From a virus: a stretch of 49,658 nt of DNA. The notes under the pieces are model-generated. The model was not told the origin of the DNA. It saw only the letters and a program-made list of their open reading frames with translations, and made no database searches. Below, piece after piece: positions 1 through 49,658 of the stretch. The position numbers were made by a program, and so were the translations under genes. Each line of letters starts with the position of its first letter. Within the stretch, counting starts at the first letter, position 1. The stretch lies in IMG/VR virus record IMGVR_UViG_3300032217_000827, positions 1-49,658 of that record, one strand, 5' to 3'.

Positions 1-1
1 A

Positions 2-1711
2 ACATACTATTACTCAATTTTTGCGTATATAGACGCGTCTGCATCTTGGGTTAAATTAGGTGACGCTCTGTCAGTATCTGTAAAAGATTACTCAACAGCT
101 AGTTTGATGTATAAGTATTTGCCAGAGGCATACACATTTCCGACTGACTCTGCTGCATCACAAAATACCGATTTATTTAACTTCTTAAGAATATTTGCTT
201 TTGAGTACGATCTGTTTAAAACAATGGCAGAAAATACTACGTATAGATACAACGTAGATAATTTGGACGCTAGGTTAATTCCGGCATTGCTAAATGAGTT
301 TGGGTTTAACTACGAGAGCTCTATGGGTATTAGACAAGCCCGTAAATTATTAAAATATGCTGCGGATATTTACCTAACTAAAGGTTCTGTCGCCGGAATT
401 AAAAAATTCATAGCTGCATTCTCTGGGTATAACGCAGAGATAGGTACACTTAAAAACTTATTTTTAACTACTGATTGCGCCTCTTTTGAGACTACCTACA
501 GTTATTGGAGTTTAGTATCTAATACAACTAACACTATCTCAATAGCCACTTCAGATGGAAGCATTGTTCCGTATATTGAATCCGGTTCTCCGGCAAATTA
601 TCCTAACGTACGTGTTGGTATGCTTAAGCACACTTCCACTACTGGAGGGACATACACAATTAAATACGGATATTCAACCGACACCACCCCGATATTTAAC
701 CCTGTTCTTTACGGAATACCGGTAACAGCTGGGACTGCTTATACTTTCTCTATTTATAGCTGGGCTAAAACTACCTTGCGTTCTATAACTCTAGCTATTA
801 ACTGGTATGACAAAGACGGAGTACTTTTAAGCACGAGTGCAACAAGCTCTGCTAATAACAACACTTCTGCTTGGACTAGGATTACAAACACTAATAAAAC
901 AGCTCCAACAAATGCCGTTTACGCAGCCCCTCAAATTACTATAAATAGCACTGCTACTGGTGAAATTCATTACTTTGATGCTGCTCAATTCCACGCCGGT
1001 ACCTCTGCAATTACTTATGCCGATGCTAGAAGAATTGACCTTTATCTGCAGCCAAATAGAATTAATAAAATTTTAAATCCATCTTTTGAGACTAACATTT
1101 CTAACTGGGTTGCTGGAATAAACACGACAATTTCTAGAAACACGTCCAATGGGTATGCAGGTACTTCATCTCTTGCTTTAACCGCGTCGGCTGCCGGAAA
1201 TAGTTGGGCTAATATAACTTCAGGAGTTGCTGCTACAGCTGGCTCTACCTATACAGCATCTATTTATGTAAAGTCTGCGGCTACTTCTAGAACAGCCAGA
1301 ATAAGGCTTGACTGGTATAACGGTGCATCATTAATATCTACAACTGATGGAACTGATATCTCAACTAGTACTGCTGCTTGGACTCGTTTATCCGTAACTG
1401 GAACTGCCCCTACTAACGCTACTGCTGTAGTTGTTACCGTTACAGTAAACTCTGTCGCTACTTCTGAAGTTCATTATTTTGATGCTGCGCTACTTGAGCA
1501 GACGTCTTACGCAAATTCATATTTTGACGGAACTACCGGTTATAGAAACACTGATGATATTTTATGGGAAAATGGCGGAAATAGCACAAATGCTAGAAGC
1601 CTTTACTATAAAAACAAGGTTTCTTCGCTTAGTCGACTTCCGGTAGTAATTCCTGAATATTTGCCTGTGTGGTCAAACTGGGCTTTGTTTACGGGCGTAC
1701 CTACTTCTTGA
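2..1711 (+). CDS. Phage tail/baseplate protein with two sugar-binding-like domains, 5' end missing
   Basis: The reading frame is open from base 2 with no stop, so the gene starts outside the window; the ATG at 107 is internal. At least 569 residues are present. Residues about 36-145 resemble the phage tail protein I family, which sits at the baseplate or tail tip (family call by pattern). Two related beta-rich segments follow, at about 163-342 and 361-521. Each has a Phe-Glu-Thr opening, a Trp-Tyr core strand and a closing HYFDAA motif, as in CBM4/9-like carbohydrate-binding modules. The second starts with the typical NPSFE. This points to host-surface sugar binding. It is the only clear tail gene here, so the structural block lies to the left. 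Confidence 0.75.
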   Translation, partial: TYYYSIFAYIDASASWVKLGDALSVSVKDYSTASLMYKYLPEAYTFPTDSAASQNTDLFNFLRIFAFEYDLFKTMAENTTYRYNVDNLDARLIPALLNEFGFNYESSMGIRQARKLLKYAADIYLTKGSVAGIKKFIAAFSGYNAEIGTLKNLFLTTDCASFETTYSYWSLVSNTTNTISIATSDGSIVPYIESGSPANYPNVRVGMLKHTSTTGGTYTIKYGYSTDTTPIFNPVLYGIPVTAGTAYTFSIYSWAKTTLRSITLAINWYDKDGVLLSTSATSSANNNTSAWTRITNTNKTAPTNAVYAAPQITINSTATGEIHYFDAAQFHAGTSAITYADARRIDLYLQPNRINKILNPSFETNISNWVAGINTTISRNTSNGYAGTSSLALTASAAGNSWANITSGVAATAGSTYTASIYVKSAATSRTARIRLDWYNGASLISTTDGTDISTSTAAWTRLSVTGTAPTNATAVVVTVTVNSVATSEVHYFDAALLEQTSYANSYFDGTTGYRNTDDILWENGGNSTNARSLYYKNKVSSLSRLPVVIPEYLPVWSNWALFTGVPTS

Positions 1712-1735
1712 CGTCTCACAATTTTTGTGTATACT
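1708..1735 (+). promoter_or_regulatory. Sigma-70-like promoter for the replication operon
   Basis: TTGACG at 1708-1713 and TATACT at 1730-1735 are separated by 16 bases. The -35 box overlaps the stop codon of the tail gene. Transcription would start near 1742, just ahead of the AGGAGG ribosome site at about 1751. Confidence 0.6.
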
Positions 1736-1761
1736 AATACTTCCGTTCATAGGAGGTAAGT

Positions 1762-2367
1762 ATGAGACGAGTAACCATCGCGGTTATAGGTAACGCAAAA
1801 ACAACCCGGGCTAATGTAGAGGCCCTAATTAGTGATGTAGTAGATTCAGTTGATGAAGCTATTATCGCCACAGTATATGATAAAGTCCCATCCGATGGGA
1901 TAACTTGGGCAGAACAATGGGCTGCTGATAAAGGTATTCCAATACTTCAATACACGGATAATAGCTATGATGAGTTATTTGCGGAAAATTCTGCTGAAGA
2001 CCTTAAGTTCTTTATGTTATGGAGTGATGAGGACCCAGAATGCCAATTAGCGGCATCTAAAGCCCAGGAATCTCGTATTTTAGCTTATGATCTTACAGAT
2101 GGGCTAGTGCTTATTCCACTAAATTCTGAGCCAATTTTAAAGCCAGAGATAACTGCAATGCCTGAAGTAGAGGCAGTAGTTACTAAGCTTGAGGCCCCTA
2201 CTATTGAATTAACAACTGAGGTTGAGGATATAGAAGAGCTTGACGACGAAGAAGACTATGATAGCGAGTACGACCTAGAAGAAAACCTAGTCGTATTAGT
2301 ATCTGAGATGGGTAAGATTTTTGCTCGCTCATTTGCTAAAGAGTTTAAACGCATTATCAAGGAATAG
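1762..2367 (+). CDS. Rossmann-like protein of unknown function, acidic tail
   Basis: 201 residues, with a strong AGGAGG site just upstream. The N-terminal half alternates strands and helices: the opening MRRVTIAVIGNA is followed by a helix, and a second strand holds AIIATVYDKV. This resembles nucleotide-binding Rossmann or SLOG-like folds, but no family is firmly recognised. Residues about 140-185 form a Glu/Asp-rich linker, and the last 20 residues are basic and hydrophobic. It is the first gene after a good promoter and leads the replication operon, so a regulatory or DNA-metabolism role is possible. Confidence 0.65.
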   Translation: MRRVTIAVIGNAKTTRANVEALISDVVDSVDEAIIATVYDKVPSDGITWAEQWAADKGIPILQYTDNSYDELFAENSAEDLKFFMLWSDEDPECQLAASKAQESRILAYDLTDGLVLIPLNSEPILKPEITAMPEVEAVVTKLEAPTIELTTEVEDIEELDDEEDYDSEYDLEENLVVLVSEMGKIFARSFAKEFKRIIKE

Positions 2368-2368
2368 T

Positions 2369-3241
2369 ATGTCCGTAAACATCAGTAGGCAGGCACAGGA
2401 CTGCCTTGCTTTCCTGTACTTAAACCCTACAATTACAATAAATCACCGTACTCTAATGGAATACAAAAGCTTAAGCAGACGTAAAAGCTTATCTGTCCTG
2501 CAGGAACTACGAGACGCAAATTGCATCAAAATGACCCGACTAGTTGGTGGCGGAACTAAAACTAAAGTGGTAATGTCAGACGTGACCAAAATGGTATTGT
2601 CTGGATACAGCCATATAGCAGTACAGCTAGTAAGCAGTATTTCTAATAGCAGTACAGCTAGTACTACTAATATAGCTACAAATAAATTCCTCGACGAGGT
2701 CGAGGGGAAGGAAAAACAAGTGGGTTATGAGTTCTTTGAAAAGACTTCGTCTCCAGATGATGAGATTCTTGTGGAGCGTGCAAAGCACCTGGCGCAAAAG
2801 AAAACCGAGTATGCCGAAATTCGTGAGGCTAAGGCACAGCAGCGTAAAGACCTCCACCGTTCCAAGATTTCTCCAACCGACTGGACATGCAAGGATGTTG
2901 CCTATGAGTTCGGGGACCGAATGGCTGACATCTGGTCAATTAAGCCCTTCAGTATCACTCAGTCCCGGTTTGTACAGGCACTCTCGGTATTCCGGAAACA
3001 GAATGATACGGACGGTGAAGTGGAACTCAAGCTTATAGAGTTATTCTTTAGCACCCTTAAGCACGACAAGTACACAGACGGTAACCACCTTTGGAGAGCA
3101 TTTCTCTACAAAGCCCCCAGCTTGCTAACTCAGGCTCGTGAGAGTATTATCACGGTAGAGCAGATGGAAACGAACATTATTCGTGACCAAGAACTAACCA
3201 GCCGTAAGCTTGCTCTGCTAGACGAGGATGAAAATGTATAA
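2369..3241 (+). CDS. Winged-helix replication-initiator-like protein
   Basis: 290 residues. The ATG at 2369 is chosen because AAGGAA lies just ahead and it follows the previous stop with no useful gap; an in-frame start at 2321 would lie inside the previous gene. Residues about 1-70 look like a winged helix-turn-helix (YKSLSRRKSLSVLQELRDAN). The C-terminal 100 residues (DWTCKDVAYEF onward) are helical and resemble the helicase-interacting part of phage replisome organisers. The next gene encodes a DnaC-type loader, the usual partner of such a protein. Its exact family was not recognised, and the origin-binding role is inferred from context. Confidence 0.6.
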   Translation: MSVNISRQAQDCLAFLYLNPTITINHRTLMEYKSLSRRKSLSVLQELRDANCIKMTRLVGGGTKTKVVMSDVTKMVLSGYSHIAVQLVSSISNSSTASTTNIATNKFLDEVEGKEKQVGYEFFEKTSSPDDEILVERAKHLAQKKTEYAEIREAKAQQRKDLHRSKISPTDWTCKDVAYEFGDRMADIWSIKPFSITQSRFVQALSVFRKQNDTDGEVELKLIELFFSTLKHDKYTDGNHLWRAFLYKAPSLLTQARESIITVEQMETNIIRDQELTSRKLALLDEDENV

Positions 3242-3920
3242 GCCAAACGATTTGCCGGCCCGTAGACGGACTTGGGTGAAAATTGCAAGTATTCCCCCAG
3301 CCAAGCTTGGATGGACCCTTGAGGACTGTTCTGACGTCTCTGCGGATGTAATGACGGCCGTCACTAAGTGGGTTTCTGCAGTTAACTCAGATAAAGTTAT
3401 TAGGGCCGAGGGAAAGCAAACTTGCGGGCTTGGACTAATGCTCTATGGACTCCCAGGTCGCGGTAAGACCACTATGGCTAATACTTTGCTACAAGAGGTT
3501 CTGCGCAAAGCTGCTCCAGAAGTTTTAGGTATGACACCGGGCAAAACAGTTTCTCGACCTGCGTACTTCCTAACCTATAACGCTTTGCTTGACCTCAAAG
3601 GGGCAATTATGGAAGACCACGACAACGATGACGAGTTGCTTTACAATGGCATCCTTGGTGAGGCCTATGACGATGCTTACAACGTCCGAGTTCTAGTCCT
3701 AGATGATGTAGGTAAGGAGCACGCTAGCGCGTCTGGCTGGCAGAAGAATATGCTTCACCACGTTCTTAGAACTAGATTTAATAATGGTCTACCTACAATA
3801 GTCACTACCAATATCAAGATGGATGATTGGGAGGCCCACTACGGCTCTGCTACTCAATCGTTTGTTCACGAAGCGTTTATCTACGTCAACATGGACTCTT
3901 CATCAGATTTGAGGAAATAA
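3228..3920 (+). CDS. DnaC-type helicase-loader ATPase
   Basis: 230 residues, overlapping the previous gene by 14 bases. Walker A (GLPGRGKTT) lies near residues 74-82 and Walker B (VLVLDDVGKE) near 156-165, followed by a TTN sensor (IVTTNIKMDDW). This order is that of the AAA+ helicase loaders DnaC and DnaI. The role would be to load the DnaB-type helicase encoded 700 bases downstream onto the phage origin. The N-terminal 60 residues would contact the helicase. A second possible ATG at 3234 would shorten it by two residues. Confidence 0.82.
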   Translation: MKMYKPNDLPARRRTWVKIASIPPAKLGWTLEDCSDVSADVMTAVTKWVSAVNSDKVIRAEGKQTCGLGLMLYGLPGRGKTTMANTLLQEVLRKAAPEVLGMTPGKTVSRPAYFLTYNALLDLKGAIMEDHDNDDELLYNGILGEAYDDAYNVRVLVLDDVGKEHASASGWQKNMLHHVLRTRFNNGLPTIVTTNIKMDDWEAHYGSATQSFVHEAFIYVNMDSSSDLRK

Positions 3921-4219
3921 TGACTGATAAAAGATTGCTACAAGTTTTTTTGACTAATCAATCGGATAACCCTGGGCCGGGAATATTTGAAGTAAGCAGC
4001 GATAAGAATAAGAACTTACTTTGTACCTGCCCTGGCTTTGCATCAAAAAATAGTTGTAAGCATACTGCGTTAATTGAAAGTAGAATCGAAAAGAATAACG
4101 GCGTTTACCAGTTTGATTTTTCTAGCAAAGTAACTAAAGAAGAACTGGCTACTGCCATGCTTTCAGAACAGACTTTTAGAGAGCTTGTTTTAAAGCACGG
4201 CAAAGTCGAGGTCTACTAA
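3920..4219 (+). CDS. SWIM-like zinc-binding protein
   Basis: 99 residues. The ATG overlaps the previous stop as TAATG, which is why 3920 is preferred over an upstream in-frame start. The central motif CTCPGFASKNSCKHTALIE has the CxC...CxH spacing of SWIM zinc fingers, which bind DNA or proteins and accompany SNF2 helicases and recombination factors. An SNF2-type helicase is encoded later in the same operon. The function in the phage is unknown. Confidence 0.72.
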   Translation: MTDKRLLQVFLTNQSDNPGPGIFEVSSDKNKNLLCTCPGFASKNSCKHTALIESRIEKNNGVYQFDFSSKVTKEELATAMLSEQTFRELVLKHGKVEVY

Positions 4220-4626
4220 TGCAGGGTAATGATATTAGCAATTCTTTGCCACAGCGGATTATAGTAACTGCTGATGTTATTACCGATGTTTACGAAGACG
4301 ACACAAAAGTACTAGGGTTTATACCAGTTAAAAAAAGACGTAAGGAATATAACCGCATGGTTCTTAGCCATCTGTATATGACTTCGCTTAAACGAGGTAT
4401 TACAATGGAGCTTATTAGCTTTACGCACTCTGAAGATGAGATGGTAGAGTTAATGCTTCATTTAGACAAAGTCGGAACGAATCCGTTTCGCTACGGCTCG
4501 TCTTACAAATCGGTTGAGAAGTTAGTTAAAGAACTACCTTATCGACCAGAGGTTATCGGTGTAATTGATATCCCATCGCGACTACTTCGGTATGGTCGAT
4601 GGGGGATGGACTTTCCTTCATTATGA
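4219..4626 (+). CDS. Conserved-looking replication-operon protein, unknown
   Basis: 135 residues, coupled to the previous gene by TAATG. No family recognised. It has an alternating beta/alpha pattern with a Lys/Arg-rich patch near residue 35 (KKRRKEYNR) and a C-terminal hydrophobic strand (VIGVIDIPSRLL). Its place between the SWIM protein and the DnaB helicase suggests a replication accessory role, which is inference only. Confidence 0.6.
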   Translation: MQGNDISNSLPQRIIVTADVITDVYEDDTKVLGFIPVKKRRKEYNRMVLSHLYMTSLKRGITMELISFTHSEDEMVELMLHLDKVGTNPFRYGSSYKSVEKLVKELPYRPEVIGVIDIPSRLLRYGRWGMDFPSL

Positions 4627-5849
4627 GTACAGAAACAAAACTAATCGGTGCGGCCATTCGTGTCCGCGACCTATCTTCCCTATTTGAGCGCGGCGTATCA
4701 GACTCTTGGTTTTCTAACGAAGATGACAAGCGTGTCTGGACTTACCTGCGTACGCACTTTGCCAAGTACGGTGAGTGCCCAAGCGAAGAAGTAATTGCGG
4801 CTAACTTCCCTACCTATCGTGTGGCGGAACTAACTGACTCAATTGACTTCCTACTTGATGACTTAGTAGATAAGCGACGCAAGCTTTCTATTAGCAATAC
4901 GCTACGTCAAGCAGTAGAAGCAATCCAAAACGAAAAAGACCACGAGGCAGCATTGCTGCTTATGCAGGGCGGGCTAGTAAAGCTTGAAGAAGAGGGGCTA
5001 AATAAGACCTCAGACATTAACTTGATTACCACCACAGAGTCACGCTGGGAAGATTACTTATTCCGCAAGAACAATCCTGGCCTACTAGGAGTTGCTACCG
5101 GATTCCCTACCATTGATGCTGTAACCAACGGCTTGCAAAAGGGTCAGCTAATTGTAATTGTTGCTACGCCTAAGACAGGTAAGTCAACGCTTGCTTTGCA
5201 GATTGCTAATAATATTCACAAGCAAGAGATGTCGCCTATGTTCCAGTCATTTGAGATGACTAACCGCGAACAGCAGAACCGCTATGACTCGATGCGTGCG
5301 CTGGTCTCTCACAACCGCTTGATTTCAGGTACTCTGACCAAAGATGAAGAAAAACGATTCCAAGACTCGCTGAACAGTATGGCAGATGACCCTACTAACT
5401 TCTGGCTTGTAGATGCCGCTCATGGTATTACCGTGTCCGCTATTCAGAGCAAGATTCAAACGCTTAATCCAGATGTCGTATTTATTGACGGTGTGTATTT
5501 GATGCTAGATGAGCAGACCGGTGAGTCAAACACCCCACAAGCCTTGACTGGAATTACTCGTTCGCTAAAGCGTCTAGCCCAGCGTACAAACAAGCCAATC
5601 GTTATCACTACACAGGCGCTTAACTGGAAGACTAAAAAGGGTAAAGTATCTACTGACTCAATCGGTTACTCATCATCATTCCTGCAGGACGCAGATGTTG
5701 TGTTTGGTCTTGAGCGTGAGGACGAAAACGTAGACGATACCAGAACCCTAAAGGTCATGGCTGCTCGTAACAGCGGTAACGTAGAGGCATCCCTAATGTG
5801 GGATTGGGCAAGCGGATTGTTCCGTGAAATGACTAGTGATGACGTATGA
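4623..5849 (+). CDS. dnaB: DnaB-type replicative helicase
   Basis: 408 residues. The ATG at 4623 overlaps the previous stop as ATGA and gives a normal N terminus. Residues about 1-110 are a helical N-terminal domain. The RecA-fold motor begins near 150, with Walker A (ATPKTGKST) near 183 and a Walker B-like strand (PDVVFIDGVYLM). The C-terminal glycine and arginine motifs (AARNSGN) fit DnaB/Gp4-type hexameric 5'-3' helicases. It would unwind the fork and work with the primase whose gene overlaps its end by four bases. The N-terminal domain is shorter than in bacterial DnaB. Confidence 0.85.
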   Translation: MSTETKLIGAAIRVRDLSSLFERGVSDSWFSNEDDKRVWTYLRTHFAKYGECPSEEVIAANFPTYRVAELTDSIDFLLDDLVDKRRKLSISNTLRQAVEAIQNEKDHEAALLLMQGGLVKLEEEGLNKTSDINLITTTESRWEDYLFRKNNPGLLGVATGFPTIDAVTNGLQKGQLIVIVATPKTGKSTLALQIANNIHKQEMSPMFQSFEMTNREQQNRYDSMRALVSHNRLISGTLTKDEEKRFQDSLNSMADDPTNFWLVDAAHGITVSAIQSKIQTLNPDVVFIDGVYLMLDEQTGESNTPQALTGITRSLKRLAQRTNKPIVITTQALNWKTKKGKVSTDSIGYSSSFLQDADVVFGLEREDENVDDTRTLKVMAARNSGNVEASLMWDWASGLFREMTSDDV

Positions 5850-6796
5850 GACTAGAACAGATGGAAACGGTATTACGCCGTTTAGATATTGAACCGGTCA
5901 ACGCACGCGGCTCAGAAATCCTTGCGCTATGTCCAGGCCACAAAGAAATTACTGGCAAGGAAGACCGTAGCCCGTCATGGTGGATTAACTCTGACACTGG
6001 TGCACACATCTGTTTCTCCTGCGGATTCAAAGGTAACTTGTGGTCATTGATTGCAACCGTGCAAAAATTAAAAGATGCCAATGGTTTCTTAGATTACGCC
6101 GATGCTAAAGACTGGTTATATCTATCTTTTAATAACATCCAGCTAGGTGCTCCAGAAGAAGAACAAGAACAAGAATCTGTATTCAAAGAAGTTACTAATA
6201 TCACAGAGTCAAGACTTGCTTTGTTTACGCTACCTCCAGCACACGCGCTATCGGCCCGTGGATTTACATACGAAGCTGCTGAAAAACATCAACTGCTTTG
6301 GGATACCGTGCACTCAAACTGGATATCAGTAATTCGTGACCCGCATTCAAATAAATTACTCGGATGGCAGGAAAAAGGGTTTAGTCGCCGTTATTTCCGA
6401 AACTACCCAACTGGGGTAGAGAAGTCTACAACGTTATTTGGGTTTAACAGGTATTCTGGCGGACGCATGATTGTTGTAGAGTCCCCACTAGACGTAGTAA
6501 GATTAGAGTCTGTAGGAATAACTGGAGCAGTATCTACTTATGGCTCTATGATTTCTAGTGCTCAGATTGAGTTGATTAAAGAGGCAGATGAAATCTTGTT
6601 TGCTTTAGATAACGACGAGTCTGGCATTAACGCATCTAAAAAGATGTTGGAGCAAAACTTTGAGGCTTGGTACTTTAACTATGGCCACACAGATATGAAA
6701 GACGTAGGCGCAATGAGCCGTATTGAAATCCTTACCGGATTGGATAACGCTAAGCACTCCGTAAACGGTCTAGGAGCACTGACATGGGATTTGTAG
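5846..6796 (+). CDS. DNA primase, CHC2 zinc finger plus TOPRIM
   Basis: 316 residues, start coupled to the helicase stop (ATGA). The zinc site is Cys29, His32, Cys56 and Cys59 (CPGH and CFSC), the CHC2-type template-binding finger. The TOPRIM half has MIVVESPLDVV, with the metal-binding Glu near 211, and ALDNDESG, with its Asp pair near 253. It makes RNA primers. It is much shorter than bacterial DnaG and lacks an obvious DnaB-binding C-terminal domain, so contact with the helicase must differ. Confidence 0.84.
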   Translation: MRLEQMETVLRRLDIEPVNARGSEILALCPGHKEITGKEDRSPSWWINSDTGAHICFSCGFKGNLWSLIATVQKLKDANGFLDYADAKDWLYLSFNNIQLGAPEEEQEQESVFKEVTNITESRLALFTLPPAHALSARGFTYEAAEKHQLLWDTVHSNWISVIRDPHSNKLLGWQEKGFSRRYFRNYPTGVEKSTTLFGFNRYSGGRMIVVESPLDVVRLESVGITGAVSTYGSMISSAQIELIKEADEILFALDNDESGINASKKMLEQNFEAWYFNYGHTDMKDVGAMSRIEILTGLDNAKHSVNGLGALTWDL

Positions 6797-8367
6797 GAAC
6801 ACTGCTACCTTATCAGCCAGAAGCCGTTGATAAAATGACTGAGCGTGGCAAGATGCTAGTTGCTTATGACCTAGGGCTTGGTAAAACAGTCTTGACTATC
6901 GCTGCAATTGAAGAACTAATGGATGACGGAGAAATTACCGAGCCTGGTCTAATCATCTGTTTGTCTAGCCTTAAATACCAATGGCAGTCTTCCATTACTA
7001 AATTTACTAATGGCTCTAATGCCCTTGTAATTGATGGCACTCAGGACCAGCGTAAACGCCAATACCAAAAGGCGCTAAAGTGGAAAACCTACGGTGTTGA
7101 TTACATCATTATGAATTACGAGCAGGTAGTTAATGACTGGGAGTATGTAAGTAAGCTACCACGCGGTTTTATTGTGTTGGACGAAGCAACTGCTATTAAA
7201 TCATTTAAATCTAAACGCGCTAAGGCAGTTAAAAAGCTAGCCACATCTAAGTATAGGTTTGCTCTCACCGGTACACCTATTGAAAATGGTAAACCAGAAG
7301 AGCTATTTAGCATCATGCAGTTTGTAGACGAAAGCGTCCTTGGCAGATTTGATAAGTTTGATATGACGTTCATTGTACGCAACGCTTGGGGTGGAGTAGA
7401 GCGTTATAGAAATCTACCTACTCTGCATGAACGAATGAAAGAAGCCTCTGTTCGTAAAGCACAGAGTGACCCAGATGTGGCCCCATTCTTGCCAGCAACT
7501 ATCCACAAAGACCCTGTGTATGTAATGATGGATAGAAAGACCGCTAGTCTTTACAAGCGCATTGCGGATGACTTATTGCTAGACCTAGATAATGCACAAA
7601 CTTTATTCGGCAGCAACTTTAACGTGCTAGCTCATTATGGTTTTGAGAAGTCTTGGGGAGGTCCTGCAGACGAACTTCGAGGTCAACTAATGTCTAAAAT
7701 AGGCTGCCTTAAAATGCTGACCTGTTCTCCAGAGCTTTTACAGATTAGTGCTGAAAAATTCCGTGCTGATAATGGGCAGGGTTCAGCATATGCAGCTCAA
7801 TTAGATGACGAAGGTTTACTAGATAAATTACCTAATACAAAGCTAGAAGTATTCATTAAATACGTAAAAGACTTTTTAGACCAAGACGAAAAGAATAAAT
7901 TAGTTGTATTTTGCTCATATGTTGATATGGTAGATATTATTGCTGACCGCATTGGTAGAGACATAAGCGTTACATACACCGGACAACTAGATGCTAAAAC
8001 AAAGGAAAAACACAAAAATGCTCTTAATAATGACCCTAATATTCGTGTTTTTATTAGTTCAGATGCTGGTGGCTATGGAGTTGACCTACCATCCGCCAAC
8101 ATGCTTATCAATTATGATTTACCTTGGTCTTCTGGTCTTGCTATTCAGCGTAATGGGCGTATTCGTAGGGCTTCTTCCGCTTGGAAAACTATTGTAATCC
8201 AAGACTTTTTAGTTACTAACTCAGTGGAAGTTCGTCAACACGCGGCTCTCCAGCAAAAGAACGCTGTGGCTTCTGCAGTTATTGACGGCACTGGAATTAA
8301 CGAAAACGGCGGAGTGGACTTGACAATTGGCACACTTCGTGGTTTCCTATTAGATATGTCGGTGTAA
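6784..8367 (+). CDS. SNF2/superfamily 2 DNA helicase
   Basis: 527 residues, overlapping the primase by 13 bases. Motif I (DLGLGKT) lies near residue 30, motif II reads DEAT near 131, and motif III has ALTGTPIENG. The C-terminal lobe has SSDAGGYGVDLPSA and the arginine motif QRNGRIRRAS. This set is that of SNF2-family translocases, close in style to phage UvsW-like or HepA-like enzymes that remodel forks and recombination intermediates. It closes the replisome operon. Confidence 0.83.
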   Translation: MGFVGTLLPYQPEAVDKMTERGKMLVAYDLGLGKTVLTIAAIEELMDDGEITEPGLIICLSSLKYQWQSSITKFTNGSNALVIDGTQDQRKRQYQKALKWKTYGVDYIIMNYEQVVNDWEYVSKLPRGFIVLDEATAIKSFKSKRAKAVKKLATSKYRFALTGTPIENGKPEELFSIMQFVDESVLGRFDKFDMTFIVRNAWGGVERYRNLPTLHERMKEASVRKAQSDPDVAPFLPATIHKDPVYVMMDRKTASLYKRIADDLLLDLDNAQTLFGSNFNVLAHYGFEKSWGGPADELRGQLMSKIGCLKMLTCSPELLQISAEKFRADNGQGSAYAAQLDDEGLLDKLPNTKLEVFIKYVKDFLDQDEKNKLVVFCSYVDMVDIIADRIGRDISVTYTGQLDAKTKEKHKNALNNDPNIRVFISSDAGGYGVDLPSANMLINYDLPWSSGLAIQRNGRIRRASSAWKTIVIQDFLVTNSVEVRQHAALQQKNAVASAVIDGTGINENGGVDLTIGTLRGFLLDMSV

Positions 8368-8368
8368 T

Positions 8369-8536
8369 ATGCCTACATATGAGTATCACTGTGAACACTG
8401 TAATAAATCAATTTTATTAATACATGAAATGAATGAACAGCCAAAGCCAGTATGCGAAGATTGCTCAACTCCTTTAAACCGAGTGTTTAAAATAGGAGCA
8501 GTTCAGTTTAGAGGCGGGGGCTGGGGAAGAAACTAA
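8369..8536 (+). CDS. FmdB-type zinc-ribbon protein
   Basis: 55 residues, starting one base after the helicase stop. The opening MPTYEYHCEHC and a second CEDC pair near residue 29 form the four-cysteine ribbon of the FmdB/CxxC_CxxC_SSSS family, followed by the usual Gly-rich tail (FRGGGWGRN). These small proteins occur beside many phage replication genes; the role is unknown. Its stop overlaps the next start (TAATG). Confidence 0.72.
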   Translation: MPTYEYHCEHCNKSILLIHEMNEQPKPVCEDCSTPLNRVFKIGAVQFRGGGWGRN

Positions 8537-8772
8537 TGACGTTTGAAGAATGGCTGCAACACGGCCTTACTCAAGGTTGGATTGGACCTAGTGTCTGCCA
8601 CACTCACGATGGCTTACCTATGAGCGAGGATGAGTACGAAGAGTATGACCGCGGAGACGACCCTTGCGTACATATATTAAGACTTTATGACAGCCCAGAA
8701 AACAAGGCTGAAGTAGAGGCAAACCACGCACCTAGTGTGTGGCGAGCAACTAACTCAGGTTACGAAATATAA
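8536..8772 (+). CDS. Small acidic protein, unknown
   Basis: 78 residues, translationally coupled to the FmdB-like gene. Acidic, with two Cys-His-like positions (CHTHDG near 23 and CVHI near 47) that could bind a metal. The spacing DEYEEYDRGDDPC suggests a short conserved structural core. Function not recognised. Confidence 0.6.
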   Translation: MTFEEWLQHGLTQGWIGPSVCHTHDGLPMSEDEYEEYDRGDDPCVHILRLYDSPENKAEVEANHAPSVWRATNSGYEI

Positions 8773-8781
8773 GGAGAAATA

Positions 8782-8913
8782 ATGGCAAAAGGAAAGCCAG
8801 CAGCACCAGCACCAGTTAAAAAAGCTGGAGATGGCCGTAATAACGGCAAAGCACCAAAAAAATATCCGAAGATTTTTGATGCAATCAAGCGCAAACTAGT
8901 TCGCAAGAAGTAA
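8782..8913 (+). CDS. Small basic Lys/Ala/Pro-rich protein
   Basis: 43 residues with a clear AAGGAG site nine bases ahead of the ATG. It begins with repeated Ala-Pro units and ends with a basic helix (IKRKLVRKK), like small nucleic-acid-binding tails. It is the last gene before the bidirectional terminator. Function unknown. Confidence 0.6.
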   Translation: MAKGKPAAPAPVKKAGDGRNNGKAPKKYPKIFDAIKRKLVRKK

Positions 8914-8948
8914 AAAAACCCCCTGCTAATTAAGCAGGGGGCTTTTTT
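8912..8948. terminator. Bidirectional intrinsic terminator
   Basis: CCCCCTGC at 8919-8926 pairs with GCAGGGGG at 8934-8941 around a seven-base loop. An A-run lies on the left and a T-run on the right, so it ends both the plus-strand replication operon and the minus-strand lysis block. Confidence 0.9.
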
Positions 8949-8953
8949 ACTAT

Positions 8954-9307
8954 TTACGCTAGTGGGGCGTCTTCATGTCCTTCAAGCTCAGACAAGTCAC
9001 CAAAATCACCAAGCTGAGGTGTATCAGAGGCTGACTGTACCAGTGCTTCTTTAATTTCAGGGTCATTTGCTGACTGCTTCGCAACAGCTGCGCGGAAACC
9101 CTTTTCAATTTCTTCGTTTGAAATAGTTGCATCCCAAGCAAGTTGAACACCAAAGTAAATGATGATTGACGAGAATACGGTCATAACACCGTTTAAAGCA
9201 CCTAGAAGTGGGCCAATACCTGATGCAGCACCGGTAGCCATACCTGGAATTGCAGCAAACATAATTACACCAATAGTGCGTTTAATTAAATTAAAAAGTT
9301 GCTTCAT
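8954..9307 (-). CDS. Holin-like membrane protein A
   Basis: 117 residues. Two hydrophobic segments lie at about 9-38 (Gly/Ala-rich) and 40-58, followed by an acidic soluble tail ending in DLSELEGHEDAPLA. Overlaps the start of the M23 peptidase gene by one base, so the two are co-translated. This arrangement fits a phage holin beside its endolysin. It resembles the protein encoded at 12088-12375 (a Gly-rich double membrane segment followed by the helix pattern NEE/NEI..F..AV), so the block holds two related membrane proteins. Which one forms the lethal hole cannot be told. Confidence 0.6.
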   Translation of the reverse strand: MKQLFNLIKRTIGVIMFAAIPGMATGAASGIGPLLGALNGVMTVFSSIIIYFGVQLAWDATISNEEIEKGFRAAVAKQSANDPEIKEALVQSASDTPQLGDFGDLSELEGHEDAPLA

Positions 9308-9840
9308 TATTTAATCTCCTGTTTACAAGTAGGGCAGACCTTTACATCTGCAGGTTTTGCGGCTGGAGCAGCTTTTTTAACTGCCGGAACAGCTTTTTTA
9401 ACTGCTGGAGCAGCCTTTTGTTTTGCAATCTGACTTTTAATAAAGTCATGTGCGTTGTAGACCTTACCGCCAAACACACCTTCTGGAATTGTGCTTAGAG
9501 TAAAGTGTAGGTGACAGCCAAAGCTTGCAGAGCCAGTGTTTCCGGCCTTACCGACTACATCTCCAGACTTTACAACTGTGCCAACCTTAAGTGGTGATGG
9601 CTCGTTCATGTGGCAATAACCAAAGTAGTGATTATCAACTTTAAGTACAACTACGTTACCTAGAACTGCGCTGAACTTGTTTACGGCAATTACACCGTCA
9701 TTTACGGCAAATAGTGGTTCACCGATAGCAAAGCCATTATAGTCTGTTCCACGATGACCAGGGGCTTTGTGCCATTGGTCTACTGCTCCAAATAGTGATC
9801 CAAGCTTTACCTTCTTTACTGGGAAAATCCAGTTACCCAT
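9307..9840 (-). CDS. M23-family peptidase endolysin
   Basis: 177 residues. The LytM/M23 zinc site is complete: His29 and Asp33 (HRGTD), His77, and His110/His112 (HLHF). Such enzymes cut peptide cross-links of peptidoglycan. After residue 135 comes a Lys/Ala/Pro-rich linker with three similar repeats (PAVKKA type). The protein then ends with a single CxxC pair (CPTCKQEIK), half of a zinc ribbon. There is no signal peptide, so it would need a holin for release, and a holin-like gene follows directly. Confidence 0.85.
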   Translation of the reverse strand: MGNWIFPVKKVKLGSLFGAVDQWHKAPGHRGTDYNGFAIGEPLFAVNDGVIAVNKFSAVLGNVVVLKVDNHYFGYCHMNEPSPLKVGTVVKSGDVVGKAGNTGSASFGCHLHFTLSTIPEGVFGGKVYNAHDFIKSQIAKQKAAPAVKKAVPAVKKAAPAAKPADVKVCPTCKQEIK

Positions 9841-9916
9841 ATTGAGGTTCCTTTCGAAGGGTTTGAGGGGACATATCTATTGTCCCGTATTTACAGGCAT
9901 TTTACAGGGGAAAAGA

Positions 9917-9956
9917 AAAACCCGGGTACCTGCTATATAGCAAATACCCGGGTTTT
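9917..9956 (-). terminator. Intrinsic terminator between acidic protein and endolysin
   Basis: AAAACCCGGGTA at 9917-9928 pairs with TACCCGGGTTTT at 9945-9956; the loop holds a small GCTATATAGC palindrome. Works in either direction. On the minus strand it would reduce read-through from the gene at 9964 into the endolysin gene. Confidence 0.8.
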
Positions 9957-9963
9957 AGGTAAA

Positions 9964-10119
9964 TTATTCAGCGTCAGCTGCGTCTTCTACTTCTTCAGCC
10001 TCTTCAGCTTCTTCAGCTTCTACAACTTCTTCAGCTTCTTCTACTTCTACAACCTTAAGCTCAGCCTCAAGCTCAGCTTCGGTTACTTCTACAGCGTCTA
10101 GGTTTAGTTCATCCGACAT
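9964..10119 (-). CDS. Very acidic Glu/Ala/Val repeat protein
   Basis: 51 residues, almost all Glu, Ala, Val and Asp. It starts MSDELNLDAVEVTEAEL and continues with tandem EEAEE/VVEAEE units, so it should form one long acidic helix. An AAAGGAT site lies just before the ATG. Function unknown. The codon repetition (GAAGCT/GAAGTA) makes a low-complexity stretch that misreads as a Phe-rich frame on the other strand. Confidence 0.7.
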   Translation of the reverse strand: MSDELNLDAVEVTEAELEAELKVVEVEEAEEVVEAEEAEEAEEVEDAADAE

Positions 10120-10165
10120 AATGGTATCCTTTGTCTAGGGGGGTGGGGGACACTTTTATTATGAC

Positions 10166-10330
10166 TTATTCGTCGCGATTACGCAGCGGAAAAGTAATAA
10201 TCCAGATAATTAATGAGCCAACAATGCACCAACCAACTATTGTTTTAGCAGAACCTTCAAGAACTACCCAAGCAACAAACATGCCTAGCAGAGTCCAAAT
10301 TTGGCCAATTAAATCATTTAGGAATTTCAT
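10166..10330 (-). CDS. Small membrane protein with two membrane segments
   Basis: 54 residues, start coupled to the previous gene by an ATGA overlap at 10327-10330. Hydrophobic spans cover residues about 10-24 (IWTLLGMFVAWVVL) and 30-46 (IVGWCIVGSLIIWIITF), ending in a charged RNRDE tail. Size and place in the lysis block suggest a holin, antiholin or spanin-like helper, but nothing decides between these. Confidence 0.65.
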   Translation of the reverse strand: MKFLNDLIGQIWTLLGMFVAWVVLEGSAKTIVGWCIVGSLIIWIITFPLRNRDE

Positions 10331-10593
10331 TTTTCTCGTCTTCTTCCTGATACCTTTTTTGATGAGCTATCTGATGATGAACTACCCCCACCAGAGTTGG
10401 AAGCCGCACTAGCCGCTGCTGAAGCAGCACTTTGAGCAGCCATAGTTGCAGCCTGTGTTGCAACCTGTGTAACAATAATTGCAGAAATAACTACCTTTTG
10501 TGCTTTTGCTCGCACAGCAGGTGGTAAATCTGCACCAATGTTGCCTAAAGCATTAAATGCGTCAGCTAATCCTTGAAATGCTGCCCCCAACAA
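10327..10593 (-). CDS. Ala/Ser-rich small protein, uncertain start
   Basis: 88 residues if it starts at TTG 10593. A central helix rich in Ala, Val and Gln could be amphipathic or membrane-active, and the C terminus is Ser/Gly-rich and basic (SSSKKVSGRRREK). The frame stays open upstream, and a good AAAGGAG site sits at about 10628, but no standard start codon follows it at normal spacing, so the true N terminus is unclear. Function unknown; by neighbourhood it belongs to the lysis or surface block. Confidence 0.5.
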   Translation of the reverse strand: MLGAAFQGLADAFNALGNIGADLPPAVRAKAQKVVISAIIVTQVATQAATMAAQSAASAAASAASNSGGGSSSSDSSSKKVSGRRREK

Positions 10594-10640
10594 TGGAATT
10601 CCCGCAACTGGATTATCGTTGTGAAACTCCTTTGGGGGAA

Positions 10641-12104
10641 TTATTTTAAATTTATCAAAAACGCTTGTCTAGGAAGATAGGCACCATCAGCAAAGTACTT
10701 AGGATTATTCTTTTTTGACCGTCTTTTATCCGCAGCAGAAGGTTTTGGAATGTTTGCTAAGTCCACCTTTGCTTGAGCAACTTTGGCTTCTAGGTCGTCT
10801 ACCTGTTGTGCTGCAGATTCAATAGCAGCAAATGTACTACTGTATTGGGCTTTTAAGTCACGCAAGTTGGCATCGGCCTCCACCTTGGTATCGCTACTGT
10901 TTTGCCAAACAACTTCGGCATTACTCATAACATCTTCTAAAGGCCTAAGTATCTCTCGTTTACTTGCTAAAGCACTACCTGCATATTCATAGGTAATTTG
11001 CTTACCGTCATAGTCATCACAAGCATTTCCATAAACTACACTTGCCTGCTCTTCAGCGGCTACTGCCTGAACATAAAGAGCAGTCTTAGCGTTTAATATG
11101 GAAAGAAGTGCTGGGTCTTTAACCATAGTGACTACTGCGTCTTGTGTAAAAAACGACGCAGGGGCTACTGCATAAGAATTACCGCTTAGAGGCTTGTAAT
11201 AAAGGCTAGAACAAGCACCGCCAGTCCATTCGTAGAACCAAGCATCAATAGCATAAGATTTACCTCCAGTAAAGGAGAACAATCCTGTAGAGTTTGCTCC
11301 ACAGCCCTTTAATGACCAGTCATTGATTACCTGAGTTCCGTTGATAGACATGTAGAAACCGTCATCGGCAGGAGCCTGGAAGTAAACTTTAGTGGTTGTT
11401 GGGTACGTGATGTAACCCTTGTAGTGAAGCATGATGTAATCAGAGCCACAACCTAGAATGTCACCGCCACCCCAGTTAAGGTCAATGTTGCTTACAGTAG
11501 TTGTCTTACACTTGGTGTAAACAGTATCTGACTTCTGTGGAGGGTTTCCATAACGACCGATACCTGTGTAGACATCTACCTTCAAACCTGCACTACTGCC
11601 CTGACCACCAGCGTTGATTAACTTAGTGTCATAGTCATTTTTAGCTTGATTCATAACAGCCTGAGCGTTGTCGGCATTCTGCTGGGCTATTGCGTAAGAA
11701 TCATAAGTAGAATCCACAACGTCAGCAGCAGCATTTACTGCGGCTACTGCCTGAGCGACTACTGCTTCAGCAGCACGAACATCAGCAAAAGCAACATCAT
11801 AATTAGCTTTTTTGCCATTGTAATCAGCAACAGCAGCGTCTAAAGCATCTTTTGCCTCAGTAGCGGCAGTTTGGGCAGAGTTAATAAGGTCAGCCTGAGA
11901 GTTAGACGAGTTAGTCCAACTGTCTAAGTTAGCTTGAGCATTGTCTAATTGATTTTGTAGGTCTTGAATTTTAGCTTGTGCTTCAGCAACTTTTTGATTG
12001 TAGTCAGTTGTGCTATCAGCCATGGCCGGACTAGCCATACCAAACATAAGAAATAATGAGGTTGTAGCTACAAATAAAGTTGAAAATTTACGAAGATTTT
12101 TCAT
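10641..12104 (-). CDS. Secreted coiled-coil protein with a PA14-like domain
   Basis: 487 residues. A typical signal peptide covers residues 1-29, with cleavage after ASPAMA. Residues about 30-165 are coiled coil (Ala/Gln/Asp heptads). Residues about 175-320 look like a PA14/GLEYA beta-barrel: the core reads KVYFQAPADDGFYMSINGTQ, then DAWFYEWTGG. Extra cysteines could form disulphides outside the cell. A second coiled coil follows to about 460, then a basic tail. PA14 domains bind sugars or surface polymers. A signal peptide on a phage protein implies export during infection, so it may alter the cell surface or assist lysis. The start has a GTAAAGGAT site and overlaps the upstream gene by 17 bases. 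Confidence 0.72.
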   Translation of the reverse strand: MKNLRKFSTLFVATTSLFLMFGMASPAMADSTTDYNQKVAEAQAKIQDLQNQLDNAQANLDSWTNSSNSQADLINSAQTAATEAKDALDAAVADYNGKKANYDVAFADVRAAEAVVAQAVAAVNAAADVVDSTYDSYAIAQQNADNAQAVMNQAKNDYDTKLINAGGQGSSAGLKVDVYTGIGRYGNPPQKSDTVYTKCKTTTVSNIDLNWGGGDILGCGSDYIMLHYKGYITYPTTTKVYFQAPADDGFYMSINGTQVINDWSLKGCGANSTGLFSFTGGKSYAIDAWFYEWTGGACSSLYYKPLSGNSYAVAPASFFTQDAVVTMVKDPALLSILNAKTALYVQAVAAEEQASVVYGNACDDYDGKQITYEYAGSALASKREILRPLEDVMSNAEVVWQNSSDTKVEADANLRDLKAQYSSTFAAIESAAQQVDDLEAKVAQAKVDLANIPKPSAADKRRSKKNNPKYFADGAYLPRQAFLINLK

Positions 12105-12375
12105 CGTTAGTATCCTTTACATTTTTAAGGGCAACAGTCTGTTGGAAAGCCGCGTTAATTTCATTAATGGTTAATTTTCCATCTTCTAGAAAAGCCAAAG
12201 CTAAAAGTTCTACTACTTTAGCTACAGCCATCACACCACCCATTACGGCACTAAACCAAATAGGAATTTGTATGCCGCTCATAGAGCCAGCAACTGTACC
12301 GGCACCAATTACGCCTAGTGCGGAGGCGACAAAAGTTGCTAGCACGCGTAACAAAACATTGTTAAAAAGTTTCAT
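12088..12375 (-). CDS. Holin-like membrane protein B
   Basis: 95 residues with two hydrophobic segments (about 8-32 and 36-63, Gly/Ala/Val-rich) and a short charged tail containing TINEINAAFQQTVAL. That tail matches the ISNEEIEKGFRAAVAK helix of the protein at 8954-9307, so the two look like paralogues. It is the first gene of the minus-strand lysis block and is probably transcribed from the intergenic region to its right. Confidence 0.6.
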   Translation of the reverse strand: MKLFNNVLLRVLATFVASALGVIGAGTVAGSMSGIQIPIWFSAVMGGVMAVAKVVELLALAFLEDGKLTINEINAAFQQTVALKNVKDTNDEKSS

Positions 12376-12623
12376 AATAATTTTCTAAACTAGTGATTTA
12401 TAGGGGAGTTTAGGTATAGAAACGCGTGTTTTAAGCAGATAACTGCGCGATTAATTTGACAAATAGGGTCAGTTCCATTATCTACCAGCTAGGTGTGTTT
12501 TTTTGGCTAAACGTTGCGCACCGCTGTATTTCTATGTTATGGTCTTACCTATAACTTAATAGTGAATGTCACTTCGACAATAAACGACCCCAGTACTAAA
12601 GAAATGAAAGGTAAGGTCGCTAA
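12376..12623. promoter_or_regulatory. Divergent promoter region between lysis block and NlpC/P60 gene
   Basis: 248 bases without a supported gene. TTGACA at 12456-12461 lies 17 bases before a weak TATCTA at 12479-12484 on the plus strand. A second AT-rich -10 candidate (TATGTT) lies near 12534. A run of seven T follows AGCTAGGTGTG and could attenuate transcription. A minus-strand promoter for the lysis block must also lie here but is not clear. Confidence 0.45.
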
Positions 12624-13163
12624 ATGAAAAAGTACGCAATGATAGCCGGTATTGTATTAACTCTTGCCGGTTGCGCTGCATCAACAGCTACAGCACATAC
12701 GCCAGAAGTTGTTAGTGTAGTTACAAAAGAAATAAAGCAAGTTCCAGTGCACAAGCAACTAATTAAAAATGCTAAGGCGCATCGGAATACTGCAAGAATG
12801 AAACAAGTAATCAAGTACCTTGAAACTAGGGTAGATAAAACTGCTTATGTGTTTTCTGGTGCCAGTCCTCGTGGATGGGACTGTTCAGGTCTAGTGCGCT
12901 GGACCTATGAACGATTCGGAATCGAACTACCACATTCGGCTGATGCCCAAGGGCATTTAGGTAAAAGAGTATCTATCCCTAAACTTGGAGATATCGTTGT
13001 ATTTGCTTACAACGGAAGTACTGATTTTTATCATGCCGCCATTTACATTGGAAATGGAAAAATAATTAATGCACATCGAGGAGTTCACTCTACGATAATT
13101 CAGCCATTAACGGATTACAAGAGCGGACAGATTAGATTTGTCCGGGTAATACCAACTCTATAA
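12624..13163 (+). CDS. NlpC/P60 peptidoglycan hydrolase, predicted lipoprotein
   Basis: 179 residues. Residues 1-17 form a lipoprotein signal peptide with lipobox LAGC (Cys17). The C-terminal NlpC/P60 domain has Cys87 in GWDCSGLV, His137 in YHAAIYIG and His151, the Cys-His-His set that cuts peptide stems of peptidoglycan. A helical, basic stretch (about 35-70) separates the two. Being anchored outside the membrane, it differs from the cytoplasmic M23 endolysin encoded nearby. It might trim the wall during infection or block superinfection. Confidence 0.82.
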   Translation: MKKYAMIAGIVLTLAGCAASTATAHTPEVVSVVTKEIKQVPVHKQLIKNAKAHRNTARMKQVIKYLETRVDKTAYVFSGASPRGWDCSGLVRWTYERFGIELPHSADAQGHLGKRVSIPKLGDIVVFAYNGSTDFYHAAIYIGNGKIINAHRGVHSTIIQPLTDYKSGQIRFVRVIPTL

Positions 13164-13175
13164 AAAAGTAATACA

Positions 13176-13210
13176 GCCCCGTCACTCGTTTAGGGTGGCG
13201 GGGTTTTTAT
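13176..13210 (+). terminator. Intrinsic terminator after the NlpC/P60 gene
   Basis: CCCCGTCAC at 13177-13185 pairs with GTGGCGGGG at 13195-13203 (one T-G pair), followed by TTTTTATTTT. Confidence 0.85.
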
Positions 13211-13215
13211 TTTAT

Positions 13216-13329
13216 GTCATACTAGCCGTAGATTTACTAGACCAACCACGTGCAGTGGAAGGAAACACCCGACAAGGTATAGGGTGGTGCTGGGAAACTG
13301 GCACCACCCATCTAAAAAGGAGGATGTAG
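13216..13329 (+). ncRNA. Candidate structured leader RNA
   Basis: A -10-like CATACT at about 13218 opens a 110-base untranslated stretch. At 13282-13309 a 12-bp helix (GGGTGGTGCTGG with its partner) is closed by a GAAA tetraloop, a hallmark of stable structured RNA. A smaller CCAC/GTGG hairpin lies upstream, near 13246. The stretch ends in AGGAGG, the ribosome site of the small gene at 13330. It may be a regulatory leader or a separate RNA; it matches no class I can name. Confidence 0.4.
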
Positions 13330-13470
13330 TTGTCCAATTTTCTCCCGTTTCATATGAGAAAAAGCCAGCATTTACATCTCCGCCGCCCTAGAAATCTTTT
13401 AAAGAGCCAATATAAAATGAGCATTTCGCGTCATAAAGTTTATAGCAAGGCTGCTTTACCTAAACAGTAA
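13330..13470 (+). CDS. Small basic protein with TTG start
   Basis: 46 residues, very basic (Lys, Arg and His throughout). The TTG start is supported by AGGAGG six bases ahead; ATG codons at positions 9 and 30 lack such a site. There is no cysteine motif or membrane segment. It follows the structured leader and precedes the Hsp20 promoter. Function unknown; nucleic-acid binding is plausible from charge alone. Confidence 0.5.
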   Translation: MSNFLPFHMRKSQHLHLRRPRNLLKSQYKMSISRHKVYSKAALPKQ

Positions 13471-13480
13471 CTACAGTTTT

Positions 13481-13489
13481 TGATATACT
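13481..13489 (+). promoter_or_regulatory. Extended -10 promoter for hsp20
   Basis: TGATATACT fits the extended -10 pattern (TG, one base, TATACT). Transcription would start near 13496, leaving a leader of about 85 bases that contains hairpins. Confidence 0.6.
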
Positions 13490-13559
13490 TTACCTAGGCA
13501 CGCCAATTGGGTGCCGTAAATAAATGCTGTGCTATGGGCAGTAAATGTACCAAGGCACA

Positions 13560-13580
13560 GTTGTCGTCTAAGGAGACAAC
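13560..13580 (+). promoter_or_regulatory. Hairpin around the hsp20 ribosome binding site
   Basis: GTTGTC at 13560-13565 pairs with GACAAC at 13575-13580, directly against the ATG at 13581. AAGGAG lies in the loop and upper stem. An alternative inner stem GTCT/AGAC around AAGG also forms. A structure hiding the ribosome site of a heat-shock gene could act as an RNA thermometer; this is inferred from position only. Confidence 0.45.
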
Positions 13581-14135
13581 ATGAAAATAACTGATAATCA
13601 ATTTCCAGACCCGTGGGACAAGCACGGAGCCCCGTACGGTAAACCGTATCCACCACTTCCAAACCCGCACAGTCCAGAAGATATCTACGAAAAGTGGAAG
13701 AAGCCTGTTCCACCTAAAGTCGTTACTATTAATGACTTATTCCCTAGCCTAGACCGCTGGGCAATTGGTTGGTCACCAATTCTAGATGAATTAAAAAGTT
13801 TAGCTGCGCTAAAGCCTAGCTATCCTCCTTATGACATCATTGACCAAAAAAACGATTCCACCCTCATCAACGTCGCTGTGGCTGGGTTCACTAAAAAGGA
13901 CCTTACAATTACAGTCGAAGAAAGGACGTTGAGCATTGAAGGCACAAAAGAAGATAAAGAAGCAGAAGGAACGCTCGTTCACAATGGCATTGCTGGACGC
14001 GATTTTAAACTCACCTTTGCCTTGGCTGAGTTTTATGAGGTAGAATCAGCCACCGTTAAAGATGGTATCTTATCGGTCAAACTCATCAAAAATGTACCTG
14101 ATGAAAAGAAGCCAAAAGTCATTGATATCAAGTAA
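13581..14135 (+). CDS. Small heat-shock protein (Hsp20/alpha-crystallin)
   Basis: 184 residues. The alpha-crystallin domain spans about residues 85-178 (NVAVAGFTKKDLTITVEE, then KLTFALAEFYEVESATVKDG and a final GILSVKLIK strand). The N-terminal 60 residues are Pro/Trp-rich and unusual. Such proteins hold unfolding proteins in solution. Phage copies are known in cyanophages and others and may protect assembly intermediates. The gene has its own extended -10 promoter and a hairpin over its ribosome site. Confidence 0.82.
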   Translation: MKITDNQFPDPWDKHGAPYGKPYPPLPNPHSPEDIYEKWKKPVPPKVVTINDLFPSLDRWAIGWSPILDELKSLAALKPSYPPYDIIDQKNDSTLINVAVAGFTKKDLTITVEERTLSIEGTKEDKEAEGTLVHNGIAGRDFKLTFALAEFYEVESATVKDGILSVKLIKNVPDEKKPKVIDIK

Positions 14136-14151
14136 TTATAAGGAGTAAGTA

Positions 14152-14331
14152 GTGGCTGGTGGCTTTATAAATCCTTACCCAGACCCCATTCCAGACGATT
14201 CACATCATAGGGAGTCGTTGAAGTATTCGACTGGTTGGTTTGGCTGGAAAAATGAAAAACGTGGATGTTTATTCCTTGTTTTAGTATTTGTGGCCATTGC
14301 TACTTTAATCGCTGCCTTAATACTTGTATAA
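14152..14331 (+). CDS. Small single-pass membrane protein, GTG start
   Basis: 59 residues, with AAGGAG upstream of the GTG. The N-terminal half is polar (Pro, His, Tyr). Residues about 40-59 are a single hydrophobic helix reaching the C terminus (FLVLVFVAIATLIAALILV), giving a tail-anchored look. Probably co-transcribed with hsp20. Function unknown. Confidence 0.65.
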   Translation: MAGGFINPYPDPIPDDSHHRESLKYSTGWFGWKNEKRGCLFLVLVFVAIATLIAALILV

Positions 14332-14341
14332 TTAGATAAGA

Positions 14342-14397
14342 AGACCCCAGAACCGTCCCTGTGTAATCCGTAAGGATAGACCAAACGGCTGGGGTTT
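14342..14397 (+). terminator. Branched intrinsic terminator after the hsp20 operon
   Basis: CCCCAG and CCGT at about 14345-14356 pair with ACGG and CTGGGG before TTTTATCTTA. The loop holds an extra ATCC-GTAA-GGAT hairpin, so the structure is branched. Confidence 0.75.
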
Positions 14398-14420
14398 TAT
14401 CTTATTTTGTGCATACATTT

Positions 14421-14429
14421 TGGTATACT
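14421..14429 (+). promoter_or_regulatory. Extended -10 of a leaderless gene
   Basis: TGGTATACT fits an extended -10. The expected start of transcription, seven bases on, is the A of the ATG at 14436, so this gene is probably leaderless, as is common in actinobacteria. Confidence 0.6.
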
Positions 14430-14435
14430 AGGTAT

Positions 14436-14600
14436 ATGCCTAATGCACCTAAAACCCCGACACGCACTATTCGCGTATCCGATGAGCTCTGGCTAGCCGT
14501 CCAAAAAGAGGCCGCTAAGCAGGGAGTTACCGTTACCAGCATCCTTATTGAAGCAATGGAAAAATTTGTTGCAGAAGGACTTGACAAAGTCTCAGAGTAG
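14436..14600 (+). CDS. Ribbon-helix-helix DNA-binding protein
   Basis: 54 residues. The ATG at 14436 is chosen because the promoter predicts transcription to begin there; an earlier in-frame ATG at 14409 would lie upstream of the -10. TRTIRVSDELWLAVQKEA then TSILIEAMEKFV is the strand-helix-helix pattern of Arc/MetJ-like repressors, which bind DNA as dimers through the N-terminal strand. It probably regulates phage genes, perhaps its own. Confidence 0.7.
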   Translation: MPNAPKTPTRTIRVSDELWLAVQKEAAKQGVTVTSILIEAMEKFVAEGLDKVSE

Positions 14601-14662
14601 ATGTTAGTTTTGTACAGCTAAGAGTTAGCATCCCCCACGGGGGTTAGACTAAGAGGTACAAA
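14581..14662 (+). promoter_or_regulatory. Promoter and leader hairpin before gene 14663
   Basis: TTGACA at 14581-14586 is followed 18 bases later by TAGTTT with a TG ahead. The leader holds CCCCC-A-CGGGGG (about 14632-14642) flanked by two CTAAGAG copies. AGAGG precedes the ATG. Confidence 0.5.
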
Positions 14663-15097
14663 ATGCCAATTATCAATGATTCACCGGCTGATAACCTAGA
14701 CAATCTACGTCAGGAAGTTCAGCAGTATGTAGCACTAAAAGAAGATGTGACTCACATCGAAGAACGTGTAGCAACTTTACGCAAACGAATCCTGGCCACA
14801 GTAGAAGAGCTGGGTGAGCCAAATGAAAAAGGAAGCTTAGTTCTTCCAATCAATGACGCAAAGTCAAACACCGGCAATGTTATAAAACAGCGCCGTGTGT
14901 CCAAAGTATTTGATGAAGACAAGGCCGATAACTTGCTAAAGGAAAAAGGCTTGTTTGATTCAGTAACTAAGACAATTACAGTACTTGACCAGGATGCTGT
15001 CATGGCAGCATACTATGATGGTAAGCTAACAGACGAAGACATCGAGTCTATGTTTCCTGAAAAGGTTTCATGGGCGCTAATTTTGGAGAAAAACTAA
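14663..15097 (+). CDS. Coiled-coil phage protein, unknown
   Basis: 144 residues. Residues about 12-50 form a heptad-rich helix (LRQEVQQYVALKEDVTHIEERV), followed by a mixed domain with a KQRRVSKVFDEDKA segment. The size and layout recall small phage DNA-metabolism accessory proteins, but no family is assigned. It opens a run of coupled genes leading to the Dam-like methyltransferase. Confidence 0.6.
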   Translation: MPIINDSPADNLDNLRQEVQQYVALKEDVTHIEERVATLRKRILATVEELGEPNEKGSLVLPINDAKSNTGNVIKQRRVSKVFDEDKADNLLKEKGLFDSVTKTITVLDQDAVMAAYYDGKLTDEDIESMFPEKVSWALILEKN

Positions 15098-15297
15098 TGG
15101 CACGCATGGCAGAAATCGATGCAGAACTACACGAACTTCCTGACTTTGAAAAGGGTGTTCAATCAGAATACGCACGTATTATAAAACTGCTTACTGCTGA
15201 GTTTGACGCTTTAGTAGAACTTGGCAGCAACACTAATTACCTAAATGGATTAGACCACGCTATTGTTCTTTTAAAAGGAAAGCTTGATGGGGAATAA
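15097..15297 (+). CDS. Small acidic helical protein
   Basis: 66 residues. The start at 15097 overlaps the previous stop (TAATG) with GGAGAA upstream; a longer in-frame start at 15070 lies inside the previous gene. All-helical and acidic (MAEIDAELHELPDFEKG...). Function unknown. Overlaps the next gene by 11 bases. Confidence 0.6.
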   Translation: MARMAEIDAELHELPDFEKGVQSEYARIIKLLTAEFDALVELGSNTNYLNGLDHAIVLLKGKLDGE

Positions 15298-15448
15298 TAT
15301 CCCGGTTAAACTGGTTATTATCTTTGTACTAATGATTATTTCATTGGTATACGGATACTTTCTTATAAAAAGCGAACAGTCACACAATTGCTGGGACCAG
15401 TACACAACTGAGGTTGAGGCAATACAACACTGTGAGGTTCACCCATAA
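15287..15448 (+). CDS. Small single-pass membrane protein
   Basis: 53 residues. One N-terminal membrane helix (about residues 8-27, VKLVIIFVLMIISLVYGYF) is followed by a short polar domain with two cysteines (near 40 and 50) that would face outside and could form a disulphide. The stop overlaps the methyltransferase start (TAATG). Function unknown. Confidence 0.65.
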   Translation: MGNNIPVKLVIIFVLMIISLVYGYFLIKSEQSHNCWDQYTTEVEAIQHCEVHP

Positions 15449-15891
15449 TGAGCCAAGTAAATTCTGGGCTTTACTCTAGTGCAACTGATGACTGGGGTAC
15501 GCCTCAAGCTTTGTTTGACGAGTTAAACTCAGAGTTTAATTTTACCCTGGACGCCTGCGCTAGTGCACATAACTTTAAAGTAAACATATACTTTAATAAA
15601 GAAATTAATGCACTAGCGCAGAGCTGGACAGGCACCGTGTGGATGAACCCACCATACGGCAGGACTATTGGCCAGTGGATGAAAAAAGCCTACGAAGAGT
15701 CTCAAAAAGGTGCTACTGTAGTTTGCCTAGTGCCTGCTAGAACAGACACAGCTTGGTGGCACGACTACGCTGTAAAAGGCGAAATAAGATTTTTACGAGG
15801 TAGACTAAAGTTTGAACAACCAGGGTTTGCTAAAAATAACTCAGCACCTTTTCCAAGTGCTATAGTAATTTTTAAAGGAGAATACAAGTGA
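15448..15891 (+). CDS. Phage N6-adenine DNA methyltransferase, Dam-like
   Basis: 147 residues. DDWGTPQALFDELN and FTLDACAS at the N terminus and the catalytic NPPYGRTIGQW motif near residue 69 are the marks of the phage Dam-like N6-adenine methyltransferase family. It would add methyl groups to adenine in DNA, usually to resist restriction. Target specificity cannot be read from the sequence, but GATC is the commonest family target, which matters for the GATC-bearing hairpin loops at 43-49 kb. Confidence 0.85.
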   Translation: MSQVNSGLYSSATDDWGTPQALFDELNSEFNFTLDACASAHNFKVNIYFNKEINALAQSWTGTVWMNPPYGRTIGQWMKKAYEESQKGATVVCLVPARTDTAWWHDYAVKGEIRFLRGRLKFEQPGFAKNNSAPFPSAIVIFKGEYK

Positions 15892-16358
15892 GCGATAAGA
15901 TAGACGCTATGTTTAGCGACCTTGACGTTTATTACCCAGGTAGTAAGCGCAAGCGAAAAGAACCTATTGAACAGCCTGTACTTGACACTAGCTGGGAAAA
16001 TGATTACACTGAAAGAACTTTGCCAAATGGCCGTGTAATCAAAATGTATCTGCTAGGCTCATTAGCAAAAGCTTTGTCCAGACCTACTAAAACCATTAGA
16101 TGGTGGACAGAAAGAGGTACACTACCGATGTCGCCTTATCGACTTCCTTCAACATTTGGGAAGAACGGTAAAGAATATGTCGGTCGTAGACTGTATAGTA
16201 AAGCAATGATAGACGTAACTGTAGAACTTTTTAAAAAAGCTGGACTTTTTGAAGAAAACCCTATAGACTGGTCTAACTACCGGAATCTTAGCGATAAGAT
16301 AGCCGAGGCGTGGGAAACAATCCGCGCAGAAGAAAACAAACAAATAAACAATAACTAA
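15888..16358 (+). CDS. MerR/excisionase-like helix-turn-helix protein
   Basis: 156 residues, GTG start overlapping the previous stop (GTGA). Residues about 54-82 read LLGSLAKALSRPTKTIRWWTERGTL-like, the winged-helix opening of MerR or excisionase DNA-binding domains. The first 40 residues are basic (KRKRKEP) and the C terminus is helical. It may regulate transcription or bind replication sites. It lies just ahead of the ssDNA-binding protein and polymerase genes. Confidence 0.65.
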   Translation: MSDKIDAMFSDLDVYYPGSKRKRKEPIEQPVLDTSWENDYTERTLPNGRVIKMYLLGSLAKALSRPTKTIRWWTERGTLPMSPYRLPSTFGKNGKEYVGRRLYSKAMIDVTVELFKKAGLFEENPIDWSNYRNLSDKIAEAWETIRAEENKQINNN

Positions 16359-16365
16359 GGAAAAC

Positions 16366-17022
16366 ATGCCAATTAATAATGCCCCAGATGCCGCTAGCTA
16401 TCTTGCAGACGACATCGATGCCCGCCCTACACAGGCTACAGCAACATCCACATCAGTTCAGTCTGGTTGGGATGCAGCTGAAACCCTAACCACCTCAAGC
16501 GACTTCCCAACAGAAGTTAAGTTTGAGGAGAACCAGCACCAGGTCTTCAAGTTCCTTGACGAAAATGGTCCGTTCGCTATCTACAAGCAGCACTTCTTAA
16601 AGCAGAAGACAAGCGGTAAACGCTCGTACGTCTGTATCGGTGCTAATTGCCCACTCTGCATCAAGCTGCAGGACCGCCCAGAGAACAAGCGCGCATTCAC
16701 TGTCGTGTCTCTAAACTCTCCGCTAGGTATCCAGCGTCAGATGCTTATTTCAGGTGCACGTCTATATCAGGCTTTGCACGCAGCCCACTACTCACCACAG
16801 GGTCCACTTACAAAGGGATACTGGGCGATTGTGCGCATTGGTAAGGGTCCACAGACTACTTACACCGTAACTCCAATTAAGGAGCGCGACCTAGAGGAAG
16901 ACTGGAAGCTAGATGCAGATGCTGCAGCTGCTTACGTTTCTTCATCTGAGGTTTACTCACGCAACCTAATCAAGGAACACTCGTTCGAGGAACTCGACGA
17001 GATCGCGGATTCACTAATCTAA
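16366..17022 (+). CDS. Probable single-stranded DNA-binding protein
   Basis: 218 residues with AAGGAA ahead of the ATG. The centre has aromatic strands (VFKFLDENGPFAIYKQHFL) and a cysteine cluster (CIGANCPLC near residue 89) that could hold zinc. The C terminus is acidic (EEDWKLDAD, then EELDEIADSLI), the typical tail of phage SSBs that contacts replication partners. It sits just ahead of the DNA polymerase gene. The family call rests on architecture and place rather than a clear signature. Confidence 0.6.
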   Translation: MPINNAPDAASYLADDIDARPTQATATSTSVQSGWDAAETLTTSSDFPTEVKFEENQHQVFKFLDENGPFAIYKQHFLKQKTSGKRSYVCIGANCPLCIKLQDRPENKRAFTVVSLNSPLGIQRQMLISGARLYQALHAAHYSPQGPLTKGYWAIVRIGKGPQTTYTVTPIKERDLEEDWKLDADAAAAYVSSSEVYSRNLIKEHSFEELDEIADSLI

Positions 17023-17033
17023 ATCCAATAGGC

Positions 17034-17064
17034 AATAGGCGGGGACTTGACATCCCCGCCTATT
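17034..17064 (+). terminator. Perfect 12-bp hairpin between SSB and polymerase genes
   Basis: AATAGGCGGGGA at 17034-17045 pairs with TCCCCGCCTATT at 17053-17064 around a seven-base loop. There is no T-run, so it may pause, trim or stabilise RNA rather than terminate fully. Confidence 0.6.
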
Positions 17065-17083
17065 ACGCTATTGTGGAGATATT

Positions 17084-19066
17084 ATGAATATTATTACTAC
17101 TGCCGAACAACTTGCCGAGATGGTAGATTTCTACTTAACTCAAGATGCCTTTGCTTATGACGTTGAAACCGTAGGCCCACGCCGAGGTATGACTCCTGTA
17201 AATGAAGTCCTATGGATTACATTTGCAACTAACGGTCGCTGCGATGTTATCCCTATGGGACATCCACACGGCGACTTTATTGAAGAAGTTTTTCCGCTTA
17301 CCGGTCAAGGTGAAGTGCGCAAAGAAAAGGGATTAACCCTTAGACCTAGCGATTACAGCCGTGACTCGAAGAAAGCCACTAAAGTATTTGGACCTGCTCC
17401 AGAACAGCTGTATCCGGCTGAGGTGTTTAAGGCCCTAGAGCCTTTGATGTTTAATGAAAACATCCTTACCATTGGACACAACCTAGTATTTGACCTTACA
17501 TCAGTTGCAAAGTATTACGGCGGGCGTGTTCCAGCTGGTCCTTACTTTGACACCATGATTGCATCGTTTATTTCTGATAACCGTAATAAAAATAGATGCG
17601 GCCTTGCTGACTGCCTTAAGCGTGAGTTTGGCTATGAGATGGAAAAAGGCGTTGGTAAAGAAGTTGAGGTCTATGACTTTAAAACTGTCGCTAAGTACGC
17701 TTACCTTGATTCAAAGTACACATTCCTGCTATGGAAGTCGCTTTCTCCTAAACTAGAGGCTGCCGACCTTAATCGCGTATTTGCTCTAGAGATGGATGTG
17801 CTGCGCGTGCTCTGCGATATGAAACTTACCGGTGCTGTTATTGATACCGAGTCATTAGAGCAACTAAAGATTGACCTAGAGGCTAAGGTAGACGAGGCTC
17901 GTGGCAACATCTACAAGGCTGCTGGCCGTGAGTTTAACATTAACTCTAATCAGGAAAAGCAAGCATTACTGTACGGACCTAAAGAAGAGGGTGGCCGTGG
18001 TCTAAAGGCTAAGGTGCTTACTACTAAGGGTAATCAAAAGGACAAAGAAGGCTCAGACTTATCTCAGTCAGACTACTCAGTATCTGCCGAAGCATTAGAA
18101 CCGTACAGAGATAAAGACCCGCTTGTAACCGCCCTATTAGAATATGCTGACTACAATAAGTTGCTATCTACTTATGTAATCCCATATCTAGGCGGAGAGA
18201 TTGAGCGCACAACCTCTGGAAAGACCCGCACAGAGACTAAGGAAAGCCTTTTAATCGACGGCCGACTACACGGTGACTTTGTACAGCACGGGGCTGAGAC
18301 CGGTCGTTTTTCAAGTCGTAACCCTAACCTACAGAACGTACCTGCTCCACACACTCCTCACGGTAAAGCTATCCGTAACTTGTTTACAGCGCCTCCAGGC
18401 CACAAGTTAGTTGTAGCTGACTACTCACAGATTGAGCCACGCGTTATTGCGTCATTCTCAGAAGACCCAATTATGATGGACAACTATCTAGAGGGTAGAG
18501 ATATCTATACCACCATCGGTGACACTATGGGTGTAGACCGTAAGGCCGGTAAAGTTCTTGTTCTTGCTATGGCTTATGGTGTAGGACCGGACAAGATCGC
18601 TACATCTATTGGTTGTACCAAGACCGAAGCTAAGGAATTGCTTGACCGATTCGCTAAAGAGTTTCCTGCAATTTCTACTTATCGCTCTAAAGTAATCTCA
18701 GCTACTCGTGCAGGTAAACCTGTTGCTCACATCAAGACCTTAACAGGGCGTCGTCGTTATCTACCAGAGATTATGTCTAGAGATAACGGGGCTCGTGCAG
18801 GGGCTGAACGTCAAGCATTTAATACAAAGATTCAGGGAAGTGCCGCAGATATTATTAAAATTGCTATGGTACGAGCCTGGTCAATGATTCCAAAAGAAGC
18901 TAAGATTATACTTACTGTTCACGACGAACTGGTGCTAACTACCCCAGCAGAACTGGCAGAAGAAACAGCAGAAAAACTGCGCGAGGCTATGGAGGATATA
19001 CAGGTGTTAAAAGTCCCACTAATTGCAGATATTAAGATTGTAGACAAGTGGGGTGAGGCAAAGTGA
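17084..19066 (+). CDS. polA: DNA polymerase I family (A-type) replicative polymerase
   Basis: 660 residues. The 3'-5' exonuclease begins at once (FAYDVETVG near residue 20; later GHNLVFD). Polymerase motif A is ADYSQIEPRVIAS near 445, the finger helix lies near 480-510, and motif C is VHDELV near 612. It lacks the N-terminal 5'-3' nuclease, as phage A-family polymerases usually do. It would be the phage replicase, working with the SSB, helicase and primase encoded here. The start is supported by GTGGAGA. Confidence 0.9.
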   Translation: MNIITTAEQLAEMVDFYLTQDAFAYDVETVGPRRGMTPVNEVLWITFATNGRCDVIPMGHPHGDFIEEVFPLTGQGEVRKEKGLTLRPSDYSRDSKKATKVFGPAPEQLYPAEVFKALEPLMFNENILTIGHNLVFDLTSVAKYYGGRVPAGPYFDTMIASFISDNRNKNRCGLADCLKREFGYEMEKGVGKEVEVYDFKTVAKYAYLDSKYTFLLWKSLSPKLEAADLNRVFALEMDVLRVLCDMKLTGAVIDTESLEQLKIDLEAKVDEARGNIYKAAGREFNINSNQEKQALLYGPKEEGGRGLKAKVLTTKGNQKDKEGSDLSQSDYSVSAEALEPYRDKDPLVTALLEYADYNKLLSTYVIPYLGGEIERTTSGKTRTETKESLLIDGRLHGDFVQHGAETGRFSSRNPNLQNVPAPHTPHGKAIRNLFTAPPGHKLVVADYSQIEPRVIASFSEDPIMMDNYLEGRDIYTTIGDTMGVDRKAGKVLVLAMAYGVGPDKIATSIGCTKTEAKELLDRFAKEFPAISTYRSKVISATRAGKPVAHIKTLTGRRRYLPEIMSRDNGARAGAERQAFNTKIQGSAADIIKIAMVRAWSMIPKEAKIILTVHDELVLTTPAELAEETAEKLREAMEDIQVLKVPLIADIKIVDKWGEAK

Positions 19067-19512
19067 CCTGGCCTATTAGCAACGATGACAGCGCTCCAGA
19101 GATAAATAAAATACCTATTAGTACTTTATTTAGATGGTTTTTATATGACGTCAGTAGTGATGAAGCTCCTAAATACGCTCACTTATTTAACCTAACTCCG
19201 GTAAGCGAAGAGGGCGACCTTAAAGAGCAGGAAGATTCAGACACTAGAATAGGGAATTTAACTGAGGTAGTTCCGCTGTTTAACTTTTACGCAAACGCTA
19301 CTTCAGAGTTTGCTTTTAATTTACACAGGGACAAAATGATTAAACTAGAAGGCATAACAAGTGATATGATTGATGCCTCAGAAGAAGCATTTAAAGAGTT
19401 CTATTATCACATGATTTTTGCTGGGATATTAAGTTCTTTCTCGGCCTTAGCTGAATTAAAGATAATCAAATTAAATGGTACTCATACCAGTATTCAAGAA
19501 GGAGAACTATGA
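19063..19512 (+). CDS. Unknown protein coupled to the polymerase gene
   Basis: 149 residues, GTG start inside the polymerase stop (GTGA). Acidic and mostly helical; a C-terminal helix (YYHMIFAGILSSFSALAEL) is fairly hydrophobic. No motif recognised. Likely an accessory of the polymerase-recombinase operon. Confidence 0.6.
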   Translation: MTWPISNDDSAPEINKIPISTLFRWFLYDVSSDEAPKYAHLFNLTPVSEEGDLKEQEDSDTRIGNLTEVVPLFNFYANATSEFAFNLHRDKMIKLEGITSDMIDASEEAFKEFYYHMIFAGILSSFSALAELKIIKLNGTHTSIQEGEL

Positions 19513-19937
19513 GTAATTGGTGGGCAGATAAGCTAGGTACACCTAGACAGCCACAGTCACAACCACAACCAAGATTACCGGAGCAACAGGTGCCGGTAGT
19601 TAACCCAGGAGTAACTCCGCAGTACCCAGGGTACACTCCTAATCAAGGTTACCCACCGGTAACGCAGCAGCCTCCTTATAATCCAGAATTAGCTGGGCGT
19701 ATGTTGCCTGCTAGTGCTACAAACCCAGGTCGTTGCCCTAACTGTTCCAGCGGTAACTATGGAAAGATGACGCCAGAGACAGCTCCACGTTGCTATGACT
19801 GCGGTTATCCAATCCAACAGTCTGGTTCAGGTATGCCGGGAGTCAGAATTCCAACTAATGGTAACACCGTTACTGCCAAGCAGGTAAGTACTGCAAATAA
19901 CTTTAACCCAGGCACCATTGTAGATAGGATTGGCTAA
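19509..19937 (+). CDS. Pro/Gln-rich protein with a zinc ribbon
   Basis: 142 residues. The first 70 residues are disordered (Pro, Gln, Tyr, Gly). A four-cysteine ribbon follows: CPNC near 76 and CYDC near 96. It resembles phage adaptor proteins that carry a ribbon on a flexible arm. It lies between the polymerase and RecA-like genes, with four-base overlaps. Function unknown. Confidence 0.65.
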   Translation: MSNWWADKLGTPRQPQSQPQPRLPEQQVPVVNPGVTPQYPGYTPNQGYPPVTQQPPYNPELAGRMLPASATNPGRCPNCSSGNYGKMTPETAPRCYDCGYPIQQSGSGMPGVRIPTNGNTVTAKQVSTANNFNPGTIVDRIG

Positions 19938-20950
19938 TGTCACTTCAAAAAGTTCTAGCACAGATTAATAAAAAGTATGGCGATAATACCGTTGTACTAG
20001 CATCAGACGTAGCTGCACCAACTCGTTTCACATCAGGCTCATTGTCGCTAGATATGATTTTGGGTGGAGGTTGGCCAACCAACCAGTGGCACGAGATTAT
20101 TGGTGAAGCAAGCAATGGTAAAACGGCTTTGGCACTTAAGACTATTGCCGCTAACCAAAAGCGTGACCCTAACTTTACAACTATCTGGATTGCTGCTGAG
20201 GAGTGGGTACCAGCATACGCAGAAATGTGTGGCGTAGACCCTACACGCGTTCACGTGTTTACTAGCAATGTCATGGAAACAGCCCTTACAGCGGTTCTAG
20301 AGTTCGTAGAGACTAAAGAAGTAGACTGTGTGATTATTGACTCACTTCCAGCCCTTGTGCCCTCAGCCGAGGACGAGAAAGAGATGGAAGAGTTTACAGT
20401 TGGCCGTGGAGCTATGCTTATGGGTAAGTTCTTCCGCAAGATGGAAAAGGCCGGTAAGCGTGATTTACTAGGTGGCGAACGTCCTTTTATCGGCTTAATC
20501 ATTAACCAGTTCCGCATGAAGATTGGTGTTATGTATGGTGATCCTCGTACCACCCCAGGCGGTGAAGCTAAAAACTACTTCTTCTTTACTCGCATTGACG
20601 TTAAGCGTGACGAGTGGATTGAGATTGGCACAGGTCAGGAAAAGCGTAAGGTTGGTCAGACTATTAAGTTCCAGACTAGAAAAAACAAGTCAGCCCCTCC
20701 GGGACAGACTGCGTTTGTAGACTTCTACTTCGATGATGGTGCAGGAATTGATAAAGGCGAGTATGACTTTGCCAAAGAGATTGTATCTCTAGCTATCATC
20801 AATAAACTTGTTACTCGTGCGGGTGCGTACTACCGTTACTCAGAGCGTCAGTGGCAAGGTGCAGATGCGCTTCTAAACTCGATTAGAGAAGAAGTAGACT
20901 TGCAAGAGCAACTAACTAAAGACGTGATGGGTACCTTAAAGATTGGCTAA
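19937..20950 (+). CDS. RecA-like recombinase
   Basis: 337 residues. Walker A (GEASNGKT) lies near residue 57, with the beta-strand Walker B VDCVIIDSLPALVP near 132. The order TRFTSGSLSLDMILGGGWP ahead of Walker A is typical of RecA. The C-terminal domain is short. It would pair single strands for recombination-dependent replication and repair, together with the nuclease and RuvC-like genes downstream. Confidence 0.85.
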   Translation: MSLQKVLAQINKKYGDNTVVLASDVAAPTRFTSGSLSLDMILGGGWPTNQWHEIIGEASNGKTALALKTIAANQKRDPNFTTIWIAAEEWVPAYAEMCGVDPTRVHVFTSNVMETALTAVLEFVETKEVDCVIIDSLPALVPSAEDEKEMEEFTVGRGAMLMGKFFRKMEKAGKRDLLGGERPFIGLIINQFRMKIGVMYGDPRTTPGGEAKNYFFFTRIDVKRDEWIEIGTGQEKRKVGQTIKFQTRKNKSAPPGQTAFVDFYFDDGAGIDKGEYDFAKEIVSLAIINKLVTRAGAYYRYSERQWQGADALLNSIREEVDLQEQLTKDVMGTLKIG

Positions 20951-21287
20951 ATCCGAAGGACAGAAGCAATCATTAAAGCATGAAAAGCGTCTTGCTAAAA
21001 TCGTCGGAGGTCAACGTAATGTTGCCTCCGGCGCTTTTTGGTTTCGTAAAGGTGATGTAAGGTCTCAGGACCTTTTGATTGAGCACAAGTGGACCGGTAA
21101 GAAGTCGTTTACCCTAAAGTCTAATGTGCTAGAGAAGATAACTACAGAGGCCCTCCTAGACAGCCGTACGCCCGTTCTGGGCATAAGCCTAAATGATGTA
21201 AATTATGTAGTCATGGATGAAAATGACTTTTTGACAATGCGTGAATTTCTGTTACAATGTATAGAGGAGCACACGGAAGAGAAGTAG
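20943..21287 (+). CDS. PD-(D/E)XK-type endonuclease, resolvase-like
   Basis: 114 residues, TTG start overlapping the RecA-like gene by eight bases. KHEKRLAKIVGGQRNVASGAFWFRKGDVR, then LLIEHKWTGKKSF gives the Asp...Glu-x-Lys pattern of small nucleases related to archaeal Holliday-junction resolvases or phage T7-type enzymes (Asp near 38, EHK near 48-50). It probably cuts branched DNA. A strong promoter for the next gene lies within its 3' end. Confidence 0.68.
   Translation: MAKSEGQKQSLKHEKRLAKIVGGQRNVASGAFWFRKGDVRSQDLLIEHKWTGKKSFTLKSNVLEKITTEALLDSRTPVLGISLNDVNYVVMDENDFLTMREFLLQCIEEHTEEK
21231..21258 (+). promoter_or_regulatory. Strong promoter for the WhiB-like gene
   Basis: TTGACA at 21231-21236 and TACAAT at 21253-21258, 16 bases apart, lie inside the nuclease gene. 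Transcription should start near 21265, about 40 bases before the WhiB start. Confidence 0.65.
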
Positions 21288-21306
21288 CTCACTATTAGGA
21301 GATTAC

Positions 21307-21681
21307 TTGTCTAACCCATTTATAAATCTATTCACAGAACCAGACCCTTGGGAATACCAAGCCAAATGTGGTGAGCGAATTTATGATGAAAACACAAAAG
21401 AATATGTGTCAGTTTATGACCCGGACCTTTGGTTTCCGCCTCGTGATAAGGCGCTTTACAAACCAATAGCTGATAAAGCTAAATCAATTTGCTTTGGCCG
21501 TGACGGCAGGCCTGAGTGCCCAGTTAGACTACAATGCCTAATGGCCGCAGATAGGCGAGATGAAGTTCACGGAATTATGGGCGGTATGAGCCACCGTGAA
21601 AGAAACGCTTTAAAACGCAAAGCTAAAAAACAAAAAACAACTTTAGAAGAACTTGCTAAAAAAGCTAGTAGACAATCTTAG
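21307..21681 (+). CDS. whiB: WhiB-like iron-sulphur transcription regulator
   Basis: 124 residues, TTG start with AGGAG six bases ahead. Four cysteines (21, 62, 71, 77) match the WhiB iron-sulphur site (CPVRLQC is the C3-C4 part). GIMGGMSHRERN near 90 is the glycine turn that contacts sigma factor, and a Lys/Arg tail binds DNA. C2 and C3 are normally two residues apart; here they are separated by eight (CFGRDGRPEC), an unusual insertion. WhiB proteins are confined to actinobacteria and their phages, so this marks the host group. It may redirect host transcription. Confidence 0.85.
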   Translation: MSNPFINLFTEPDPWEYQAKCGERIYDENTKEYVSVYDPDLWFPPRDKALYKPIADKAKSICFGRDGRPECPVRLQCLMAADRRDEVHGIMGGMSHRERNALKRKAKKQKTTLEELAKKASRQS

Positions 21682-21718
21682 GAATGTGTGTTATGTTCTT
21701 CCTTGGAGGATATAAAAC

Positions 21719-22594
21719 ATGCCAGAGAAAAAACTAAAAAAGATACCAGCCGGCGCATTGAAGAACTTTGTAGATGCTGGTAAATCAACAACCCGTGTGA
21801 TTAGCAAGGTAGAGCGCTTTGTACTATCACAGCCAATAGATAATTCCAGGTCGTTTAACGGCCTACACCCGTCAGCTATGGTAAGCCAGTACTGGTGCCA
21901 CAGGGCTTCGTACTTTCACTTAAAAGGAAACCACCCTACACCAGAAGCACGTCAGTTTAAGCGTGAACTAATATTTGCACAGGGCCACGGCATCCACGCC
22001 ACTTGGCAGAACTGGTTCCGTGATATGGGCAAGCTGTACGGCGTATGGGAGTGTAAGAGCTGCTTAATAAAAGTCTGGGCAACTAGCCCAGAAAGCTGCG
22101 ACTCCTGTAATACGCTAGGTACTATGAAGTACAAAGAAGTTCCGGTAGAGTACGATAAGCTTATGATTACCGGCCATTCAGATGGCTGGCTAAAAGGATT
22201 TGGCGATGACCTTATGCTGGAGATTAAATCAGTAGGTGCTGGTACCTTTATGTGGTATGACCGGTCTAACTGGTTTGCATCAGACCAAAATTTTGATTCG
22301 GCTTGGAAAAACCTTAAGTCACCGTTTGAGTCGCACGTAGCTCAAGTTCAGTTATATATGAAGGTGCTAGAGTTATCAGGTCGTACAGATGTACCACAAG
22401 AGGCTGTGCTTATTTATGAGGCAAAGCCTACACAGGAAGTAAAAGAGTTTATTGTCCGTAAAGATGATTGGGCTATTCAACCAATCATTGACGGCGCACA
22501 ACTTGTGGTAGACTCACTAGGTAAAGATGTTGCTCCAGACTGTAATGTTGGTGGAGCACTAAAGTGCAAACAATGCGGAGGGTTTAATGAGTAA
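21719..22594 (+). CDS. Cas4/RecB-like PD-(D/E)XK exonuclease
   Basis: 291 residues, GGAGG site ahead. Core motif: GHSDGWLKGF and LMLEIKSVG near 143-167 (Asp...Glu-x-Lys). An inserted ribbon (CKSC, then CDSC near 110-128) and a C-terminal CKQC suggest zinc or an iron-sulphur cluster, as in Cas4 and AddB. HxxE-like residues (FAQGHGIHATWQN) precede it. It probably degrades DNA ends during recombination and pairs with the RecA-like protein. Confidence 0.75.
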   Translation: MPEKKLKKIPAGALKNFVDAGKSTTRVISKVERFVLSQPIDNSRSFNGLHPSAMVSQYWCHRASYFHLKGNHPTPEARQFKRELIFAQGHGIHATWQNWFRDMGKLYGVWECKSCLIKVWATSPESCDSCNTLGTMKYKEVPVEYDKLMITGHSDGWLKGFGDDLMLEIKSVGAGTFMWYDRSNWFASDQNFDSAWKNLKSPFESHVAQVQLYMKVLELSGRTDVPQEAVLIYEAKPTQEVKEFIVRKDDWAIQPIIDGAQLVVDSLGKDVAPDCNVGGALKCKQCGGFNE

Positions 22595-23090
22595 AACAAC
22601 TTTAATTACAAACGACACCAGCAAGTACATCTTGGATATGCTTGATGAGCAAGGTCTGTCAGTAGACCGCGAAACATCTATGCCACGTCCACAGCTTCCA
22701 GCTGATATCACAGAACTAGATGATGAAGACCTAATGCGTTTGTACACGCACTTGTCAGCATATAGTGAATTCTTAGGTACTCAGCTAGCCTGTGCAATTA
22801 TTGATGAAAAAGATGCAGAGCGAAACAGAGACTACGCTGAGTCAGAGGCTATGCTACGTCATCAGACAAGCAATGCTAAGACTACAGTTACTATTATCAA
22901 GGCCCTAGTTGATGGCGACCCTACATTGGGAGATGTTCGTCAAGAAGCTCTGGTTAAGTATTCATACCGTAAGATGCTAGAGACGATGGTAAATAATTAT
23001 GAGCGCAGTACTGCTGTATGTAGCCGTGAGCTAACTCGTAGAACATCCGGCGACAACTTCAAGACCAGAAGTCGTAAGTTTACTGCGTAA
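22587..23090 (+). CDS. Helical protein of the recombination operon, unknown
   Basis: 167 residues, overlapping both neighbours (one base with the next). Largely helical, with an acidic N terminus and a basic C terminus (SRELTRRTSGDNFKTRSRK). Its place between a Cas4-like nuclease and a RuvC-like resolvase suggests a recombination mediator role, without sequence proof. Confidence 0.6.
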   Translation: MSKTTLITNDTSKYILDMLDEQGLSVDRETSMPRPQLPADITELDDEDLMRLYTHLSAYSEFLGTQLACAIIDEKDAERNRDYAESEAMLRHQTSNAKTTVTIIKALVDGDPTLGDVRQEALVKYSYRKMLETMVNNYERSTAVCSRELTRRTSGDNFKTRSRKFTA

Positions 23091-23671
23091 TGGCTAAAGA
23101 TAAGTCATTTGGCTCGGGCCTAAGTCCAAAGGTAGATAACATTGCTATTGGCATAGACCAGTCCTACTCAGGATTTGGATTAACTATATTGAATGTTGAT
23201 AACCCAGATGAGTACTCGACTATTGTATTTAAAGCTGAGCATACGCACGTTGACCGATTAGTTTGGGTGCGAGAAAAACTAAGAAAGCTTTTTGTATTAT
23301 CCGGTGGCTTTAAATCAGTAACAGTAGCTATGGAAGGCTACGCATTTGGTACAACAATGGCACATATGCTAGGTGAACTCGGTGCTGTAGTAAAGCTAAC
23401 CTGCTATGAAGAGTTAGATGGATTTGAGGGCAAATACCCGTACATTATTCCGCCGACTACTTTAAAGAAGTACATCACCGGTAAAGGTACTGGAGTACAA
23501 AAAAACCAAATTTTGCTTAACGTTTACAAGAAGTGGGGCGTAGAGTTTAATGACGATAACGCCGCAGATTCGTATGCTCTAGCTATGCTAGCTGCCGGTA
23601 AGGGCACCCTTGCCTACGAATTAGAAATTCTTGAAAAGATTAAAGGACCTAATTTTAGGGAAAAGCCTTAA
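23090..23671 (+). CDS. RuvC-like Holliday-junction resolvase
   Basis: 193 residues. The RNase H fold signature is present: IAIGIDQSYSGFGLTI with the first Asp near 23, VAMEGYAFG with its Glu near 84, and DDNAADSYALAMLA with the last Asp pair near 158-162. It would resolve four-way junctions before packaging. Coupled by overlapping start and stop codons to its neighbours. Confidence 0.82.
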   Translation: MAKDKSFGSGLSPKVDNIAIGIDQSYSGFGLTILNVDNPDEYSTIVFKAEHTHVDRLVWVREKLRKLFVLSGGFKSVTVAMEGYAFGTTMAHMLGELGAVVKLTCYEELDGFEGKYPYIIPPTTLKKYITGKGTGVQKNQILLNVYKKWGVEFNDDNAADSYALAMLAAGKGTLAYELEILEKIKGPNFREKP

Positions 23672-23820
23672 TGTGGAATGCTTTTAATCAGGAAGTAAAG
23701 AGACACTCATTTGCAATAAAAATGTTTGCGTATTTAATAGCCAGAAGTTATTTGACTATACATAAACAAAACACTAGAATAAACGAGCTAGAAAAAGAAT
23801 TAAAGAAACTGAAGGGCTAA
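23671..23820 (+). CDS. Small basic helical protein
   Basis: 49 residues. Its ATG immediately follows the resolvase stop. One mildly hydrophobic helix (FAIKMFAYLIARSYLTI) is followed by a charged heptad helix ending ELEKELKKLKG, a short coiled coil. Function unknown. Confidence 0.6.
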   Translation: MWNAFNQEVKRHSFAIKMFAYLIARSYLTIHKQNTRINELEKELKKLKG

Positions 23821-23821
23821 A

Positions 23822-23956
23822 ATGCTAGAACTAATCGCAACACTACTTGTGTTTTTATTTATAATTACCCTTGGGGTTCTAGTAGTAACCGGTTTATTTA
23901 TATTTATAGGCACCATTTCTGGTATTGATATTGACACATTCCACGAAGATGACTAA
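23822..23956 (+). CDS. Small membrane protein
   Basis: 44 residues, starting one base after the previous stop. One long hydrophobic segment (about 4-34) could be a single or hairpin membrane span, with an acidic tail (DTFHEDD). Function unknown. Confidence 0.62.
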   Translation: MLELIATLLVFLFIITLGVLVVTGLFIFIGTISGIDIDTFHEDD

Positions 23957-24110
23957 TAAAAATTTACAAGGAACAGGGCACAGCGGATGGTGCATAACCG
24001 GCCATCACAAAAATTGCCCAGAAATAATTAAATTATCAATGGGAGTAGCTACAAAAAAAACCTGTAGTTGCCCCTGCCACACTAAACAAGGAGAACAAAA
24101 TGGCATATAA
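23949..24110 (+). CDS. Cys/His-rich mini-protein
   Basis: 53 residues; ATG at 23949 overlaps the previous gene by eight bases and is favoured over an earlier in-frame ATG lying inside that gene. GWCITGHHKNC and TCSCPCHTK supply five cysteines and several histidines, enough for one or two zinc sites. Function unknown. Confidence 0.6.
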   Translation: MTNKNLQGTGHSGWCITGHHKNCPEIIKLSMGVATKKTCSCPCHTKQGEQNGI

Positions 24111-24534
24111 ACCAGGCGACCCAGGTGATTTTACCAACTGGTCAGAGGCAGCAAAAGAGTATATCCGTAAAGCCGGACCAAGCACAGAAGAACTAAAGCA
24201 GCAGGTTATCCAAGAAAAGTTTGAGGCAACCTTATCTGCCAAATTCCTAGAGGCCGAGGAGCTGCTAGTAAAGAAGCACAAAGATTACGGACCAAAGAAT
24301 ATCAGCGAAAGCCCTGGTGGACCACTGAACGGCCTTAGAGTACGTATGCACGATAAGTTGGCCAGGATTAACCACCTGTATGACAGCGGAGCTACACCTG
24401 AAAACGAGAGCCTACGCGACAGCTTCATAGATATGGCTAATTACTCAATTATTGCCCTTATGGTCCTTGACGGAGACTGGGATAATCGCGATATGGGTAC
24501 CCTGCCGGATATTAAAGAAAATTTGGATTGGTAG
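24100..24534 (+). CDS. DUF1599/Nmad1-like nucleotide-related protein
   Basis: 144 residues with AAGGAG ahead. VKKHKDYGPKNISE, then GLRVRMHDKLARINHL and DSFIDMANYSIIALM follow the pattern of DUF1599 (nucleotide modification-associated domain 1), an all-helical family found in phages and linked to modified-nucleotide metabolism or MazG-like pyrophosphatases. The exact reaction is unknown. Confidence 0.7.
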   Translation: MAYKPGDPGDFTNWSEAAKEYIRKAGPSTEELKQQVIQEKFEATLSAKFLEAEELLVKKHKDYGPKNISESPGGPLNGLRVRMHDKLARINHLYDSGATPENESLRDSFIDMANYSIIALMVLDGDWDNRDMGTLPDIKENLDW

Positions 24535-24600
24535 TAAATTAGGCCTATTTTACCTTTATAGTAGTAACTACGGGAGTAATAACTACAACCAGAGGTAATA

Positions 24601-24882
24601 ATGTCCGAATCACCAGATGATAATGTGTTGCGCGTAAGCGCATCCAGCAACCCGCAGTCCGTTGCGTCTGCAATTGCGCACGCTATTTATGAAAAGGGTA
24701 CCTGTAGAATCCGCGCCGTAGGCGCAGGTCCAGTTAACCAGGCCGTAAAAGCTATTGCAATTGCTAGCGGATACACCGCTCCACGAGGAATCAGCCTAGT
24801 ATGTATCCCAGGCTTCCAGTCAGTAGAGATTAACGGTGAAAACATCAGCGCAATTGTATTTAAAGTAAATTCCGTTAATTAA
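24601..24882 (+). CDS. SpoVS-like (stage V sporulation protein S) protein
   Basis: 93 residues covering a full SpoVS domain: VLRVSASSNPQSVASAIAHA, the AVGAGPVNQAVKAIAIASGY core and the LVCIPGFQSVEINGE strand. The domain is Alba-like and may bind nucleic acid. In Bacillus it affects septation and sporulation. A phage copy is notable; most candidate hosts with this base composition do not sporulate. It has its own AGGTAAT site and a hairpin over its stop codon. Confidence 0.85.
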   Translation: MSESPDDNVLRVSASSNPQSVASAIAHAIYEKGTCRIRAVGAGPVNQAVKAIAIASGYTAPRGISLVCIPGFQSVEINGENISAIVFKVNSVN

Positions 24883-24903
24883 GCATATTTAACTAATTAA
24901 CGG
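24872..24903 (+). terminator. Hairpin over the SpoVS-like gene stop
   Basis: CCGTTAATT at 24872-24880 pairs with AATTAACGG at 24895-24903; it includes the stop codon. There is no T-run, so it may protect the 3' end rather than terminate. Confidence 0.5.
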
Positions 24904-24946
24904 TATCGTTAAAGTATCAACCATCTTAGGCCAAAGAGGTAAATCC

Positions 24947-25261
24947 ATGGAACAACCAAATAGCAAATTCCCAACTATGGGTACCAGCGCAGCTGCTGGT
25001 GTTAAAAACGCATCAGGCAAGCCACTAAAGGGCAAGCTAGTGCCAAAGAAGAACACCGCTGCAGGCGACCCATACGCGCAGGCAAAGCCTTCTCGTAAGG
25101 TTGTCAAGGGTACAAGTGCTAAGCAGTACGGCATCACCACAAAGATGCCTTCATATGTAGACCCACAGATTGGTCCTACACAGGGTAACGGTAGAATTGT
25201 GCGTTCAGCCATCAACCGTACCCTTCCTAACTTTACTGACGGTATCTCAGACCACAACTAA
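24947..25261 (+). CDS. Basic Lys/Ala/Pro-rich protein, unknown
   Basis: 104 residues with AAGAGG ahead of the ATG. Mostly disordered, rich in Lys, Pro, Gly and Thr, with no clear fold. A similar style recurs in the proteins at 26-30 kb, which could be virion-internal or DNA-binding. Followed by a strong terminator, so probably expressed alone or with the SpoVS-like gene. Confidence 0.6.
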   Translation: MEQPNSKFPTMGTSAAAGVKNASGKPLKGKLVPKKNTAAGDPYAQAKPSRKVVKGTSAKQYGITTKMPSYVDPQIGPTQGNGRIVRSAINRTLPNFTDGISDHN

Positions 25262-25272
25262 AGTTAGCCACA

Positions 25273-25300
25273 AAAAGCCCGCCGAAAGGCGGGTTTTTTT
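25273..25300 (+). terminator. Intrinsic terminator
   Basis: CCCGCC (25278-25283), GAAA loop, GGCGGG (25288-25293), then seven T. Confidence 0.92.
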
Positions 25301-25305
25301 ATGCC

Positions 25306-25334
25306 TTGACAAAGCAAATATTATCGGCAATAAT
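25306..25334 (+). promoter_or_regulatory. Promoter following the terminator
   Basis: TTGACA at 25306-25311, 17 bases, then AATAAT at 25329-25334, about 60 bases ahead of the next start. With the terminator just upstream, this marks a clean operon boundary. Confidence 0.6.
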
Positions 25335-25394
25335 CATGGTGTACCACGACAACATGTGATACAGTACTAATGAACATTAACCGAGAGAAGGAAT

Positions 25395-25637
25395 ATGTTA
25401 CTAGATGAACTAAAGCTATTAGCCAGTAAATCAGCTGTGGATGGCTGTGTGGTAGGCGTCTGGATAAAGAGCCAGGATGCTGAATTCCAGGAAGTATTTG
25501 GAATACTAAAAGATCGACCAAACCTAAACCTAACTGAGACGTTAGCCCTGATTAAAAAGTACCATCCAGAAATCCCATTTAAGCGTACGTCATTTACGTA
25601 CCACATGAGAGGAACATGCACTTGTCCGACAGCTTAG
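25395..25637 (+). CDS. Small unknown protein, possibly DNA-binding
   Basis: 80 residues with AGAAGGAA ahead of the ATG. Helical: LTETLALIKKYHPEIPFKRTSFTYHMRG could be a helix-turn-helix. It ends in CTCPTA. Overlaps the phosphoesterase gene by 22 bases. Confidence 0.55.
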   Translation: MLLDELKLLASKSAVDGCVVGVWIKSQDAEFQEVFGILKDRPNLNLTETLALIKKYHPEIPFKRTSFTYHMRGTCTCPTA

Positions 25638-26632
25638 CCAAAGAATTAGCAAAACTTCTAAAAGAAGACCCAATTAAACCATTTCCGTTAATGCAGGCGC
25701 AGAAGATGACAATTAAGCCATCAACTATTGTCAAGCCTAAAAAGGGAAAGAACGATTGGAAACTGGCGGCCTTGCTGCCGGATACTCAAATCGGATATCG
25801 TGTATATGAGGATGGGACAGTAATTGAGTTCCATTCAGAAAAGGCAATTGATATTGCCCTACAGATTCTAAATTATGCGCACCAGCAGTTTGGCGTGGAC
25901 ACTGTGGTAAACCTAGGAGACACCCTAGACCTACCAGCACAGAGCCGACACCATCAGGAGATTGCGTTTCAAAACTCAACTAACCTGGCTATTCAACGTG
26001 GATACGAGTACCTAGCCGCACAACGTGCAACCGTGCCAGATGCAGAAATTGTATTCCTAGAAGGTAACCACGACTGCCGTATATATAAGTATTTAGCAGA
26101 GAACGCCCCAGCCGTGTCAAATATGCGTCAGGCAGGAACTACCCCAAGTGATTGGCCAGTAAACAGCCTCCCACACCTACTACGTATGGACGAGCTAAAC
26201 ATCAACTATGCTAGCGGGTACCCAGCGGGCGAATACTGGTTGAACGAGAACCTACGCTGCATCCATGGTGACCGGGTTAATTCAAGCGGTAGCACAGCTA
26301 TGAAGTATATTAATTCAAATCACCACGTTTCCGTAATTTATGGGCACATTCACCGAATTGAAATGCTGTACCACACTAACCACACAAGCACTGGCCCAGG
26401 TAGAAACGCTGCGTTTAGCCCTGGATGTCTATGCCGTGTAGATGGTTCGGTACCTAGCGTTAAGGGCGGAATTACTCCTAATGAAAAGCCAGTTAAATAC
26501 TGGGAGAACTGGCAACAGGGCGTTGGATTTGCGTGGTATAAAGACACAGGCGAATTTACCCTATTATCAGTGCCAATTCTAGATGACTGGGCAGTATTTA
26601 TGGGACAAGAGTTTAGAACTAAATTAGCTTAA
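25616..26632 (+). CDS. Calcineurin-like metallophosphoesterase
   Basis: 338 residues. The metal-site motifs are in order: ALLPDTQIG near 53, VNLGDTLD near 98, FLEGNHDCR near 146, and YGHIHR near 242, with a His-rich stretch (QSRHHQE) between. Phage members of this superfamily act on DNA ends, cyclic nucleotides or protein phosphates; the substrate is not evident. The N-terminal 45 residues are a Lys/Pro linker. Confidence 0.85.
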   Translation: MHLSDSLAKELAKLLKEDPIKPFPLMQAQKMTIKPSTIVKPKKGKNDWKLAALLPDTQIGYRVYEDGTVIEFHSEKAIDIALQILNYAHQQFGVDTVVNLGDTLDLPAQSRHHQEIAFQNSTNLAIQRGYEYLAAQRATVPDAEIVFLEGNHDCRIYKYLAENAPAVSNMRQAGTTPSDWPVNSLPHLLRMDELNINYASGYPAGEYWLNENLRCIHGDRVNSSGSTAMKYINSNHHVSVIYGHIHRIEMLYHTNHTSTGPGRNAAFSPGCLCRVDGSVPSVKGGITPNEKPVKYWENWQQGVGFAWYKDTGEFTLLSVPILDDWAVFMGQEFRTKLA

Positions 26633-26652
26633 TTAGTGTATAAACTTGTCAT

Positions 26653-27180
26653 ATGGCAAGTGCGCATCAAAATACCCAGAGCTTAGGTGCCGGTGGTATG
26701 TATGGAACCTACACCAATTACGGTGGAGGTGGCGTTGCTGTTGCTCGTTCGGAGCTTGACTACCTACGCATGGGTGTGGGTCGTGAACCGTCTGCAGAAT
26801 ATCCAGATGGTTACTTAGGAACAATTAGAACTCGCCGCGATGACCGTGGTCGCCCTAATAGCGTATCTGAGCAGGTCCTTCACGGCCTAAAAGTACGCCA
26901 AACGCAACGTGGATATCAGCGCGGCGTTCATCGCGGCGAGCGTATTGACCCAGGTGATTATTACTTAGGTCCTGATTTTGCACCAGATAGAGGAATCAAA
27001 CGTCAAATGGCAGCCGCTCGTAAAGGTGTTCCAGTAAAGCGTTTTGCACCAGCTTTCTCGTTAGCACCCGCGCCTCACCTAGTAAACGACGGTAAGGCAA
27101 ATACACGTTCTAGTAGTCCACTAGAAATGAACAATAACCGCAAGTCACAACTTCGCGGCCTATCACCCCAATGGAGATAA
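26653..27180 (+). CDS. Gly/Arg-rich protein, possible virion component
   Basis: 175 residues. The start is preceded by GTGTATAAACTT, possibly a -10. Low complexity: a Gly/Tyr-rich N terminus, then a basic region (RTRRDDRGRP, RQTQRGYQRGVHRGER) and a disordered C terminus. Together with the next seven genes it looks like a block of disordered proteins of similar style. Function unknown. Confidence 0.55.
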   Translation: MASAHQNTQSLGAGGMYGTYTNYGGGGVAVARSELDYLRMGVGREPSAEYPDGYLGTIRTRRDDRGRPNSVSEQVLHGLKVRQTQRGYQRGVHRGERIDPGDYYLGPDFAPDRGIKRQMAAARKGVPVKRFAPAFSLAPAPHLVNDGKANTRSSSPLEMNNNRKSQLRGLSPQWR

Positions 27181-27184
27181 ATAA

Positions 27185-27856
27185 ATGACAGATAGTACGC
27201 CACTACCAGACGGTTTTAATAACATCACAGAGTCTAGAAGATCAAATTTTTCAACGGGTGCTAAAGACGCAACTAATAACTGGGATGCAACTGTTGCCGG
27301 AGTTACTGATTTAGCAAAGAACGACAATGTTCATACTGCCGGATATTTTGTACCAGGTCTTGGGACCGCAATGCTTGCTGAAGACTCTTATCACGATTTT
27401 GAAAAAGGTGATTGGGGAAGCGGTTTAGTTAATCTAGGCCTTGCTGGGCTTAACTTAGTACCCCTTGGTTCAGTAGTTGGTGGAATAGCAAAGGGAGCTA
27501 AAGCAGTTACTAAAATTGGTGCTAAAGCACTTCCAAAAGCAATTGTTAAAAAAGCACCTAAAAATCTATATCCTAACTTAAAAGATTTTAAAGGCAAGCC
27601 TATAAAAACTAAAGATATTGACCCAGAAGCAAAAAATGTATTTGGTAAACCAAAATTTACTGGACTTGGGAAACCGCCAAAAGTAAAAGTGCCAAAAGTT
27701 AATAAAGGCGGTTTTTTTAAAGGAGCAGCTACAGGCTATCTTGCGAATGAGGCACTAGATGCGCTTTCGGGTGGCAGTGTTGATGGAGTAACTGACAGAC
27801 AACTAAGTGCTGCAGTATCCAGAGCAACAGCTTTTAAAGAAGGTGCATCAAACTAA
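27185..27856 (+). CDS. Gly/Ala-rich, membrane-active-looking protein
   Basis: 223 residues. Residues about 55-115 hold a hydrophobic Gly/Ala/Leu segment (LVNLGLAGLNLVPLGSVVGG). A similar segment stands before toxin domains in polymorphic toxins and inside some phage virion proteins. The second half is Lys/Pro-rich (KPPKVKVPKVNK) and basic. No enzyme motif. It could be an injected internal virion protein. Confidence 0.55.
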   Translation: MTDSTPLPDGFNNITESRRSNFSTGAKDATNNWDATVAGVTDLAKNDNVHTAGYFVPGLGTAMLAEDSYHDFEKGDWGSGLVNLGLAGLNLVPLGSVVGGIAKGAKAVTKIGAKALPKAIVKKAPKNLYPNLKDFKGKPIKTKDIDPEAKNVFGKPKFTGLGKPPKVKVPKVNKGGFFKGAATGYLANEALDALSGGSVDGVTDRQLSAAVSRATAFKEGASN

Positions 27857-28212
27857 TGCCTAATACTCCAAATGGTAAATACGGATTTAGGGCGTGGGAT
27901 AAGCCAATAGGCGTACCGACAGAGGCAGCTATGCCTCCGCAAGCATATATTGGCCCATTTGCCAGCAATAGCGAGCGTATGTTATCCCAGGCAATGGCAA
28001 TTAATACAATGTCTGGACCAGAAATCCAAGATTTAGTACGTCCGCCAATGCCGCAAGTAAAGCTATTTCCTAATAGATTTGGTTACGAGACCTCGGAATA
28101 TGGCATTAAAGATATAGTAGAACTATCTGGCCGAATTCAACAGCGTGTTGATTTCTCAGGAGCAGCTACAACTACAGAATCAACCAGCAGAAACGCACTA
28201 GGAAATACATAA
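27856..28212 (+). CDS. Unknown protein of the disordered-protein block
   Basis: 118 residues, coupled by TAATG to both neighbours. Pro/Met/Gly-rich start, then a short helical part (ERMLSQAMAINTMSGPEIQDLV) and a Ser/Thr-rich end. No family seen. Confidence 0.55.
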   Translation: MPNTPNGKYGFRAWDKPIGVPTEAAMPPQAYIGPFASNSERMLSQAMAINTMSGPEIQDLVRPPMPQVKLFPNRFGYETSEYGIKDIVELSGRIQQRVDFSGAATTTESTSRNALGNT

Positions 28213-28421
28213 TGGACCTTAGTTCTATTGACCCTGATGGCGAAGGAACAGCATTTCCTACACCATACCCAGCGGATGTTAATCGCACCAGTTATAATGG
28301 TGATAAAGGTTGTACCAGCTGCGGATTGATTTTAAACCCAGTTCAAGCCCTTAACTCGGATATTTGTCCGTCTTGTTCAAGACGCAAAGCGGCAAAACAA
28401 ATCGCCAATAAGATGGCGTAA
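28212..28421 (+). CDS. Small zinc-ribbon protein
   Basis: 69 residues with CTSC near 32 and CPSC near 52, followed by a basic helix (RRKAAKQIANKMA). A four-cysteine ribbon with a basic tail usually binds nucleic acid or protein. Function unknown. Confidence 0.65.
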   Translation: MDLSSIDPDGEGTAFPTPYPADVNRTSYNGDKGCTSCGLILNPVQALNSDICPSCSRRKAAKQIANKMA

Positions 28422-28431
28422 GGAGATAACC

Positions 28432-28638
28432 ATGGCAGTAAATGAGTCACGTTCACTGAACGAAAGCCTAGATAAAGGCGCAACTGACGGCAAGTACAAG
28501 AAGCGTCGCCCAAACACCGAAGTTGCCCCAGGTATGGGTGACCAGAATGTTATTAAAAACCGTGCGGGTCTACACCCATACATGAACTACGGTTTCGTTA
28601 ACAGCGAAGACCCAAATAAGGTAGTTCCAGGGAAGTAA
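28432..28638 (+). CDS. Small polar protein, unknown
   Basis: 68 residues with AAGGAG ahead. Charged N terminus, Lys/Arg-rich middle (GKYKKRRPNTEV), disordered end. Same style as its neighbours; no family. Confidence 0.55.
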   Translation: MAVNESRSLNESLDKGATDGKYKKRRPNTEVAPGMGDQNVIKNRAGLHPYMNYGFVNSEDPNKVVPGK

Positions 28639-28640
28639 TC

Positions 28641-28994
28641 ATGCTACCAGATAATTCACAATTCCCCAACCCTAACCCGCCTAGACCGCCTGGTGCACCT
28701 GCGCCTGTTGGCACTATCAATCCAGTAAATCCTAATATGCCATTAAAACCTCCAATGACCCGCCCTACTAGGCCAGTAAATAAGATTAGGGACAATTTGC
28801 AAAAAAACGGCACAGGCACAACCACGCCAAATAAACCTCCTGTAAGCCCGCCTAGAACTAAAGGCGGTACAGGTACCTCACCCAAGCCAGGTAGCGATAA
28901 AGTTACTTTGCCTATGAGACCTGGATATAAACCAGAATACTCAACCTTACCTTACAATAAAAATAATTCTAAAAAGTTAGGCCGCGGCTTTTAA
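28641..28994 (+). CDS. Pro-rich disordered protein
   Basis: 117 residues, about a fifth Pro, with Asn-Pro and Thr-Pro runs and a basic C terminus (NNSKKLGRGF). No folded domain is evident. Possibly a linker-like virion or scaffold-associated protein; unproven. Confidence 0.55.
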   Translation: MLPDNSQFPNPNPPRPPGAPAPVGTINPVNPNMPLKPPMTRPTRPVNKIRDNLQKNGTGTTTPNKPPVSPPRTKGGTGTSPKPGSDKVTLPMRPGYKPEYSTLPYNKNNSKKLGRGF

Positions 28995-29057
28995 TTAAGC
29001 ATTAAATTTACCTTTTTAACCTTTAAACTAAAATAAACTATAAAGAAAGAAGCAGAA

Positions 29058-29486
29058 ATGCCTTTATTCAATGACCGTAGAAACACCAACCCAGCTACAG
29101 ATATCGCTGACCCACGTGACCCAAGCGCTGCGCTTCCTCAAAATAAAAACAAGCGAGATGTCATGAACTACACGACTCCAAAGGGATATATCGGAGGAGC
29201 TAATATGTATGGGTCAACTTATCCAAAAGCTACCGGTAATGGTTCAAGATATGCTGAAGATATGGCCAATATTAATTCCGGCCTTACTACACGTGCTGGT
29301 CGTGGGGATGCCGCCAAGCGTCCGGGTGATAAAAACGGTCAAGCTTACTATGACAAGCAGTATGGTGTTGACGCCGCTTACCAAAAGTCTTGGATTAACA
29401 AAGGTGCAGCCGCAAGTCAGCGCATGAATCAGTCTAAAAAATGGAGTGACAATCCACTTGCAAAAAAGTACGATTCTGGTAAGTAA
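29058..29486 (+). CDS. MPLFNDRRN-family protein 1
   Basis: 142 residues. It opens with MPLFNDRRNTNPATDI, nearly the same as the opening of the next gene, and then diverges. The remainder is polar, Gly/Asn/Lys-rich and disordered. A shared N terminus on different bodies suggests a common sorting or interaction signal. Confidence 0.6.
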   Translation: MPLFNDRRNTNPATDIADPRDPSAALPQNKNKRDVMNYTTPKGYIGGANMYGSTYPKATGNGSRYAEDMANINSGLTTRAGRGDAAKRPGDKNGQAYYDKQYGVDAAYQKSWINKGAAASQRMNQSKKWSDNPLAKKYDSGK

Positions 29487-29505
29487 TAAAAAAACTTAGG
29501 TAAAA

Positions 29506-30294
29506 ATGCCTTTATTCAATGACCGTAGAAATGACGGGCCAGCTGAGGATATCCCTACTATTCCCACGTCTGTAGGCCCTCGTAAAGATTATGGGCCTTC
29601 ACCGTTTGAAGGTAATCACTTTAGCGGAATGTCAAGTAATCCATTATCCCCAGTAAACAACCCATTATCACCTAGTTTTACTGGAACTAAAACTAAAAAC
29701 AAAGACGGTTCATATACTGTATTAAACAAGGGTGAAAAGCCACCTAAGCCAGCTGCCCCTGTAAATAAATACACAGAGCAAAATAATGATTTAACTAATA
29801 GGTATGTTACTAGGGGAAGACAGTTTGGTGTTCCATCAAGTTTTTCTACAAAAATTAATACACTAGACGGTTTGATAAAAAAAGTTGGTCCTGATAGCCC
29901 TCGTTACCCTCAACTAATTGGAGCTAAAGCTCGTCAAGTTGCTGGATACATGAAGACAACTGATAAACCAACTCCTATTTCCAAAGGTATCCCAACAAGA
30001 AATATGCATGACTCTAATTTAGACCGTTCAGGTGACCCATCTAAGCATAAAGCGGCTACACAAAGCGGTCTTGGTGAATTGCTCAAGACTCACCCTGAAG
30101 GGTTTGCTCCAGGAAAAACCCAGGATCAGTATGTAAACGCAGGAGTTAATCCTAATTTAGATACTAGCCATTACAATCCGTATCGTAAACAACAAGTTGC
30201 CCAAGCTAAAACAGACGCAGCTAATCAACTTAGAACCAGAAAATGGGTTATGGGATATGGCGATAACCCGACCCGGGCTAAGAAAACAAAGTAA
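29506..30294 (+). CDS. MPLFNDRRN-family protein 2
   Basis: 262 residues with the same N-terminal tag (MPLFNDRRNDGPAEDI) as the gene just upstream, also identical at DNA level over the first 24 bases or more. The body is rich in Pro, Lys, Asn and Ser; a middle helical region (YVTRGRQFGVPSSFSTKINTL) may fold. Function unknown. Confidence 0.6.
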   Translation: MPLFNDRRNDGPAEDIPTIPTSVGPRKDYGPSPFEGNHFSGMSSNPLSPVNNPLSPSFTGTKTKNKDGSYTVLNKGEKPPKPAAPVNKYTEQNNDLTNRYVTRGRQFGVPSSFSTKINTLDGLIKKVGPDSPRYPQLIGAKARQVAGYMKTTDKPTPISKGIPTRNMHDSNLDRSGDPSKHKAATQSGLGELLKTHPEGFAPGKTQDQYVNAGVNPNLDTSHYNPYRKQQVAQAKTDAANQLRTRKWVMGYGDNPTRAKKTK

Positions 30295-30347
30295 CACACA
30301 AAAGTAATTATGTGATAGGATAAACACCTATCTACTAGGAGCACTAT

Positions 30348-30842
30348 ATGTCTAAAGAAGAGCAAGAGCCGTATTTCCGTTTACTTGTATGTAAGACCTG
30401 TCGTACCATTGACGAGCTTCCTCCTGCCGAGGAAGACCCAGGCGATACCCTTTTAACTATTACAGCAGAACGCCACGGCGAACTGCACTATGGCCGTTTG
30501 TGGAACGTTCCAAAAGCCATCTGGATGACCCCAGCCCTTAAAGAAGATGTTGTAAAGCAACTATCTGGTGGCGAGGGCGAAGGACTAGGTCTGCCTTTCT
30601 ACAATACTCGTATGCAGTTTGCAGAAGACGCTATGTCGTGTTATAGTTTACATCTCCGCCCAAAGGGTCAATGTGCTGATTACAAGTCAGACAAAAAGAA
30701 ACTTTCGGCGGGTACTGAGCAGATGCGTAGGGCCGAAAAGCTAGACGCATACTCAGGTCCAACTATTTATCTGTGCGATTTCTGCCCAGTTAAATCGTTT
30801 AATATGATAAAAACACACGACAAAATAAAAGCATTTGATTAA
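30348..30842 (+). CDS. Cysteine-rich zinc-binding protein, unknown
   Basis: 164 residues, AGGAG ahead, with a GATAGG/CCTATC hairpin in its leader. Cysteine pairs CKTC (near 15-18) and CDFC (near 147-150), plus single cysteines near 98 and 109, suggest two zinc sites at the ends of the chain. No family recognised. Confidence 0.6.
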   Translation: MSKEEQEPYFRLLVCKTCRTIDELPPAEEDPGDTLLTITAERHGELHYGRLWNVPKAIWMTPALKEDVVKQLSGGEGEGLGLPFYNTRMQFAEDAMSCYSLHLRPKGQCADYKSDKKKLSAGTEQMRRAEKLDAYSGPTIYLCDFCPVKSFNMIKTHDKIKAFD

Positions 30843-30853
30843 GGAGCATTAAA

Positions 30854-31150
30854 ATGGCACTTGGAGAACAGACCACACCTACCACCCCAGAAGAAGAAAA
30901 AATCCCTAGATTTGAGACTGGTTTTATTGTGCTTAAGGGCGAAAGCGGAGCTTGGCACGTACTGACAGACCTATCCTCTAAACTAGAGATTGACCGCGAA
31001 GTTACCGTCAATGAAGTAAGAGCAGCCACCACTGAGATTACTTATTCCATTGGCCAGCAGCAGCTAGCTGCCCTAATCCTATCTGCACTTTCACCACAAC
31101 CTGCGGATACAGCCACAGAAGACGAAACTGAGAGTACAATAAAAGAGTAG
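30854..31150 (+). CDS. Unknown small protein
   Basis: 98 residues. A beta-strand core (RFETGFIVLKGESGAWHVL) is followed by a helix (SIGQQQLAALILSAL) and an acidic tail. No family. Likely in the same operon as the next genes. Confidence 0.6.
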   Translation: MALGEQTTPTTPEEEKIPRFETGFIVLKGESGAWHVLTDLSSKLEIDREVTVNEVRAATTEITYSIGQQQLAALILSALSPQPADTATEDETESTIKE

Positions 31151-31174
31151 TCCCTCTCGTTAAGGAGCCCATCA

Positions 31175-31399
31175 ATGTTCGCAGAAATGTCCTGTAAATG
31201 CGGTTCAACCCTGCAACTTGATGGGCTCAACGACACCTTCACTGAGTTTACTACCATTAGATTTTTAGAGGCTCACGTTGGCTGTGGATTTGTAAACCCA
31301 GTTAAAAAAGATGAGCCCGATAGAACCGCCCGTAAAGAATTTGAAATAAGACAACCTAACTGGACTATAGTTCCTGTTGATGACGACGATGAGGATTAA
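31175..31399 (+). CDS. Small Cys-containing acidic protein
   Basis: 74 residues with AAGGAG ahead. CKCG near the N terminus and HVGCGF in the middle may form a metal site; the C terminus is acidic (VDDDDED). The stop directly abuts the GTG of the next gene. Confidence 0.6.
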   Translation: MFAEMSCKCGSTLQLDGLNDTFTEFTTIRFLEAHVGCGFVNPVKKDEPDRTARKEFEIRQPNWTIVPVDDDDED

Positions 31400-32293
31400 G
31401 TGCTAGAACCAGCAGAGACATCATATTTTAGCAAACCTTCTGTTGGACTAGACCCAAGGTTGTTCAAAAACGGAAACCTAAATGGTACAGTCCGTTCAGC
31501 TATTTTGCAGTTGCTATTTAACCATTTAAACAGCAAGTACACAGGCGCAGAATCCTGGTCCCACGTTTGGCTAGCCGGATCCGGAGTTTCGTATCAATGG
31601 GCCGCTAATCGTGACCCAGGCGATTTAGACTGTTTAATTGGAATTGATTACCCTAGATTTAGACAATCAAATACTAGATTTATGGGATTAAGTGACCAAG
31701 AGGTTGCATCAATGCTAAACGAAGAGTTCCGAGAAGATTTACATCCAATCAGCGAAAGATTCCTTGGCGTATTTGAACTTACCTTTTATGTAAACGTGCG
31801 CAGTAATATCGTAGACATTAAACCTTACGCTGCTTATTCAGTCACCGATGACACTTGGACAGTAACTCCAAGTATGGACACTGTTGAGGCTAACCCAGCT
31901 TGGCTAAACGCTGTGGAGAATGACAGACTAATGGCAATTGATATATTGTCAAAATATGTATCCGCTAAGAATAAGTATGAGCAAGCCAGCAATGATGCAA
32001 TCAAAGCAAACGCTAGGTCAGAAATGCGTATGGCTATGTCACAAGGAATAGCTTTTTATGATAGCGTTCATTCAGAGCGGTCTAACGCATTCAGCCCGTC
32101 TGGTGAAGGGTATTCTGATTTCGCTAACTACCGTTGGCAAGCAGGTAAGCAATCTGGAGTTATTCAGTCCCTTCGCAGTTTAAAGAAGGAAATGGATGCC
32201 CAAGACGAAGCACTAAATAAATCAAAATACGGAGTAGATTTGCCAGACGCGAATACATTGATTCGCCGAGCTGCAACTCGTCGCCAATACTAG
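31400..32293 (+). CDS. Nucleotidyltransferase-like protein
   Basis: 297 residues, GTG start directly after the previous stop. AGSGVSYQW, then DPGDLDCLIGID fits the Gly-Ser...Asp-x-Asp core of the pol-beta nucleotidyltransferase fold, with a later Asp in NIVDIKPYAAY as the third metal ligand. The C-terminal half is helical. The substrate is unknown: it might adenylate RNA, protein or small molecules. It lies next to a HAD-like gene and a large unknown gene. Confidence 0.62.
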   Translation: MLEPAETSYFSKPSVGLDPRLFKNGNLNGTVRSAILQLLFNHLNSKYTGAESWSHVWLAGSGVSYQWAANRDPGDLDCLIGIDYPRFRQSNTRFMGLSDQEVASMLNEEFREDLHPISERFLGVFELTFYVNVRSNIVDIKPYAAYSVTDDTWTVTPSMDTVEANPAWLNAVENDRLMAIDILSKYVSAKNKYEQASNDAIKANARSEMRMAMSQGIAFYDSVHSERSNAFSPSGEGYSDFANYRWQAGKQSGVIQSLRSLKKEMDAQDEALNKSKYGVDLPDANTLIRRAATRRQY

Positions 32294-32305
32294 AAAGACT
32301 TAATC

Positions 32306-32761
32306 GTGGCAATTGTAATGTTCCTTGACGGAGTATTGCGTTCTGAAAATAAAACGCCAATATATGAGGGTGTTTCCCTATATAAAGCCCTAAATGTTAA
32401 TGGGTTAGTTACCCTCGCCTGTGAAGACCAGGAAGAGGCTAAGCGCTGGTGTAAAGAACATAAACTTACCGAAATTGATGGGTTTATTTCTAATAAAACA
32501 GTTGGTGAATACGAAGATAAAGACTTTCGCAAAATACAGCACCAGCAGGCCTCTGGGCCCCTGCACCTGATAGTCACAGCAGATATGGATTTGGCTGTTA
32601 AATGCCTTGAAAACGGCATTAAAACCCTTTTATGGCTACATCCTGTCTATTTGAGTGCCAAGTTTAGACCAGACGGCAGAGAAGGCCGCAAGAGTTGGGA
32701 TGCTGTCGTTAGTGAACTAGATAGACAGGTACAACTTATGCTAGAGGATGACCGTTTATGA
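32306..32761 (+). CDS. HAD-like protein lacking the usual nucleophile
   Basis: 151 residues, GTG start. AIVMFLDGVL at the N terminus matches HAD motif I (DxDGVL), except that the first, nucleophilic Asp is Phe6 while Asp8 is kept. Later strands (HLIVTADMDLAVKCLENGIKTLLW) fit motif II/III of the fold. If the alignment is right it is a non-catalytic or altered HAD. Overlaps the next gene by four bases. Confidence 0.55.
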   Translation: MAIVMFLDGVLRSENKTPIYEGVSLYKALNVNGLVTLACEDQEEAKRWCKEHKLTEIDGFISNKTVGEYEDKDFRKIQHQQASGPLHLIVTADMDLAVKCLENGIKTLLWLHPVYLSAKFRPDGREGRKSWDAVVSELDRQVQLMLEDDRL

Positions 32762-34200
32762 AAATAGTATATTTGGGCGGTGAAATCCCTAGCAATAGAA
32801 CTATCCTTGACCAAGCCAGCGCTAAGAAGGTTGGCGTTAGTTATTGGGGTATTGTAAAGCGCGGATTACCAAAGACTAAAGAGTATTTACTAGAAAACTA
32901 CTTTAAAGATGATGTTGAGATATATGTGCATCCAGGCATCCCTGCCACAGCAGAGCTGACTGAGCAAGAGTTATTTGATTTTTGTGCCGATTATGAAGAG
33001 TTTATTCATAATAACCTAAAAAGAATTACCATTTTTACAGAGGTAGTCCATCCATCGCTTCCAGATGACTTTATAACCCAGCAGCGGGCCTCTGCGTGGC
33101 ACGAGATAGATGAAGCCAAGTTTGGTGTCGTTTACACGTCAGGAAGCCTTGAGAGCCTTGCTACGAGGTATTTAAATATATTTATACAGGGCGATATTGT
33201 TGAACCGCTACTTCCTATGCTTCGCAAGTTTACCACGCAGCACGGGGCCCGCTTCCATCTGCTTAACTCCATCAAGCCTGATATGTTCCGTAATTCGCCA
33301 TTTGAGACTACCAGCACGCTGGCTTGGTTAGCACCTATGATGAGGGGCGAAACTATTGTTTGGTACGGTAATCAACTACACCGTTACCCAAAGCGTATGA
33401 AAGAACAGGCTAGGTCTAGGTATAAGGCTGCGTATGAGCTAGCTAACCTAAGTTTTGATAAGATATTGGCGGATGACGCTGTAGAATTGTCTAAATTAGC
33501 CATTTGGTCATACAATCAATTAGAAGAATGGGCGTTAAAAATGGGTCCTGAGCTAGTAACTAGCGCCAGTGCTTCGTCACCCGATGATTTACCGGAAACC
33601 ACTACCCCTGATGTTACTGGTGGGGGGTCTGAACAAGGGAAACTTGTGACAAGAAACCCTGCCGAAATTCGTACTTTACCTGTGCTTGGGGTAGATGTTT
33701 CACGAGTAATTGAGCAAGACGAAACTGGCCGCGATGTTATCAAAGAAGTACCTGTGCTTCGCTCCAACAGCACTAGCCTACGTCAGTGTAACACCTGTTT
33801 TGTAAAAGATAACTGTCCTGCGTTTAAGGTTGATAACCCTTGTGCGTTTAACCTACCAGTTGAGGTAAAGACTAAGGAACAACTTAAGGGCTTAATTAAC
33901 TCCCTCCTTGAAATACAAGGGCAACGAGTGGCATTTGCTAAGTTTGCTGAAGATTTGAATGGTGGATATCCTGACCCGAATACAGGTCTAGAGATGGATA
34001 GGTTCTTTAAAATGTTAAAGACAATTAAGGAACTAGACGAGTCAAAAGAGGTTATGAGAGTGACTATGGAACGTGGAAGTTCGGCTGGAGTACTGTCCAG
34101 TCTGTTTGGTGACCGAGCGCAAAAACTAACCGAATTACCTAATAATGGACTTAACGAAGAACAGACAAATGATGTAATTAAGAAGATTACCGATGTCTAG
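32758..34200 (+). CDS. Large unknown protein with a four-cysteine site
   Basis: 480 residues, ATG within the previous stop (ATGA). The N-terminal two-thirds alternate strands and helices and contain RITIFTEVVHPSLPDDF and DEAKFGVVYTSGSL. Near residues 343-362 a cluster (CNTCFVKDNCPAFKVDNPC) could hold zinc or an iron-sulphur cluster. The C terminus is helical. No family recognised. Its coupling to the HAD-like and nucleotidyltransferase-like genes suggests one pathway. Confidence 0.6.
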   Translation: MKIVYLGGEIPSNRTILDQASAKKVGVSYWGIVKRGLPKTKEYLLENYFKDDVEIYVHPGIPATAELTEQELFDFCADYEEFIHNNLKRITIFTEVVHPSLPDDFITQQRASAWHEIDEAKFGVVYTSGSLESLATRYLNIFIQGDIVEPLLPMLRKFTTQHGARFHLLNSIKPDMFRNSPFETTSTLAWLAPMMRGETIVWYGNQLHRYPKRMKEQARSRYKAAYELANLSFDKILADDAVELSKLAIWSYNQLEEWALKMGPELVTSASASSPDDLPETTTPDVTGGGSEQGKLVTRNPAEIRTLPVLGVDVSRVIEQDETGRDVIKEVPVLRSNSTSLRQCNTCFVKDNCPAFKVDNPCAFNLPVEVKTKEQLKGLINSLLEIQGQRVAFAKFAEDLNGGYPDPNTGLEMDRFFKMLKTIKELDESKEVMRVTMERGSSAGVLSSLFGDRAQKLTELPNNGLNEEQTNDVIKKITDV

Positions 34201-34201
34201 G

Positions 34202-34353
34202 GCTAGTTACTAGCCCACCCTATTTTAGTTAATTTAGGCATAGTCTAAAATCTGCTTAAAATAACACACCCAATCTTAAATTTCTCCTCAATCCCGATGA
34301 GAGATAATCTATACTAGAACATCTAACCCCCTCATAAAAGAATAGGAAATGCT
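34202..34353 (+). promoter_or_regulatory. Intergenic region with hairpin and promoter before the reductase gene
   Basis: GGCTA-GTTAC-TAGCC at 34201-34215 forms a short hairpin after the previous stop. TATACT at about 34311 is a -10 candidate, placing the transcript start near 34323. No cobalamin riboswitch signature was seen, although the product needs B12. Confidence 0.5.
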
Positions 34354-36387
34354 ATGCCATTATCATTTAAATTAACATCCGACTTTGTAGAAAGTTACAA
34401 GACAAAACCAGTTCCTTGGGGGTTTAAAGACGTTGCTGGTAACTCTGTTGGAGAGATTACCTTTCTAAGAACCTACTCCCGCCTAAAGGCTGATGGAACT
34501 AAGGAAACTTGGCTAGATGTATGTGAGCGTGTTATTAACGGTATGTACTCACTACAGAAAGACCACTGTAAGACTAACCGACTACCTTGGAACGACACTA
34601 AGGCACAGGCTTCTGCTAAGGAAGCATTTGACCGCCTGTTTAACCTGAAGTGGACCCCGCCTGGTCGCGGCCTGTGGGTAATGGGTACCCCGTTGGTAAA
34701 TGACCAAAAGAATAGCGCGGCATTACAGAATTGCGCATTTGTTTCTACTAATGAAATGTCTAAAAACAACCCCGCTAAGCCATTTGCGTTCTTGATGGAA
34801 GCCTCGATGCTGGGCGTAGGTGTGGGCTTTGACGACAAGGGCGCTGATAAAGGCTTTGATATCTATGAGCCAAAAGGCGAACAAATGTACGAAATTCCTG
34901 ACACACGCGAAGGCTGGGTGGACAGCACTGTTGCTTTAATAAATGCTTATTTAAAGCCAGACCAGCCAAACTGGGCATTTAATTACGATAATATCCGACC
35001 TTTTGGTGCGCCTATCGCTACCTTCGGTGGAACTGCTGCGGGACACGAACCGCTTCTGAAGCTACACGAGCAAATCAGAAAACTATTTAATGGCAGGGCT
35101 GGAAATAAGGTAACCCGAATTGATATTGCCGATATAGGAAATATGATTGGTGTCTGCGTCGTCTCCGGAAACGTACGCCGTTCTGCTGAACTCTTGCTTG
35201 GGCGCATTGACGACCAAGACTTTCTAAATCTCAAGAACGCTGACCGTTTCCCAGAGCGTAACTCTTACGACCCAGAAAATCCAGGCTGGGCTTGGATGTC
35301 TAATAACTCTGTGGAGACTTCTGTGGGTACAGACCTCTCACCTATCGTAGATGGTATCGCTCTCAACGGTGAGCCTGGAGTTATCTGGATGGATGTAACT
35401 CGTAAGTATGGGCGTTTGGCCGACCAACCCAACAATAAGGACTGGCGTGCTGCGGGATATAACCCTTGTGCTGAACAATCTCTAGAAAGTTTTGAGTGCT
35501 GTACTCTGGTAGAAACTTACCTGAACAGACACGATAGCCTAGAGGACTACAAGCGTACTCTCAAGTTTGCTTATCTCTACGCCAAGACTGTTACTCTTTT
35601 GCCTACCCACTGGGAAGAAACAAATGCCATAATGCAGAGAAACAGACGCATTGGTACTTCTATGTCTGGTGTTGCTAATTTTGCGGATCTAAACGGGCTT
35701 CCTGAGCTACGTGAATGGATGGACAAGGGCTACAACACTATCGTTAATTACGATAAAGCATATTCCGAGTGGCTTGGAATACGAGAAAGTATTAAAACCA
35801 CTACTGTAAAGCCTTCTGGCACTGTATCTATTCTCTCTGGCGAAAGCCCTGGCGTTCACTGGACACCAGGTGGAGAGTACTTCTTGCGTGCCATCCGCTT
35901 TGGTAATGATGACCCTATGCTCTCTCTCTTTAAAATGGCTAACTACCGAGTAGAACCTGCTAGTGAGAACCCTACTAAAACTTCTGTGGTGTTCTTCCCT
36001 ATCAAATCTCTCGCCAAGCGTTCCGAGAAAGATGTCTCTATCTTTGAGAAAGTATCTCTCGCTGCGACTGCCCAGCGTTACTGGTCAGATAACTCTGTAT
36101 CTGTAACCATCTCGTTTGATGTAGAGAAAGAAATTAAAGATGTAGGTACTGTACTACATATGTACGATGGCCAACTCAAGACAATCTCTTTCTTGCCTAT
36201 GGGTAACCACGTCTATCCACAAATGCCTTACTCTCAAATCTCTCAAGAAGAATACGAACAGTACGCTATGGAACTCTTCCCTATTGACTTTAAGGGTATC
36301 TATGAGGGTCTGGCTATTGACGCTATCGGCGAGGCTTACTGTACTACTGACGCTTGTGAAATCAAACTCATCAAGGACAACCAGTAA
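34354..36387 (+). CDS. nrdJ: Class II (adenosylcobalamin-dependent) ribonucleotide reductase
   Basis: 677 residues, monomeric type. Cys127 (QNCAFV) and Cys383 are the redox pair, Cys372 with Glu374 (NPCAEQ) the radical site, and Cys663/Cys668 (CTTDAC) the C-terminal reducing pair. The Cys372-Cys383 spacing equals that of the Lactobacillus enzyme. It converts ribonucleotides to deoxyribonucleotides for phage DNA synthesis and needs host B12. Codon use changes sharply near residue 265: no CTC leucine codon before, more than a dozen after. Confidence 0.9.
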   Translation: MPLSFKLTSDFVESYKTKPVPWGFKDVAGNSVGEITFLRTYSRLKADGTKETWLDVCERVINGMYSLQKDHCKTNRLPWNDTKAQASAKEAFDRLFNLKWTPPGRGLWVMGTPLVNDQKNSAALQNCAFVSTNEMSKNNPAKPFAFLMEASMLGVGVGFDDKGADKGFDIYEPKGEQMYEIPDTREGWVDSTVALINAYLKPDQPNWAFNYDNIRPFGAPIATFGGTAAGHEPLLKLHEQIRKLFNGRAGNKVTRIDIADIGNMIGVCVVSGNVRRSAELLLGRIDDQDFLNLKNADRFPERNSYDPENPGWAWMSNNSVETSVGTDLSPIVDGIALNGEPGVIWMDVTRKYGRLADQPNNKDWRAAGYNPCAEQSLESFECCTLVETYLNRHDSLEDYKRTLKFAYLYAKTVTLLPTHWEETNAIMQRNRRIGTSMSGVANFADLNGLPELREWMDKGYNTIVNYDKAYSEWLGIRESIKTTTVKPSGTVSILSGESPGVHWTPGGEYFLRAIRFGNDDPMLSLFKMANYRVEPASENPTKTSVVFFPIKSLAKRSEKDVSIFEKVSLAATAQRYWSDNSVSVTISFDVEKEIKDVGTVLHMYDGQLKTISFLPMGNHVYPQMPYSQISQEEYEQYAMELFPIDFKGIYEGLAIDAIGEAYCTTDACEIKLIKDNQ

Positions 36388-36388
36388 A

Positions 36389-36403
36389 TCTCTCTCTCTC
36401 TCT
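36389..36403. repeat. TC dinucleotide microsatellite
   Basis: Seven TC units plus a T directly after the reductase stop. It lies in the stretch where CTCTC becomes frequent on the plus strand. Confidence 0.85.
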
Positions 36404-36413
36404 AAATAGCATT

Positions 36414-36447
36414 AAAGCCCATAGTTAAATACGACTATGGGCTTTTT
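36414..36447 (+). terminator. Terminator of the reductase gene
   Basis: AAAGCCCATAGT at 36414-36425 pairs with ACTATGGGCTTT at 36434-36445, followed by more T. Confidence 0.88.
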
Positions 36448-36492
36448 GCTATTTTATCTCTCTCACAATTTATCTCTCCCGCAGCGTACCTG

Positions 36493-36517
36493 AGCCCAGG
36501 TTCCAGGAACTTTGGGC
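36493..36517. repeat. Interrupted inverted repeat between convergent operons
   Basis: GCCCA and TTCC pair with GGAA and TGGGC. It sits between two terminators, role unclear. Confidence 0.4.
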
Positions 36518-36520
36518 AAT

Positions 36521-36547
36521 AAAAAAGCCCCTATCGCTAGGGGCTTT
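36521..36547 (-). terminator. Terminator of the minus-strand block
   Basis: AAAGCCCCTA at 36524-36533 pairs with TAGGGGCTTT at 36538-36547. The A-run at 36521-36526 is the T-tract for minus-strand transcripts, ending the long leftward block. Confidence 0.88.
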
Positions 36548-36564
36548 AATATTTAAATCGCTGT

Positions 36565-37041
36565 TTAATGGTTAAACGCTATCGCCAATGCGAAACCGAA
36601 GGTTAGAAATGTTATTGGGGTTAGTCCTATGGATTTAACATCAGACAGCACCACTACAAAGAACCCTATTACAAGAGATAGCACTGCCAGAATTGGCAAG
36701 AACGCTAGGGTTACTCCCCACGAGAACCAGCCTAGTATCATCATCAGAGCAGAGAGCAACTTCACATCACCCATACCTAATAGGTCATACTTCACCTTTA
36801 AGAATAAGCCTAATACAGTAGTTCCGATAAAGGAGAGAACAGCGATACCAAGCCTAGCCCACTCACCCTGCCATATGGCTAAAGTCAGCCAACACAACAA
36901 GGTCAGCACCATTAAAGGCACAACCATTTTATTAGGAACTCTCCTAACTCTCACATCAGACAAGATGATAGGGATTACAGCACCACCTACATATGCCAAA
37001 GGCAATAGGCTTATTAGTAATTGTATTTCGCTTATAGTCAT
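36565..37041 (-). CDS. Prepilin peptidase (A24 family)
   Basis: 158 residues, almost wholly membrane-embedded with about five spans. The two catalytic aspartates are present: Asp29 in SDVRVRRVPNK and Asp near 93 in LLGMGDVKLLSAL. It has the compact TadV/CpaA-like form without the N-methylase half. It would cut leader peptides of type IV or Tad pilins in the membrane. No pilin gene was seen in the window. A phage copy could process a phage-encoded or host pilin or alter host pili. It is the last gene of the minus block. Confidence 0.82.
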   Translation of the reverse strand: MTISEIQLLISLLPLAYVGGAVIPIILSDVRVRRVPNKMVVPLMVLTLLCWLTLAIWQGEWARLGIAVLSFIGTTVLGLFLKVKYDLLGMGDVKLLSALMMILGWFSWGVTLAFLPILAVLSLVIGFFVVVLSDVKSIGLTPITFLTFGFALAIAFNH

Positions 37042-37050
37042 TTGATTTCC

Positions 37051-37281
37051 TTATTTATCATCTGGGGTTTCGTTACCCTCGTAGTAATCTCTGTGTTCAT
37101 ACTTGCTCTGTGGGTCAAAGATACCACCCTCGCCATTACAGGCTGGGCAAGCCTCTAGGTTATCCAAAGTTGCCTGACCATTACAGGTGTCGCACTCGTT
37201 CCAGCATACAGGGCAACTCTCATCACAGCCATCACTCTCACTTGTATAGGGGCTTTCTAGCCAGCCGTCATAGTCAAACAT
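37051..37281 (-). CDS. DnaJ-type zinc-finger protein
   Basis: 76 residues. CPVCWNECDTCNG and CPACNGEGG repeat the CxxCxGxG pattern of the DnaJ zinc domain, without a J domain. Small free-standing copies occur in phages and bind zinc; the partner is unknown. Overlaps the upstream gene by one base. Confidence 0.7.
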   Translation of the reverse strand: MFDYDGWLESPYTSESDGCDESCPVCWNECDTCNGQATLDNLEACPACNGEGGIFDPQSKYEHRDYYEGNETPDDK

Positions 37282-37466
37282 TACTCCTCAACCTCTCCCT
37301 CAATTTCTATAACCTCTGTGTTAGCACTTAGTAAAGTAACTGCGTCTATCTCTACTCCGTCTTGCCACCATCTCTTTTGAGAGAGGTCTAGCAGGTTGCC
37401 CCAGTCCTCTCCGTCTTTGGTATCTATCTCCCAGATTTGGCGTACCTCTACTGTGTATTTAGGCAT
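37281..37466 (-). CDS. Small acidic MxKY-type protein
   Basis: 61 residues. Opens MPKYTVEVRQIWEIDTKDGE, a beta-strand start much like the products at 38030 and 47964 (M-A-K-Y openings), and ends in a second strand (NTEVIEIEGEVEE). Probably one family of small beta/alpha proteins repeated through the block. Function unknown. Confidence 0.65.
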   Translation of the reverse strand: MPKYTVEVRQIWEIDTKDGEDWGNLLDLSQKRWWQDGVEIDAVTLLSANTEVIEIEGEVEE

Positions 37467-37698
37467 TATCTCTTTCGCTTTCGTAATCGCTTTCCCAATA
37501 GGTCAAGTCCTCGTTGTTCATAACAGCGTTGATGTAGTCATACCTCTCGCTATCGGATAGGTTGTCTAAAACTAGGTATTGGAACTCGCTAATTTTATCT
37601 GGGTCAAACAAGATAACACCACCCTCGCCATACGAGCCGTCAGCCGTTACCCAGCCAGCATTGTAACTGCCAGCCCAGTTTTCATTTCCCATATCCAT
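37459..37698 (-). CDS. Small acidic protein, unknown
   Basis: 79 residues, overlapping the next gene by eight bases. Trp/Tyr/Asp-rich start (NENWAGSYNAGWVTADGSYG), then an acidic helical end. Function unknown. Confidence 0.62.
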   Translation of the reverse strand: MDMGNENWAGSYNAGWVTADGSYGEGGVILFDPDKISEFQYLVLDNLSDSERYDYINAVMNNEDLTYWESDYESERDNA

Positions 37699-38030
37699 TA
37701 TTCACTCTCCTCTAACTGTTGGCAACTGTCGCATACTCCGTCATTACCAGCCCTCTCTAAGTCAGAGATAGGCTCGTCACACTCGTTACATACGAACTGT
37801 CGCATAAAATCGTAAATCAAGTCGTTTAGCAGGTCGTAGGAACTCTCCCAGATATCATCATAACTGGTTAGTTCCATAACGATAAAGTCCTCAAACTTTT
37901 TAGGGCTTGGGGTAGGTGTTCCGTCAGCGTACTCAAAGTTCTCAGCCAAGAAATACTTAGAGATGATACGCTGGTCTTGGTTTTCTATTTCCGACAATTC
38001 GGCAATTAGTTCTCTAACTGTCTGAGCCAT
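37698..38030 (-). CDS. Acidic protein with C-terminal zinc ribbon
   Basis: 110 residues. Helical acidic body with a C-terminal ribbon, CNECDEPI and DGVCDSCQQ, much like the one ending the product at 47964 (CDDC, CFDC). Starts and stops overlap the neighbouring genes by one base. Function unknown. Confidence 0.65.
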   Translation of the reverse strand: MAQTVRELIAELSEIENQDQRIISKYFLAENFEYADGTPTPSPKKFEDFIVMELTSYDDIWESSYDLLNDLIYDFMRQFVCNECDEPISDLERAGNDGVCDSCQQLEESE

Positions 38031-38218
38031 TATTTACTCTCCTCTAACTCTACAACTTCTATCAAACTGACCCAGCCCTGATTTATGAAATTATGCTGGT
38101 TGTTCTTAATAAACTTATCTAGTTCTGCCATAAAGTTCTCGGCTGTATCTGTTGCGTCATCTAAATCGGTAGCGTCAGTTTCTACTGATACCGAAATCTC
38201 TAATGAGTATTTAGCCAT
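38030..38218 (-). CDS. Small acidic MxKY-type protein
   Basis: 62 residues, opening MAKYSLEISVSVETDATDLDD, with a helix (TAENFMAELDKFIKNN) and a final strand. Same strand-helix-strand plan as the products at 37281 and 47964. TAATG coupling on both sides. Confidence 0.65.
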   Translation of the reverse strand: MAKYSLEISVSVETDATDLDDATDTAENFMAELDKFIKNNQHNFINQGWVSLIEVVELEESK

Positions 38219-38382
38219 TAGTTACTCTCCTTTAATTTCTTTAGCATAACTTCGTAGGCATTGTAAGCACCTTCGGCATAAGCATAATCATAATCTAGGT
38301 TATGCTTATCGGCTACTTTCATATCCTTTTTAAACTCTCGCATAGCCTTTTTAATAAACTTGATTAGTTCTTTAGTTTCCAT
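38218..38382 (-). CDS. Small Lys-rich helical protein
   Basis: 54 residues, all helical and charged (KELIKFIKKAMREFKKDMK). Its ATG and stop both sit in TAATG overlaps. Function unknown. Confidence 0.62.
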   Translation of the reverse strand: METKELIKFIKKAMREFKKDMKVADKHNLDYDYAYAEGAYNAYEVMLKKLKESN

Positions 38383-38621
38383 TAGTTCCACTCCTCTCCG
38401 ATAACTCTCATCAAAGCGTTAGGGGTAACTTTTAGCGTAACACATAGGGCAGAGATAGTTCCACTCGGTATCTCTCGCTGTAAGTGAAAGTACCTAGACA
38501 GACTAGATTTCTGAAACCCTGTTGCTATTGCGAACTGGTTGAGTGACTTGTAGCCAAGTTTCTTGTATCTGGCTACGAACCATACCCAAGCGATTTCCTT
38601 TTGCTTATTAGTTTTAATCAT
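38382..38621 (-). CDS. Cro/CI-like helix-turn-helix protein
   Basis: 79 residues. RYKKLGYKSLNQFAIATGFQ, then SSLSRYFHLQREIP and LCVTLKVTPNALM match an XRE/Cro-type helix-turn-helix. It is related to the product at 43442-43780 (shared RYK-LGYKSL and TPN-L), so the block encodes two similar regulators. They could bind the inverted repeat at 42950 or the 11-bp repeats. Confidence 0.72.
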   Translation of the reverse strand: MIKTNKQKEIAWVWFVARYKKLGYKSLNQFAIATGFQKSSLSRYFHLQREIPSGTISALCVTLKVTPNALMRVIGEEWN

Positions 38622-38991
38622 TTGTTTCCTCTACTTTCGTATTTAGTAATTCGCTAAACTGTTTAACGAAATCTTCCTGTGTGTAATGCGTATTTTCATA
38701 CTGTACCTCGCCTGTATCGGCATTAACAACGATAGGCTCGTTATCATCTGTGTAATCAACTACATCAACCGAGTTGATACCAAAGCCAATATCGCCTGTG
38801 TATCCACCTTGTACGACAGCGAACTCATAGAACAGTTGGGCTGTTAGATAACTTGGGTCACCTACCCTGTCTGTCTTGTTAAGAACTGTGGCAACTGCGA
38901 CAGCGTTATCGCTACCTGCCCAATGTCCGTAAAGTTGTATCGGCTTTGGTAAGCCCTCGCTTGTAATGTAGATAGAACTCCTATCGCCCAT
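38614..38991 (-). CDS. Unknown protein, MGDRSSIYI type
   Basis: 125 residues. Beta-rich start (MGDRSSIYITSEGLPKPIQL) with a YGHWAG motif and aromatic repeats, acidic end. I recognise only the general style of phage and plasmid accessory proteins. Overlaps neighbours on both sides. Confidence 0.6.
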   Translation of the reverse strand: MGDRSSIYITSEGLPKPIQLYGHWAGSDNAVAVATVLNKTDRVGDPSYLTAQLFYEFAVVQGGYTGDIGFGINSVDVVDYTDDNEPIVVNADTGEVQYENTHYTQEDFVKQFSELLNTKVEETND

Positions 38992-39118
38992 TTGATTTGC
39001 CTTTCTTTCTTGATTTATTTGGCTCTGATGTGTAGTGTAGCCAGACCATTAGGGCTAGTGTTTCTAGCCCGAATAGTCCAACTGGCAACAGAACTCCATA
39101 GATGATAGGTTCTAGCAT
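38981..39118 (-). CDS. Small single-pass membrane protein
   Basis: 45 residues. One N-terminal membrane helix (IIYGVLLPVGLFGLETLALMVW) and a basic tail (NKSRKKGKSNGR). Overlaps the next gene by 11 bases. Function unknown. Confidence 0.6.
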   Translation of the reverse strand: MLEPIIYGVLLPVGLFGLETLALMVWLHYTSEPNKSRKKGKSNGR

Positions 39119-39123
39119 AGTAC

Positions 39124-41196
39124 TTAACCCCTGACTTTTCTACTTTTGATTTGATGTTTAACAACATCTCTGGCAACCTTTACCAATTCGTTAGGATTTT
39201 GGATAGTCCTAAAGTCGCTAGCGTTGTGTGTGTAACTGGTAAGGGTCTTAGGGTTGGATAAGATTTGCTTGGCATAGTCCTCGTCACCGAGCCATACCAC
39301 GCTTACATAACAGCCTTGCTGTACTAGGTTAGCGATTTTCTGGTCACATACAGCAGAGTTAGACCACTCGCCGTCTGTGAGAATAAATACTAATTTAGTT
39401 TTAGCAGTTGTATTTTCCATTATTCGTCTAGTTTCGTTTAGGCTGTCTATCGGGTCAGTACCACCACCAGCCTCTACGATACGAACGACAGAGGCATTAG
39501 CAGGGGTATCTCTGTCGTAGATTTCCTTAGCCCCATAACTAAAGGCAGATACAGATACCTTGCCGTTAATGCGTTCTATGCCACGCTTGATAACCCAAGC
39601 CGAACGGCAAGCCGAGCCGATAAGTGACCACATAGAGCCAGACTTATCTATCAAGATACTAGCCTCAATGTCGTACTCGTCGTTGCCCTCTGACCACCTA
39701 TCAAACAGTCTATCTATCTGGTTGATGTCTGCGTTCATAGCCCTACGAACATTTAACTTGCCACTAGGCTTTTCTCTATCCCACGCTGGGTCACTTTCTA
39801 TGCGTAGCAGTTCTAGTTCTTGTGCGAACAGCCTACTAGCAGTCACCTCAGACATCTCTGGGGTAAAGTTGCTAGCCCTACCTTTCTCTAGGGTAGATTT
39901 GCTACTCCTATCCTTTTGGATAGCCTTGAGTGTGTCTAAGACCTTTCGCTGTAAAGACTTATCTGCCTTAGCACGATTAACAGCCTCGTTTAATTGCTCA
40001 ACTACCTCTGACTGTTCGTTAATGAAATCGGCAGTATCAGGATTAACCTCACCTGTTTCCTCGCCAGCCTCGTTACCAGCAGACAGCCCACCGAATAGGT
40101 TGTCTGTCTTATCGCCGTCTAGGGTTAGTAAGCCCTCTTGTTCTTTCTCGCCAACTGGTCTGCCATTTCGCATAGGGGTTCGGTAGGTACAACCATTAGG
40201 GTTATGAGGTAGTGGCTCTGGCTTGCCGTCTTTATCTCTAGGTAACAGAGCAATTAGGGCTGTGATTAGTTCTTTGGCTCGGTCATACTGGCGAGGGAAC
40301 ACCAGCGTACGATATTCATTTATGATTTCGTAAATAGCCTGTGCCTTATCAAACCCATTTTTAGAAATAAACATCTGGGCAGACATCTTGCGTAATTCCT
40401 GTGAGAAATACTTACGCCCAGCCAGCAGGATAAACTGTTCGCCTAGTTTCTCTGTCTTGTTCTCTAGCAGGTAATCACCGAGCAGGGCTACCATAAATGG
40501 TCTAACGCTTGGATACTTGAGTGTTAGGTAATATTCGGCTCGGCAGTCCTCAAGGATATTAAAGACCGAGTTTCGCATAGGGTCTGCCAATTCCTCTGTG
40601 GTATAGGTGTGAACTAGGGGCTTGCCAGCCTCATCTGTCGCATACACATAAGACTTTTCTTTGGTAACTTTCTCGCCTACCCACTTACCCAACGCTGTAC
40701 CAATGCGAGGTGTAAATAGCAGGTGACCTAATTCGTGGTAGTTAAGACCCTGTAAAGATAGGACTGTGTTTTCGTCAAGTTCCTTAATCAACTTGCCAGA
40801 GAACACGATATCTTTGCCGTCATTATAGGCAGGGGCTATCTCTGTTTCGCTAACAGACACCATAACATTTAGACCAGTTAAAATCCTGTCGGCTCGTTGA
40901 TAGACAGATACAATGCTATCTAGCGTGTTGTTCCTAGTGGTGATACCACCACTAGCCCTGTCTTTCTCGCCGTCTAGGTAGATATCGTACTCCTCTTGGA
41001 TATCCATAGATAACTGTACTCGTTCGTTAAAGATTTCCTGTTCGGTCTTGCCAGTTTCCTTAATGGCTTTCTTGATAGCCTCGCTAGACCTATCCCAGTC
41101 TTTAGCGTTGTAGCCGTTTTCATTGAGCCACTCATAGAAACCTTTGCCAACGCTAATGCTTTCTATGGACTGTCTTGTAATCTTTGGCTTAGCCAT
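39124..41196 (-). CDS. von Willebrand A protein with an HExxH zincin motif, CobT-like
   Basis: 690 residues. The N-terminal half contains NYHELGHLL (His154, Glu155, His158), the HExxH zinc-protease motif, as in VWA-linked metallopeptidase families such as DUF2201. The C-terminal VWA domain has a full metal-ion-dependent adhesion site: DKSGS at 517-521, Thr near 580 and Asp near 607 (LTDGEW). A Gln/Glu-rich linker lies between. One base overlaps the AAA+ gene upstream, so the two are made together. Such MoxR-VWA pairs remodel or mature protein targets; CobS/CobT is the metal-inserting example. Confidence 0.78.
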   Translation of the reverse strand: MAKPKITRQSIESISVGKGFYEWLNENGYNAKDWDRSSEAIKKAIKETGKTEQEIFNERVQLSMDIQEEYDIYLDGEKDRASGGITTRNNTLDSIVSVYQRADRILTGLNVMVSVSETEIAPAYNDGKDIVFSGKLIKELDENTVLSLQGLNYHELGHLLFTPRIGTALGKWVGEKVTKEKSYVYATDEAGKPLVHTYTTEELADPMRNSVFNILEDCRAEYYLTLKYPSVRPFMVALLGDYLLENKTEKLGEQFILLAGRKYFSQELRKMSAQMFISKNGFDKAQAIYEIINEYRTLVFPRQYDRAKELITALIALLPRDKDGKPEPLPHNPNGCTYRTPMRNGRPVGEKEQEGLLTLDGDKTDNLFGGLSAGNEAGEETGEVNPDTADFINEQSEVVEQLNEAVNRAKADKSLQRKVLDTLKAIQKDRSSKSTLEKGRASNFTPEMSEVTASRLFAQELELLRIESDPAWDREKPSGKLNVRRAMNADINQIDRLFDRWSEGNDEYDIEASILIDKSGSMWSLIGSACRSAWVIKRGIERINGKVSVSAFSYGAKEIYDRDTPANASVVRIVEAGGGTDPIDSLNETRRIMENTTAKTKLVFILTDGEWSNSAVCDQKIANLVQQGCYVSVVWLGDEDYAKQILSNPKTLTSYTHNASDFRTIQNPNELVKVARDVVKHQIKSRKVRG

Positions 41197-42578
41197 TAGT
41201 TAGCCACCTCGTCTGCCTCAAGTGAAACATCAACAGCGATACCAAAGCCACTAGCGATACCAGCCTTAGCAGTATCAAAGACCAATTTAACAGCCTCTCG
41301 TTCATCATCAGAGAACGAGTTTAGATAGGTTGCTGTCGCATACTCAAGGTCTATGTTCTTTACATTTTTAACGAAAGCCTCAAGACCTCTGGTAGAGATA
41401 GGGGTATCTATCTCGCCTCGTTCGTGCTGTTCTCGCAACTGATTAGCAACCTCTAGCAAGGTAGCGTTTCCGATAAGTTTTTTCTCAATAGCCTTATCGT
41501 AACCAAACTCCCACTTGTGGGCAAACCTATCTTTCCACGCTTGGTTCATTGGTCTTGAGCCACGATAGTTAGGGTTGTGGTCACCGATAACAACTAGGTC
41601 TGGGTGTGCCTTGATTACCTCACCACCATTTTCTAGCAGTTGGATTTCTCGTCTATCGTCTAGCAGACCGAACAGAACTGTTGTAACTCGTTCTGGCATA
41701 AAGTCAATTTCGTTTAATAGCAATACGCCACCATTACGAACTAGGTCTGTAACTGGTCCGTCTTGCCACTTAAACACGCCAGCGTTCTCGGTAGGTATCC
41801 ACATACCGAATAGGTGGCTCGGCTCTAGTCCAATGTTGCTAGAGATGTTGTAGTAGCGATAGCCCCTAGAACTTGCCCAAGCGATAACACACATAGTCTT
41901 ACCTGACCCAGCGTGACCTCTGATTAGTAGGTTCTGGTTATTTGCCTTGATGATGTCCAACATCTCAAAGTCCGTTCTGGTCTTGGTAATCTTGCGATTT
42001 AGGTAACGCTTAGCCCAAGAAATATCTGGCACGCTTGCCATTTCCATTTGTAACTGTGGCTTTGCCATAGTTGGGGCTGGGGCTGGTGTTGTCGGGGCAG
42101 TCATTACAGGAACGAAAGCAACAGCCAACTCCTCGTCTGCCTCAACCTCAACTGGGGTAATCGGGTTAATGGTTACAGGGTTGGTTCTGCGATTATCAGA
42201 CACATAGTTAGATAGGCTCTGGTCACCAGCGATTAGTCTGTCGGTTAGAGTTGTGACCCAAGCCTGATGTGCTGTTCTGTTCTCTAGGCTGTACTCATAG
42301 ACACCAGTTAGGCTGGTGAGCCTACTTGATAGGGCTGTTACATTTCCGTATTTGGCATTAAATACATCTGTGCTGTTGATAGCAACTGCGACAGGTTGGG
42401 TTTCTGCGACAGTCTGGGGCAAGGTAGTTACATCTGTGACCTTGTGCCACGCCTGACCTCTGCCACGCTGTCCGTTAGATACTCGGTGAAATACTAAGAC
42501 CTCACTCTCGGTTGGAACAATTAGGGTCTGTTCCTTTCCGTCTGTTACTGGGGTAGATACCATAAGGGCGATACTCAT
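41196..42578 (-). CDS. MoxR/CobS-like AAA+ ATPase
   Basis: 460 residues. A 180-residue N-terminal region of unknown fold, then AAA+: Walker A GHAGSGKT (221-228), Walker B LLLNEID (286-292), sensor Asn335 (GDHNP) and arginine finger Arg351. The pore-type helix insert and NEID sequence are typical of the MoxR/CobS clade. It forms a module with the VWA-zincin gene that it overlaps. In some cyanophages CobS-like genes are frequent, but a B12 role here is unproven. Confidence 0.8.
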   Translation of the reverse strand: MSIALMVSTPVTDGKEQTLIVPTESEVLVFHRVSNGQRGRGQAWHKVTDVTTLPQTVAETQPVAVAINSTDVFNAKYGNVTALSSRLTSLTGVYEYSLENRTAHQAWVTTLTDRLIAGDQSLSNYVSDNRRTNPVTINPITPVEVEADEELAVAFVPVMTAPTTPAPAPTMAKPQLQMEMASVPDISWAKRYLNRKITKTRTDFEMLDIIKANNQNLLIRGHAGSGKTMCVIAWASSRGYRYYNISSNIGLEPSHLFGMWIPTENAGVFKWQDGPVTDLVRNGGVLLLNEIDFMPERVTTVLFGLLDDRREIQLLENGGEVIKAHPDLVVIGDHNPNYRGSRPMNQAWKDRFAHKWEFGYDKAIEKKLIGNATLLEVANQLREQHERGEIDTPISTRGLEAFVKNVKNIDLEYATATYLNSFSDDEREAVKLVFDTAKAGIASGFGIAVDVSLEADEVAN

Positions 42579-43052
42579 AAGATTTGATACTTTCTGTTAG
42601 TTGTGGGGCAGACCTCTTGCCTGACCTCTCTCTCCGATTTTATGCGATAGACACGACATTACCTAGAGCCATAAACCTAAATAAGCATTTATTAACCTAT
42701 TGTTCATCTAGTTTCTGGGCTTCCTGCCGAAAGTACCAAGTACAACGCCAAGTACAGAAATTACGGGGCTTTGCTTATTTCTTTGTTTCTATCTCTTATA
42801 GAGAGAACTAATAGAGAGTAAGGGATAGGTGTAGCCCTAGTAACTAACCAACAGAGGAACAGGCTGTACATCTGGGCTTATCCCTGCCTCTCTCTCTGTA
42901 TTGCTGGGCAGTAGCCTAGCCATTACCACAGTTTCGGCTATTTAGCAAGGATTATAACGAAATCGTTATAATCTCTCTATTCGGCTCATAGCATACTCTC
43001 TCTCTATAGTCAATAGGGTATCTCTCTCTGTTATGTAATCGTTATAACCAAG
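42579..43052. promoter_or_regulatory. Gene-free region with repeats, possible origin or operator
   Basis: No supported gene. It holds three AAGTAC repeats (42731, 42738, 42750), CT- and GA-rich tracts, a Thr/Ile-poor AT-rich stretch, the inverted repeat at 42950-42973 and a further TCGTTATAA half-site at 43039-43047. The leftward promoter of the AAA+ gene must lie here. Repeats plus AT-rich DNA would suit a replication origin or an operator region. Confidence 0.45.
42950..42973. repeat. Perfect 11-bp inverted repeat (operator-like)
   Basis: GATTATAACGA, AA, TCGTTATAATC. A dyad of this length suits a dimeric repressor. A half-site recurs at 43039-43047 and GTTATAAC there is itself symmetric. 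Candidate regulators are the two Cro-like proteins nearby. Confidence 0.75.
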
Positions 43053-43096
43053 ATTAACCCGCCGTTAGCTCTCTGTTAACCTGCTGTTTACCTTGA
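43053..43096 (+). repeat. 11-bp repeat array I1 (reversed)
   Basis: Four 11-base units in phase: ATTAACCCGCC, GTTAGCTCTCT, GTTAACCTGCT, GTTTACCTTGA. They face right, opposite to all the other arrays, and lead straight into hairpin H1 with no promoter or gene. This may be the edge unit of the cassette region. Confidence 0.6.
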
Positions 43097-43109
43097 TGTG
43101 CTATGCGTT

Positions 43110-43203
43110 TTGTTACGTTGGTAGCCTTTTAGCCTTAACTATGCGATCGAGCGTAGCGAGCACGCACGGCACGGCTAAGGCTAAAAGGCTACCAACTCAA
43201 CAA
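43110..43203. repeat. Hairpin H1 (degenerate outer end)
   Basis: 21 perfect pairs: 43117-43137 with 43176-43196. The next outer seven bases are TTGTTAC against TCAACAA, pairing except for two positions, so it fits the CCAACTCAACAA family with one worn end. The loop contains GATC and a GAGC-rich mini-hairpin. Confidence 0.8.
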
Positions 43204-43217
43204 TTTTGGGTATGCGA

Positions 43218-43251
43218 AAGCCCCCAAGCCAGAGAGGGGGCTTGGGGGCTT
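43218..43251 (-). terminator. Terminator after gene 43312
   Basis: AAGCCCCCAAGCC at 43218-43230 pairs with GGCTTGGGGGCTT at 43239-43251. The minus-strand T-tract is short. Confidence 0.75.
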
Positions 43252-43311
43252 CGGGCTGGTCACAGAAAGGGGAAAAAGACCAGCCTATAGCGAGGTGGGA
43301 CAAATCACCTG

Positions 43312-43449
43312 CTAATTCTTATGTTTTCCTTGTCTATACCACTTTAGAAAGTCGGTGGCACAAGTCATACATAGAGCAGTTGGGGCTACAGTTGGGTCTT
43401 TTAGTTGTGTTTTACAGACAAAGCACTTCTTACCTGTATAACTACTCAT
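43312..43449 (-). CDS. Small zinc-ribbon protein
   Basis: 45 residues, start overlapping the previous stop (ATGAGTAG). CFVC near 9-12 and CMTC near 27-30 make a four-cysteine ribbon, with a basic tail (KWYRQGKHKN). Last gene of the unit that begins at 44874. Confidence 0.68.
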   Translation of the reverse strand: MSSYTGKKCFVCKTQLKDPTVAPTALCMTCATDFLKWYRQGKHKN

Positions 43450-43780
43450 TAGTATTTGCTTTCATCTTACTAGGGTCATAGATTTCTAGCAAGGCGAGTA
43501 ATTCATTTGGGGTCATTAGTAGAGCATAACACAGTTTAGGCAAGAAATACAATGGCATTGTGTTACTTCCCTTGAGGTAATTGCCTACAGTTCCAGCAGT
43601 TACGCCAAAGTTATTACGCCTACAAAAGTCGGCTAGGGATTTATACCCTAGGTTCTTGTATCTAGCCTCTATTAGTTGTCGCTTACGCTGGCGTTCTGCC
43701 TCACGAAAGTCGTAATAGGCTTGTATTTTTTGGTGGCGAACCTCGGCTGGCTCATTTGGGTCAAAAGTAGGGTATTCCAT
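43442..43780 (-). CDS. Cro/CI-like helix-turn-helix protein
   Basis: 112 residues. A charged 35-residue lead (AEVRHQKIQAYYDFREAERQ) then RYKNLGYKSLADFCRRNNFG, TVGNYLKGSNTMPL and TPNELLALLE, an XRE-type fold related to the product at 38382-38621. It probably regulates the accessory block. TAATG couples it to the gene upstream. Confidence 0.72.
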   Translation of the reverse strand: MEYPTFDPNEPAEVRHQKIQAYYDFREAERQRKRQLIEARYKNLGYKSLADFCRRNNFGVTAGTVGNYLKGSNTMPLYFLPKLCYALLMTPNELLALLEIYDPSKMKANTNE

Positions 43781-43914
43781 TACTTACTCCTCATTGTAAT
43801 TAGTCGTGCTTGTAGTCGGGATAGGGCAATAATGACCTTACTTAGCAGTCTTATTGCTATGTGGCGTGGGCTTGGGTTGTATCTGTGCTTAGGGCTGTAT
43901 CTATTCTTATTCAT
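43780..43914 (-). CDS. Small very basic protein
   Basis: 44 residues, about a third Arg and Lys (NKNRYSPKHRYNPSPRHIAI), then a helix (LLSKVIIALSRLQARL). ATG lies inside the previous stop. Probably binds nucleic acid; function unknown. Confidence 0.6.
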   Translation of the reverse strand: MNKNRYSPKHRYNPSPRHIAIRLLSKVIIALSRLQARLITMRSK

Positions 43915-44626
43915 TACAGCACTCCAAATTACAGTAACCACGCAAGTCCATACCTAATTCGTGGGTGATTTCAGGCTCGTTCTCATAGAACTTATCGCCG
44001 TCTAACCATTGAGCCTCGTAAGCAAAGCAGTCGCTCTCGTCAATGCTAGATAAGTTTATAGTGATGTCGGGGTATTGTCTAGCCAAGTGGTCTAACGCCT
44101 CTGCTGGTGGTGACCACGCACTTTCTAGGTGATAAGTAATCTCCAGAGAAACTGGCATAGTATCAGGGTCAGTATCGCCCATCTCACCTGCGAGAATAGT
44201 AGCCATTTCATAGACGATAGAGGCTTTGTCTGTTATCTCCCACTTAGTTCCCCAGTTACGGCAGTTCCAGTTATACCAGTCGTCACTCGTCTTACGCTCT
44301 TGTAGGATTTGGACTAGAGCCTCGTTACTATCAAAAGGCTTGCTAGTTCTATCAGCCTTGTCTATCTCTACCAAGTCAGGGTCGGCTTTGACGATTTCCT
44401 CAAAGGCTTTCTTACCCCTCTCTAGGTAGGTATCAAGGTTATCAGGCTTTACTATGTTCCATAGCAAGAATACTCCCTCAACCTGCTCGGCTGGGATAGT
44501 GGTGTTGTCCCAGTTAGTTTCTCCAGCCCAAGGTGTAGTATAAGGCGTGGCTAATCTGTTCTTTATCTCTGTTACTGTATCGTAGTCACCAATGAGAGTG
44601 ACCTTACTGCTAGCCCAATTCGGCAT
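43907..44626 (-). CDS. Api92/DUF1281-like protein, ferredoxin-like fold
   Basis: 239 residues. MPNWASSKVTLIGDYDTVTE at the start, NCRNWGTKWEI in the middle and LEITYHLESAWSPP later follow the Api92-like/DUF1281 family of plasmids and phages. Members have been linked to plasmid antirestriction regions, but the biochemical role is not settled. A single-base overlap joins it to the gene upstream. Confidence 0.75.
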   Translation of the reverse strand: MPNWASSKVTLIGDYDTVTEIKNRLATPYTTPWAGETNWDNTTIPAEQVEGVFLLWNIVKPDNLDTYLERGKKAFEEIVKADPDLVEIDKADRTSKPFDSNEALVQILQERKTSDDWYNWNCRNWGTKWEITDKASIVYEMATILAGEMGDTDPDTMPVSLEITYHLESAWSPPAEALDHLARQYPDITINLSSIDESDCFAYEAQWLDGDKFYENEPEITHELGMDLRGYCNLECCNE

Positions 44627-44874
44627 TAGTTCTCCTCTTTCTGCTTGATTAGAAACTCTAAATCATCAGCGAGTTCATACCCAGTCTGGGTGAACTCAAT
44701 GTGACCTGATAGTGTTTGCTGTGCCTCTCCAATGAACTCTGACCATACTCTATCTACATCTGCTCTATCTAAGCCTGTATCGGTAAAGTAGGTCTTGTCC
44801 CACCACTCCACAATGATTTCATCATCTAGAGCGTTTCTCTTTAGTATCTCTGCGATTAGGTCTTTTACCTTCAT
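44626..44874 (-). CDS. Small acidic helical protein
   Basis: 82 residues, first gene of its unit. MKVKDLIAEILKRNALDDEIIVEWWDK, then an acidic body. AAAGGA and a CAATTC/GAATTG leader hairpin lie ahead of the ATG. Function unknown. Confidence 0.65.
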   Translation of the reverse strand: MKVKDLIAEILKRNALDDEIIVEWWDKTYFTDTGLDRADVDRVWSEFIGEAQQTLSGHIEFTQTGYELADDLEFLIKQKEEN

Positions 44875-44953
44875 CTCTCAATTCCTTTCTGTGAATTGTA
44901 ATACGAGTTTATACCCATCTCTCTCTAAATAGCAACTCTCCTGCGTGTATTCC

Positions 44954-44986
44954 AGGTAAACATTAGATGAACAACAGGTGAACAGA
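44954..44986 (-). promoter_or_regulatory. 11-bp repeat array I2 and promoter of unit 44874
   Basis: Three phased 11-base units (plus-strand reading AGGTAAACATT, AGATGAACAAC, AGGTGAACAGA) adjoin hairpin H2. A -10-like TGCTAT (minus strand, 44929-44934) lies 20 bases downstream of the array, closer than in the other units. Confidence 0.6.
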
Positions 44987-44991
44987 ACCAG

Positions 44992-45066
44992 CCAACTCAA
45001 CAATTTAGCATTTAGCCCGATCTTTTATTAGGGGGTTTCGGGCTAAATGCTAAATTGTTGAGTTGG
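44992..45066. repeat. Hairpin H2
   Basis: 29 perfect pairs (44992-45020 with 45038-45066) around a 17-base loop. The outer 12 bases are the family sequence; the inner stem starts TTTAGCATTTAGCCCGA. The loop opens with the TC of GATC. Confidence 0.95.
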
Positions 45067-45073
45067 GAAGAGA

Positions 45074-45104
45074 CCCCTAGCGACAATGAACGAAACGCTA
45101 GGGG
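45074..45104 (-). terminator. Terminator-like hairpin beside H2
   Basis: CCCCTAGCG at 45074-45082 pairs with CGCTAGGGG at 45096-45104; weak T-tract on the minus strand. Confidence 0.65.
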
Positions 45105-45136
45105 GCTCTTATGCCAGAGAACCAGTCTGGCTTGGG

Positions 45137-45170
45137 TTGAGGGGCTGGGCTGGGAGAACCAGCCCCTCAA
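45137..45170 (-). terminator. Second hairpin after gene 45180
   Basis: TTGAGGGGCTGG at 45137-45148 pairs perfectly with CCAGCCCCTCAA at 45159-45170, ten bases past the stop codon. No T-tract. With the hairpin at 45074 and H2, three structures follow one another. Confidence 0.7.
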
Positions 45171-45179
45171 GTCTGTCGG

Positions 45180-45740
45180 TTAGTCTACCTCTACCTCTGT
45201 GTCGTCTAAATCAAAACCATACCTAGCGTCCTCTAGGTCGCTGTTGGTAATGGTAGCGTCTGCTGTAATGTCTAGGTCGTTCTCAATGTCGTCCCAGTCA
45301 TAACCTCTAGGGGCTGTTACCTCTAGTGTGCCAGTAATGGTAATGTTTACTGTTCTTGTGACTGTATCCTCAATGCCGAAGATTTCGCATAGTTCGTTAC
45401 GAACTTCCTCGTCAATGTCGCTCCAGTTGTCGTCAAGGTAGTCCTCAAGTTTGCCAACTTTTCGGCTTAGTTCCTGCCACTTTACATACCACTCTTGCTT
45501 TTCGGTTTCTAGGCTTTTTAGGTTTTTGTGTAGGTGAGTAAGTTCGTGGCGAATAGTTACCTTTTCGCCCCCAGTTACCCAACCATTATCTATGTAGCCA
45601 TAGAACTTTACATCTAGCCCTAATACATCTGCTAGTGGCTTTACTGGTGTTGTTGCTAGTTCGGTCAGACCTGCCTCTGCGAGTTTCTCCTCAACAGTTA
45701 GTTCTGGCTTTGGTTCTTGGTTCTCTTGGTTCTCATACAT
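45180..45740 (-). CDS. Acidic coiled-coil protein, unknown
   Basis: 186 residues from the ATG at 45740, preceded by GAAAGAGAG; the frame is open further upstream but that part runs through hairpin H3 and the promoter. Order: acidic N terminus, a helix with KVTIRHELTHLHKNLKSLE (coiled coil, about 80-130), and a beta-rich C terminus (TVNITITGTLEV) with many Asp. Function unknown. Only gene of its unit. Confidence 0.68.
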   Translation of the reverse strand: MYENQENQEPKPELTVEEKLAEAGLTELATTPVKPLADVLGLDVKFYGYIDNGWVTGGEKVTIRHELTHLHKNLKSLETEKQEWYVKWQELSRKVGKLEDYLDDNWSDIDEEVRNELCEIFGIEDTVTRTVNITITGTLEVTAPRGYDWDDIENDLDITADATITNSDLEDARYGFDLDDTEVEVD

Positions 45741-45820
45741 AGTAATCTCTCTTTCTGTAGGTTGTGTATTGCTATGTATTACTATTATGCCAGTCGGGGG
45801 TGGCAAAACCCAAATCCTAC

Positions 45821-45864
45821 AGGCAAACTCTAAGTAAATGTTGTGTGAACAGCAGGTAAACGGC
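45821..45864 (-). promoter_or_regulatory. 11-bp repeat array I3 and promoter
   Basis: Four phased units (plus-strand AGGCAAACTCT, AAGTAAATGTT, GTGTGAACAGC, AGGTAAACGGC) directly left of H3. The minus-strand -10 CATAAT lies at 45784-45789. Confidence 0.65.
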
Positions 45865-45866
45865 TC

Positions 45867-45932
45867 CCAACTCAACAAGCCTTTAGCCCGATCTTTATTA
45901 GGGGGCTTCGGGCTAAAGGCTTGTTGAGTTGG
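45867..45932. repeat. Hairpin H3
   Basis: 25 perfect pairs (45867-45891 with 45908-45932), 16-base loop. Family outer 12 bases, inner GCCTTTAGCCCGA. Inner stem and loop are close to those of H2, including GATC at the loop edge. Confidence 0.95.
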
Positions 45933-45936
45933 CACG

Positions 45937-45977
45937 AAAAAACCCCCCAGCGAGAACCTTGGGAGTTCGCTGGGGGG
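45937..45977 (-). terminator. Intrinsic terminator of unit 46407
   Basis: CCCCCCAGCGA at 45943-45953 pairs with TCGCTGGGGGG at 45967-45977; the A-run at 45937-45942 is the minus-strand T-tract. A second hairpin (TTATCGGGT/ACCCGATAA, 45983-46012) lies between it and the stop. Confidence 0.9.
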
Positions 45978-46014
45978 CTGTATTATCGGGTAATCTCCTC
46001 AGAACCCGATAAAT

Positions 46015-46407
46015 CTAACTAGGCTGGTGAGCCTCTGGTTCTCCATTGCCGAAGATGTGGTTTAGGTCTGAGGTGCTGATTTCTCTAGGTATCCATTCAC
46101 CATCTATTAGGACTTTATCATTCACTAACTCACTAATAGCCCCCGAGTATAGGTCAAAATAAAAAATGTATAAATCAACCTTTTGTAAATCCTCTATTGT
46201 TTCGGGGCTGTCGTAGCCGAACTCCTTCCACCTGTTTTGGTGCTCAAAGTCTAGGCTAGCCCAGTCTAATTGAATGTTAGCCGTATAAATTGGGACTGCC
46301 CCGTCGGCGTATTCGTGAGCAATGTCCTCGGGGTAAGGTCGCCCTAAAATCCACTCTCGGTTATCCCAAATTTCTTGGTTGATTTCTGTTTCTGTCCAAA
46401 GTGCCAT
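46015..46407 (-). CDS. Acidic Trp-rich protein, unknown
   Basis: 130 residues, preceded by AGAAAGAGAGAACCAGC. Trp and Tyr are frequent and the charge is acidic (WTETEINQEIWDNREW, then WIPREISTSDLNHIF). No motif. Only gene of its unit. Confidence 0.66.
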   Translation of the reverse strand: MALWTETEINQEIWDNREWILGRPYPEDIAHEYADGAVPIYTANIQLDWASLDFEHQNRWKEFGYDSPETIEDLQKVDLYIFYFDLYSGAISELVNDKVLIDGEWIPREISTSDLNHIFGNGEPEAHQPS

Positions 46408-46433
46408 TTGCTGGTTCTCTCTTTCTGTTTGGT

Positions 46434-46526
46434 GTAGTCTTTTTGGCTACTCTCTAATAGTAATGCCCCCTAATGACTTTTTAGGTAGCGAGCTGGTGAA
46501 TGTCAGGTGAACAGTAGGTAAACAAA
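46434..46526 (-). promoter_or_regulatory. 11-bp repeat array I4, promoter and leader hairpin
   Basis: Phased units at 46483-46526 (plus-strand AGGTAGCGAGC, TGGTGAATGTC, AGGTGAACAGT, AGGTAAACAAA). The -10 TACTAT lies at 46457-46462 on the minus strand, followed by GAGAGTAG. A leader stem GTAG/CTAC spans 46434-46450. Confidence 0.68.
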
Positions 46527-46530
46527 TACA

Positions 46531-46607
46531 GCCAACTCAACAAAAGCCATTTAGCCAACCCTCTTATCTAGTGGGTGTTATGGCTAAATGGCTTTTGTTG
46601 AGTTGGC
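46531..46607. repeat. Hairpin H4
   Basis: 27 perfect pairs (46531-46557 with 46581-46607), loop of 23 with an inner ACCC/GGGT stem. Inner stem AAGCCATTTAGCCA. The loop has TATC in place of GATC. Loop sequence is close to that of H7. Confidence 0.95.
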
Positions 46608-46641
46608 AAAAACCCTCCGGCAGAGTCAGGCTGCCGGAGGG
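46608..46641 (-). terminator. Intrinsic terminator of unit 47129
   Basis: CCCTCCGGCAG at 46613-46623 pairs with CTGCCGGAGGG at 46631-46641; minus-strand T-tract at 46609-46612. Confidence 0.9.
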
Positions 46642-46656
46642 CTGGTCTTTGCCGGT

Positions 46657-47022
46657 TTATCCGTAAGTCAGTTCACCGAAAATCGCATACTGGATAACCA
46701 AATCACCGAAACAAGCGTCAGGGTCTTCTATGTCTAGGGAGTAAGTGCCACAGTGCTTTTGCCCAGAGTTTAGAGCCAACTGGTAGCCCTTTGCTAATTG
46801 CGCTAGCGTAACGGTGTGCCACTTGTCTTCTTCTTGGTCATACAACTTGAAATCCTGTGGGTTAGGCTCGTAGTCTGGCAAATGCCAAAGGCTAATCTTG
46901 CTACCATCAGGCTTACGGATTTCGGTTGCCCAGTAGGTAATACCTGCGCCATCACTGCCCCAGATACCTTCCCACAAATCGTCAAGCGAAACCTCTACGC
47001 TTACAGAAATTACCTCGCTCAT
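46657..47022 (-). CDS. Unknown protein, SxWEGIWGSDG type
   Basis: 121 residues. SVEVSLDDLWEGIWGSDGAG then WATEIRKPDG and YQLALNSGQKHCG suggest a compact alpha/beta fold typical of actinobacterial phage and plasmid accessory proteins. ATG overlaps the previous stop. Function unknown. Confidence 0.66.
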   Translation of the reverse strand: MSEVISVSVEVSLDDLWEGIWGSDGAGITYWATEIRKPDGSKISLWHLPDYEPNPQDFKLYDQEEDKWHTVTLAQLAKGYQLALNSGQKHCGTYSLDIEDPDACFGDLVIQYAIFGELTYG

Positions 47023-47129
47023 TAGTATCCTGCCTTTTCTAGAATAGCAAGCACAGTATCTACCTGCTCATCGGTTAGTTGCTCTATTGCTTCGGTGTTG
47101 ATTACACCCTCGCCGAATAGGTTTTCCAT
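47022..47129 (-). CDS. 35-residue leader-type protein
   Basis: 35 residues with AGAGAGAACC right before the ATG. Acidic helix (EAIEQLTDEQVDTVLAILEKAG). First gene of its unit and coupled by TAATG to the gene downstream, so its translation may set that of the next gene. Confidence 0.58.
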   Translation of the reverse strand: MENLFGEGVINTEAIEQLTDEQVDTVLAILEKAGY

Positions 47130-47150
47130 TGGTTCTCTCTTTTCTCTTTG

Positions 47151-47244
47151 GTAGCCCCTCTTGGCTACATAGATAACTCTATACCACAGGCGACCAGACA
47201 AGGTAGCCAGTGAGTAAATGTAAGATGAACGTTAGATGAACAGA
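47151..47244 (-). promoter_or_regulatory. 11-bp repeat array I5, promoter and leader hairpin
   Basis: Units at 47201-47244 (plus-strand AGGTAGCCAGT, GAGTAAATGTA, AGATGAACGTT, AGATGAACAGA). The -10-like TATAGA is at 47178-47183. Leader stem GTAGCC/GGCTAC spans 47151-47168. Confidence 0.68.
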
Positions 47245-47246
47245 TG

Positions 47247-47324
47247 TGCCAACTCAACAAATAGCCAAATAGCCACTCGACGATCAGGAGAAAAGTGGCT
47301 ATTTGGCTATTTGTTGAGTTGGCA
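47247..47324. repeat. Hairpin H5 (longest stem)
   Basis: 31 perfect pairs (47247-47277 with 47294-47324), 16-base loop containing GATC. Inner stem ATAGCCAAATAGCCACT, itself built of two AGCCA units. Confidence 0.96.
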
Positions 47325-47325
47325 T

Positions 47326-47363
47326 AAAAAAGCCCCAGAGCGAAAGGGGGTCGCTCTGGGGCT
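47326..47363 (-). terminator. Intrinsic terminator of unit 48179
   Basis: AGCCCCAGAGCGA at 47331-47343 pairs with TCGCTCTGGGGCT at 47351-47363; A-run at 47326-47331. A second hairpin AGAGTAGG/CCTACTCT (47370-47397) includes the last codons of the gene. Confidence 0.9.
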
Positions 47364-47390
47364 GTGGTTAGAGTAGGGAAATGAGAGAAC

Positions 47391-47645
47391 CTACTCTAAG
47401 TTTGTTTCGTTATTTAGTATGTAAAGCACATACAAAGTTTCTGTTTTGTCTGTATGAACAAAATTATACTTAGGAAACTTTCTGCGTAAATAAGTTATTT
47501 CGCTTCGCTTTACAGGGTTATTGTAAATAGCCCATTGGTTCGGGTATTTTGTAAGTTCTGTTAGAAACGGCTCAATGTTTCTAATAGTGCTTCCTGCTCT
47601 GCCTTTTCTTGGAACTAGGCTTTCGTCAATAAACTTGATTTCCAT
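47391..47645 (-). CDS. Small basic protein, unknown
   Basis: 84 residues. Basic alpha/beta pattern (PNQWAIYNNPVKRSEITYLRRKFPK) with a final strand (TETLYVLYIL). It looks like a small nucleic-acid-binding fold, unproven. Coupled to its neighbour by TAATG. Confidence 0.62.
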   Translation of the reverse strand: MEIKFIDESLVPRKGRAGSTIRNIEPFLTELTKYPNQWAIYNNPVKRSEITYLRRKFPKYNFVHTDKTETLYVLYILNNETNLE

Positions 47646-47770
47646 TAGTTTTCCTCACTATTTATTAGTTGCTCTAAATCAAATAGGGCTTCCTCTGCTG
47701 TTGTAGCCCCATCTTGCCAGTCACTAAAAATTGCCTTTATTGCCTTTGCTTCTTTGTCGCTTAGTTCCAT
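47645..47770 (-). CDS. Small acidic helical protein
   Basis: 41 residues, all helical (SDKEAKAIKAIFSDWQDGAT, then AEEALFDLEQLIN). ATG and stop both in TAATG overlaps. Function unknown. Confidence 0.6.
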   Translation of the reverse strand: MELSDKEAKAIKAIFSDWQDGATTAEEALFDLEQLINSEEN

Positions 47771-47964
47771 TAGTTTTCCTCCTCATTTTCGCCAAAGGCT
47801 TCTCTGGCTTCTTCCATTAGTCGCATAGCCTCATCTATGGCAGAGCCTATGGTAATCATACCGAGGGTTCGTTTTTCCTCTGGCGTGATTAGCCCTTTGT
47901 ATTCATTACAGGTCGGGCAGTAATCGCCCTCGGTTTCTGTTCCGTCAAACTCGCAGATACGCAT
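47770..47964 (-). CDS. Small zinc-ribbon protein
   Basis: 64 residues. C4 plus a CPTCNEYKG pair near 17-20, with an acidic helix after it (EAMRLMEEAREAFGENEEE). Coupled to both neighbours. Function unknown. Confidence 0.62.
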   Translation of the reverse strand: MRICEFDGTETEGDYCPTCNEYKGLITPEEKRTLGMITIGSAIDEAMRLMEEAREAFGENEEEN

Positions 47965-48179
47965 TAGTCCTCCTCCTCCTCATCACGGCAGTCAAAGCAA
48001 GAGCCGTCAAGGTCTAACTCATTCTCGCAGTCATCACAGACCTTGTGTATCTCAAAGTCCTCAGTTGAGGTGTAATACTGGTTCAGGTTCGCCAGAAAGT
48101 TCTTTTCTGCCTCAGCCTCACTATTGCCACTCACGATACCCTCGTGTTCATAGGTAGCAACTATCTTGTATTTTGCCAT
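47964..48179 (-). CDS. Small MAKY-type protein with zinc ribbon
   Basis: 71 residues from the ATG at 48179, placed right after GAGAGAACCAA; an in-frame ATG at 48203 would lack this. MAKYKIVATYEHEG, a helix, then CDDCENELDLDGSCFDC. It joins the MxKY fold of the 37-38 kb genes to the ribbon seen at 37698-38030, as if those two were fused here. First gene of a four-gene unit. Confidence 0.66.
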   Translation of the reverse strand: MAKYKIVATYEHEGIVSGNSEAEAEKNFLANLNQYYTSTEDFEIHKVCDDCENELDLDGSCFDCRDEEEED

Positions 48180-48207
48180 TTGGTTCTCTCTTTCGTTTCT
48201 CATTTAT

Positions 48208-48298
48208 GTAGCCTTTTGACTACTCTCTAATACTAGGGCATAGGGCACGCCCACAGGTAGCCGTCAGGTAAAAGCCAGATGAACAACAGATGAACAAA
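48208..48298 (-). promoter_or_regulatory. 11-bp repeat array I6, promoter and leader hairpin
   Basis: Units at 48255-48298 (plus-strand AGGTAGCCGTC, AGGTAAAAGCC, AGATGAACAAC, AGATGAACAAA). The -10 TAGTAT is at 48230-48235, followed by TAGAGAGTAG. Leader stem GTAGTC/GGCTAC spans 48208-48223. Confidence 0.7.
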
Positions 48299-48304
48299 TC
48301 GCCC

Positions 48305-48372
48305 CCAACTCAACAAAAAGCAACACGCCACGATTTATAGGGGGATCGGCGTGTTGCTTTTTGTTGAGTTGG
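48305..48372. repeat. Hairpin H6
   Basis: 25 perfect pairs (48305-48329 with 48348-48372), then a bulged A and four more pairs (CGAT/ATCG). Inner stem AAAGCAACACGCC; GATC is at the right edge of the loop. Confidence 0.95.
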
Positions 48373-48375
48373 CAT

Positions 48376-48418
48376 AAGAAAACTCCCCTGCCAGTTTCAG
48401 CAGGGGAGTCCTTTTCTT
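48376..48418 (-). terminator. Intrinsic terminator of unit 48849
   Basis: ACTCCCCTGC at 48382-48391 pairs with GCAGGGGAGT at 48400-48409, flanked by AAGAAA and TTTTCTT, so it works both ways. Confidence 0.9.
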
Positions 48419-48429
48419 GAGAGAGAAAC

Positions 48430-48849
48430 CTATTTGTTTCGCCAAACCTCAATTTCTTCTTCGGTTGCGAGCCTGAACACTAACTTACCAGTGCCCATTG
48501 GCTCATCATGACTTGAACGGATTACGCTTAGTTCATCGCCCTCTAAAGTGAAACGGAGGGTAAAATCGCCGTTTATGGATAGGCTCTGGATAATTGAGTT
48601 AGTAGTCGCCTGTGCAATAGTATAGCCGCTTAATCTCTGCCAGCCGATACCATCTCCGCCGATGTGCAACAAGTCTGTGTCCTTAATGTCGTTAGCAATT
48701 GCCCATTGCATAAACATAAACGCCTCAAAGTTTTCTTTTTGATCGTTCCAGCAGTCGCCATAGCAGTATTCGTTAGGCACTAAGTTGTCCTCATCGTCAT
48801 AACTCTCGCAAGTGCAGTCGTTGGTTAGTGCAAGTGTAAATTTTTCCAT
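48430..48849 (-). CDS. Unknown acidic protein with N-terminal cysteines
   Basis: 139 residues from the ATG at 48849, behind CAAGAGAGAGAATAAAAATT; upstream in-frame codons run through the promoter. Cysteines near 12, 14, 29 and 33 (CTCESYDDED, CYGDC) may bind a metal. The second half is beta-rich (GDFTLRFTLEGDELSVIR). Function unknown. Confidence 0.64.
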   Translation of the reverse strand: MEKFTLALTNDCTCESYDDEDNLVPNEYCYGDCWNDQKENFEAFMFMQWAIANDIKDTDLLHIGGDGIGWQRLSGYTIAQATTNSIIQSLSINGDFTLRFTLEGDELSVIRSSHDEPMGTGKLVFRLATEEEIEVWRNK

Positions 48850-48871
48850 AATTTTTATTCTCTCTCTTGTG

Positions 48872-48969
48872 AGCAAGTTCTCTTGCCTTGCTTCACTTAC
48901 TACAATACACCACGCCAAGCCTGCTAGGTAAACGCTAGGTTGATGTTAGGTGAACACTAGGTGAATAAA
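48872..48969 (-). promoter_or_regulatory. 11-bp repeat array I7, promoter and leader hairpin
   Basis: Units at 48926-48969 (plus-strand AGGTAAACGCT, AGGTTGATGTT, AGGTGAACACT, AGGTGAATAAA). -10-like TATTGT at 48902-48907. Leader stem AGCAAG/CTTGCT spans 48872-48892, different in sequence from the GTAGCC stems of other units. Confidence 0.68.
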
Positions 48970-48972
48970 CCT

Positions 48973-49046
48973 GCCAACTCAACAAAGCCACAAAGCCAAC
49001 CCTTTGATCTAGGGTGGATATGGCTTTGTGGCTTTGTTGAGTTGGC
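48973..49046. repeat. Hairpin H7
   Basis: 26 perfect pairs (48973-48998 with 49021-49046), then an ACCC/GGGT mini-stem in the loop, which carries GATC. Inner stem AGCCACAAAGCCA. Confidence 0.95.
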
Positions 49047-49048
49047 GC

Positions 49049-49090
49049 AAAATTCACCCACTGTTCATCTCTGAACAGCAGGTGAATTTT
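49049..49090 (-). terminator. Terminator built from 11-bp repeat pieces
   Basis: AAAATTCACC (49049-49058) and CTGTTCA (49061-49067) pair with TGAACAG (49072-49078) and GGTGAATTTT (49081-49090), with a CA/CA inner loop. The arms are made of the same GTTCA/GGTGAA words as the 11-bp arrays. Confidence 0.8.
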
Positions 49091-49097
49091 TGGTGAA

Positions 49098-49433
49098 CTA
49101 GTTGCCTAGTGTTTCACGCCTAACCTCAGTAATGACTTTGATTAGTTGTAAAATTGCTAAATCGAGGTTATCGAAATCGCCATAATAAACGCCGGTTGCG
49201 TCAGTGTTGCCGTCCTCATCAACCTCAATTTTCTCGATGTGGTGAACTTGCCAAACAATAATGCTCGAATAAGTACTTGAGCCCGTTCTGACTTTGCCCT
49301 CTAGTGTTGCCCTAACATCGCCGTGAACATAGAAACTAAATTCTAGTTCGCCCTCAGTTTGGACTAGGTTTAGTCCTAGACTTGTGAACTGCTCGAAAAT
49401 ACCCTCAGTGAATTTCGAAAGTGATTTTATCAT
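49098..49433 (-). CDS. Beta-rich protein, unknown
   Basis: 111 residues from the ATG at 49433, behind GAGAGAGAACCAAA. Alternating strands (LVQTEGELEFSFYVHGDVRATL, then SIIVWQVHHIEKIEV) and a C-terminal helix. No motif. Only gene of its unit. Confidence 0.64.
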   Translation of the reverse strand: MIKSLSKFTEGIFEQFTSLGLNLVQTEGELEFSFYVHGDVRATLEGKVRTGSSTYSSIIVWQVHHIEKIEVDEDGNTDATGVYYGDFDNLDLAILQLIKVITEVRRETLGN

Positions 49434-49487
49434 TTTGGTTCTCTCTCTACTTTGGAGAAACCCCCTTGGCTTCTCTCTACTAACTAC

Positions 49488-49568
49488 ATTACAGGATTGA
49501 CTATGAACAATAGGTATCTCTTTGGTTAACGCCAAGTGAATTAATTGTTCACCTAATGTTCATCTAAG
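49488..49568 (-). promoter_or_regulatory. 11-bp repeat array I8 with inverted members, and promoter
   Basis: Three units face as usual (49512-49544, plus-strand AGGTATCTCTT, TGGTTAACGCC, AAGTGAATTAA) and two face the other way (GTTCACCTAAT 49547-49557, GTTCATCTAAG 49558-49568). -10 TGTAAT at 49488-49493. Confidence 0.62.
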
Positions 49569-49570
49569 GG

Positions 49571-49658
49571 CCCAACTCAACAAAAATAGCTGACAACAAG
49601 TTGTCTAGCTATTTTAGCCCTATGCTATGCAAAGCATATAGCATAGGGCGTTGTTGAG
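49571..49658. repeat. Hairpin H8, branched, cut by the window edge
   Basis: Outer CTCAACAA (49576-49583) pairs with TTGTTGAG (49651-49658) at the last base of the window. Inside are two separate hairpins: AATAGCT/AGCTATT (about 49585-49613) and GCCCTATGCTA with its partner (49617-49649). It is therefore a three-way, cloverleaf-like form, unlike H2-H7. Confidence 0.85.

What the first reader, a model, noticed from the sequence alone, without database searches (positions are those of the whole stretch)
43110..49658. Family of eight long hairpins with fixed ends and variable, self-complementary cores
H2-H7 are perfect stems of 25-31 pairs. All share the outer CCAACTCAACAA, while the inner 13-17 bases differ between copies yet pair exactly within each copy. 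That is natural covariation: pairing, not inner sequence, is being kept. H1 has one worn end and H8 is branched. They are spaced 0.6-1.9 kb apart, always between gene units. Possible roles (inference): RNase III or end-protection signals, transcription insulators, DNA cruciform or single-strand recombination sites that let units be exchanged (analogous to integron attC sites, which also have fixed ends and folded variable cores), or replication signals. I know no described phage element of this form.
Basis: partly seen in the sequence, partly recalled or inferred. Interest (0 to 1): 0.88.

Follow-up and report, generated by a model that had tools for sequence, protein, structure and literature searches.

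The report
Folding DNA boundaries between phage genes
Uncultured freshwater actinophage-like viruses separate each small early-gene unit with a DNA hairpin whose ends stay fixed while its middle changes quickly yet always pairs perfectly, and comparison of related phages shows whole hairpins and whole gene units being swapped, gained or lost there.

Summary
The window has six perfect 25-31 bp stems plus one worn (H1) and one branched, truncated stem (H8). Dinucleotide shuffles never exceed 16 bp. Relatives in about 20 IMG/VR contigs give 76 distinct simple hairpins, plus branched ones. Ends are CCAAC-NN-AACAA. The 1158 core pairs hold no mismatch and no G.T pair, whereas neighbouring terminators have 31/452 G.U pairs and 15 interruptions. 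End mismatches show no strand bias (10 GU, 12 AC). The constraint is therefore strand-symmetric, which favours DNA over RNA. Each hairpin lies between the terminator of one unit and the operator/promoter of the next. Against its closest relative the window's flanks are 88-100% identical, yet most cores are replaced and still perfect. Hairpin 48305 is 96% identical to one in a distant phage, over the hairpin only, and sits exactly where the close relative carries one extra unit. Spacers also invert. Best reading: fold-back DNA boundary elements of a modular early-gene array, homogenised by template switching and exchanged by phage recombination, working like T4 PeSLs. An attC-type system is not supported, because no recombinase was found. 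What the hairpin does for the phage is inferred.

The parts
43110..43203 (.). H1, type B hairpin (TTGTT-AC-GTTGG outer arm; core TAGCCTTTTAGCCTTA; 38-nt spacer); leftmost element of the array
   Evidence: mismatches only in the central dinucleotide; orthologue L001:2440 has the identical core
44992..45066 (.). H2, type A hairpin, 29 bp perfect stem
   Evidence: orthologue L001:4413 (flanks 94% and 99%) has a different perfect core
45867..45932 (.). H3, type A hairpin, 25 bp perfect stem
   Evidence: L001:5288 orthologous; type B hairpins stand at the corresponding place upstream of the same gene family in L006:981 and L015:11791
46531..46607 (.). H4, type A hairpin, 27 bp perfect stem
   Evidence: 75-bp hairpin identical in L001:5914 although flanks differ by 8-12%
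47247..47324 (.). H5, type A hairpin, 31 bp perfect stem
   Evidence: L001:6627 flanks 100% and 91%, core changed in both arms
48305..48372 (.). H6, type A hairpin, 25 bp perfect stem; junction hairpin where L001 has one extra unit
   Evidence: promoter-side flank 98% to L001:7620, terminator-side flank 97% to L001:8260; 48301-48382 is 96% identical to L020:1016-1096 over the hairpin only
48973..49046 (.). H7, type A hairpin, 26 bp perfect stem
   Evidence: L001:9089 flanks 91% and 95%, core and spacer unrelated but perfect
49572..49658 (.). H8, type C branched element (two bulged stem-loops closed by the fixed ends), truncated by the contig end
   Evidence: complete homologues L013:9537, L013:10140, L014:1008, L057:8646
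43218..43251 (-). intrinsic terminator of the unit to the right of H1
   Evidence: (13-bp stem)
45068..45110 (-). terminator stem directly upstream (minus direction) of H2
   Evidence: (I9)
45936..45980 (-). terminator stem plus T run before H3
   Evidence: sequence
46608..46642 (-). terminator before H4
47328..47364 (-). terminator before H5
48375..48412 (-). terminator before H6
   Evidence: sequence
49047..49099 (-). terminator before H7
   Evidence: (I8)
44960..44989 (-). tandem ~11-bp repeats (TGTTCACCTGT TGTTCATCTAA TGTTTACCTGG), probable regulator sites, just downstream of H2
   Evidence: repeats read directly, role inferred
45821..45861 (-). tandem ~11-bp repeats downstream of H3
46483..46524 (-). 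tandem ~11-bp repeats downstream of H4
47202..47243 (-). tandem ~11-bp repeats downstream of H5
48252..48298 (-). tandem ~11-bp repeats downstream of H6
48920..48968 (-). tandem ~11-bp repeats downstream of H7
43442..44874 (-). unit of four small ORFs between H1 and H2 (112 aa with weak Cro/C1-HTH similarity; 44 aa; 239 aa Api92-like DUF1281_C; 82 aa)
45180..45740 (-). 186-aa ORF, unit between H2 and H3; homologues in the same array in L001, L006 and L015
   Evidence: no INPHARED match
46015..46407 (-). 130-aa ORF, unit between H3 and H4; family found at two different places in the arrays of relatives
46657..47022 (-). 121-aa ORF, unit between H4 and H5; missing in L006 and L015
47391..48179 (-). 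unit of four small ORFs between H5 and H6
48430..48849 (-). 139-aa ORF, unit between H6 and H7; homologues in L019 and L020; gene not homologous in L001 although promoter and terminator are
49098..49433 (-). 111-aa ORF, unit between H7 and H8

Best explanation
The hairpins are DNA-level, fold-back boundary elements of a modular early-gene array in a lineage of uncultured phages, probably actinophages. Each self-contained expression unit (regulator repeats, promoter, one to four small genes, intrinsic terminator) is separated from the next by one inverted repeat. The repeat's 12-bp ends (CCAAC-NN-AACAA) are held nearly constant, its inner arms change quickly, and a partly structured spacer lies between them. 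Proposed working: when the region is single-stranded during replication or recombination, each element folds back. Polymerase template switching inside the fold copies one arm from the other and sometimes flips the spacer, which keeps arms perfect while they diverge between copies. The fixed ends, shared by all copies, let phage recombination (the phage has its own RecA) join units or swap whole hairpins at the boundary without damaging promoter or terminator. A second role as a spacer that shields the next unit's regulator sites from upstream read-through is plausible. SHOWN: position, perfection, strand symmetry, turnover with conserved flanks, spacer inversion, hairpin exchange as a discrete module, and unit presence/absence at a hairpin. 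INFERRED: single-stranded folding, template switching as the cause, recombination at the fixed ends, and the benefit to the phage.
For: Unbiased census of end-defined elements: 94 inverted pairs, of which 75 have a perfect core of at least 10 bp and none an interrupted core; most of the rest are branched elements or unrelated contigs. Core 1158 pairs, 0 mismatches and 0 G.T; adjacent terminators 31/452 G.U and 15 interruptions; end mismatches 10 GU vs 12 AC in transcript orientation. Window vs L001: flanks 88-100% identical, four of six fully orthologous hairpins with replaced but perfect cores. H6 joins the promoter side of L001:7620 (98%) to the terminator side of L001:8260 (97%), and L001 has one extra unit between them. 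H6 is 96% identical to L020:1020 over the hairpin only, with unrelated regulator repeats. The same core+spacer stands upstream of different gene families (L001:5288, L015:13867, L006:4097). Type A and B stand upstream of orthologous genes. Spacer inversion between orthologues L006:100/L015:10924 and between L057 paralogues. Arm homogenisation plus spacer inversion are the two signatures of template switching (PMC8604942). Phage RecA, DnaB-like helicase, primase and Pol I are present.
Against: No experiment. Only one clear single-unit presence/absence event (window/L001) was dissected to the base; the others are gene-order comparisons. Recombination at terminator or promoter sequences also happens: the gene between H6 and H7 differs from L001 although its promoter and terminator are conserved. 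Spacers of 13-46 nt disfavour cruciforms in duplex DNA, so a single-stranded phase must be assumed. Conserved bulges in type C elements suggest direct selection on structure, which template switching alone would not give.
Confidence: 0.48

Rival explanations
1. Only the inverted pair of 12-bp ends is functional, as binding sites for a phage or host protein (architectural protein, insulator or regulator). The perfect arms are a by-product: replication template switching keeps any inverted repeat seeded by the ends perfectly paired.
For: Ends are by far the most conserved part; lineages show different central dinucleotides across many of their copies; non-standard pairs occur only in the outermost 9 positions, as expected if copying starts at the spacer; in L022 the palindrome has swallowed the regulator repeats and grown to 64 bp; spacer inversions.
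Against: Type C elements keep the ends but enclose two bulged stem-loops with bulges conserved across lineages while stem sequence changes, which points to selection on structure. Stem length stays near 24-31 bp in most of the 76 copies. The orientation of the ends flips between types A and B, which would change a two-site geometry.
Confidence: 0.22
2. RNA-level processing or insulation: read-through RNA folds into the hairpin, which is cut by host RNase III (as in the T7 early region) or blocks nucleases, separating the units' messages.
For: Place between units in a tandem early array; stem length of 24-31 bp suits RNase III (own knowledge); T7 early genes use intergenic RNase III hairpins (own knowledge); Mimivirus-type hairpins also keep pairing without sequence (PMC4402537).
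Against: 0 of 1158 core pairs are G.U while terminators in the same array have 6.9%; end mismatches show no bias to the transcript strand. Strong terminators end 3-5 nt before the hairpin, so most RNA should not contain it. A sequence-specific 12-bp end that can face either way is not an RNase III signature. No phage RNase III found, though the host would supply it.
Confidence: 0.17
3. attC-like site-specific recombination: the folded single strand is the substrate of a recombinase that moves units as cassettes.
For: Fixed ends with variable paired cores; bulged bases conserved in type C; units behave as cassettes; a varying central dinucleotide inside a fixed 12-mer resembles a strand-exchange site.
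Against: No tyrosine recombinase (PF00589), serine recombinase (PF00239) or Y1 transposase (PF01797) in seven records including 87 and 88 kb ones. Units carry their own promoters and terminators, unlike integron cassettes. Simple hairpins lack unpaired bases in the stem. No free cassette seen.
Confidence: 0.07
4. Replication or transcription-start element: hairpins serve as priming or lagging-strand start sites, or as hairpin promoters like those of N4 virion RNA polymerase.
For: One hairpin upstream of every unit, near the promoter; ssDNA folding is very stable.
Against: No single-subunit RNA polymerase match, but that search rang in no control, so this is weak. N4 promoter hairpins are 5-7 bp with 3-nt loops (own knowledge). 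Restricted to the array, not spread round the genome. No reason for core turnover.
Confidence: 0.06

Closest known systems
T4-type PeSLs (promoter-early stem-loops; Arbiol et al. 2010 GBE evq006; Comeau et al. 2014 GBE evu129; known here only through citations in PMC4503421 and PMC5931544 plus own knowledge, originals not held)
   Same: Dense intergenic elements in a fast-changing phage region of small unknown genes, tied to promoter and terminator, associated with shuffling of gene modules
   Different: PeSLs are composite promoter-terminator stem-loops. Here promoter, terminator and hairpin are separate neighbouring parts, the hairpin has a fixed 12-bp end and a 12-19 bp covarying perfect core, comes in two polarities and a branched form, and its interior is exchanged and inverted
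Integron attC sites
   Same: Fixed ends, variable folded middle, stand at unit boundaries, fold in single strands
   Different: No recombinase found; perfect stems without extrahelical bases in types A and B; units carry their own promoters and terminators
Mimivirus 'hairpin rule' polyadenylation palindromes (PMC4402537)
   Same: Pairing conserved, sequence not; at gene ends
   Different: Those act in RNA at transcript 3' ends; here fixed ends exist, an intrinsic terminator precedes the hairpin, and the constraint is strand-symmetric
T7 early-region RNase III sites (own knowledge)
   Same: Intergenic stems between tandem early genes
   Different: Here no wobble pairs, fixed ends, and the hairpin sits outside the expected transcript
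Short inverted repeats homogenised by template switching (Ripley-type; PMC8604942)
   Same: Perfect arms, spacer inversion, clustered multi-base changes
   Different: A repeated family with conserved ends at a fixed functional position in every unit

Membership tests
T4 PeSL | intergenic stem-loop in a region of small, variable early genes | tested here: met
T4 PeSL | early promoter is part of the same element | tested here: not met
   candidate promoters and regulator repeats lie downstream of the hairpin and evolve apart from it; promoter not mapped experimentally
T4 PeSL | associated with exchange of neighbouring gene modules | tested here: met
   unit presence/absence at H6 and hairpin-only identity to L020; gene-order comparison
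T4 PeSL | host phage is T4-like | tested here: not met
   Pol I and RNR closest to actinophages
integron attC | cognate tyrosine recombinase | tested here: not met
   PF00589 in 0 of 7 records, rings in 14 of 14 controls
integron attC | extrahelical bases in the folded strand | tested here: not met
   simple stems perfect; only branched type C has conserved bulges
integron attC | promoterless cassettes | tested here: not met
   each unit has its own candidate promoter and terminator
RNase III processing hairpin | RNA-level pairing (G.U tolerated on the transcript strand) | tested here: not met
   0/1158 core pairs; 10 GU vs 12 AC in ends
RNase III processing hairpin | transcribed and cleaved | not testable with these tools
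   needs RNA data
intrinsic terminator | stem followed by a T run in the direction of transcription | tested here: not met
   the T run precedes the hairpin and belongs to a separate GC-rich stem
described RNA family | Rfam match above gathering score | tested here: not met
   no match reached its gathering score
transposon/MITE | terminal inverted repeats with target duplication and dispersed insertions | tested here: not met
   confined to the array; no direct duplication seen in flanks; no Y1 transposase
template-switch-homogenised inverted repeat | perfect arms in fast-changing sequence | tested here: met
template-switch-homogenised inverted repeat | spacer inversions between relatives | tested here: met
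   L006:100 vs L015:10924; L057:2854 vs 4165

The most novel reading that the evidence does not exclude
A dedicated DNA 'cassette boundary' system unlike described phage elements: fold-back elements with fixed ends and self-templated, constantly renewed cores mark every expression unit of a phage accessory-gene array, in three architectures (A, B, branched C). They let units and hairpins be traded between phages without a site-specific recombinase, while the diversified cores keep copies too different to cause deletions by ordinary recombination.
Probability: 0.35. Interest if true: 0.85.

Novelty: new variant of a known kind. Interest (0 to 1): 0.72.

Why it matters
If right, it shows how a phage lineage keeps a large set of small, individually controlled early genes freely exchangeable without a site-specific recombinase. 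It also gives a natural record of template switching in dozens of copies (arm copying, spacer flips). The fixed ends are a ready sequence probe for finding such accessory-gene units in metagenomes. Whether the pairing is selected or a by-product can be tested directly.

Tried and rejected
Rfam on the array: only sub-threshold chance hits, mostly microRNA models that like any long stem. DNA-level search of INPHARED: nothing. Cultured relatives by protein (Cantare, Gray, Alone3, BRock regions; complete DSL-LC01): no perfect stem above 15 bp in the stretches read. GTDB genomes: exact type A pattern none; loose type B pattern ten scattered hits in unrelated bacteria, judged chance or other repeats. 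RNA polymerase family PF00940: silent even in controls, so uninformative. MITE/transposon idea: rejected, elements confined to the array and no duplication seen. Terminator idea: rejected, a separate terminator precedes each hairpin. Literature search for intergenic hairpin arrays in freshwater actinophages or phage inverted-repeat modules found nothing relevant; the PeSL originals were not held. Pfam on the array's proteins gave only one hit above its cut-off (DUF1281_C), so no candidate protein for the ends was found.
Full report
CHECK OF THE OBSERVATION. The window ends in an array of small minus-strand genes (43.4-49.5 kb). Six perfect inverted repeats of 25-31 bp with 16-23 nt spacers stand between the units, plus a worn one (H1) and a branched one cut by the contig end (H8). 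Sixty dinucleotide shuffles of the whole window never gave a stem above 16 bp, and outside these elements the window has none above 13. All eight fold as single-stranded DNA with z between -7.7 and -13.7.

SURROUNDINGS. Read in the direction of transcription (minus strand), the boundaries share one order: stop codon, a GC-rich intrinsic terminator usually ending in a T run, 3-5 nt, the hairpin, two to four ~11-bp tandem repeats, a candidate promoter, ribosome-binding site, gene. In the window and L001 the repeats read TGTTCACCTGT; in L006, L014, L015, L019 and L020 they read TATAACGNNNTGATAACG. The same hairpin ends are used with both. Repeats and promoters are read from sequence; their roles are inferred.

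RELATIVES. Scans of IMG/VR with the end pattern brought in about twenty related contigs, two of them 87-88 kb. They hold 76 distinct simple hairpins and about ten branched ones. No match exists in INPHARED at DNA level. Pol I and RNR place the phage near actinophages: Streptomyces phages Alone3 and BRock at about 40% for Pol I, and freshwater Actinomycetia phage DSL-LC01 at 79% for RNR. The cultured phage stretches read, including all of DSL-LC01, have no perfect stem above 15 bp.

ANATOMY. The ends are CCAAC-NN-AACAA. NN is TC in most lineages and CT, CC or GT in others, usually matching in both arms; L057 uses GT in its type B and TC in its branched elements. Three architectures occur: A (CCAAC outermost 5'), B (TTGTT outermost 5') and C (two or more bulged stem-loops closed by the ends; a single bulged base recurs at the same place of the first stem-loop in most copies). 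A and B stand upstream of orthologous genes in different phages (window 45867 A; L006 981 and L015 11791 B). Each arm of A and B tends to be two similar 6-8 bp direct repeats. Copies within one hairpin are more alike than copies from different hairpins (means 4.87 vs 3.34 of 6 for A and 5.13 vs 4.12 for B; p = 2e-4 by shuffling partners). Part of this may reflect subfamilies.

COVARIATION AND STRAND SYMMETRY. For 38 type-B stems, 99% of cells pair, 16 of 26 pairs change on both sides, and 202 cells do so against 55 +/- 7 in shuffles; sliding the partner by one to three columns destroys the signal. Over all simple hairpins the cores give 1158 pairs with no mismatch and no G.T. The ends give 26 non-standard of 1008, all within the outer nine positions: 10 GU, 12 AC and 4 other in transcript orientation. 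As an internal control, 32 terminators in the same arrays have 31 G.U of 452 pairs and 15 interruptions. Because the main set was collected by perfect stems, an unbiased census by ends alone was run: 75 of 94 had a perfect core of at least 10 bp and none had an interrupted core; ten of the others were branched, one had an 8-bp core, one was a duplicate pairing and seven were unrelated contigs. An RNA-level constraint should tolerate G.U on one strand; this does not.

TURNOVER. Window and L001 share six boundaries with both flanks 88-100% identical. Two hairpins are the same (H1 core, H4), four have changed cores or spacers and are still perfect. Hairpins thus change faster than their flanks, the opposite of slow pairwise compensation, which implies copying between arms or replacement of the whole element. 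Both are seen. Spacer inversion: L006:100 vs L015:10924 (same locus) and L057:2854 vs 4165. Arm homogenisation with spacer inversion is the known signature of template switching (PMC8604942). Whole-element exchange: H6 of the window is 96% identical to L020:1020 across 82 bp that end 4 and 10 bp outside the hairpin, while its flanks match L001 at 97-98%, where other hairpins stand. In L022 the palindrome has grown to 64 bp and includes the regulator repeats.

UNITS. H6 in the window joins the promoter side of L001:7620 to the terminator side of L001:8260; L001 carries one further unit between them. The gene family of the ORF at 46015-46407 occurs at two places in the arrays of different phages, and L006/L015 carry one 335-aa unit where window and L001 carry two other units. 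Not all change is at hairpins: the gene between H6 and H7 differs from L001 although its promoter and terminator match.

MECHANISM. No tyrosine, serine or Y1 recombinase was found in seven records, but the phage has RecA, DnaB-like helicase, primase and Pol I. I therefore favour fold-back during single-stranded phases, template switching within the fold, and joining of units or swapping of hairpins by ordinary phage recombination using the shared ends. This works like the T4 PeSLs but fails part of their definition (promoter not part of the element; not a T4-like phage). The main rival is that only the ends matter and perfect arms are a by-product; conserved bulges in type C and the narrow stem length speak against it but do not exclude it. 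RNA processing is less likely because of the missing wobble pairs and the terminators in front.

VERDICT. A real, recurrent and apparently undescribed element family. The description is secure (calls above), the exchange of hairpins and units is well supported, the mechanism is inferred, and its benefit to the phage is untested.

Noticed in passing
window 44960-49570 (between each hairpin and its gene); L006, L014, L015, L019, L020: Tandem ~11-bp repeats in front of every unit, of two unrelated sequences in two lineages (TGTTCACCTGT vs TATAACGNNNTGATAACG), probably sites of a phage regulator that was replaced genome-wide while the hairpin ends stayed the same.
   Followed up: partly
L022 6568-6665 and 7356-7495; L041 1171-1256: Hairpins whose stems have swallowed regulator-like repeats and grown to 36-64 bp, perfect apart from end mismatches.
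   Followed up: partly
hairpin arms, e.g. window 47261-47277: Each variable arm tends to be a tandem of two similar 6-8 bp words that change together between hairpins, so up to four copies of one word per element; unexplained beyond repeated copying.
   Followed up: partly
window 49572-49658; L013 9537 and 10140; L057 7374 and 8646; L041 2181: Branched elements closed by the same ends, with conserved single-base bulges, standing at the transcription-proximal end of the arrays, often beside inverted regulator repeats.
   Followed up: partly
window 43442-43780 (-): 112-aa protein with weak Cro/C1-type HTH similarity (E 0.015, below cut-off), conserved at the end of the array; a candidate for the regulator of the repeats.
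   Followed up: no
window end 49658; L014 start and L015 end (contig IMGVR_UViG_3300032242_001752): Contigs break inside hairpins; the 88.6-kb contig begins and ends with the hairpin end, so hairpins probably break assemblies and hide such arrays.
   Followed up: no
contig G007 positions 12590, 34970, 41361, 75219: Four exact single copies of the 12-bp end outside the array, more than chance would suggest; at least one is conserved in a relative (G002:12156).
   Followed up: no
window 39124-42578 (-): CobS-like AAA ATPase and a VWA-domain protein, a pair like those in other actinophages and cyanophages, next to a ~500-bp noncoding stretch with further regulator-like inverted repeats (42580-43110).
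   Followed up: no
L070 6-87 and 2044-2163 (Saprospiraceae bin): Long perfect hairpins of 26 and 37 bp with GGTT-rich repeats in a Bacteroidota contig; a possible separate hairpin family.
   Followed up: no
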